A stretch of DNA of 34,883 nucleotides from an uncultured Syntrophobacterales bacterium (GTDB lineage Bacteria > Desulfobacterota > Syntrophia > Syntrophales > UBA5619): contig CAIYSL010000108.1 in the NCBI GenBank assembly GCA_903928915.1, positions 1-34,883 on the forward strand. The letters run 5' to 3'. The position numbers and the translations under genes are program-made. Position 1 is the first letter of the stretch. Every line of letters begins with the position of its first letter. Under the pieces are notes generated by a model. The model saw only the letters and a list, made by a program, of their open reading frames with translations. It was not told where the DNA came from and made no database searches. This document shows positions 1 through 34,883 of the stretch, in pieces.

Positions 1-109
1 CGACGATGATGCCCAGGATCAGCCCGATGCATGCGATCAACAGATTGTACGGCTGAAACGCAACACCAAGCCCCATCAGGAGATTATTGAAGTCTGCAAG
101 GAATGACAT
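1..109 (-). CDS. tctA: Tripartite tricarboxylate transporter TctA family permease (N-terminal fragment)
   Basis: Only the first 36 codons are in the window; the gene runs off the left edge. The start ATG is preceded by a purine-rich AAGGGGG about 8 bases upstream. The peptide begins MSFLADFNNLLMGLGVAFQP and continues into a hydrophobic stretch (LLIACIGLILGIIV), which matches the usual start of TctA, the large multi-spanning membrane subunit of TTT-family secondary carboxylate transporters. It is the last visible gene of the tctC-tctB-tctA series, 60 bases after tctB. The identity rests on this N-terminus plus context. The substrate cannot be read from it. Confidence 0.8.
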   Translation of the reverse strand, partial: MSFLADFNNLLMGLGVAFQPYNLLIACIGLILGIIV

Positions 110-169
110 GGTACACGCCCCCTTCTTTGTTTGTCTCAATCAAGGATCGGAATACCACAGATCATGTTC

Positions 170-646
170 TCAAAACGGGATCAACATATCTCCCCATAGT
201 CCCTGGGGGAGAGGCACCAGAAAGAGTTTGTCGAAAGCGATGTAGAGCGAAAGCGGAACGAGGAAGCTCACGAGCAGTGTCTTCACCCAGGCGATCTTTC
301 CCACGGTCCGCATGTAGAACCCCAGAAACAGCGCGGCGGCGATGTGGAGCCCGACCAGTTCCGTAAGAATGATCATGCCCGTCGAAGGGATAAGAACCCA
401 GAGGATGGGTTTCAGTGCCCCCACGGGCATGAGGCGCTTCCCGTAGCCGTCCTTTTTATACTTTCCGTAGATGCCCCAGAACGTTAGGAGGGAGCACACG
501 ATCAACCCCAAACCAAGGTAAAAGGGGAAGAGCCCCGCTTCCGGACCGGTCACCCCCCATCCAAAACCGAGCCTAACTGCGTCGAAGATCAACAGACACC
601 CGACGACCAGAAAGAACAAGGCGATCAGTATATCAGCCGTTCTCAT
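170..646 (-). CDS. tctB: Tripartite tricarboxylate transporter TctB family protein
   Basis: A 158-residue integral membrane protein with four predicted hydrophobic segments (about residues 5-25, 38-60, 78-105 and 118-145), the size and topology of TctB, the small membrane subunit of TTT transporters. The N-terminus (ADILIALFFLVVGCLLIFDA) and the following GPEAGLFPFYLG are typical of the family, in which a G-P-x-x-G-x-x-P segment recurs. The ATG follows a GGGAGGAG ribosome site. It lies between tctC (100 bases upstream, separated by a strong stem-loop) and tctA. TctB works with TctA in proton- or sodium-coupled uptake of the ligand delivered by TctC. The family call is confident; the substrate is unknown. 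Confidence 0.88.
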   Translation of the reverse strand: MRTADILIALFFLVVGCLLIFDAVRLGFGWGVTGPEAGLFPFYLGLGLIVCSLLTFWGIYGKYKKDGYGKRLMPVGALKPILWVLIPSTGMIILTELVGLHIAAALFLGFYMRTVGKIAWVKTLLVSFLVPLSLYIAFDKLFLVPLPQGLWGDMLIPF

Positions 647-691
647 ATACCTACTCCTCCCTTGAAGGTCGCTAACGTGGCAGACCCTGCG

Positions 692-742
692 GGAACGAGG
701 GATGGAGCGCGGGCATTTCCCCCCGCGCCACCCCCTCGTTCC
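692..742 (-). promoter_or_regulatory. Long stem-loop between tctC and tctB
   Basis: A two-part inverted repeat. The outer arms GGAACGAGGG (692-701) and CCCTCGTTCC (733-742) are perfectly complementary over 10 bp, and the inner arms GCGCGGG (707-713) and CCCGCGC (722-728) over 7 bp. It starts 5 bases past the tctC stop codon in the direction of transcription and has no U-tract, so it is unlikely to be a normal intrinsic terminator. By analogy with known intercistronic hairpins between binding-protein and permease genes, it probably protects the tctC message from 3' decay or causes partial termination, giving more TctC than TctBA. That role is inference. Confidence 0.6.
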
Positions 743-746
743 ATCG

Positions 747-1745
747 TCATTTCTTCTTCAGCAAGTTGCCTTTGGCCATCAGGTCCTTTGTCAACGTTTC
801 CTTATCTTCGAGCCATTTGACAAAGTCAGGTCCGGTCAGAAAGGCGGATTTCAACCCCATGTCTTCGATGTACTTCTTCCATTCGGAGGTCTCGGTCACC
901 TTCTTCATCATGTTGACGTAGAACTCCTGCTGATCCTTGGTGACGCCCGGCGCCGTGAATATGCCGCGCAGCATCAGATAGCTCATGTCCGTTCCCGACG
1001 ACTCCTTCATGGTCGGGATATCCTTCCAGAGGGGGAGGTTGATCCGCTCGTGATCGATCGTGGCCAAGGGTTTGAGCTTTCCCGCCTTCCATTGACTCAC
1101 CGCCTCGGCGGGGTTGTTCACCGTGGAGTTGACGTGCTTCCCCACGAGTTGTACCGCCACGTCCCCACCGCCCTTGAAGGGCACATAGGAGAACTTCGCG
1201 CCAAAGGCCTGCTCAAACATGACGGTGATGATCTGGTCCTCCTGGGCCGAACCCGTGCCTCCCATCATGAACTTACCGGGCTCCTTTTTCACCGCCTCGA
1301 AATACTCCTTGGCCGTCTTGTACGGGGCCTCCGCGTTGACCCAGAGGCAGAAATAGTCCAGCGCCATTCGTGCCACCGGGGTCATGTCCCGCCAGTTGAA
1401 CGGGACCCCGGTCGCCAGCGGTGTGGTGAACAGGTTGTCGAGCGTGATGATGATCACGTGGGGGTTCTTGCTGTTTCCCTTCACGTAGAGAAACCCCTCG
1501 GCCCCGGCGCCGCCGGACTTATTGATCACGATCACGGGTTTCGGTGACAGATTGTACTTGCTGATGATCGGCGCGATGAACCGCGCCATCACGTCCGCGC
1601 CGCCCCCCGCGCCAGCCGGAATGATGAACTCAATCGGCTTCGTGGGCTGCCAGGCGGCGTTCGTCGTGGAGACGGAGAAAGCGAGCAGAAGGAGCGGAAA
1701 GACGAGCGTCACGACGAGTTTCGATGTCCAAGACATTCTCTGCAT
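747..1745 (-). CDS. tctC: Tripartite tricarboxylate transporter substrate-binding protein (Bug/TctC family)
   Basis: A 332-residue periplasmic binding protein. Residues 1-30 form a signal peptide: basic start, hydrophobic core LVVTLVFPLLLLAF, and a likely cleavage after TTNA. The mature protein starts with W-x-P-x-K-P-I-E-F-I-I-P and a glycine-rich AGAGGGADVMAR loop, the usual ligand-carboxylate-binding region of the Bug family; KFMMGGTGSAQ and YVPFKGGGD are further family landmarks. The ATG at 1745 has an ideal AAGGAGGTG 5 bases upstream. It is encoded after the oxidoreductase genes and before tctB/tctA, so it probably captures the carboxylate fed to that pathway. Bug proteins bind many carboxylates and the ligand cannot be predicted here. 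Stem-loops on both sides suggest it is expressed at a different level from its neighbours. Confidence 0.93.
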   Translation of the reverse strand: MQRMSWTSKLVVTLVFPLLLLAFSVSTTNAAWQPTKPIEFIIPAGAGGGADVMARFIAPIISKYNLSPKPVIVINKSGGAGAEGFLYVKGNSKNPHVIIITLDNLFTTPLATGVPFNWRDMTPVARMALDYFCLWVNAEAPYKTAKEYFEAVKKEPGKFMMGGTGSAQEDQIITVMFEQAFGAKFSYVPFKGGGDVAVQLVGKHVNSTVNNPAEAVSQWKAGKLKPLATIDHERINLPLWKDIPTMKESSGTDMSYLMLRGIFTAPGVTKDQQEFYVNMMKKVTETSEWKKYIEDMGLKSAFLTGPDFVKWLEDKETLTKDLMAKGNLLKKK

Positions 1746-1849
1746 ACAGCACCTCCTTGAATTGTTGGAAACTGATCCTTCCAGCCAAATACCTTGAAGC
1801 GCTATAACTGAACTCGGTCCTTGGAACGCGAATCCTCCTTCGGTAGGAG

Positions 1850-1877
1850 AGGCCCTCCCCGCACGCGGGGAGGGCCT
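1850..1877 (-). promoter_or_regulatory. Strong stem-loop in the porB-tctC intergenic region
   Basis: Perfect inverted repeat AGGCCCTCCCC (1850-1860) / GGGGAGGGCCT (1867-1877). A further G-C pair closes a CACG tetraloop, making a 12-bp stem. No U-tract follows on either strand. It sits in the 181-base gap between the por and tct parts of the operon. It could be a 5' stabiliser of tctC mRNA, a processing boundary, or a weak terminator for the por genes. The same gap has no convincing sigma-70 promoter. Confidence 0.6.
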
Positions 1878-1926
1878 GTGAGATAGTATCGATGCGGGCG
1901 AAAAAAGCTGCCCCGCGCCGCCCGCC

Positions 1927-2946
<1,020 letters not shown>

Positions 2947-4128
2947 CTACATCCCGAGCCACTGGACATACGTCCGGATCTTCTTCTCCTTGACCGCCTG
3001 CAAGAGGACCTTTGCCATGTAGTCGAAATCCTTCGGCCAGATCGTCTCGCCGCCGAGACCTCCCATGAAGGAGGTGACCAGGGGCCGCTCATCGAGATCG
3101 TACAGGCTCGCCCGGAGCTCATGGATGAGATTGCCGCCCCGCATCGCCCCTCCGTACGAGGTGCTCGTCTCGATCACCCCTACGGCCTTGACGTGTCCGA
3201 GGGCATTGGCGAGCTGGTGGGTCGGCCAGGGACGGACCCAACGCAGCCGCGCCATGCCTGCCTTGACCCCCTGGCTACGGAGCCGGTCCACTGAGGACCG
3301 GCAGGTGTTGGCATGGGCGCCCTGAATGAAGAAAGCGATCTCGGCGTCCTCCAGCTTGTACTGTTCGACGAAGGGATCGTAGTTCCTCCCGAAGATGCGA
3401 TTGAAGTCAGCAGTCGCCTCTTCGATCACTTTGGGGACCGCCAGGAAGGTCTGCGCCCGCATGGCATCCATCGGGGCGCCCTGGTCCGGCCGGATCTGGG
3501 GACCGTGGGAAACGGGGTGGGTCGTGCTCAGGGGGCCAATCGGCCGGTAGGGGGGCAGGAACTCCTTTACCTGCGACTGGTCCCCCAGGGTAACCTTGTC
3601 CGGGATATGGGAGATGAAATAGCCGTCCTGGCACACCATCTGGGGGAGCATCACGCGGTGGTCTTCCCCGACCCGGTAAGCGATCAGGGTGTTGTCGTAC
3701 ACCTCCTGGGGGGAGCAGGCCCAGCCCAGAAGCCAGCCCTGGTCCCTCGTCGACATGGCATCGGTGTGTTCCGAGCCGAAATCACCGGGCGGGTCGAGCG
3801 TCCGGTCGGCAATGGACATCTGTGCGGGGTACCGGCCGCCGGCCATCGGGCTGTACACCTCCATCGCATAGGTCACGCCGACCCCGGAGCTCCCCGTGAA
3901 GGCGCGGGCCCCGGAGGCGCAGGCCCCCAGCACCACCGATACCTGGGCATGCTCGCCTTCGCCGTGGACGAATTCCGCATTCAACTCGCCGTTGGCGACC
4001 ATTTTCGAGAGTTCCATCATGATCGCCGTGTAGGGACGGATCGGGTAAGAACAGATCACTTCCACCTCGGCCGCCTTCGCGCCCTCTGCGGCTGCGCGGC
4101 AACCTGTCATCATTTGTTCTTTCGCCAT
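2947..4128 (-). CDS. porA: 2-oxoacid:ferredoxin oxidoreductase, alpha subunit (PorA type), with altered YPITP motif
   Basis: The 393-residue alpha subunit, covering the pyrimidine-binding domain I and the transketolase-C-like domain II. GEGEHAQ near residues 56-62 supplies the conserved glutamate that activates ThDP. SEHTDAMSTRDQGW (about 119-132) matches the NDHSDxMxxRDTGW block of PorA proteins, and R109 in the preceding ADRTLDPP lies where PorA has its substrate-contacting arginine. The motif normally read YPITP is YPIRP here (residues 28-32), with Arg31 in place of the threonine that contacts the 2-oxoacid carboxylate in characterised enzymes. This hints at a different substrate; the alignment was made by eye. 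The start has an AAAGGAGGAG site. It is the third por gene, 15 bases after porD. Confidence 0.87.
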   Translation of the reverse strand: MAKEQMMTGCRAAAEGAKAAEVEVICSYPIRPYTAIMMELSKMVANGELNAEFVHGEGEHAQVSVVLGACASGARAFTGSSGVGVTYAMEVYSPMAGGRYPAQMSIADRTLDPPGDFGSEHTDAMSTRDQGWLLGWACSPQEVYDNTLIAYRVGEDHRVMLPQMVCQDGYFISHIPDKVTLGDQSQVKEFLPPYRPIGPLSTTHPVSHGPQIRPDQGAPMDAMRAQTFLAVPKVIEEATADFNRIFGRNYDPFVEQYKLEDAEIAFFIQGAHANTCRSSVDRLRSQGVKAGMARLRWVRPWPTHQLANALGHVKAVGVIETSTSYGGAMRGGNLIHELRASLYDLDERPLVTSFMGGLGGETIWPKDFDYMAKVLLQAVKEKKIRTYVQWLGM

Positions 4129-4143
4129 AGTCTTGCTCCTCCT

Positions 4144-4497
4144 TTAGAAAGGTTTCTCCAAGCGAACCACACCATCCGGGAAGTCGAGCTCGGGCGCCGC
4201 GGTGAGCGCCCCGGTCGGGCACTCTTGGATGCAGATCTGACACCCCTTGCAGAAATTTGCGATCCAGTACATCTCGTCTTCCGCCTCCTTGTACTCCCAG
4301 CAGGCGTCCGGACAGCTCATGTAGCAGACGAGGCAACGGGTACATTTCTCGTCTTCCTTGACCGGACGCTTCATCCGCCAGTTCGATGTCTGAAACAGGT
4401 CCTGGGTGCAGACAGGCGCCGGGGTAACGGCGCCGAAGGGCACTTCTCTATCCTTGGGAACGTTGATGGTCCCGTACCCGGGAAGTTCTTTTGCCAT
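4144..4497 (-). CDS. porD: 2-oxoacid:ferredoxin oxidoreductase, delta subunit (2x[4Fe-4S] ferredoxin)
   Basis: A 117-residue ferredoxin-like subunit. Two C-x2-C-x2-C-x3-C clusters are visible: C52, C55, C58, C62 and C83, C86, C89, C93, with CPTGA after the second. It should wire electrons from the beta-subunit cluster to soluble ferredoxin. An upstream in-frame ATG exists at 4515, but the ATG at 4497 has AAGGAGG six bases away and gives the normal PorD length, so I chose it. About 45 residues precede the first cluster, which is usual for PorD. It sits between the gamma and alpha subunit genes. Confidence 0.92.
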   Translation of the reverse strand: MAKELPGYGTINVPKDREVPFGAVTPAPVCTQDLFQTSNWRMKRPVKEDEKCTRCLVCYMSCPDACWEYKEAEDEMYWIANFCKGCQICIQECPTGALTAAPELDFPDGVVRLEKPF

Positions 4498-4568
4498 GGT
4501 AGCCTCCTTAAGCATCTGGGTTATTTTCTCTTCGTACCGCCCATCCCGCAGTGCGCGTATCGCGCGGA

Positions 4569-5177
4569 TCAGGCCAACTTCTTGATCACGACCTCGTTGT
4601 AGCCCCGCTCCATACCGGAGACGTCGCTGACGACCTTGGCGAGATGCTCTTTCTTGATCATCCCGGTCACCTTCGCGATGGCGCCGCAGACAGGCGCCGC
4701 AATGCCCTTGCCGATGCCGGATACGTCAACGCCGCCTTCCGACCCGGAGAAGTCAACGGTCCTGACCCCGGTGATGCCGTCGGCGTCCACGGTGGCGATC
4801 GTGGCCAGCAGATTGGAGTTGGGTATGAACTTCAGCAGGTCATCTATCGGACGCTTGGAGTTGACGATCAGGGTGCCGCCCTTCTCCATACCGCGCAGGA
4901 TGTCGATGCCTTTGATGATCGACTCCTCGATGACGACGACCAATTCGGGCTTGTCGTTCGTGTAGACGTACTTGTGTTCGATCTCCGCGTCGCTCAGCCG
5001 GACGTATTTGCGGACCGTAACGAGGACGCGGTCGGGCAGGTCTTCGTAGTTATCAAAGGCCTGCGCGTGCTTGCCATCCATCTGGGCGGCTTTGGCAAAA
5101 ATATTGATGACGTCGCGCCCCTCCTTGTCCATGATCACGCCCCGCGCCCACACAGTGATTTCGTGTACCTTTGCCAT
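4569..5177 (-). CDS. porC: 2-oxoacid:ferredoxin oxidoreductase, gamma subunit, divergent (no GRGGQG loop)
   Basis: A 202-residue gamma-subunit homologue, first gene of the structural operon. The fold landmarks remain: an early beta strand (ITVWARG), KHAQAFDNYE where gamma subunits have K-x-A-Q-x-F, PELVVVIEES, and GGTLIVNSKRP. However, the W-x-GRGGQGxV loop of ordinary PorC/KorC subunits reads WARGVIMDKEG here, and the FGxERRGxPV stretch reads DNYEDLPDRVLV. These loops lie near the acyl-acceptor region in known enzymes, so acceptor or substrate use may differ. The start at 5177 has AAGGAGGTG four bases upstream; an upstream ATG at 5240 is in frame but lacks support. It is 84 bases after the regulator gene. 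Confidence 0.8.
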   Translation of the reverse strand: MAKVHEITVWARGVIMDKEGRDVINIFAKAAQMDGKHAQAFDNYEDLPDRVLVTVRKYVRLSDAEIEHKYVYTNDKPELVVVIEESIIKGIDILRGMEKGGTLIVNSKRPIDDLLKFIPNSNLLATIATVDADGITGVRTVDFSGSEGGVDVSGIGKGIAAPVCGAIAKVTGMIKKEHLAKVVSDVSGMERGYNEVVIKKLA

Positions 5178-5261
5178 ACACACCTCCTTGATGTTCCGGT
5201 AAATGAATATCGACTCGTTTCCGCATTTGCTGCTTGCCACCGACCCAACAAGCCCCGACCG

Positions 5262-5990
5262 TCAATCACCTCCCCCCTTCCCCTTGTTCTTAAAAACGAT
5301 ATCCTCGATATCCTCCAGGTGCTGAAGCATCGATCGTTTGGCGCCGCCGGCATCCCCTTCCTTGATCGCGGCAAGGACCAGTTTATGGCCTTCCAGCGAT
5401 CGGTTCGGCCGCCTATTGTTCTGATCATCCTCGGGGAGAAAGAACTCCCGCGACTGTTTTAGGAAATCGACCAGAGCTACACTGATCCGTTCCACAACCT
5501 GATTCCTTGAGGCACAGGCCATAAGGCTGTGAAACGCCGAATCGGTCTCGATGATGCTTTCGTTACGATCGATACAGCGCTCTTGCCTTTTCAGGATCTC
5601 TTCCATCTCCGCGATTTCGCGGGGCGTGGCGTTTTCGGCCGCGAGTTCGGCGACGTGAGGTTCGATGATCTTCCGCACATAGAAGATGTCCCGGATGTCA
5701 TCCTCCGCGTTGAACAACGCTGCGGCCAGCGGCTGGACCAACTCTTCTTCGCTCGTAGCCAGGACGTACGTACCGTTCCCCTGGCGACTTTGGAGGAGCT
5801 TCATCGACTCGAGGGTACGGATGGCCTCCCGGACTGTGGTACGGGATACCTTGAAGATTTCCGTCAATTCCCGCTCCGAGGGGAGTTGATCGCCCTGCTT
5901 CAATTTTCCATTCTCAATCAGCGCCATGACCTGATGGACGATACTCTCGTATGCGCGTTTCTTCTCGACGACCTTCAGCGACTGCCGCAT
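5262..5990 (-). CDS. GntR family transcriptional regulator, FadR/FCD subfamily
   Basis: A 242-residue repressor-type protein. Residues about 12-80 are a winged helix-turn-helix, with the GntR signature LPSERELTEIFKVSRTTVRE and the wing QGNGTYV. Residues about 95-230 form an all-helical FCD ligand-binding domain; Asp/His residues in ETDSAFH, the EGH near 192 and the QH near 215 fit the metal-binding site that holds carboxylates in this subfamily. It is encoded just upstream of and in line with the oxidoreductase/transporter genes, so it probably regulates them in response to the imported acid or a product. It lies 54 bases after the AAA ATPase gene, so read-through is possible. The best ribosome site (GGAG) is 16 bases from the ATG, so the start is less certain. 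Confidence 0.9.
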   Translation of the reverse strand: MRQSLKVVEKKRAYESIVHQVMALIENGKLKQGDQLPSERELTEIFKVSRTTVREAIRTLESMKLLQSRQGNGTYVLATSEEELVQPLAAALFNAEDDIRDIFYVRKIIEPHVAELAAENATPREIAEMEEILKRQERCIDRNESIIETDSAFHSLMACASRNQVVERISVALVDFLKQSREFFLPEDDQNNRRPNRSLEGHKLVLAAIKEGDAGGAKRSMLQHLEDIEDIVFKNKGKGGGD

Positions 5991-6044
5991 AATGTAATCG
6001 TTTCTGCTCCTTTCCTCCTCCGCAGGGGCTCGTCCTCCGGAATG

Positions 6045-8210
6045 CTATCCTTTCCCGTTTCCCTTCTGTACCCGAGAGGCCTCGGATTCCCTCAGTTCCT
6101 CCAGCGCTGTGCTTAAATGGGCCGCAGTCACTGTCAGGCTGGCGGCTGTCTTCTCCCTCCCGGAATGGATGATCTCGGCGATGGCCATCATGACCGCCCG
6201 CTGGCAGATGGAGGCGATGTGGGAGCCCACCATTCCTTCGGTCTGACGCGCCAACGCCGCGAGTTCTACATCGCGGTGCAAGGGCCTCCCCCGGGTGTTG
6301 ATCCGAAAAATCTCCAACCGCTCCGTTTCGTCGGGAGCGGCAAACCTGAGGATGAAGTCGAGGCGGCCCGGGCGTGTCAGGGCGGGGTCGAGCATCTCCT
6401 CCCGATTCGTGGCCCCGATCACGATGACCTCGGACAGATCGTTTAGCCCGTCCAACTCGCTGAAAAATTGACTGGCCACGCGCTCAACCGCCCCCGAATC
6501 TGTTTCCGCGCCGCGCCGGGTCGCCAGGGCGTCGATCTCGTCGAAGAACAGGATCGTCGGAGCTGACTGCTTGGCCTTCTTGAATATCTCGTGCAACGCC
6601 TTTTCCGACTCCCCCAGCCATTTCGAAAAGAGGATGGAGCTGCTGATGGGGATGAAATTCAGCCCCGTTTCCCCGGCAAGCGCTTTGACGATGAGGCTCT
6701 TGCCGGTGCCCGACGGTCCGGTCAGGAGGATCCCGCGGGACGAGATCTTCCCTGCATTGAACAGTTCCGGGTACTTCAACGGCCAATCGACGATGGCGAT
6801 CAGCGTTTCCTTGATCCGGGCCAGTCCTCCCACGTCGCTGAGCTTCAGGGTGGACCGCTCATTGAAGAATTGCCGGGTTGCCGTCGGTTCTACCTCCCGA
6901 AGGGCGGTCATGAAATCCTCCCGGGATACCTGCATGTGCTCCGGTGTCACCGGAAGCCGGTTTGCGCTATCGATGGCGCCCACGGGCAGGTATCTCCGCA
7001 CTGCCGCCATGCCGGCCTCTTTGCACAGCGCCTCCACATCCGCGCCCACGAACCCGTGGGTGATCTGCGCGATGTGCGCTAGGTCCACGTCCGCGGCCAG
7101 CGGCATCCGACGGCTGTGGATCTTCAGAATCGCCAGACGCCCTTCCACGTGGGGTGCGGAAATGCTGATTTCGCGGTCGAAGCGCCCCGGCCTCCGAAGG
7201 GCGGGGTCGATCATTTCCGGGACGTTGGTGGCGCCGATCACCAGGACATGCCCGCGAGGCACGGTGCCGTCCATCAGGGCCAGAAGCTGCGCCACCACCC
7301 GCTTTTCCACATCCCCGATCACATCGGCGCGTTTCGGGGCGATGGCGTCGATCTCATCGATGAAGATCACGCTCGGGGCCTTGCGCGTCGCCTCTTCGAA
7401 TATCTCGCGCAGCCTCGCCTCGCTGTCGCCGTAAAATTTCTGGATGATTTCCGGCCCGTTGATCCGGATGAAGTGGAGTTTCGCTTCGCTCGCGATGGCC
7501 CGCGCAATCAGGGTTTTCCCCGTTCCCGGCGGTCCGTACAGCAGCAACCCCTTCGGCGCTTCGATGCCGAGGCGGTCGAAGATCTCCCCGTACCGCAGAG
7601 GGATCTCCACCATCTCCCGCACGGTCCGCAGCTCCCGCTCCAGACCGCCGATGTCTTCGTAAGAAACCCGAGATTCCCCTTTTTCCGTATAATCCGGCCG
7701 GTTCACCTTAAACCGGGTTTGCTGGTTGATGATCACCGGACCGGTCGGCGATGTGCCGTCGACGGTAAAGAAACGATCCTTGCCACCGAAAAGCGGGATG
7801 TTCAGCTTGTCGCCGGAGATGACCGCCAAGCCCTGGAGCATCTTGCCGATATAGCCCAATTCGCTGTCGTCGGGCCACCAGTTGCCAGAATCCAGGGGCG
7901 AAAGCACGACGGCCGTCGCGGTCTGCCGGGAGGCTTTCCTCAGGGTTACCGTCCCCCCCACCTGCACCCGTGCATTCTCACGGGTGATGCTGTCGATCTG
8001 GACTATCTTCTTGCCGAGAAATTCCGGAAAGATTCCCGATATCCGGGCAACGGTCTTCCTTTCCCCGGTGATCTCAAGCACGTCCCCCAGCGAAGCACCC
8101 AGCGATCCGGCGTCGGCGGGATCAAGGCGCGCCAACCCCTTTCCCACATCCTCGATGAAGATCTCCGCAACCTTCAGTCTCAGCTCACACGGGGTAGGCT
8201 CAGCAGTCAT
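6045..8210 (-). CDS. CDC48/VAT-like AAA+ ATPase (two AAA rings)
   Basis: A 721-residue homologue of archaeal VAT and eukaryotic p97. Residues 8-100 resemble the double-psi-barrel CDC48 N domain and 105-168 the second CDC48 N subdomain. D1 has Walker A GPPGTGKT (226-233), Walker B FIDEID (283-288) and an RRPGRFD arginine-finger block. D2 has GPSGTGKS (498-505), FFDEID (555-560) and TRPGRLD. Aromatic pore-loop residues occur in both rings (KFYG 258-261, KWLG 530-533), as in protein-threading unfoldases. The C-terminus ends in KGNGKG with no HbYX proteasome-docking tail. The ATG at 8210 with AGGAG nearby is preferred to the in-frame start at 8273. Its role in the cell is unknown; protein or complex unfolding is likely. 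It may be co-transcribed with the downstream gntR gene. Confidence 0.93.
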   Translation of the reverse strand: MTAEPTPCELRLKVAEIFIEDVGKGLARLDPADAGSLGASLGDVLEITGERKTVARISGIFPEFLGKKIVQIDSITRENARVQVGGTVTLRKASRQTATAVVLSPLDSGNWWPDDSELGYIGKMLQGLAVISGDKLNIPLFGGKDRFFTVDGTSPTGPVIINQQTRFKVNRPDYTEKGESRVSYEDIGGLERELRTVREMVEIPLRYGEIFDRLGIEAPKGLLLYGPPGTGKTLIARAIASEAKLHFIRINGPEIIQKFYGDSEARLREIFEEATRKAPSVIFIDEIDAIAPKRADVIGDVEKRVVAQLLALMDGTVPRGHVLVIGATNVPEMIDPALRRPGRFDREISISAPHVEGRLAILKIHSRRMPLAADVDLAHIAQITHGFVGADVEALCKEAGMAAVRRYLPVGAIDSANRLPVTPEHMQVSREDFMTALREVEPTATRQFFNERSTLKLSDVGGLARIKETLIAIVDWPLKYPELFNAGKISSRGILLTGPSGTGKSLIVKALAGETGLNFIPISSSILFSKWLGESEKALHEIFKKAKQSAPTILFFDEIDALATRRGAETDSGAVERVASQFFSELDGLNDLSEVIVIGATNREEMLDPALTRPGRLDFILRFAAPDETERLEIFRINTRGRPLHRDVELAALARQTEGMVGSHIASICQRAVMMAIAEIIHSGREKTAASLTVTAAHLSTALEELRESEASRVQKGNGKG

Positions 8211-8439
8211 CACGATTGTCTCCTGACACTGGTTTACAAAGCGTCCCTCTAGAAGCGTTGAGCTTCTGCACAATGAAGGAAACGGTCACGACGAACCGTA
8301 AAGAGTGGCGAACATCCTTATGCTCCGCAGAACTCCGGCCTTGCTTCGCCGGTTCCTAGGCACTCAGGGACTTCGGATACAGAACGGTTGCGATAAATTG
8401 GGCTGCTGGCATGATGGTCTGTCCATTAAACGGCTTCAG
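8211..8439 (-). other. Long untranslated leader of the CDC48-like ATPase gene
   Basis: About 230 bases between the candidate promoter and the start codon, with no convincing reading frame. One clear hairpin lies at 8330-8355: GAAC/GTTC and CGGC/GCCG arms with a 2-base bulge and an 8-base loop. I could not match the leader to any riboswitch class I know. The pckG stop side (8492-8582) shows no clear intrinsic terminator. Confidence 0.4.
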
Positions 8440-8491
8440 CTTATGACGGGATTATCCCCTTTGTCAAGAAAATATTATGAAGAAAATATTA
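8440..8491 (-). promoter_or_regulatory. Candidate sigma-70 promoter with AT-rich tandem repeats, upstream of the CDC48-like gene
   Basis: On the minus strand a perfect -35 TTGACA (8467-8462), a 16-base spacer and a -10 CATAAG (8445-8440). Directly upstream are two copies of the same 12-mer (AAGAAAATATTA on the plus strand, 8466-8477 and 8480-8491), spaced 14 bp, which look like an UP element or paired binding sites. The spacer holds an 11-bp perfect palindrome, GGGAT-T-ATCCC (8448-8458), in a position where a repressor could block RNA polymerase. This part is read directly from sequence; its activity is inferred. Confidence 0.55.
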
Positions 8492-8582
8492 CCGAAGCAG
8501 GATCACCTTCCCAGCCCGGGGTACCGCGAGATCACTGCTACGGGCGCTGCTCTCGGACTCCGCAATGAAGGCGCTCCTCACC

Positions 8583-10364
8583 TCAGCCCAGGCGCCTTCC
8601 CAGCTCGGCGAGCTGATGCCGGAGCCGCTCGGGAAGCCGGTCGCCGAACTGGGCAAAGCTCCGCTCGATATCGGCGACCTCTCCCTTCCAGGCCTCGCGA
8701 TCGACGCGCAGGAGTTCCTGGAGGTCCACTGCCGATTGGGCGAGGCCGGTAAGGTCGAGGTCCTCCTGGCGGGGCATCAGGCCGATCGGGGTTTCGACCG
8801 CCCCGACCTCGCCCTCGAGCCGCTGGCACATCCATTTCAACACGCGGCTGTTCTCCCCGAATCCCGGCCAGAGCCACTTGCCGTCCGCGTTTCTCCGAAA
8901 CCAGTTGACGTAGAAGATGCGGGGCGCCTTATTCCCGAACCGATCGCCCATCTCCAGCCAGTGCCCGAAATAATCTGCCATGTTGTACCCGCAGAAGGGC
9001 TGCATGGCGAAGGGATCCCGGCGGAGATTGCCCACGGCGCCGATGTTGGCGGCGGTTGTCTCCGATGAGGCCGTAGCGCCCATGAACACCCCCTGGTCCC
9101 AGCCGGCGGCTTCGTGGACCAGCGGCACGACTCCCGTGCGGCGACCGCCGAACACGAAGATGTCGATCGGCACCCCCTGGGGGAGCTCCCAGTCCGGCGA
9201 GATGGACGGACACTGCCGGGCCGGAGCGGTGAAGCGGGCGTTGGGGTGGGCCGCCGGCTCACCGCTCGCCGGGGTCCAGTCCCGCCCCTTCCAGTCGATG
9301 GCGTGCCGTGGCGGGGCCCCATCCATCCCTTCCCACCAGATATCGCCGTCATCGGTCAGGGCGCAGTTGGTGAAGATGGTGTTCTCCTTCAGGGTATCCA
9401 TCGCCGCGGGGTTTGACGAGTAGGAGGTGCCAGGTGCGACCCCGAAGAACCCGCTTTCCGGGTTGATGGCGTAGGGTCTGCCGTCGGGACCGATCTTGAT
9501 CCAGGCGATATCGTCGCCGATGGTCTCGCACTTCCACCCGGGAATGGTCGGCGTGAGCATGGCGAGGTTGGTCTTTCCACAGGCGGAGGGAAAGGCGGCG
9601 GCGATGTGGAATCGCCTCCCCGCGGGGTTCGTCAACCGCAGGATGAGCATGTGCTCCGCCATCCACCCTTCACGCCTCGCCATCGCCGAAGCGATACGCA
9701 GCGCCAGGCACTTCTTTCCGAGCAGCGCGTTGCCACCGTAACCGCTGCCGTAGGACCAGATGAGGTTCTCCTCCGGGAAATGGCTGATGTACTTCTTTTC
9801 GAGCGGTGCGCAGGGCCAGGCTGAATCCGCTTCCCCCGGGGCAAGCGGGGCGCCGATCGAATGCAGGCATGGGATAAACTCGCCGTCGGCCCCCAGCTTC
9901 TCGAGGACCTTCGTGCCGACTCGCGTCATGATGTGCATGTTGCAGACGACGTACGGGCTGTCGGTTATCTCTATGCCGACCTTCGCGAGCGGCGAATCGA
10001 TCGGCCCCATGGAAAAGGGGATCACGTACATCGCCCGTCCCCGCATGCACTCCCGGTAGAGCCCCTTCATCGTCGCCTTGAGTTCCTCCGGGGCAACCCA
10101 GTTGTTCGTCGGTCCGGCGTCGTCGCGGTTGGCAGTGCTGATATAGGTCCGCGATTCGATCCGCGCCACATCGCTCGGCTGAGACCGGAAGAGAAAGCTC
10201 TGGGGACGTTTCTTCAAGGGGATGGCCATGCCGCTGGAGACCATCCGGTTCATCAACTGCTCGTATTCTCCCGGGCTGCCGTCGCACCAGACAACGGTAT
10301 CGGGCCGACACCAGGCAACCGTACTGTCGACCCACTCCTTCAGTTTTGCGTGTTGTACAGTCAT
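8583..10364 (-). CDS. pckG: Phosphoenolpyruvate carboxykinase (GTP)
   Basis: A 593-residue GTP-dependent PEPCK (oxaloacetate + GTP to PEP + GDP + CO2), cytosolic, close to the usual family length. The kinase-1a/P-loop FPSACGKTN is at 258-266, the substrate-binding R-loop region [19 protein letters not shown] is near 71-89, and [15 protein letters not shown] at 205-219 is a family signature. GTP-type enzymes differ from the ATP type in this P-loop cysteine. The enzyme links C4 acids with the PEP pool, in gluconeogenesis or anaplerosis. The start has AAAGGA 6 bases upstream. It is divergent from the VTT-domain gene across a 154-base region that holds a perfect 10-bp inverted repeat. Confidence 0.97.
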
Positions 10365-10396
10365 AGGACATCCTTTCTTTGTTGTATGCCAAAATA

Positions 10397-10439
10397 TCCC
10401 GCTTTACAAGAACCTGCCCTTTTGCTAATTAAAGCGGGA
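10397..10439. promoter_or_regulatory. Perfect 10-bp inverted repeat in the pckG/VTT divergent region
   Basis: TCCCGCTTTA (10397-10406) and TAAAGCGGGA (10430-10439) are exact reverse complements separated by 23 bp. Their centres are 33 bp apart, about three helical turns, so two half-sites would face the same side of the DNA. A weak pckG promoter can be drawn nearby (TTGTAA-N17-TACAAC on the minus strand). The pair may be an operator controlling pckG, the divergent membrane gene, or both. A long-loop RNA hairpin in the pckG leader is the alternative. Confidence 0.45.
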
Positions 10440-10518
10440 AATCACCGCTGCGGAGAACCGCTACGGGACCGGACGGTAGGACGGAATCCGGATAGGGAAA
10501 ACCACAGGTTACCCACTC

Positions 10519-11193
10519 ATGAACGGTAAGGCCTTTATCAAGATCGCGATCCTGCTTAGCCTGATCGCCCTGTGCGTATTTCTGTTTTTCCACTACAATC
10601 TCGCTACCTTCTTCCTCAGCCGGCAGAAGATCATCGAATTCGTAAACTCCTTCGGCCCCCTTTCGGTGGTGATCTTCATCGGCCTCCAGATCCTGCAGGT
10701 GATTGTCGCGCCGATTCCGGGAGAAGTCAATGGCTTTATCGGAGGATACCTGTACGGCCCTGTCCTGGGTACGCTCTATTCCACGATCGGGCTTACCATC
10801 GGCTCGTGGATCGCCTTCTCGCTCGCCCGGTGGCTCGGGCTTCCTTTCGTGGAAAAGGTGCTCGATCAAAAGATCCTCAGGAAGTACGACCACTTCATGG
10901 AGCACCGCGGTACCTCGATCACCTTCATCCTCTTCCTCATCCCCGGGTTCCCGAAGGACGCCCTTTCCTACATCATCGGCCTCAGCCACATGAAGACCAC
11001 GACCTTCCTGATGCTCTGCATGGGCGGGCGCCTCTTCGGCACCATCATGCTCTCCGTAAGCGGAAACTGTGCCCGCAACGATCAGCCCATTGCCCTGGCG
11101 GCAATCCTCGCAATCAGCACCCTGATCGTGGTCCTGGCCTATTACTACCATGATGAGCTCCTCCACCGGGTACGGAAAAAGCCGAACCCCTGA
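10519..11193 (+). CDS. VTT-domain membrane protein (TVP38/TMEM64 / DedA-like)
   Basis: A 224-residue inner-membrane protein. Hydrophobic segments lie near residues 7-27, 48-70, 80-105, 135-160 and 190-212. The VTT/SNARE-associated domain motif PIPGEVNGFIGGYLYGPVLG, followed by GSWIAFSLARWLG, is near 72-118, and FLIPGFPKDALSYIIG near 145-160 is the second re-entrant motif. Proteins of this family are linked to lipid scrambling or undecaprenyl-phosphate recycling, but the substrate cannot be assigned here. The ribosome site is weak. It is divergent from pckG and is followed by a candidate terminator. Confidence 0.87.
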   Translation: MNGKAFIKIAILLSLIALCVFLFFHYNLATFFLSRQKIIEFVNSFGPLSVVIFIGLQILQVIVAPIPGEVNGFIGGYLYGPVLGTLYSTIGLTIGSWIAFSLARWLGLPFVEKVLDQKILRKYDHFMEHRGTSITFILFLIPGFPKDALSYIIGLSHMKTTTFLMLCMGGRLFGTIMLSVSGNCARNDQPIALAAILAISTLIVVLAYYYHDELLHRVRKKPNP

Positions 11194-11273
11194 GCGTGGA
11201 GTGTCGCCCGGGGTCCCCGATTCGATGCCGCTGACCCGCCGTTCGCCCCTGCGGCTTTCGGCGGCCGCGATGA

Positions 11274-11299
11274 TCGGGATAGCGGTCCCGGAGTTTTTC
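11274..11299 (+). terminator. Candidate intrinsic terminator after the VTT-domain gene
   Basis: CGGGA (11275-11279) and TCCCG (11286-11290) form a short stem with a 6-base loop, followed by GAG and five T residues. A second GC-rich inverted repeat, CCGCCG/CGGCGG (11236-11241 / 11259-11264), lies just before it. The stem is short, so termination may be partial. Confidence 0.45.
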
Positions 11300-11389
11300 C
11301 GTTTATTTCTCCTGTGATGCGCTCACGGAACGCACCTTCCAGGAGGGGGGATACCTGAGAGCGGTGTCCTGTTAAGGAGGCAGACAGCC

Positions 11390-12727
11390 GTGGAAGTACT
11401 CGTCAATGAAGCCGTCATCATCCTGCTGTTGATCTTGGCCAACGCCTTTTTCTCGGGCTCCGAACTGGCCGTGATCTCCGCCCGCAAGAGTTACATTGCC
11501 AGCCTCGCCGCAGCGGGCAATCCGCGGGCCAGGCTTGTCGAGGCGATCCAGAAGGATCCGCACCGTTTTCTGGCAACCGTCCAGATCGGGGTCACCGTCG
11601 TCGGGTCACTTGCCTCGGCCGTCGGCGGCGCCGCTGCCGTTCAAGTCCTGAAACCGCTGCTGGAAGACGCCCCCGTCCCCTTCATCCGGCGTGCCGCCGA
11701 GCCGCTCTCCATCGCCGCGGTCGTCATGGGGATATCCTATCTTTTCCTCGTCCTGGGCGAGCTGGCCCCGAAGACGATCGGCCTGCAGTACGCGGACCGG
11801 ATCGCCCTGCGGGTTGCCAAGCCGATCCATTTCCTGTCGGTGATTGCGGTCGTCGTGGTCAGGTTCCTCACCCTCTCCAACCGTGCCGTCCTCTCGCTGA
11901 TCGGGATCCAGCCGAAGGAGGGCCACGCCTTCGTGACCCGGGAGGAGGTGCAGCAGGTCCTCTCGCAGGGGAGCGAAGCGGGCGCCCTGACCGAGACCGA
12001 GCACCGGTACATCGAAAACATCTTCGAGTTCACCCACACGGCGGTACGCGAGGTGATGGTGCCGCGGACCCGGATCGTCGCCCTCAACCTGGAGCTCCCG
12101 CGGGAAGAGATCCTCCGGATGGTCCGGGAAAACCTGTATTCCCGCTACCCGGTCTACCGGGGCGACCTCGACCACATCGTCGGGTTCGTCCATACCAAGG
12201 ATATCCTTCTCGGCCGGCTCTGCCCCGACAACGCATTGGACCTCAAGGGGATCATCCGCACCCCGCTGTTCGTGCCCGAGGGGAAAAAGATCAACAGCCT
12301 TCTCAAGGAGATGCAGCGCAAACGGATCCAGATGGCGCTGGTCATAGACGAATACGGCATCCTGAGCGGCCTCGCCACGACCGAAGACCTTCTGGAGGAA
12401 CTGGTCGGGGAGATCGAGGACGAGCACGATGTGGGAGAAACGCGCCGGTACCAGAAACTCCCGGACGGAAGCCTGCTGGTGGACGCACTCATCCCCGTCA
12501 ACGACATCGAGGAACTGCTCGAAGTGGAACTGGGGGATTTTCTGCCCTATGACACCCTGGCCGGATTGATCCTGGACCGGCTGGGACGAATACCCGAGAA
12601 GGGTGAAACGCTGGAGTGGCAGGATTTTCTGCTCACCTGCGAGGAGGTCACCAAGACGGCCATCCTCAAGGTGAAAATCACCCGGATCGAAAAACCGGCG
12701 GACGGCCAGCCGGACACTCTGCACTGA
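11390..12727 (+). CDS. Hemolysin/CorC-type membrane protein (DUF21-CBS-CBS-CorC_HlyC)
   Basis: A 445-residue protein. Residues about 1-195 are a DUF21/CNNM transmembrane domain (opening [33 protein letters not shown] near 124-136). About 205-335 are paired CBS domains beginning [12 protein letters not shown], and about 350-435 a CorC_HlyC domain ([15 protein letters not shown]). The family is associated with divalent-cation (Mg/Co) export or homeostasis; the name hemolysin is historical. The start is GTG at 11390, with a perfect AAGGAGG nine bases upstream. It ends 56 bases before the convergent TIM-barrel gene. Confidence 0.93.
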
Positions 12728-12782
12728 CCTGCCCCCGGGACGACCCCCAGCCAGGACCGGCGCCACGGAAGGGAGAGAAAGG

Positions 12783-13577
12783 TCAGAGGAACTCCAGCAG
12801 CCCCATGCCCCGGATATTGCCCCCCATCCGCAGGAGGCTCTCCTCGGAGTGTGACTCGACCGTCAGTATCGGAGCCAGGTTCCGCTGCCGCACCTCCGCA
12901 AGAAACTCCCGAAAGGGGAAGTTCCCCTCGCCCACGGGCAGGTGCTCGTCGGTGACGCCGTTGTTGTCGTGGACGTGAACCTCGCCGAGCCGGCTTCCGA
13001 GCTGCTCCAGCCACTCCGTGTACTCTGCCCCCCCGAAGGCGTTTGCATGCCCGGCATCGAAGCAAAACCGGACAAGGGGGGAATCCAGGGCGTCGAGCAG
13101 CGGCAGGATCTGGTGGGGGCCCCGCTCATAGACGTTTTCCATGGCGATGATCGTCTCCGTACCGAGGACATATCCGAGGAGCGACCGCCACGTCTCTAGG
13201 GAGTTCTCGAGCCACGCCTGTTCGCAGGAGATGTAGTACTTCTCGTCGAAGGAGGGGTGGCAGACGATGGCACGCGGCAGAAACAGGGGGATCAACTCGA
13301 ACACCCGGCGAAGCCTATCGACGGTCACCTGCCGGATCCGCGGCTCGATCGCCCCCGGGCGGAGATCCAGGAACGGCGCATGAAACGTCACCGAACGCCC
13401 CGCAGCCGCGAGCCGGTCCGCGACCTCCCGGAAATCGTCCGGGCCATACCGGTCGAGGTCCCGATGGCTGAAGGCGATCTCCGGGTTGATCCCCTCCCGC
13501 AGGACCATCGCCATCAGGTCCGTGCGGAGGCGATAGAACGGCACATGAACCTGGATCTTTTCCCATATCTCGCGCAT
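12783..13577 (-). CDS. Sugar phosphate isomerase/epimerase-like TIM-barrel protein
   Basis: A 264-residue protein of the xylose-isomerase-like (AP endonuclease 2) barrel superfamily. Likely metal ligands are E in AMENVYE, D/H in CFDAGHANAF, H in VHVHDNNG and E in LTVESHS; these strand-end motifs are the hallmark of the fold. Such proteins isomerise or epimerise sugars, or cleave abasic DNA; nothing here fixes the reaction. The ATG has GAGG five bases upstream. It is a single gene, divergent from rsfS and convergent with the CorC-like gene. Confidence 0.82.
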   Translation of the reverse strand: MREIWEKIQVHVPFYRLRTDLMAMVLREGINPEIAFSHRDLDRYGPDDFREVADRLAAAGRSVTFHAPFLDLRPGAIEPRIRQVTVDRLRRVFELIPLFLPRAIVCHPSFDEKYYISCEQAWLENSLETWRSLLGYVLGTETIIAMENVYERGPHQILPLLDALDSPLVRFCFDAGHANAFGGAEYTEWLEQLGSRLGEVHVHDNNGVTDEHLPVGEGNFPFREFLAEVRQRNLAPILTVESHSEESLLRMGGNIRGMGLLEFL

Positions 13578-13658
13578 GTGTACCTCACTGCCTCCCTGAA
13601 CTGCCCCTTTACCACAGGCGTTTCCTTTTCACAACGGCCAGTTCCGCTCCGATCGGTA

Positions 13659-13687
13659 TTGACAGCCCCCCCCTGCTCTGCTATGAA
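13659..13687 (+). promoter_or_regulatory. Candidate sigma-70 promoter of rsfS-comF-rfaE2
   Basis: A perfect -35 TTGACA (13659-13664), a 17-base spacer containing nine consecutive C residues, and a -10 TATGAA (13682-13687). The next gene on this strand is rsfS, about 75 bases downstream, and the spacing of the following genes suggests one transcript. Confidence 0.65.
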
Positions 13688-13765
13688 ACCTAAAATGGTT
13701 ATTATGGAATCGGGCGGGCAGCGCAGGCCGATGGCCGCCCGATACAGCGGAGGAAAGGGGGCGGA

Positions 13766-14164
13766 TTGATAAGACGAAAGGAACCCGATTCGCGGGCACG
13801 GGCACTTCGGGCCGTCAACGCGGCCCTGGAGAAGAAGGCAAAGGACCTGGTCGTCCTCAAGGTGCAGGAGATATCCGCCTTTGCCGACTATTTCATCATC
13901 TGCAGCGGGACCTCGGACCGCCAGGTCCGGGCCATCGCGGCCTCCATCCAAGAGACCCTGAGCATGGCCGACATCCGCCCCCTGGGCGTCGAGGGAGAAG
14001 CGGCGGGACAGTGGGTTCTGATGGATTACGACGATGTGATCATCCACATCTTCCTCGAACAGGTCCGGACATTCTATGACCTAGAACGGCTGTGGTCCGA
14101 GGCGCCGCGGATGGACGTCCCTGACGAAACGGTCGTCCTGAAGACGCTGTCCAAGGAACTGTAG
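13766..14164 (+). CDS. rsfS: Ribosomal silencing factor RsfS
   Basis: A 132-residue protein of the RsfS/Iojap family, which binds ribosomal protein uL14 and blocks subunit joining when nutrients are scarce. Family features visible: AADLVVLKV-like KDLVVLKVQEISAFADYFIIC near 30-50, SGTSDRQVRAIA near 51-62, and WVLMDYDDVIIHIF near 95-108. The start is read as TTG at 13766, preceded by GGAGGAAAGG; no better start is available in frame. It is the first gene after the promoter at 13659. nadD, a frequent neighbour, is absent. Confidence 0.95.
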   Translation: MIRRKEPDSRARALRAVNAALEKKAKDLVVLKVQEISAFADYFIICSGTSDRQVRAIAASIQETLSMADIRPLGVEGEAAGQWVLMDYDDVIIHIFLEQVRTFYDLERLWSEAPRMDVPDETVVLKTLSKEL

Positions 14165-14165
14165 C

Positions 14166-14939
14166 GTGCGCGAAATCATCACCGGGGTGGCCGACCTGCT
14201 GTTCCCTCCGCTGTGCATAACCTGCGGGGCGGTTCTCGGTGAGCGGCCCTGCCTCCCCTTCTGCCCCGCCTGCGGCGAGGGAATTCGCGCCATCCGCTCC
14301 CCCCTCTGCCCCCGGTGCGGCGTCCCCTTTCCCGCGGACGGCGGGGAAGACCACCTCTGCGGGGGGTGTTTGACCGGCAAGCGGCCCTATGCAATCTCCC
14401 GGTCGCTCGGGCTGTACGAGGGGACGCTCCTGAAGGCGATTCACCTCTTCAAGTACCGGGGGAGGATCGGGATCGGCGAGGTCCTGGGCCGGATGCTGGC
14501 CGATTTTGCCGGCGGACAATGGGGCAGGGATGCCTTCTCCGTGGTCATCCCCGTTCCGCTCCATCGGAAGCGGCTTCGGGAACGGGGGTTCAACCAGGCC
14601 CTGATCCTGGCGCGCGAGGTGGCGAAACGGTTCTCGCTCCCGCTGGAGTTCATGGCCCTCAGCCGGGAGGTCTTCACCGCGCCACAGGTCGGCCTGGGGC
14701 GGGAGGAGCGATCGCAAAACGTCCGGAAGGCCTTCGCGGTACGGAAACCGCATGCGATCGCCGGACAGAGGGTCCTGCTGGTGGATGATGTCACCACCAC
14801 GGGGAGCACGGTGAGCGAATGTGCCGCCGTGCTGAACCAGGGAGAGGCCGAGGCGGTGGCAGTCCTCACCCTTGCCCGGGCGCTCGACGGCACCGATGTC
14901 GCCCCGGACGCCACAGCCCCCGCCGAGGAGGTGCAGTAA
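14166..14939 (+). CDS. comF: ComF family protein (phosphoribosyltransferase fold)
   Basis: A 257-residue protein. The N-terminal quarter carries a double zinc-finger-like set of cysteines (CITCG, CPAC, CPRCG, CGGC). The C-terminal half is a type I phosphoribosyltransferase fold with PRPP-binding VLLVDDVTTTGST near residue 204. ComF is needed for DNA uptake in competent Gram-positives; in Gram-negatives related proteins are linked to DNA or purine metabolism, without an agreed reaction. The GTG start lies one base after the rsfS stop, and its 3' end carries the GAGGAGGTG ribosome site of rfaE2, so the three genes are translationally close. Confidence 0.88.
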   Translation: MREIITGVADLLFPPLCITCGAVLGERPCLPFCPACGEGIRAIRSPLCPRCGVPFPADGGEDHLCGGCLTGKRPYAISRSLGLYEGTLLKAIHLFKYRGRIGIGEVLGRMLADFAGGQWGRDAFSVVIPVPLHRKRLRERGFNQALILAREVAKRFSLPLEFMALSREVFTAPQVGLGREERSQNVRKAFAVRKPHAIAGQRVLLVDDVTTTGSTVSECAAVLNQGEAEAVAVLTLARALDGTDVAPDATAPAEEVQ

Positions 14940-14940
14940 C

Positions 14941-15423
14941 ATGGACAAGATAGTGGACTGGAATGAGCTGAAGGAGCGGGTGGACGAGGCGCACCGCAAA
15001 GGCAAGAGGGTCGCCTTTACGAACGGCTGCTTCGACATCCTCCATGTGGGTCATGTCCAGTATCTGCGCGAGGCGCGCAGGACCGGCGACCTCCTGATCC
15101 TGGGGTTGAACAGCGATGCGTCGGTCCGCGCGATCAAGGGGGAACGGCGGCCGCTGGTCCCCCAGGGGGAGCGCGCCGAGGTCGTAGCATCGCTCGAGAG
15201 CGTTGATTACGTTACCATTTTTAATGATCAGACGCCGCTCAGTCTCATCGAGTACCTGCGACCGGATGTTCTGGTCAAAGGGGGAGACTGGCAGGAAGAG
15301 ACAGTCGTCGGGAGCGATGCGGTCAGGTCGTGGGGAGGGCGCGTGGCGATCATCCCCCTGACTGCAGGAGCATCGACGACCAATATCGTGGAGAAGGTCC
15401 TGCGCGTCTACGGAACCAAGTGA
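14941..15423 (+). CDS. rfaE2: D-glycero-beta-D-manno-heptose 1-phosphate adenylyltransferase
   Basis: A 160-residue single-domain nucleotidyltransferase. GCFDILHVGHVQYL at about 29-42 contains the HxGH motif, here H35-VGH38; later landmarks are GLNSDASVRAIKG, DVLVKGGDW and PLTAGASTTNIV. It activates heptose-1-phosphate with ATP to give ADP-heptose for the lipopolysaccharide inner core. In E. coli this is fused to the kinase as HldE; here it stands alone, so a separate RfaE1 kinase is expected elsewhere. The ATG at 14941, two bases after the comF stop with GAGGAGGTG upstream, is clearly the start. Confidence 0.94.
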   Translation: MDKIVDWNELKERVDEAHRKGKRVAFTNGCFDILHVGHVQYLREARRTGDLLILGLNSDASVRAIKGERRPLVPQGERAEVVASLESVDYVTIFNDQTPLSLIEYLRPDVLVKGGDWQEETVVGSDAVRSWGGRVAIIPLTAGASTTNIVEKVLRVYGTK

Positions 15424-15515
15424 ATATATTACCCTCTCCCGATGCTCATTTTTTTCTTTACAAATCACTCTCCATCATGTAAGGAGTGTTCCCCAAATCG
15501 AACATCGGATAGGAG

Positions 15516-15908
15516 ATGATGAGCGTAGTGCCGAAAACGACGATGAAGGCTGAAAAAGTCGAATTTTTTCGCTACATGCTGACGCAGAAGATCAACGAGC
15601 TCCTGGATGAGGCGGGTAAGACGGTCTCGGAGATGACCAGCGGCGTAAAAGAGAACTATCCCGACCCCAACGACCGGGCATCCCTCGAATCGGACCGGAA
15701 TTTTGAACTGCGGATCCGCGATCGGGAAAGAAAACTGATCATGAAGATGCAGGAGGCCATCAAACGGATGGACGATGGAGTGTTCGGGGTCTGTGAAGTC
15801 TGCGGGGGGCCGATCTCGGAAAAACGGCTGATGGCCAGACCGGTCACTACCCTCTGCATCGACTGCAAGATGAAACAGGAAAAGATGGAAAAGCTCAAAG
15901 GGGAATAA
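15516..15908 (+). CDS. dksA: DksA/TraR family zinc-finger protein
   Basis: A 130-residue protein: a helical coiled-coil region (about 12-85) followed by a four-cysteine zinc finger, C93-EVC96 and C114-IDC117, the normal DksA arrangement. DksA binds in the RNA polymerase secondary channel and tunes rRNA and other promoters with ppGpp. The start is uncertain: ATG codons at 15516, 15519 and 15543 and a GTG at 15528 are in frame, and the AGGAG at 15511-15515 is too close for the first and best spaced for the GTG. The reading given is the longest. A strong terminator follows. Confidence 0.92.
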   Translation: MMSVVPKTTMKAEKVEFFRYMLTQKINELLDEAGKTVSEMTSGVKENYPDPNDRASLESDRNFELRIRDRERKLIMKMQEAIKRMDDGVFGVCEVCGGPISEKRLMARPVTTLCIDCKMKQEKMEKLKGE

Positions 15909-15942
15909 CGCCCCCTCCGCGCCGCACGGCGACGCGAACTTG

Positions 15943-15990
15943 CCCCCCTTTCGATCCCCTGTCTCCCGGGGGAGGAAGGGGGTTTTTGTT
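15943..15990 (+). terminator. Intrinsic terminator between dksA and priA
   Basis: Outer arms CCCCCTT (15944-15950) and AAGGGGG (15976-15982) enclose a second hairpin, CTCCC/GGGAG (15963-15967 / 15970-15974), and are followed by TTTTTGTT. It ends 13 bases before the priA ATG, leaving no room for a separate priA promoter. It may act as an attenuator with read-through into priA-fmt-rsmB. Confidence 0.7.
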
Positions 15991-16003
15991 AGGAAGACGA
16001 CGG

Positions 16004-18421
16004 ATGTTTGTCAGGGTTGCCATACCGATCCCCGCCGACAAGACCTTCACCTATGCCGTCCCCGAACGGTTCGTCCCCGCAGTCGCCGTCGGCATGCGCT
16101 GCATCGTCCCCTTCGGAAAGAGGCGGGTAGCCGGTTTCATCGTCGAAGCGATGGCCGAGGCGAACTGCGATCAGACCGTCAAGGAGATCATTGATCTGCC
16201 CGACGGCGAGCCCCTGTTCCACTCCGGGGACCTGCCCTTCTATGAATGGGTTTCCCGCTACTACCTCTCCCCCTTCGGAAAGACCCTGGCTGAACTGCTG
16301 CCCGGCGGGATCGGCGCGAAAAGCGACCGGTGGGTTTCGGTCGCCGAGGGAGTGGCCGCACCTGCCTGTCGGCTCTCCCCGGGACAGAAGAGGATCCTCG
16401 CGGAGATGGCATCCTCCCCCCGGGGGCTCTTTCTGGAGAGCCTTCGCGAGGCTCTGGGAACGACCACCCTCTCCCGGGATCTCCGTCTGCTTGAGGAAGC
16501 AGGGATCGTCTGTTCAGAGGCGCGCCTGACCAGGCCGCTTCTCCGGCCGAAAACGGAGCGCTGGGTCGGCCCGTGCGCGGGGGCCCCGGCGGTGACCCTC
16601 ACGGCGAAACAACGCTCCTTGAAGGAGACTCTGCAGGAGCGGGGGGCAATGCCGGTCGCTACCCTGCGCGCGCTGGTTCCCCATTCTTCCGCAACGCTTG
16701 GCCTCCTCGTGAGGAAAGGAATCGCCTGCATCTCCGAGCAGGAAGTCTGCCGCGGATATGCCCCGGCGCCGGGAATCGGAAAGGGGCGTACGGTCGTGGC
16801 GCTGAGCGGGGCGCAGACCGCCGCTCTCGAGGAGATCAACCGGTGTCTCGGCTCGGGGGAATTCTCTCCCTGCCTGCTCCACGGCGTGACGGGCAGCGGC
16901 AAGACGGAGGTCTACCTCCGGGCGATCGAGGAGGCGCTCCGGGCCGGCGGCGGTGCCATCTACCTCGTCCCGGAAATCGCTTTGACGGTGCAGCTCCTGG
17001 CACGCATCGGGAGCAGATTCCCCGGGGGAGAAGTGGCGGTTCTCCACAGCGGCATCACCGCCAGCGTCCGGTACGATCAGTGGAAGCGGATCCGCAGGGG
17101 AGAGGCCCGCCTTGTCGTGGGCGCCCGCTCAGCCCTGTTCGCACCGGTTGGCAACCTCCGGCTGATCGTCGTCGACGAGGAGCATGACGCCTCCTACAAG
17201 CAGGACGAACGGCTGCGCTACAACGCCCGGGATCTTGCCCTGGTCAGGGGACGGTTCAGCGGCGCAACGGTGATTCTCGGCTCTGCCACGCCGGCCGTCC
17301 AGACGTACCATCGCGCCAGCGAGGGGCAGTACCGCTACCTGGCTCTCCCCCGGCGGATCGACGACAGGCCCCTTCCCCGTGTAGACGTCGTAGATCTGAG
17401 GACGGAGCGGAACGAACAGGGTCTCACCCCGCTCCTGTCTCGCGCCCTTATCACGGCGATCGGCGAAACCCTGGCCGCGGGGAAGCAGACCCTCCTGTAC
17501 CTCAACCGACGGGGATTTCACACCTTCCTCGTCTGCGCACAGTGCGGTCATTCCTTCTCCTGTCCCAACTGCGCGATCTCCCTCACCCATCATGCGGCCG
17601 AGGGGGCGATGAAGTGCCACCATTGCGGGTTCACCGTACCCATCGCCGCCTCCTGCCCCCGCTGCCGGGGGTGCACCATCCACAGCCACGGCGCCGGTAC
17701 GGAGCGGGTCGAACAGGAGGCAACGCGGCTCTTTCCCGCGGCGCGCATCGCCCGGATGGACAGCGATACGACCGCCCGAAAGGGAGAATCGGAGCGGATT
17801 CTGCGGGGAGTCGACCGGGCCGAGGTCGACATCCTCATCGGGACGCAGATGATCGCCAAGGGGCACGACTTCCCCGGGATCACCCTCGTCGGCGTCATCG
17901 CCGCCGATGCCTCGTTGAACCTCCCGGACTTCCGGGCAGCCGAGTGGACCTTTCAGGTCCTGACGCAGGTGTCGGGCCGGGGAGGACGAGGGGATCAGCC
18001 GGGAAGGGTCCTGATCCAAACTTTCAACCCCGGCCATTATGTCCTTCGCCGGGCGCAGGAACACGACTATGCCGGGTTCTACGCGGACGAACTGCCCCTG
18101 CGCCGCCAACTCGGCTACCCCCCCTTTTCCCGGCTCGTGGGTCTCCATTTTTCCAGCCTCGACCGGCGGACGGGAAAACGGGAAGTCGACGGCATCGGCG
18201 TCCGGGCTCGGCAGTTGGCCGCGAGCTCTGGCGCCGCGTTGGATGTGATCGGTCCCGCCGAATCGCCGCTTGCCCGGATCCGGGGCCGGTACCGCTGGCA
18301 GCTCCTGCTGCGGGGGAAGGAGAGCCGCCCGCTTCTGGCCCTGGCGCAAACGCTCCTCAGGGAATCCGGACGCACCGGCCTGGAGATCCAGGCGGATGTG
18401 GATCCCCTCAACTTCATGTAG
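16004..18421 (+). CDS. priA: Primosomal protein N' (replication restart helicase PriA)
   Basis: An 805-residue 3'-5' DNA helicase that recognises stalled forks and reloads the replisome. The N-terminal DNA-binding region (VRVAIPIPADKTFTY) is followed by Walker A GVTGSGKT near residue 297, the DEEHD Walker B box, and a cysteine-rich zinc-binding insert (CAQCGHSFSCPNC, CHHCG, CPRCRG) at about 511-566. Helicase motifs V/VI appear as GTQMIAKGHDFPG and QVSGRGGRG. Length is slightly above the family norm. The ATG at 16004 with AGGAAG upstream is preferred to the TTG at 15986. The stop codon TAG is part of the TAGGAGGG ribosome site for fmt. Confidence 0.97.
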   Translation: MFVRVAIPIPADKTFTYAVPERFVPAVAVGMRCIVPFGKRRVAGFIVEAMAEANCDQTVKEIIDLPDGEPLFHSGDLPFYEWVSRYYLSPFGKTLAELLPGGIGAKSDRWVSVAEGVAAPACRLSPGQKRILAEMASSPRGLFLESLREALGTTTLSRDLRLLEEAGIVCSEARLTRPLLRPKTERWVGPCAGAPAVTLTAKQRSLKETLQERGAMPVATLRALVPHSSATLGLLVRKGIACISEQEVCRGYAPAPGIGKGRTVVALSGAQTAALEEINRCLGSGEFSPCLLHGVTGSGKTEVYLRAIEEALRAGGGAIYLVPEIALTVQLLARIGSRFPGGEVAVLHSGITASVRYDQWKRIRRGEARLVVGARSALFAPVGNLRLIVVDEEHDASYKQDERLRYNARDLALVRGRFSGATVILGSATPAVQTYHRASEGQYRYLALPRRIDDRPLPRVDVVDLRTERNEQGLTPLLSRALITAIGETLAAGKQTLLYLNRRGFHTFLVCAQCGHSFSCPNCAISLTHHAAEGAMKCHHCGFTVPIAASCPRCRGCTIHSHGAGTERVEQEATRLFPAARIARMDSDTTARKGESERILRGVDRAEVDILIGTQMIAKGHDFPGITLVGVIAADASLNLPDFRAAEWTFQVLTQVSGRGGRGDQPGRVLIQTFNPGHYVLRRAQEHDYAGFYADELPLRRQLGYPPFSRLVGLHFSSLDRRTGKREVDGIGVRARQLAASSGAALDVIGPAESPLARIRGRYRWQLLLRGKESRPLLALAQTLLRESGRTGLEIQADVDPLNFM

Positions 18422-18431
18422 GAGGGTTCTC

Positions 18432-19370
18432 ATGCCGAAACCGCGCATTCTGTTCATGGGGACGCCGCAGTTCGCAGTCCCGGCCCTGGAAGGGCTGGTG
18501 CGAGGAGGGTATCCCCTGATCGGCGTCGTCACGCAGCCCGACCGCCCCCAGGGACGGGGACGGGGACTCGCCCCCCCACCGGTCAAACTCGCCGCGCAGA
18601 CGCTCGGTCTGACTATTCTCCAGCCAGAACGGGTGCGAACGCCGGATTTTCTCGAAACCTTCCGCAGCCTCTCCCCCGACGTCGTGGTCGTTGCCGCCTT
18701 CGGTCAGATCCTCCCGACGGAGATCATCCGGGGGCCTCGGAGCGGGTGCATCAACATCCACCCGTCACTCCTGCCGAAGTACCGAGGGGCCGCCCCGATC
18801 AACTGGGCGCTGATCCGTGGCGAAACCACGACCGGCGTCACGATCATGCGGATGGACGAGGGGGTGGATTCGGGGGATATCCTCCTCCAGGAAGAGACGG
18901 TAATCGGCAGCCAGGAGACCTTCGGCGAGCTCCACGATCGGCTCGCCGCGCTCGGGGCGCGGCTGCTCTTGGAGGCGCTTGCGCTGCGGGAGGCGGGAAC
19001 GCTCCGGCCCCGACCCCAGGAACACCGCCTCGCCACCCTGGCCCCGCGCCTCGGCCCGGGGGATGGCCTGATCAGCTGGAACGCCGATGCACGCGCAATC
19101 GCTGCACTCGTCCGTGGGCTCTCCCCGACCCCCGCGGCCTACACCTTTCTCGGCGGCAGGAAATTGAAGGTGTTCACGGCAGCGGCCGAAACCGCCCCCG
19201 CAACGGCAGCGCCGGGAACGGTGACGGGGGAGACGGCCGCCGGACTGCGGGTGGCTGCCGGCCAGGGACATCTCCTGATCGGCGAGTTGCAGATCGAGGG
19301 GAAGAAGCGCCTTGCCGCCCGCGATTTTCTGCGCGGCATCCGGATCATGCCCGGAGAGGTCCTAGGCTAA
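18432..19370 (+). CDS. fmt: Methionyl-tRNA formyltransferase
   Basis: A 312-residue enzyme that formylates initiator Met-tRNA with 10-formyl-THF. The N-terminal domain opens RILFMGTPQFAVPALEGL; INIHPSLLPKYRGAAPINWA, followed by G-x-T-T-G-V-T-I-M and DEGVDSGDIL, carries the formyl-transfer site. The C-terminal OB-fold-like domain begins near residue 210. An ATG 10 bases after the priA stop with AGGAGG fits; a longer in-frame extension inside priA is a shadow. def, the usual partner, is absent, and rsmB follows by 13 bases. Confidence 0.97.
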   Translation: MPKPRILFMGTPQFAVPALEGLVRGGYPLIGVVTQPDRPQGRGRGLAPPPVKLAAQTLGLTILQPERVRTPDFLETFRSLSPDVVVVAAFGQILPTEIIRGPRSGCINIHPSLLPKYRGAAPINWALIRGETTTGVTIMRMDEGVDSGDILLQEETVIGSQETFGELHDRLAALGARLLLEALALREAGTLRPRPQEHRLATLAPRLGPGDGLISWNADARAIAALVRGLSPTPAAYTFLGGRKLKVFTAAAETAPATAAPGTVTGETAAGLRVAAGQGHLLIGELQIEGKKRLAARDFLRGIRIMPGEVLG

Positions 19371-19383
19371 CGGGAGACGGTGG

Positions 19384-20727
19384 ATGAACGGAGCGAACCC
19401 CCGGCGGATAGCCGTCGATATCCTCAACCGGGTCGATGCAGAGGGCGCCCATGCGGAACCCCTGCTGGACGCCGCCCTGACGGGAGCGGGGCTCAGAACG
19501 CCTGCCGACCGGGGTCTGCTCACCGAGCTTGTCTACGGCACGCTCCGGGTGCGGGGCAGCCTGGACTGGGTCGTCGCCGCCCTGTACCGGGGAAACGCAG
19601 CGGCGCTGGATACGGCAGTCCTGAACATCCTCCGCACCGGGCTGTACCAGCTGCAGTTCACCGACCGGATCCCCCCCTTCGCCGCGGTAAACGAGGCCGT
19701 GGCTCTCGCCCGCGCACTCGTTCCCGCGGCCGCGGGGCTGGTAAACGCCGTGCTCCGGGCCTTCCTCCGGCGTGGGGAGTCGATCGCCTGGCCCGATATG
19801 GCGAAGCATCCCGCACAGGCGATCGCGGTCCGCCACTCCCATCCCCGCTGGCTGGTCGAACGCCTCCTCGCCGACACCGGGGTGGAAGAGGCCGTCGCGA
19901 TCTGCCGGGCGAACAACGCCATCCCGCCTGCCACGCTGCGGGTGAACACGCTGAAAACCTCGCGTGAAGAGGCGATCACGGCGCTGGCAGCGGAGGGGAT
20001 TTCCGCCGCGCCGGCCCGCTTCTCCCCCGACGGCGTCATCCTCGCCTCCCCTGCCGCCGCGCTGAGGCAGAGCACTGCCTATCGATCGGGGCTGCTCCGC
20101 ATCCAGGACGAGGCCTCGCAGCTGATCGCCCATCTCGTCGCAGCCGCGCCGGGTGACCGGGTCCTCGACCTCTGCGCCGGTGCGGGGGGAAAGACCCTCC
20201 ATCTGGCGGCGCTGATGGAAAACCGCGGGAGTGTCACTGCCGTCGACCGCGAACCGCGGCAGCTCGCCATGCTCCGCGCCGAGGCCGACCGTCTGGGGGT
20301 GACGATTGTGCAGACGCGGGCCGGCGACGCGGCCGCGGCAATCGTCCCCCTCCGGGAGACCTTCGACCGGGTTCTCCTGGACGCGCCCTGTTCCGGGCTC
20401 GGCACGCTCCGCCGTAACCCCGAGATCCGCTGGCGGGTGACCCTGGCCGATGTGGGCCGGTGTGCCGAACTCCAGCATGCCCTGCTGGCACGAGCCGCTG
20501 GATACGTCCGGCCGGGCGGCCGCCTCGTCTACAGCGTCTGCACCGTCACCCCGGAGGAAAACGAGGAGGTCATCGGCGCCTTCCTGCGGCTCCGTGCCGA
20601 CTTCACGCTGCTTCCCCTGAGCGGTGTTTCCCCGGCACTGCTCAACGCCGCCGGATACTTCCGGAGCGCACCCCACCTCCACGGGGCCGACGGCTTCTTC
20701 GCCGCAGCCCTCCTCCGCGGCGCCTGA
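19384..20727 (+). CDS. rsmB: 16S rRNA (cytosine(967)-C(5))-methyltransferase RsmB
   Basis: A 447-residue enzyme. Residues 1-145 are a NusB-like RNA-binding domain (RRIAVDILNRVDAEGAHAE; ADRGLLTELVYGTLR). The C-terminal part is a SAM-dependent m5C methyltransferase: DLCAGAGGKTLHLA (SAM-binding motif I), DAPCSGLG with C336 (motif IV) and YSVCTVTPEENEEV with C386 (motif VI, the expected nucleophile). It methylates C967 of 16S rRNA (E. coli numbering). It is the last gene of priA-fmt-rsmB; a GC hairpin without U-tract (20719-20732) spans its stop codon. Confidence 0.96.
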   Translation: MNGANPRRIAVDILNRVDAEGAHAEPLLDAALTGAGLRTPADRGLLTELVYGTLRVRGSLDWVVAALYRGNAAALDTAVLNILRTGLYQLQFTDRIPPFAAVNEAVALARALVPAAAGLVNAVLRAFLRRGESIAWPDMAKHPAQAIAVRHSHPRWLVERLLADTGVEEAVAICRANNAIPPATLRVNTLKTSREEAITALAAEGISAAPARFSPDGVILASPAAALRQSTAYRSGLLRIQDEASQLIAHLVAAAPGDRVLDLCAGAGGKTLHLAALMENRGSVTAVDREPRQLAMLRAEADRLGVTIVQTRAGDAAAAIVPLRETFDRVLLDAPCSGLGTLRRNPEIRWRVTLADVGRCAELQHALLARAAGYVRPGGRLVYSVCTVTPEENEEVIGAFLRLRADFTLLPLSGVSPALLNAAGYFRSAPHLHGADGFFAAALLRGA

Positions 20728-20892
20728 GCGCCGGTCGCGCAGAAACGGATGGGCTGAGCCTCACCTGGAGCGCGAATCCCATTGACGCGCTGAAGGAAAA
20801 AATGATAGGAGCATCCCGTCGTCTGTGTCCGAACCGAACACAGTCGCATGGTCGCAGGGCCGGCAGACGCCGGTGCCTCACTACAGGGGGGA

Positions 20893-21525
20893 ATGATGTT
20901 TATCGAACAGCGGCAGGTCGGCCAGATGGCCGTATTCGCCTACCTGGTGGGCGATGAGCAGCAGGGAGTCGCGGTCGTCATCGACCCGGCAGCGGACGCG
21001 GATGGAATCGTGGCAGCGGCAGAACAGAGAAAGGTCAAGATCACCCATATCGTCAACACCCATGGGCATGTCGATCATACAGGCGGCAACGTGGACATCA
21101 AGGCCAGGACAGGGGCAGAAATCGTCATCCACGCCGATGACGCCGACATGCTCGTTTCCACACCGGCCGCGGTTCTGAGGATGTTCTGTGCGAAGCAGTC
21201 TCCCCCCGCCGACCGGACGGTGCGGGACGGCGATTCGATCACCGTCGGCGGGATCAGCCTCCGGGTCATCCACACCCCCGGCCATTCGCCGGGAAGCATC
21301 GTCCTGTATACGGAGGGGTACGCCTTCACCGGGGACACGCTGTTCGTGGAGGCTGTCGGCAGGACCGACCTTCCCGGCGGTTCGGGAGAGGTGATGTTCG
21401 ATTCCATCCAGCGAAAGATCTGCTCGCTCCCCGACGAGACGATGGTCCTGCCGGGCCATAACTACGGCAGTGCCCCGACCTCCACGATCGGTCACGAGAA
21501 GCAGTACAACCCCTTTTTACGGTAA
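20893..21525 (+). CDS. MBL-fold metallo-hydrolase (glyoxalase II-like)
   Basis: A 210-residue metallo-beta-lactamase-fold hydrolase. The binuclear metal site is complete: T56-HGHVDH62, HTPGHSPGS, FTGDTLF and PGHNYG. Short proteins of this type include hydroxyacylglutathione hydrolases and persulfide dioxygenases; no C-terminal glyoxalase II helical domain is present, so the substrate is open. Two adjacent ATGs (20893 and 20896) are possible after AGGGGGG; the second has better spacing. The 165-base upstream region has a weak promoter (TTGACG at 20782, -10 near 20804) and small hairpins at 20823-20843. purC follows by 20 bases. Confidence 0.9.
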   Translation: MMFIEQRQVGQMAVFAYLVGDEQQGVAVVIDPAADADGIVAAAEQRKVKITHIVNTHGHVDHTGGNVDIKARTGAEIVIHADDADMLVSTPAAVLRMFCAKQSPPADRTVRDGDSITVGGISLRVIHTPGHSPGSIVLYTEGYAFTGDTLFVEAVGRTDLPGGSGEVMFDSIQRKICSLPDETMVLPGHNYGSAPTSTIGHEKQYNPFLR

Positions 21526-21545
21526 TCGACACGGAAGGAGGCAGT

Positions 21546-22430
21546 ATGATCCGCTCAGGTCTGATGAACACCAGTTTCCCCGGGCTGAACCTTGCCAGTA
21601 CGGGCAAGGTTCGCGACATCTATGCCCTCGACCCGTACCTCCTCATCGTCGCCACCGACCGGATCTCCGCCTTCGACGTGATCATGCCGAACCCGGTCCC
21701 GGGGAAAGGCGAGGTGCTCACCCGGATGTCCGCCTTCTGGTTCGGGAAGATGGCGGATATCGTACCCAATCATCTCGTTTCCACCGATCCCGATCAATAC
21801 CCCGCAGCCTGTGCGCCCTACCGCGCAGCCCTGCGGGGGCGGAGCATGCTGGTGAAACGGGCAAAACCCCTCCCGGTGGAGTGCGTGGTCAGAGGCTACC
21901 TGAGCGGCTCGGGATGGAAGGACTACTCCCAGGGACGGGCCGTCTCCGGGATAACGCTCCCGCCAGGTCTCAAGGAATCCTCACGGCTCCCGCAGACCCT
22001 GTTTACCCCCTCCACCAAGGCCCCCGACGGGGAGCACGACATGCCCATAAGCCGCGAGCAGATGGCCGGGATCATCGGCGCGGAATTGACCGACCGCATC
22101 ATCCGCACGAGCCTTGCCGTCTATGAGCGGGCCGTGGGGATCGCCGCGGCAGCGGGAATCATCATCGCCGACACCAAAATGGAATTCGGTCTCCTGGACG
22201 GCGAGTTGATCCTCATCGACGAGCTTCTCACCCCCGACTCCTCCCGGTTCTGGCCGATGGATGACTACGAAGAGGGGCGGCCCCAGAAGAGTTACGACAA
22301 ACAGTTCCTGCGGGACTACCTGCTGTCGATCAACTGGAACCAGCGACCGCCGGCCCCGGAACTACCCGGGGAGATCATTGAAAAGACCGGGGCAAAGTAC
22401 CGGGAGGCGCTGAACCTCCTGGTGCGGTAG
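21546..22430 (+). CDS. purC: Phosphoribosylaminoimidazole-succinocarboxamide synthase (SAICAR synthetase)
   Basis: A 294-residue enzyme joining CAIR and aspartate with ATP in purine synthesis. Motifs: GKVRDIYALD near 19-28, ATDRISAFDV near 37-46, VECVVRGYLSGSGWKDY, IIIADTKMEFG, and LIDELLTPDSSRFW. Length and sequence fit the roughly 300-residue class (as in yeast and many Proteobacteria) rather than the 240-residue class. AGGAGG seven bases before the ATG supports the start. It lies 20 bases after the MBL gene. Confidence 0.97.
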   Translation: MIRSGLMNTSFPGLNLASTGKVRDIYALDPYLLIVATDRISAFDVIMPNPVPGKGEVLTRMSAFWFGKMADIVPNHLVSTDPDQYPAACAPYRAALRGRSMLVKRAKPLPVECVVRGYLSGSGWKDYSQGRAVSGITLPPGLKESSRLPQTLFTPSTKAPDGEHDMPISREQMAGIIGAELTDRIIRTSLAVYERAVGIAAAAGIIIADTKMEFGLLDGELILIDELLTPDSSRFWPMDDYEEGRPQKSYDKQFLRDYLLSINWNQRPPAPELPGEIIEKTGAKYREALNLLVR

Positions 22431-22438
22431 GCAGCCCG

Positions 22439-22466
22439 TTGACAGGGAGCAAAACATGGTTATGTT
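22439..22466 (+). promoter_or_regulatory. Candidate sigma-70 promoter of dnaJ
   Basis: A perfect -35 TTGACA (22439-22444), a 16-base spacer and a -10 TATGTT (22461-22466), nine bases after the purC stop. I saw no CIRCE element and no sigma-32-like box near it. Confidence 0.55.
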
Positions 22467-22472
22467 AACGCA

Positions 22473-22644
22473 GCTTGGGAACCATCTCCCGGTGAGCGCA
22501 GGCAAGGACTGATAGCCGGCCGCCGGGGAGCCGGGACCGCAGATCGACGGTGGGGCGACCGTCAGTGTATGACTTCACCGGAGTCGGCGGCGCCGCCGGG
22601 CGGAAGATCAGCACAATCACCGCGGGAGGAACGGGAACGGGTGA
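22473..22644 (+). other. Structured dnaJ leader
   Basis: About 170 bases with no gene. It contains several stems: CCGGC/GCCGG (22516-22520 / 22530-22534), GACGGT/ACCGTC (22546-22551 / 22558-22563), and the 12-base palindrome GGCGGCGCCGCC (22586-22597). The ribosome site GGGAGGA is unusually far from the ATG (14 bases). A temperature- or structure-sensitive leader is possible; I could not assign a known RNA class. Confidence 0.35.
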
Positions 22645-23715
22645 ATGACAAAGCGTGACTATTATGAAGTCCTGGGAGTGGACGCAACCGCTTCGGAAGA
22701 AGAGATAAAGAAGAGCTACCGCAAGCTCGCCATGCAGTACCATCCGGATCGCAATCCGGGGAACAGGGAAGCGGAGGAAAAATTCAAGGAAGCGGCCGAG
22801 GCGTACGAGGTCCTGAGCGATGCGGAGAAACGGGAGATCTACAGTCGATACGGGCATGAAGGGCTCAACGGCGTCGGCTACCGGGGTTTTTCCGGTTTTG
22901 AGGACATCTTCTCGAGCTTCGGCGATATCTTCGGCGATGTCTTCGGGTTCAAGCGGGGCCATTCCCGAACCCGTACGGGAGCCCGGGCAGGCGCCGACCT
23001 GCGGTACGATCTGGCGATCTCATTCATGGACGCCGCTCTCGGCGCTTCCACCGAGATCCGGATCCGGAAGCGCATCCCTTGCGCGTCATGCCGGGGAACG
23101 GGGTGCGCCCCGGGGACCTCACCGCAGGTCTGCACGCTCTGCCAGGGACGGGGGCAGGTGACGCAATCCAGCGGCTTTTTCAGCATCAGTTCTACCTGTC
23201 CCCAGTGTCAGGGACAGGGGGGAATGATCACCACACCCTGCACCGAATGCTCGGGAAGGGGCAAGGCAGTGGAAGAAAAGACCGTCCAGCTCAAGATACC
23301 GGCGGGGGTAGAGACAGGCTCCCGTCTGCGGCTGCGGGGTGAAGGCGAAGAGGGGGAATACGGTGGTCCGAGCGGCGATCTGTACGTCTTCATCGAAGTG
23401 GAAAAACATGATCTGTTCGAACGAAACGGCGATGACGTCCTCTGCCGCGTCCCCATCAGTTTCGTGCAGGCGACCCTCGGGGGAACGGCGGAGGTACCGA
23501 CGCTCGACGGATCGGAAAAACTCAAGATACCGCGGGGGACCCAGTCGGGAAGGGTGTTCCGGCTGAAGGGGAAGGGAATCCCCCATCTGCGGGGGTATGG
23601 GCGCGGGGATCAGTTGATCGAAACGGTCGTATCCATTCCGACGGGACTGACGAAGAGGCAGGAGGAACTGCTTAAGGAGTTCGACAGGCTGAGCAGTGAA
23701 GCGGCGACCAGGTAA
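22645..23715 (+). CDS. dnaJ: Molecular chaperone DnaJ (type I Hsp40)
   Basis: A 356-residue co-chaperone of DnaK. The J domain is residues 4-70 with HPD at 33-35; a Gly/Phe-rich linker with repeated [16 protein letters not shown] covers 75-105. Four CxxCxGxG zinc modules are intact (C146/C149, C163/C166, C185/C188, C199/C202), followed by the two substrate-binding beta domains. It is slightly shorter than E. coli DnaJ because of a short linker. dnaK and grpE are not adjacent. It is followed at 40 bases by a lipoprotein gene. Confidence 0.96.
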
Positions 23716-23755
23716 CGCGCAGTCGATTGTACTGCTTTCCAGAAAGGGGGGGGTC

Positions 23756-24157
23756 ATGCGGAAGCAACGGTTGGGGATCCTATTGGCGGTTGCGGGCCTG
23801 ATTCTGCAGTCCGGCTGCGCGGCGCTCGTGGTGGGCGGCGCAGCGGCGGGTGCCGGTACGGGCACGTACTTCTACATAAACGGCGAAATGAAGACCGACT
23901 ATTACGCCTCCTTCGACGCGGTCTGGGCCGCCTGTGAAAAGACCGTGGCGGACATGCGCGGTCTGGACGTACAGCGGGACAGGACGCTCGCCAGTGGAAC
24001 GATCGATGCGGCCATCGACAACGAACAGGTAAAATTCATCGTGACCTACAAGGCCAAGAACGTGACGACGGTGTCGATTCGCATCGGTCTGTTCGGGAAT
24101 AAACTCTCCTCGCAGCTGATCCACGATAAGATCTTGGACAACCTGACCAAGAAGTAG
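23756..24157 (+). CDS. DUF3568 family lipoprotein
   Basis: A 133-residue predicted lipoprotein. The N-terminus MRKQRLGILLAVAGLILQSG precedes a cysteine, giving a lipobox-like QSGC with Q rather than the usual leucine at -3. A glycine/alanine-rich stretch and the family pattern Y-x-N-G-E-M-K-x-x-Y-x-A-S-F-D-A-V-W-A-A follow. The function of DUF3568 is unknown; anchoring in the outer or inner membrane is likely. The ATG at 23756 after AAAGGGGGGG is chosen because it gives a normal signal peptide; a longer frame runs back into dnaJ. Confidence 0.82.
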   Translation: MRKQRLGILLAVAGLILQSGCAALVVGGAAAGAGTGTYFYINGEMKTDYYASFDAVWAACEKTVADMRGLDVQRDRTLASGTIDAAIDNEQVKFIVTYKAKNVTTVSIRIGLFGNKLSSQLIHDKILDNLTKK

Positions 24158-24215
24158 GCCGCAGCAGGTCTCCGGAGGGTACGGCACTGCGGTTCCCGGA
24201 ACACGGGTAAGGCTG

Positions 24216-25190
24216 ATGAAGAAAAAATTGTGCGCAGGCCTGCTTCTCTCCGCCCTTCTGGTCTACCTTTCGATCCGGGGGATCGATTTCGCGGATGTTG
24301 CCGGGGGATTCCGGGCATTCCGCTACGGGTTTCTCCCTGCCATTCTGGCCGTCATGCTCCTGATGCAGCTGTTGCGCTCGTACCGCTGGGGGCTGATTCT
24401 CCGCCCGCTGGAGCGGGTCGATCAGCTGTCACTGTTTGCCGTCACGAGCGTGGGCTTCCTCGCCATCATCGCCATCCCGGCGCGCCTGGGGGAGGTGGTA
24501 CGGCCCTATCTCATCACGAAGAAGAGCGGCATCAGAATGAGTTCGGCCGTAGGCACGATCGTCGTCGAGCGGGTGCTCGACAGCCTCACCGTGCTGTTCA
24601 TCGCGGTTTTCGTCCTGCTCTTCACCCCGCTGCCGGCCTGGCTGGTCCGTTCCAGCATCCTGTTCCTGCTCCTGACGCTTGCCCTCGTATCGGTCATGAT
24701 CCTGCTGATCGTCAGGCGCGAGGCGTCGCTCCGGGTTCTCGGCCCGCTGATCGGGAAGCTCCCCCCGCGGTATGCCGAAGCAACGCAGCGCCTCATCTGC
24801 CAGTTCCTCGACGGATTCCGGATCATGGCCGATCCGGCGCTGCTGCTGTCGGTCGCCTGGCTGTCGATCGTCATCTGGCTCGTCGACGTGTATGCCATCT
24901 ATCTCCTGTTTCGCGCCGTGAACTTCCAGCTGCCCGTCGTCGCAGCCTTCGTGCTGATGATCATCCTGATCATCGGGATCGCCATCCCCACGGCGCCGGG
25001 ATTCATCGGCAACTGGCACTACTCCTGTATTCTGGGCCTCGGCCTCTTCGGCGTGCCGAAAACGGACGCCCTCACCTTCGCGATCATCTACCACATCCTC
25101 TCCGTGGCGGTGGTGATCGTCCTCGGGCTCCTCTTCCTCCCCTTCAACCGCTTTTCCCTGGGCGATCTGAGCCGCCAGTCGGCGTCGTAG
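24216..25190 (+). CDS. Lysylphosphatidylglycerol-synthetase-like (UPF0104) membrane protein
   Basis: A 324-residue protein with about eight hydrophobic helices, of the flippase-like domain family (the membrane part of MprF, also AglD-type). Motifs typical of it: LLRSYRWGLILRPL near 50-63, PARLGEVVRPYLITKKSGI near 88-106, ERVLDSLTVL near 117-126, and PTAPGFIGNWHY near 257-268. Such proteins move or synthesise lipid-linked compounds; no aminoacyl-transferase domain is fused here, so only a lipid-transport guess is fair. It probably shares a transcript with the DUF3568 gene (58 bases between them). Confidence 0.88.
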   Translation: MKKKLCAGLLLSALLVYLSIRGIDFADVAGGFRAFRYGFLPAILAVMLLMQLLRSYRWGLILRPLERVDQLSLFAVTSVGFLAIIAIPARLGEVVRPYLITKKSGIRMSSAVGTIVVERVLDSLTVLFIAVFVLLFTPLPAWLVRSSILFLLLTLALVSVMILLIVRREASLRVLGPLIGKLPPRYAEATQRLICQFLDGFRIMADPALLLSVAWLSIVIWLVDVYAIYLLFRAVNFQLPVVAAFVLMIILIIGIAIPTAPGFIGNWHYSCILGLGLFGVPKTDALTFAIIYHILSVAVVIVLGLLFLPFNRFSLGDLSRQSAS

Positions 25191-25228
25191 ACGTCCACCC
25201 ACTCCCGATCGGCCCGCGCCGGGCGGGC

Positions 25229-25253
25229 GCGACCCCGGGGATTCAGGGGTCGC
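25229..25253. terminator. GC-rich hairpin at the convergent gene ends
   Basis: GCGACCCC (25229-25236) and GGGGTCGC (25246-25253) are perfect arms around a 9-base loop; the structure includes the stop codon of the minus-strand response regulator. No T-run follows on either strand. It may act as a shared block for the two converging transcripts, but classical intrinsic termination is doubtful. Confidence 0.35.
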
Positions 25254-26613
25254 CCTTGAGTTCCAGGCCGTAGGCTCTGATCTTCTTGTGCAGATTGCTC
25301 CGTTCGAGGCCGATCGCCTCTGCGGTCCGGGAGATGTTGCCGTCAAACTCCCTGAGCTTCCGGATGATGTACTGCCGTTCGAAATTCTGCTTTGCCGTCC
25401 GGTAGGAATCGCCGTCCCCCTCGGGCCCGGGAGGTACGGCCTCCCGCCGTTCTTCGCCGAACAGCGGGGGGAGGTCGGCGGCGGAGATCGTGTCGGAGGG
25501 CGTCATGATCACCAGCCGTTCGATGATGTTCTTCAGTTCGCGTACGTTTCCCGGCCAGCTGTGCCGCGTCAGCACGGCCAGCACCTCCTCGGTTACCCGC
25601 TTTTCCGGCTCACCCTCCTTCGCGGCGAAGTCTTTGAGAAACCGGTCGACCAAGAGTGGGAGGTCCTCCGTTCGATCGCGCAGAGGAGGGATCCTGAGCG
25701 GAATGACGTTCAGGCGGTAGTACAGATCCTGCCTGAACCGGCCCTCTTCCATCTCCTTTTCCAGATCCTTGTTCGTCGCGGCCAGCACGCGGACATCGGT
25801 GGGAATCAGTTTGTTTCCGCCCACTCGCTCGAACTTCTTCTCCTGCAGGATCCTCAGCACCTTCGCCTGCGCCTTGAGGCTCATGTCGGCAACCTCGTCG
25901 AGAAAGATCGTCCCCTCGTTGGCCAGATCGAATTTCCCCCGTTTCATGGCCGTGGCACCGGTAAAGGCCCCGCGCTCATGGCCGAACAGTTCGCTCTCGA
26001 TCAAGTCCTCCGGAATCGCCGCACAGTTCACCTCGACGAAGGGCCGCTGCGCCCTCCTGCTCTGACGGTGGATCGAGCGTGCCACCAGTTCTTTGCCCGT
26101 TCCGTTCTCCCCCATGATCAGGATCCAGGCATTCGTCGGTGCCACGATACCGATCATCTCCTTGAGCTCCTGGACCGGACCACTCGCTCCGGTGAGCACG
26201 TACTCGTGGCTGACCTTCTGCTTCAGGAAGAGGTTCTCCTCTTCCAGCCGCACCATCTCGAGCGCATGATTGACGACCAGGACCACCTTCTCGAGCGACA
26301 GCGGTTTTTCGATGAAATCGAACGCCCCGAGTTTCGTCGCCTTCACTGCCGTTTCGATACTCCCGTGACCCGACATCATCACGACGGGAATCTGGGGATG
26401 TCCCGCCTTGAGTGCCTTGAGGACCTCCATTCCGTCCATCCCCGGGAGCCAGATGTCGAGAAGAACCAGACTGGGCAATTCCTCTTCCACCACCCGCAGC
26501 GCATCCTCGCCGTTTGCGGATATGATGACCCCGTGTCCTTCATCGGCCAGAATTCCCCCCAGGGTCTGACCGATGCTCTCCTCGTCATCGACAATCAGAA
26601 TCGCCTTGCCCAT
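25243..26613 (-). CDS. Sigma-54-dependent response regulator (NtrX/NtrC type)
   Basis: A 456-residue activator. Residues 1-120 are a receiver domain with D9/D10 and phosphoacceptor D53. The AAA+ domain has Walker A GENGTGKE, GAFTGA (the sigma-54 contact loop) and Walker B GTIFLDEVADMS. A Fis-type helix-turn-helix ends the protein (NISRTAEAIGLERSNLHKKI). It hydrolyses ATP to open sigma-54 promoters when phosphorylated by its kinase. The ATG at 26613 with GGAAAGGA upstream begins exactly at the receiver domain; a longer frame to 26718 overlaps the kinase gene. It lies 67 bases after the kinase gene. NtrX is the closest guess because the partner is NtrY-like. Confidence 0.94.
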   Translation of the reverse strand: MGKAILIVDDEESIGQTLGGILADEGHGVIISANGEDALRVVEEELPSLVLLDIWLPGMDGMEVLKALKAGHPQIPVVMMSGHGSIETAVKATKLGAFDFIEKPLSLEKVVLVVNHALEMVRLEEENLFLKQKVSHEYVLTGASGPVQELKEMIGIVAPTNAWILIMGENGTGKELVARSIHRQSRRAQRPFVEVNCAAIPEDLIESELFGHERGAFTGATAMKRGKFDLANEGTIFLDEVADMSLKAQAKVLRILQEKKFERVGGNKLIPTDVRVLAATNKDLEKEMEEGRFRQDLYYRLNVIPLRIPPLRDRTEDLPLLVDRFLKDFAAKEGEPEKRVTEEVLAVLTRHSWPGNVRELKNIIERLVIMTPSDTISAADLPPLFGEERREAVPPGPEGDGDSYRTAKQNFERQYIIRKLREFDGNISRTAEAIGLERSNLHKKIRAYGLELKGDP

Positions 26614-26680
26614 CGCCGTCCTTTCCCCGCTCCTTTCCGTCCCGCCCGGACACGAAGGCTGCCGTCCGGTCTCGTCGTCG

Positions 26681-28906
26681 CTATCCCCCGTTCGGCAGGG
26701 GAAATTCGAAGGCCACAACGGTTCCCCGGGGGTGGTTGTCCACCACGCTCACCCTGCCGTGATGGTCGCCGATGATCGAGCTGACGATCGCCAGCCCCAG
26801 TCCCGTCCCGGACCGTTTCGTCGAAAAATAGGGCTCAAACATCTTCAGCTTGTCATTGGGCGGGATGCCGCAGCCGTTGTCGGCAACCTCCACCGTCGCC
26901 CTCCTCCCGCCCCGGTCGCAGGCGGTCCTGATCTCGATCCTGCCGTCGTTTTTATCCACCGCTGCCACGGCGTTGTCCAGCAGGTTGACCATCACCCTCC
27001 GGATTTGCTCCGGGTCGAGCATCACGCTCGGCATATCGGCATCGGGCGTGAACTCGAAGGAAATATCCTTGTGGGCGTCCTGGAACAGAATCACCGAATC
27101 ACGGACCACCCCGTTCAGGTCGTCGAGTGCCAGATTCGTAACCGGCAGCCGGGCGTAGCGGGAGAATTCGTCCACGAGATTCTTCAGGACATCGACCTGG
27201 TCGATGATCGTCTTGGTACACTCCTGGAAGACGGCGCCATCAGCCCCCATCCGCTCGCCGTACTTTTTCTGCAATCTCTGCGCGGACAGCTTTACCGGGG
27301 TGAGGGGGTTCTTGATTTCATGGGCCATCCGCCGCGCCACTTCCCGCCAGGCAGCTGCCCGCTCCGCGCGCTGCAAATGGGTCAGGTCTTCGAACACGAC
27401 GACCATCCCCATGTTGTTCCCCTCGTCGTCGCGGATCAGGGTGATCGTCATCAGGATGATCATCGCCCGATCCGGCAGGGTAAGATCGATCTGCTTTTCG
27501 ATGAACCCTTCGCCCCGGGCGAGCAGTTCCCGGAGGACCTCTTCCGCTAACAGGCGGTGCTCGGGGAGGAGCACCTCGTCGAAGCGCCTGTGGAGAACCT
27601 TCTGTGTCCGGATGCCGAGCATCCGCTCGGCAGCGCGGTTGACCGTCGTGATCACCCCGCTGCCGTCCACCGATATGACGCCCGCCGAAACGTTCCGCAG
27701 GACCGTTTCCGTGTATTTTCTCCGCTGTTCGAGGTCTGCGTTCGCCTGCTCGAGGCCCTGATTGCTCCGGTTAAGGTCCCGCGTCATCTGATTGAAGGAA
27801 TTGACGAGGATGCCGATCTCGTCGTCGGCCACGATATCGATCTGATGATTCAGGTCCCCCTGGGCGATGCGTCGCGTCGCTGCGGCAAGGTCCTGTATCG
27901 GAACGGTGATCCCCTTTGCCAGGTAGAGGCCGAACCAGGTTGCGGAAAAGATGATCAGCAGCATGACGATGAACAGCGTGACGATGTACCCGAACTTGAT
28001 CGGCGTCTTGAGCAGTGCGAGCTGCCGGTACTCCTCAGATGTTTTTGAAATAACCGCGATCTTGTCGACAAGCCCATCCGGAAAGTAGTAGCTCGCCGTC
28101 ACGTACCCGATGACCGTGTTCGGGGTCGCCTGGGAATAGATGGGCACTGCCGCCCGGATCAGATCGCCCCCTCCCGCCTGTTCGATCGTGGCCACTTCTC
28201 TGCCGACGTACAGGTCTTCGAGCGCCTTGGCGGAGAGGGGCCGGGGGGTCATCTGGGGGTGCTCCTCATCCCGGATCGTCACATGGTCCTTCTGGTTCTG
28301 AATGTGGACCTCGATCATGTTGAGCTTGTAGGTCTTGTGCCGTCGTTCGACCAGGGCCTTGAGGTAGAGATATTTCTCCCCCTCGTACAGACCGTTCTTC
28401 GAAATATCGGCGCTGAGCTGGCGGGCGTAATACTTCGCCTGATCGGCCGATTGCTGGTAGTACAGCTGGGCAACCTCAAGCGTCCTGTTCAGGGCGTCGC
28501 CGATGCGGATGCTGAACCAGTTGTCGATGCTGTAGGAGAGTACGTTGATCGAGACGAGAAACAGCAGGACCGTCGGGATCAGCGACAGGCCGACGAACGC
28601 CGCCACCAGGCGGGTCCGGAGTTTCGATCCCGCCACCCCTCGCCGCCGTTCGTATATCAGCTTCACCAGGTTCCGGACGATCAGAAAGATCAGCAGAATG
28701 ATCAGGATGATGTTGATATTGATCAATCCGAACACGAGGGCGTTGCTGGAAAGGGGCAGCGGGATCATCTCGCCGCGGAACACGCGGCTCTCCAGGTAGG
28801 TCACAACGGCAATCAGCGCCACCGTCACGGCGATGATGATCCGCTCGCGCTTGCGGCGTCTCGCCTCTCGTCCTTCGAGTTCGACCGGCCGGCTGTCCTT
28901 TTTCAT
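26681..28906 (-). CDS. NtrY-like sensor histidine kinase
   Basis: A 741-residue membrane kinase. Three N-terminal hydrophobic helices (about 24-45, 55-80, 100-130) precede a roughly 160-residue extracytoplasmic region; a further helix near 310-335 leads into a HAMP domain (KGITVPIQDLAAATRRIAQG), a PAS domain, and the kinase core. The H-box is AHEIKNPLTPVKLSAQRL, with His at about 529; N, G1 and G2 boxes are NLLDNAV, ADNGCGIP and GTGLGLAI. The layout matches NtrY, which senses nitrogen or redox state in other bacteria; the signal here is unknown. Its ATG overlaps the DUF4390 stop by one base (TGATG). Confidence 0.93.
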   Translation of the reverse strand: MKKDSRPVELEGREARRRKRERIIIAVTVALIAVVTYLESRVFRGEMIPLPLSSNALVFGLININIILIILLIFLIVRNLVKLIYERRRGVAGSKLRTRLVAAFVGLSLIPTVLLFLVSINVLSYSIDNWFSIRIGDALNRTLEVAQLYYQQSADQAKYYARQLSADISKNGLYEGEKYLYLKALVERRHKTYKLNMIEVHIQNQKDHVTIRDEEHPQMTPRPLSAKALEDLYVGREVATIEQAGGGDLIRAAVPIYSQATPNTVIGYVTASYYFPDGLVDKIAVISKTSEEYRQLALLKTPIKFGYIVTLFIVMLLIIFSATWFGLYLAKGITVPIQDLAAATRRIAQGDLNHQIDIVADDEIGILVNSFNQMTRDLNRSNQGLEQANADLEQRRKYTETVLRNVSAGVISVDGSGVITTVNRAAERMLGIRTQKVLHRRFDEVLLPEHRLLAEEVLRELLARGEGFIEKQIDLTLPDRAMIILMTITLIRDDEGNNMGMVVVFEDLTHLQRAERAAAWREVARRMAHEIKNPLTPVKLSAQRLQKKYGERMGADGAVFQECTKTIIDQVDVLKNLVDEFSRYARLPVTNLALDDLNGVVRDSVILFQDAHKDISFEFTPDADMPSVMLDPEQIRRVMVNLLDNAVAAVDKNDGRIEIRTACDRGGRRATVEVADNGCGIPPNDKLKMFEPYFSTKRSGTGLGLAIVSSIIGDHHGRVSVVDNHPRGTVVAFEFPLPNGG

Positions 28907-29469
28907 CAGTAAAAGAATCCCTCCCGGTACCAGTCGGTTTCAAAATCCCACAGGGAAACGAAGAAAAAGATGTATTCCATATTGAGCGGCAGGCGGACCT
29001 TTTCTAGCTTTGCCTTGATCTGGACGGCATAAAACTCATTTCTCTGGAGCGACTTCACGGGCACTACGGGAAACCCGTTGAGCTCGGCCATGGCCCGCTT
29101 GGCGCTTTCATAGTCCGAGAAGGTGATCGCCTCTTTTTCCCCCTCAGAGGAGACCGAAAAAAGTTTCTTGACGATGTCGTACTTGATCGTGCGTCTGACG
29201 GTCAGGCCGGCGATCTTCTTATCCACCCAGTACCGGCGTTCCTGGTAGAGATCGATGAGGAAGGTGAAAGTAGTCGGGACACCGGCCAGTATCGCGGCTT
29301 CCATGTCTTTGGTGAAACTGTTCGTCAACCGGGCGTATACCAGGACATGGGTCGCATCGTTGGTGACAAAACAACTGATCGTCGCTTCACGTGCCTGGAG
29401 CTGGAAGGGAACTGAAAGAGAATACAAGAGGATCAGACATACGGATCCAAACCTGGTCCTTCGCTGCAT
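28906..29469 (-). CDS. DUF4390 domain protein (predicted exported)
   Basis: A 187-residue protein with a signal peptide: basic MQRRTR, hydrophobic core SVCLILLYSLSVPF, and a likely cleavage after LQA. The body shows VYARLTNSFTKDMEAAI near 44-60, PTTFTFLIDLYQERRYWVDK near 65-84, and a C-terminal FFFVSLWDFETDWYREGFFY, all features of DUF4390. Function is unknown. It is translationally coupled to the NtrY-like kinase, and such proteins often precede that kinase in this group, so it may be a periplasmic partner in sensing. The ATG has AAGGGA eight bases upstream. Confidence 0.85.
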   Translation of the reverse strand: MQRRTRFGSVCLILLYSLSVPFQLQAREATISCFVTNDATHVLVYARLTNSFTKDMEAAILAGVPTTFTFLIDLYQERRYWVDKKIAGLTVRRTIKYDIVKKLFSVSSEGEKEAITFSDYESAKRAMAELNGFPVVPVKSLQRNEFYAVQIKAKLEKVRLPLNMEYIFFFVSLWDFETDWYREGFFY

Positions 29470-29574
29470 CGATATCCCTTACCCGACCACACCGCCCGCC
29501 AACACGGCATTGGGGACACGCCCGTCCGTGGTGCAATAGAGCACTTTTTTTGTTATTCTGAGCGTTTGGCAGGT

Positions 29575-29603
29575 ATACTAAGAAACTGCACGGTAAAAAG
29601 CAA
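29575..29603 (-). promoter_or_regulatory. Weak candidate promoter of the DUF4390-ntrY-ntrX unit
   Basis: TTGCTT (29603-29598), a 17-base spacer and TAGTAT (29580-29575) on the minus strand, about 100 bases before the DUF4390 start. Both boxes match the consensus only four out of six, but it is the best sigma-70-like site in the 181-base gap after lpxC. No sigma-54 site was seen there. Confidence 0.35.
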
Positions 29604-29650
29604 GGCCTATTTCTCCGGGGCGAGGGGGGAAGCGGAGGAGAAAACGGCGC

Positions 29651-30595
29651 TTACATCAGCGAGACCGGCGCCGGTTCCGAATCGAGGACGCGAAAGGATG
29701 GGATGCGCAGTGACGAATACTCCCCCGCGCTTCCCTCATGGCCGATCCGGCTCACCATCGTCCAGCACTCCGTGTGGGCCATCAGTTCCTTGAGGAGAAG
29801 GTTGTTCAGCCGGTGGCCGGATTTGAAGGCGATGAAGTGACCGATGATCGGGATGCCGAGGAGCGACAGGTCCCCGATCGCGTCGAGTATCTTATGGCGG
29901 ACGAATTCACCGGGAAAGCGCAGGCCGCCCTTGTTGATGATCCGGTGCTCGTCCAGAACGACGGCATTGCGCAGCGACCCACCCAGGGCCAGCCCCTTTG
30001 CCTGCAGATATTCCACGTCTTTCAGGAAACCGAAGGTCCGTGCGGCACATATATCCTCTTCGTAGGATACGTCGCATAACTTCATATCGTGGGACTGTAC
30101 GCCGATCGAGGGATGGTCGAATTCGATCTTGTAGGTAATCCTGAATTCCGGAAAAGGCAGCAGCATCGCCGTGCTCTCCCCCTCGGAAACGGAGATCATC
30201 TCTTTGATCACGAGCAGCGGCTTGCACTTCTTCTGGACCTGCGTGCCTACGCTCTTGAGGAGTTCCACGAAGGGACGGGAGCTGCCATCCATGATCGGCA
30301 CCTCCGGGGCGTCGACCTCGACGACCGCATTGTCGATTCCCATCCCGCTGAAGGCGGACATCAGGTGCTCGACCGTGGATACGGTCACCCCGTTGAGACC
30401 GAGGGTCGTTGCCAGGGTTGTATCCCTCACGTTGTGTACGTCCGCTTTGATCCGGTTGTCGCCCCGCAGATCGCTGCGGACAAAAACGATCCCTTCGTCA
30501 ACGCCGGCAGGTTTAATCACCATGCCGACTTTTCTGCCGGAATGCAACCCTATGCTCTTGCACCCAATTTCGTGCTTGACTGTCCTTTGGAACAA
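29651..30595 (-). CDS. lpxC: UDP-3-O-acyl-N-acetylglucosamine deacetylase
   Basis: A 314-residue zinc deacetylase, the committed step of lipid A synthesis. Zinc ligands are H77 (VEHLMSAF), H234 and D238 (RHKILDAIGDL); the general acid is H261 (KSGHRLNN). Length and the two-domain layout are normal. The start is read as TTG at 30595, with AAAGGAG six bases upstream and FQRTVKHEIGCKSIGLHSG following, which is the family N-terminus. It stands apart from murein or division genes; the upstream leader holds a short open frame with its own ribosome site. Confidence 0.97.
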   Translation of the reverse strand: MFQRTVKHEIGCKSIGLHSGRKVGMVIKPAGVDEGIVFVRSDLRGDNRIKADVHNVRDTTLATTLGLNGVTVSTVEHLMSAFSGMGIDNAVVEVDAPEVPIMDGSSRPFVELLKSVGTQVQKKCKPLLVIKEMISVSEGESTAMLLPFPEFRITYKIEFDHPSIGVQSHDMKLCDVSYEEDICAARTFGFLKDVEYLQAKGLALGGSLRNAVVLDEHRIINKGGLRFPGEFVRHKILDAIGDLSLLGIPIIGHFIAFKSGHRLNNLLLKELMAHTECWTMVSRIGHEGSAGEYSSLRIPSFRVLDSEPAPVSLM

Positions 30596-30629
30596 CGTAC
30601 GCTCCTTTTACCGATACTGAACCGATCTG

Positions 30630-30668
30630 TTACCCTACCGATCCTTCTTTCAGCAATATCCGTACCAT
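30630..30668 (-). CDS. Possible 12-codon leader ORF upstream of lpxC
   Basis: ATG at 30668-30666 opens a 12-codon frame (MVRILLKEGSVG) ending in TAA at 30630, 34 bases before the lpxC start. A strong GGAGGAG (30684-30678) sits nine bases upstream. It is too short to judge by similarity; a ribosome site this good in an untranslated leader is the reason for listing it. It may be chance. Confidence 0.25.
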   Translation of the reverse strand: MVRILLKEGSVG

Positions 30669-30699
30669 TACCGGTGACTCCTCCACAAAGAGCTATTTA

Positions 30700-30728
30700 G
30701 CTATAATGATTAGAAAATAACATCTCCA
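30700..30728 (-). promoter_or_regulatory. Weak candidate lpxC promoter
   Basis: TGGAGA (30728-30723), a 17-base spacer and TATAGC (30705-30700) on the minus strand. Each box matches four of six consensus bases. The expected start of transcription would be near 30693, just ahead of the leader ORF's ribosome site. A palindrome AGCTA-TT-TAGCT (30691-30702) overlaps the -10/start region. Confidence 0.35.
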
Positions 30729-30813
30729 TGGGGAAACGCCGTCCCCTCTCCTGTGGCAATACGGTCAGGGGGACTAGTTGATTGTGGCGGAAGCGACACA
30801 CTACCCCGGTTCG

Positions 30814-30833
30814 GTCGGGCGGCCCCGCCCGAC
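30814..30833 (-). terminator. Hairpin just after queH
   Basis: GTCGGGCG (30814-30821) and CGCCCGAC (30826-30833) form a perfect 8-bp stem with a 4-base loop, beginning 5 bases past the queH stop. No U-tract follows on the minus strand. It probably marks the 3' end of the yebC-ruv-queH message as a stabilising or rho-assisted structure. Another weak stem, GGGGA/TCCCC, lies at 30730-30746. Confidence 0.45.
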
Positions 30834-30838
30834 GGTCC

Positions 30839-31375
30839 TCACCCGTGCGGGGAATGGAATCGCTCCCTTTCGCTGTAGATGCAGCCGCAGTACTGCTGGC
30901 GGTACATCCCGATCTCCCTTGAGAGCCTGACCCCTTCCGACCAGCCGGGACGAAAATCCCGGTAGAGGAACGGTACCCCCTCGCTCCCGGCCGCCTCTTC
31001 CGCTACGCTCCGGATCAGGGCATGCTTCTGAAAACGACTGTACAGGAGGGTCGTCGTGAACGCGTCGTACCCCCGATCGCGCGCAATCCTCGCCGTCTGG
31101 GTAAGCCGCAGGGTGTAACAGTGGCGGCACCGCTCCTGTTCACGGAAGGCGACCTGCCGGAGGAACGCCTCCAGCGGATAGGTCTCCTCCCGGATGACCG
31201 AGAGCCCCATCTGGCCTGCGTACTGCGCCAGAGTGTCCCAGCGCCTGCGATACTCCTGATAGGGGTGGATGTTGGGGTTAACAAAGAGGCCGCAAACCTC
31301 TCCCCCTTCCGCTCTCAGCACCCGGAGCGGGTAGATGGTACAGGGGCCGCAGCAGGTATGGAGTAAGATATTCAG
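30839..31375 (-). CDS. queH: Epoxyqueuosine reductase QueH, apparent CUG start
   Basis: A 178-residue iron-sulfur enzyme (DUF208 family) for the last step of queuosine tRNA modification, replacing the unrelated QueG. Read from CTG at 31375 the protein begins [20 protein letters not shown], the standard QueH opening with the essential cysteines C8, C9 and C12. Further cysteine motifs are [13 protein letters not shown] and [11 protein letters not shown]. No ATG, GTG or TTG lies in frame upstream; the first one downstream (GTG, 31321) would delete the cysteine motif. AAGGAG at 31386-31381 is five bases before the CTG, which overlaps the ruvB stop as CTGA. Either a true CUG start or an A-to-C change or error explains it. 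Confidence 0.88.
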
Positions 31376-32421
31376 AACAACTCCTTCTGGCCGCCTCCCG
31401 CCCAGGGCCTGCCGAAATGTTCGTAGGCCCGCCGCGTCGCGATCCGGCCCCGTGCCGTGCGCTGGAGGTAGCCTTCCTGGATCAGAAAGGGTTCGTACAC
31501 GTCCTCGAGCGTCGCTCGCTCCTCCCCGATCGCCGATGCGAGGTTGTCGATCCCTACCGGACCGCCGTCGAACTTGTCGATCACGGTCAAGAGGATGGTC
31601 CGGTCCATGTGATCGAACCCCTTTTCATCTACCTCGAACATCGCCAACGCCCCTACCGCTACCTCCCGATCGATCCTTCCTGCGGCCCGGACCTGGGCGT
31701 AATCGCGGACCCGGCGGAGCAGGCGGTTGGCGATCCGCGGGGTCCCCCGCGAGCGGCACGCCATTTCGGCCGCCCCTCCCTCGTCGATGTCCACAGCGAG
31801 GATCTTCGCGGACCGGCGGATGATGATCCCGAGTTCCGCAGGGGTGTAGAAATCGAAGCGAAAACTCATCCCGAAGCGGTCCCGAAGCGGTGAGGTCAGC
31901 AGCCCCGCCCGTGTCGTGGCCCCGATCAGGGTAAATTTCGGGATCTCCAGCTTCATCGAACGGGCAGACGGCCCCTGACCGATCAGGATATCGATGTGAA
32001 AATCCTCCATGGCCGGATACAGGATCTCCTCGACGACGTGGGACAGGCGGTGGATCTCGTCGATGAACAGGATGTCCTGTTCATGCAGATTCGTCAGGAT
32101 CGCCGCCAGGTCTCCCGGTCTCTCGACCACGGGTCCCGACGTCACCTTGATGTCAACGCCCATCTCCCGGGCCATGATGTAGGCCAGGGTCGTCTTCCCG
32201 AGCCCCGGGGGGCCGTACAGGAGTACATGGTCCAGGGCCTCACGGCGCTGCCGTGCCGCTTCGATGAACAGAGAGAGATTCTTCTTGATCTTGTCCTGGC
32301 CGATGTATTCGGAAAGGCTTTTCGGGCGGAGCGAAACATCGTAGCCGAGGTCATCCTCGATTTCCTGGGGCATCGTCAGCGGATTCTTCGCCGAAACGCT
32401 GCCGGCATCGGACTTTTTCAC
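31372..32421 (-). CDS. ruvB: Holliday junction branch migration helicase RuvB
   Basis: A 349-residue AAA+ motor of the RuvAB complex. [19 protein letters not shown] near 31-49 is the family start; Walker A is GPPGLGKTT at 70-78, Walker B is FIDEIHRL, and [18 protein letters not shown] contains the sensor/arginine-finger segment. A winged-helix domain ends the protein ([20 protein letters not shown]). The GTG start at 32421 has AAAGGA close by. It lies 218 bases after ruvA, an unusually wide gap for this operon, and its stop overlaps the queH start. Confidence 0.97.
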
Positions 32422-32639
32422 GGCATCCTTTCCTTGCTGTCAGAAGCTCTCCCAGGCCGCCGCGGGGGATCCTACCCGTCACCGGCCCGTCTCCTTTGCA
32501 CCGCCATGGTCGAGCAACGCCTCACCCTCGGGCTTCGGTCCTCAGGGGAGGGGCTGCCTCCCTTCGCTGTTCGCCTCTGATCGGCCGCACTGCGGAAACA
32601 AACCCCACCGGCAGACGCGGAACAGGCTCTTCGTGGTGC
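32422..32639 (-). other. 218-base spacer between ruvA and ruvB
   Basis: No coding frame of note. It holds a hairpin GGGAGG/CCTCCC (32546-32551 / 32557-32562, extendable to 32544-32564) within a GC-rich segment flanked by two similar 13-mers ending CGCCTC (32511-32523 and 32566-32578, 8 of 13 bases shared). Other junctions in this operon are 1 base or overlapping, so the spacer may be an inserted intergenic repeat unit. No second copy exists in this window. Confidence 0.4.
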
Positions 32640-33245
32640 TCAACCTGCCAGGAAACGCAGTGCCTGCTTCAGGAGCCGATCGAGCGACTGGGGCTCCTGC
32701 GCTTCCCGGATCGCCTTCTCTACCGCCTCTTTGGCGGCCGCTCCCCGGTATCCGAGGTTAACGAGCGCCGAGAGGGCGTCCTCCTTCACCTGTCCACCCC
32801 TTTCCGCCGTGACCGGCTGGCCCGTGGCCGGTTCCCAGCCGATCCTGGCGGCCTTGTCTTTCAACTCGAGTACCATCCGCTCCGCTGTCTTCCTGCCCAC
32901 GCCCGGGATGGCCGTGAGCCGGCGCAGGTCTTCCTCCTTCACCGCACGGATCAGCTCGCCGGCGGCTATTCCGGAGAGTATGTTTACGGCCAGCTTGGGG
33001 CCAATCCCGCTCACCGATATCATCAGCTCGAACACCTCCCGCTCCACCGGCACATGAAATCCGAACAGCTGGATCGCATCCTCGCGGACATGGGTATGGA
33101 CGTGGATGACCACCGGCTGGCCGACTTCGGGCAGTTCGGTGAAGGTGCTCAGGGGGACGACGACGCGGTACGCGACGCCGTGGACATCGATGACGCACTG
33201 GGTTACCGATTTCTCGACGAGGGTCCCGCTCAATCGGGCGATCAT
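32640..33245 (-). CDS. ruvA: Holliday junction branch migration protein RuvA
   Basis: A 201-residue junction-binding protein, the normal length. The OB-fold N-terminus starts MIARLSGTLVEKS; two helix-hairpin-helix motifs follow (VSGIGPKLAVNILSG near 78-92 and LTAIPGVGRKTAERMVLEL near 112-130); the C-terminal domain III that contacts RuvB is at about 150-200. It assembles tetramers on four-way junctions. The ATG at 33245 is one base after the ruvC stop; a longer frame extends into ruvC but lacks support. The ribosome site is weak, so translational coupling is likely. Confidence 0.97.
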   Translation of the reverse strand: MIARLSGTLVEKSVTQCVIDVHGVAYRVVVPLSTFTELPEVGQPVVIHVHTHVREDAIQLFGFHVPVEREVFELMISVSGIGPKLAVNILSGIAAGELIRAVKEEDLRRLTAIPGVGRKTAERMVLELKDKAARIGWEPATGQPVTAERGGQVKEDALSALVNLGYRGAAAKEAVEKAIREAQEPQSLDRLLKQALRFLAG

Positions 33246-33246
33246 G

Positions 33247-33783
33247 TCAGATGGATTCCGTTTTCCCGAAATTAATGTGGCAGATGGATACCGCCAAGGC
33301 ATCGGCTGCATCGGGCGGCGGAAGCTCCGCAAGATTCAGAATCGCCTTGACCATCATCTGGACCTGTGACTTTTCCGCACGGCCGTAGCCGACGACCGCC
33401 TGCTTGATCTCCAGGGGGCTGTATTCGTATACCGTTACCCCCTGCAGTTTCCCCGCCAGGATTGCCACGCCGCGGCAATGCCCTTGTTTGATCAGGCTCT
33501 TGACATTCTGCCCGTAGAAGATATTTTCGATGACCAGCGCATCCGGCGCCGCTTGCCCGATCACCGCGAACAGGTTCTCGTAGATCGCCTGCAGGCACAC
33601 GGTGAGCGTCGCTCCCCTCCGCGGCCGGATCTCCCCGTGTACGACGTGACGGAGGCCGCCCCGTGCCTTTTCGACCACCCCGTAGCCGGTCACCTGACTA
33701 CCCGGGTCGACGCCCAGTACCCTGAACGTGCCTCTGCGCCCCGCGATCGCATCTCCCTTCGTTCCTCCGTCCGACACCGACAT
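33247..33783 (-). CDS. ruvC: Crossover junction endodeoxyribonuclease RuvC
   Basis: A 178-residue Holliday junction resolvase with an RNase-H-like fold. Acidic residues are D26 in RVLGVDPGS, E in ALVIENIF and the aspartates of PPPDAADALAVSICH. Other landmarks are GQNVKSLIKQGHCRG and YSPLEIKQAVVGYGRAEKSQV. The chosen ATG at 33783 has GGAAGAG eight bases away; a GTG at 33807 would add 8 residues. About 18 residues precede the first strand, longer than in E. coli. It sits between yebC and ruvA. Confidence 0.96.
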   Translation of the reverse strand: MSVSDGGTKGDAIAGRRGTFRVLGVDPGSQVTGYGVVEKARGGLRHVVHGEIRPRRGATLTVCLQAIYENLFAVIGQAAPDALVIENIFYGQNVKSLIKQGHCRGVAILAGKLQGVTVYEYSPLEIKQAVVGYGRAEKSQVQMMVKAILNLAELPPPDAADALAVSICHINFGKTESI

Positions 33784-33814
33784 GCCACAACTCTTCCGCG
33801 GGAACACGCCCCGC

Positions 33815-34567
33815 CTAGCCGATCTTCTCCATCACCTCGTCGGAGATGTCGAAGTTTGCGTAGACGTTCTGCACGTCGTCGTTGTCCTCGAGCTTCTCCA
33901 TCAACCGGAGCATCTGCTCTGCCTTCGTGGGGACCTCAATCTTCACCGTGTTCTGCGGAATCAGGCCGACCTTCGCCTCCAGGGATTTCCACCCCTTGGA
34001 CTCGATCGCCTTGCGGACCCCTTCGAAGGCCAGCGGATCGGTAATCACCTCCCATTCCGATTCCTGATCCCGGACATCGTCGGCGCCCGCTTCCAGGGCG
34101 ACCTCCATCAGTTCGTCCTCGGAGACCGTCTTCTTGTCCAGGACGATACTCCCCTTCTTATCGAACATCCAGGCAACGCACCCGTTCTCTCCCAGGTTGC
34201 CGCCGTGCTTGGAAAGAATGTGGCGAATCTCGGCTACCGTGCGATTCTTGTTGTCCGTCATTACCTCTACGATAACCGCGACCCCCCCGGGGCCGTACCC
34301 TTCGTAGGTAACCTCTTCGTACGCGGCGCCCCCGTCTAATTCGCCGGTACCCTTCTTGATTGCCCGTTCGATGTTGTCCTTGGGCATATTCACTTCCTTG
34401 GCGGCGAGCACCGCCGTCCGGAGCCGGGCGTTCCCTTCGATATCCCCGCCCCCCAGCCGTGCCGCCAGGGTGATCTCCTTGATCAGCTTGGTAAAGAGCT
34501 TGCCACGCGCGGAATCGATGGCACCCTTTTTTCTCTTGATCGTGCTCCACTTTGAATGCCCAGACAT
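33815..34567 (-). CDS. yebC: YebC/PmpR family protein
   Basis: A 250-residue protein opening [16 protein letters not shown] with [10 protein letters not shown] following, the invariant family start; [16 protein letters not shown] and [15 protein letters not shown] near 58-110 are also diagnostic. Members were described as transcription regulators (PmpR) and, more recently, as translation factors easing ribosome stalling at prolines. Its place before ruvC is common in bacteria. The ATG has GGGGAG eight bases upstream. It is the first gene of yebC-ruvC-ruvA-ruvB-queH. Confidence 0.96.
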
Positions 34568-34601
34568 GAGCTCATCTCCCCTGTTGATATGTTTTGTAAA
34601 A

Positions 34602-34638
34602 CGCCTGCTTCATAACACAGGCGCAGGGATTCTGTAAA
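34602..34638 (-). promoter_or_regulatory. Candidate yebC-ruv promoter with an inverted repeat over the -10
   Basis: On the minus strand TTTACA (34638-34633), an 18-base spacer and TATGAA (34614-34609). The -10 lies in the loop of a 6-bp inverted repeat, CGCCTG (34602-34607) and CAGGCG (34618-34623), so a bound repressor could cover it. The octamer TGTAAAAC occurs twice (34595-34602 and 34633-34640). Confidence 0.45.
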
Positions 34639-34640
34639 AC

Positions 34641-34672
34641 AAAAAAAACCCCCTCCTTCCGGAGGGGGCTTC
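34641..34672 (-). terminator. Intrinsic terminator of the rRNA operon
   Basis: CCCCCTCC (34649-34656) and GGAGGGGG (34661-34668) make an 8-bp GC stem with a TTCC loop. On the minus strand, the direction of the rRNA genes, it is followed by eight T residues (34648-34641). It begins about 9 bases after the 5S end. A textbook rho-independent terminator. Confidence 0.92.
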
Positions 34673-34680
34673 GATTTAAA

Positions 34681-34797
<117 letters not shown>

Positions 34798-34864
34798 TAT
34801 CCTGAATAAGAACTACAATTGCATATTGTGACAAAACTGAGTGCATCATGATTAAGGCAATATT

Positions 34865-34883
34865 ATGGTCAAGCCTCACGACC
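34865..34883 (-). rRNA. rrl: 23S ribosomal RNA, 3' end fragment
   Basis: The minus strand begins GGTCGTGAGGCTTGACC, matching the conserved 3' end of bacterial 23S rRNA (CGTGAGGCTTxACC). Only about 19 bases are inside the window. The 67-base spacer to 5S (34798-34864) is AT-rich and has no tRNA. Confidence 0.85.

Follow-up and report, generated by a model that had tools for sequence, protein, structure and literature searches.

Gene content of the locus

We analyzed a 34,883-nucleotide stretch of DNA from an uncultured Syntrophobacterales bacterium (here called the window, meaning the whole stretch). Its first part carries a minus-strand operon in the order AAA ATPase, GntR regulator, gamma, delta, alpha, beta, TctC, TctB, and TctA, with the four lettered genes assigned to oxalate oxidoreductase (OOR). 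The features are as follows:

6045 to 8210, minus strand: CDC48-type AAA+ ATPase (N domain, D1, D2); reading frame open from TTG 8273
5262 to 5990, minus strand: GntR/FCD regulator, probable operon regulator
4569 to 5177, minus strand: OOR gamma subunit, encoded separately; start probably ATG 5177, preceded by AAGGAGG, frame open from 5240
4144 to 4497, minus strand: OOR delta subunit, encoded separately; two cysteine motifs of the ferredoxin type, frame also open from 4515
2947 to 4128, minus strand: OOR alpha subunit (POR_N), 393 aa; YPIRP at 28 to 32, Arg109, loop DPPGDFG at 112 to 118
4033 to 4047, minus strand: YPIRP codons (alpha residues 28 to 32), position computed from the alpha frame
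1927 to 2910, minus strand: OOR beta subunit, with ThDP and the proximal 4Fe-4S; top-scoring PDB chain 5c4i_C, 494 bits
747 to 1745, minus strand: TctC substrate-binding protein, probable oxalate receptor
170 to 646, minus strand: TctB small membrane subunit
1 to 109, minus strand: TctA-like gene, first 36 codons, truncated where the contig ends; identified from its position and from matches in relatives

The AAA gene (6045 to 8210) sits directly upstream of the GntR gene, whose product is, from its context, the probable regulator of the OOR operon. Upstream of the operon lies a gene for a GTP-type PEP carboxykinase (8583 to 10364, minus strand; 960 bits, cut-off 504). No structured RNA was found at gathering scores in positions 1 to 12000 of the window.

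The alpha subunit and its pocket motif

The alpha frame is open on the minus strand for 393 aa, and the plus-strand frame at 2947 to 4128 contains a stop and is noncoding. A first-pass annotation of this DNA had placed YPIRP at residues 28 to 32, with Arg31 and a retained substrate arginine at R109, all of which the minus-strand translation and our alignment bear out. The refuting outcome that it named, an alignment with an ordinary threonine at the motif position, did not materialize: Arg31 falls in the YPITP column, which aligns exactly with the YPITP of the paralogues and the YPIRP of 5c4i_A, the Moorella OOR alpha chain. In a phmmer search of PDB sequences, 5c4i_A was the top match of alpha (481 bits; 217 of 390 aligned residues identical, 56%), followed by the four-subunit PFOR 9bt4_B at 208 bits. 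Alpha also passed the NCBIfam model for OOR alpha (548 bits, cut-off 500).

These scores bear on a rival reading, that of a ferredoxin oxidoreductase of the pyruvate or 2-oxoglutarate type whose YPIRP is either neutral or a mark of broad specificity. The superfamily is the same and PorA models also match, but the archaeal PorA score of 310 bits is far under its cut-off of 550. The genome's other 11 POR_N matches, moreover, all lack YPIRP (of 12 in total, nine read YPITP, one on C68 YPMTP, one on C115 YPGTP, and the window gene alone YPIRP), and 6 of 6 non-OOR rows of the alpha tree described below lack PIRP. The motif, the loop, the tree, and the family scores all led us to reject specificity for pyruvate or 2-oxoglutarate, and we regard this reading as barely credible.

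YPIRP has been described as a motif unique to the OOR of Moorella thermoacetica, in which Arg31 provides the oxalate binding site, Arg109 is the sole pocket residue common to the Sulfolobus enzyme, and a bait-and-switch mechanism involves Arg31 and Asp116 (PMC5020499, the only paper on YPIRP found among open-access papers). The window alpha keeps Arg31, Arg109, and Asp116, and its DRTLDPPGDFG string, spanning Arg109 and the Asp112-Asp116 loop region, is identical to that of 5c4i_A. Because YPIRP/Arg31 is published as oxalate binding in Moorella OOR, the most likely substrate is oxalate, the smallest dicarboxylate. The earlier proposal that an added pocket arginine favors an acidic substrate was therefore right in direction, since the residue goes with a doubly charged substrate; the larger acidic 2-oxoacid that it suggested was not borne out. 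Likewise, the arginine change in the pocket is real, but its status as a new substrate motif is not, having already been published for the Moorella enzyme. The YPIRP finding is thus correct and already explained, and the window enzyme is an added member of the known OOR family.

Beta, gamma, and delta subunits

Beta scored 560 bits with the NCBIfam OOR-beta model, 30 under the cut-off of 590, and this was its best family by 243 bits. Gamma had 5c4i_B as its best PDB chain (210 bits) and passed the OOR gamma-delta model (241 bits, cut-off 230). The best PDB match of delta was the C-terminal part of the same fused OOR chain, 5c4i_B; by itself delta reached 96 bits against the cut-off of 230, which is set for a fused gamma-delta chain.

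By a mechanical test, gamma and delta form one frame in 14 of 54 rows and two in the other 40, a row set that includes L047 and two duplicate copies and leaves out the window, L013, and L024. All 14 fused rows come from the Bacillota sample except L047. At L150, gamma-delta (about 10050, minus strand) contains an internal TAG, and the mechanical rule scored this row as split; the MFS gene (5511 to 6833, minus strand) contains an internal stop. These stops reflect either strain decay or sequence error.

Clade membership and distribution of the alpha subunit

The alignment comprised 63 rows: the window alpha, 5c4i_A, and 61 alphas taken from fetched loci, from which alphas of <300 or >559 residues had been dropped beforehand. 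PIRP occurs in 57 of the 63 rows, and 56 of these 57 keep R109 and DPPGDFG at 112 to 118. Of the two candidates for the ThDP glutamate, Glu59 is a glutamate in 63/63 rows, and Glu57 is replaced by Asp in L042 and L171. The possibility that YPIRP is a sequencing error or a one-off was rejected, as 57 alphas in the tree carry PIRP, those of the window and Moorella included.

The 57 YPIRP rows form one clade (SH-aLRT, 100) with L047 outermost, in a quick tree with SH-aLRT support only, long branches among the six non-YPIRP rows, and the motif columns left in; these columns cannot drive the tree, because the alignment has 396 columns. L047 (G198) is the sole exception among the PIRP rows, with YPIRP followed by NRALDDPGAFG, in which Asp116 is replaced by Ala, and its alpha scores 429 bits, below the OOR cut-off. 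YPIRP alone is therefore no proof of oxalate, and the substrate of L047 is possibly a different small dicarboxylate. Its locus (G198:C188, alpha 7997 to 9172, minus strand) has fused gamma-delta and a GntR gene, with no AAA gene nearby.

In the window's phylum, 8 of 297 genomes, the window's own included, have a protein that passes the OOR alpha model, as do 28 of 398 genomes in the phylum of the Bacillota locus L026; both samples are incomplete draws from larger groups. A ninth OOR genome in the first sample, G226, has a partial alpha match (387 bits, 242 of 395 positions covered) that retains YPIRP. Its locus, L048 (G226:C1), looks broken or frameshifted: the alpha match goes no further than residue 238, and the search for a downstream beta found none. 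A contig scan returned 21 loci, 20 of them OOR, with titles including Syntrophaceae, other Thermodesulfobacteriota, Nitrospirae, Bacillota, Methylomirabilota, Betaproteobacteria, and others. Plasmid-borne OOR was considered and rejected. A tblastn search of 72,556 plasmids matched 42 records, all at <60% identity and the best among the matches listed at 36%, so that these are other oxidoreductases. The OOR route of anaerobic oxalate oxidation, familiar mainly from an acetogen, is thus found in several other phyla as well, where its operon is well kept.

Transport genes behind beta

Removing the divergent L047 and the copies L036 (= L022) and L045 (= L019) from a 57-row operon table left 54 distinct OOR loci. 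Ten of them have a TctC gene just behind beta, in the same orientation (the window, L015, L016 [41%], L017, L018, L019, L021, L027, L043, and L046). In 15, beta is followed by an MFS gene related to that of L009 (L009, L012, L014, L020, L026, L028, L145, L149, L150, L151, L153, L154, L155, L157, and L158); 4 of 4 MFS proteins tested passed the oxalate/formate antiporter model TIGR04259. No locus (0/54) has both behind beta, and in 29 neither was found there, in some because the contig ends. Tct genes lie elsewhere in the locus in L023, L025, and L044. The first-pass annotation had asked whether YPIRP marks a clade tied to tct genes. The clade exists, but the tie does not hold at these frequencies, and on the alpha tree the tct label needs 4 changes among rows with sufficient downstream DNA. 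Many OOR loci also have, beyond the transporter, an NAD-dependent epimerase/dehydratase-like gene (in L009, 12009 to 12941), for which no NCBIfam model scored over its cut-off.

Because a single operon slot alternates between Tct and an antiporter-type gene and never holds both, Tct probably carries oxalate. Based on this operon context, TctABC is probably an oxalate importer, which makes the Tct system a concrete candidate for that function.

TctC-family receptors bind many carboxylates, and this breadth, together with the divergent L047 and its YPIRP without Asp116, would accommodate an OOR-fold enzyme acting on another small dicarboxylate or a glyoxylate-type acid delivered by TctC. The window enzyme, however, retains the whole DPPGDFG loop, and L009, 91% identical, has an oxalate/formate-antiporter-type gene in the Tct slot, so we consider such a substrate very unlikely. 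We conclude, with a probability of roughly 0.94, that the window genes are an OOR operon with oxalate as the substrate and Tct as its probable importer. The gene identities and order, the pocket and loop residues, and the clade membership are read directly from sequence.

A CDC48-type ATPase beside the oxidoreductase

The ATPase at 6045 to 8210 matches PF02359 (68.6 bits, cut-off 35.1), PF02933 (30.4 bits, cut-off 22.4), and two AAA stretches; Walker A and B are present in both D1 and D2, and both aromatic pore loops are kept. It scores 790 bits with TIGR01243, whose cut-off is 802.65, and the genome has no other full-length CDC48-like gene.

Of the 49 testable loci, drawn from several phyla, 46 have an AAA gene upstream of OOR in the same orientation, the other 5 of the 54 distinct loci (L011, L013, L015, L024, and L170) having too little upstream DNA for the test. 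For L012 and L016, the contig ends within the AAA gene, so that just its C-terminal part is seen, and the genome of L037 was counted by contig coordinates. L150, the closest of the loci to Moorella OOR (99.2% alpha identity to 5c4i_A), has the AAA gene upstream as well. At E ≤ 1e-100, CDC48 matches occur in 33 of the 297 genomes from the window's phylum, namely, 9/9 OOR genomes, in every one of which a copy adjoins OOR, and 24/288 others. The corresponding figure in the Bacillota sample is 37 of 398 genomes, with 27/28 OOR genomes and 10/370 others, three of the latter being partial matches of 340 to 352 bits. Fisher tests gave p values of 9e-10 (297 genomes) and 2e-32 (398 genomes), both of which treat genomes as independent and are too small because of shared descent. 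The stronger point is the constancy of the AAA-gamma-delta-alpha-beta arrangement despite changes in regulator likeness, regulator place, and transporter.

In a tree of 62 proteins (quick, SH-aLRT only, with long rows L156, L171, L042, and L181), 17 CDC48s unlinked to OOR lie on one side of a branch with support of 96, and all 43 OOR-linked CDC48s, the window's included, lie on the other, as do two further rows from OOR genomes. Among 13 unlinked loci with wide flanks (L171 to L183), one, L171, is near another 2-oxoacid oxidoreductase, which has FPITP. One of these two further rows comes from G303, where, at locus L187 (G303:C80), an AAA-GntR pair of the OOR-linked kind sits with a rubredoxin-like gene beside a gamma-glutamyltransferase gene, without OOR. 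The ATPase lineage is therefore not strictly tied to OOR.

The context suggests a role for the ATPase in OOR assembly or remodeling. We tentatively propose, at a little under even odds, that OOR has its own CDC48-type unfoldase, a distinct two-ring AAA+ lineage, encoded in the operon itself from the Moorella relatives to Thermodesulfobacteriota, Nitrospirota, and Methylomirabilota, that would mature, repair, or remodel the enzyme. Such an ATPase might, for instance, free complexes stuck with a blocked ThDP adduct or load clusters. CbbX, which serves Rubisco, offers a comparison for this relation. The ATPase may instead be a mere bystander, inherited with the operon and with no job for OOR, which would fit three loci without an upstream AAA gene (L010 and the betaproteobacterial L023 and L025), the genome G335, which has OOR and no CDC48 match at E ≤ 1e-100 genome-wide, and the G303 pair adjoining a gamma-glutamyltransferase gene. 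A passenger gene is, however, harder to reconcile with its retention in 46/49 loci while the regulator, its place, and the transporter change, and with the skew of CDC48 toward OOR genomes in both samples, and we hold this explanation to be possible but rather doubtful. If the link is functional, this ATPase would be an example, open to testing, of a bacterial CDC48 devoted to a single client enzyme. No mention of a CDC48-type ATPase next to OOR was found in the open-access papers searched; the primary OOR papers were outside this search, so the link cannot be called unreported.

Proposed reaction and electron flow

TctABC would probably bring oxalate into the cell. By analogy with Moorella OOR, from which the substrate, reaction, and electron path are inferred, the dianion would bind near alpha Arg31 (of YPIRP) and Arg109, next to the ThDP on beta. 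Oxalate would then be cleaved to two CO2, and its electrons would reach ferredoxin by way of the 4Fe-4S clusters in beta and delta. We know of no measured activity for any OOR of the window's phylum.

A search of the genome for oxalyl-CoA decarboxylase (oxc) gave 8 matches, the best at 260 bits and none over the cut-off of 739, and OOR is therefore the only one present of the two oxalate routes looked for. The genome encodes dsrA (584 bits, cut-off 393) and has no match to acetyl-CoA synthase beta; electrons thus probably go elsewhere than acetogenesis, and those from oxalate may pass to sulfate or sulfite reduction.

Comparison with known systems

The closest known system is the OOR of Moorella thermoacetica (PDB 5c4i, 5exd, and 5exe), with which the window enzyme shares YPIRP, Arg109, the DPPGDFG loop, and the subunit make-up. 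PMC13290082 gives the Moorella alpha and beta genes as Moth_1592 and Moth_1591. Unlike the window, Moorella has gamma and delta fused in one chain (5c4i_B) rather than in two genes, an MFS antiporter-type gene downstream in place of TctABC, and the regulator upstream of AAA rather than between AAA and gamma. The four-subunit PFOR (PDB 9bt4) is like the window enzyme in subunit layout, fold, and ThDP and FeS chemistry but differs in having YPITP, an ordinary loop after the substrate arginine, and a lower score (208 versus 481 bits). OxlT-type oxalate/formate antiporters (TIGR04259) fill the slot behind beta in relatives, whereas the window has the tripartite Tct system there. With CDC48/VAT-type two-ring AAA+ ATPases, the window ATPase has in common CDC48_N, CDC48_2, two AAA modules, Walker motifs, and aromatic pore loops; it differs in being linked to OOR and in belonging to a lineage apart from the 17 other bacterial CDC48s.
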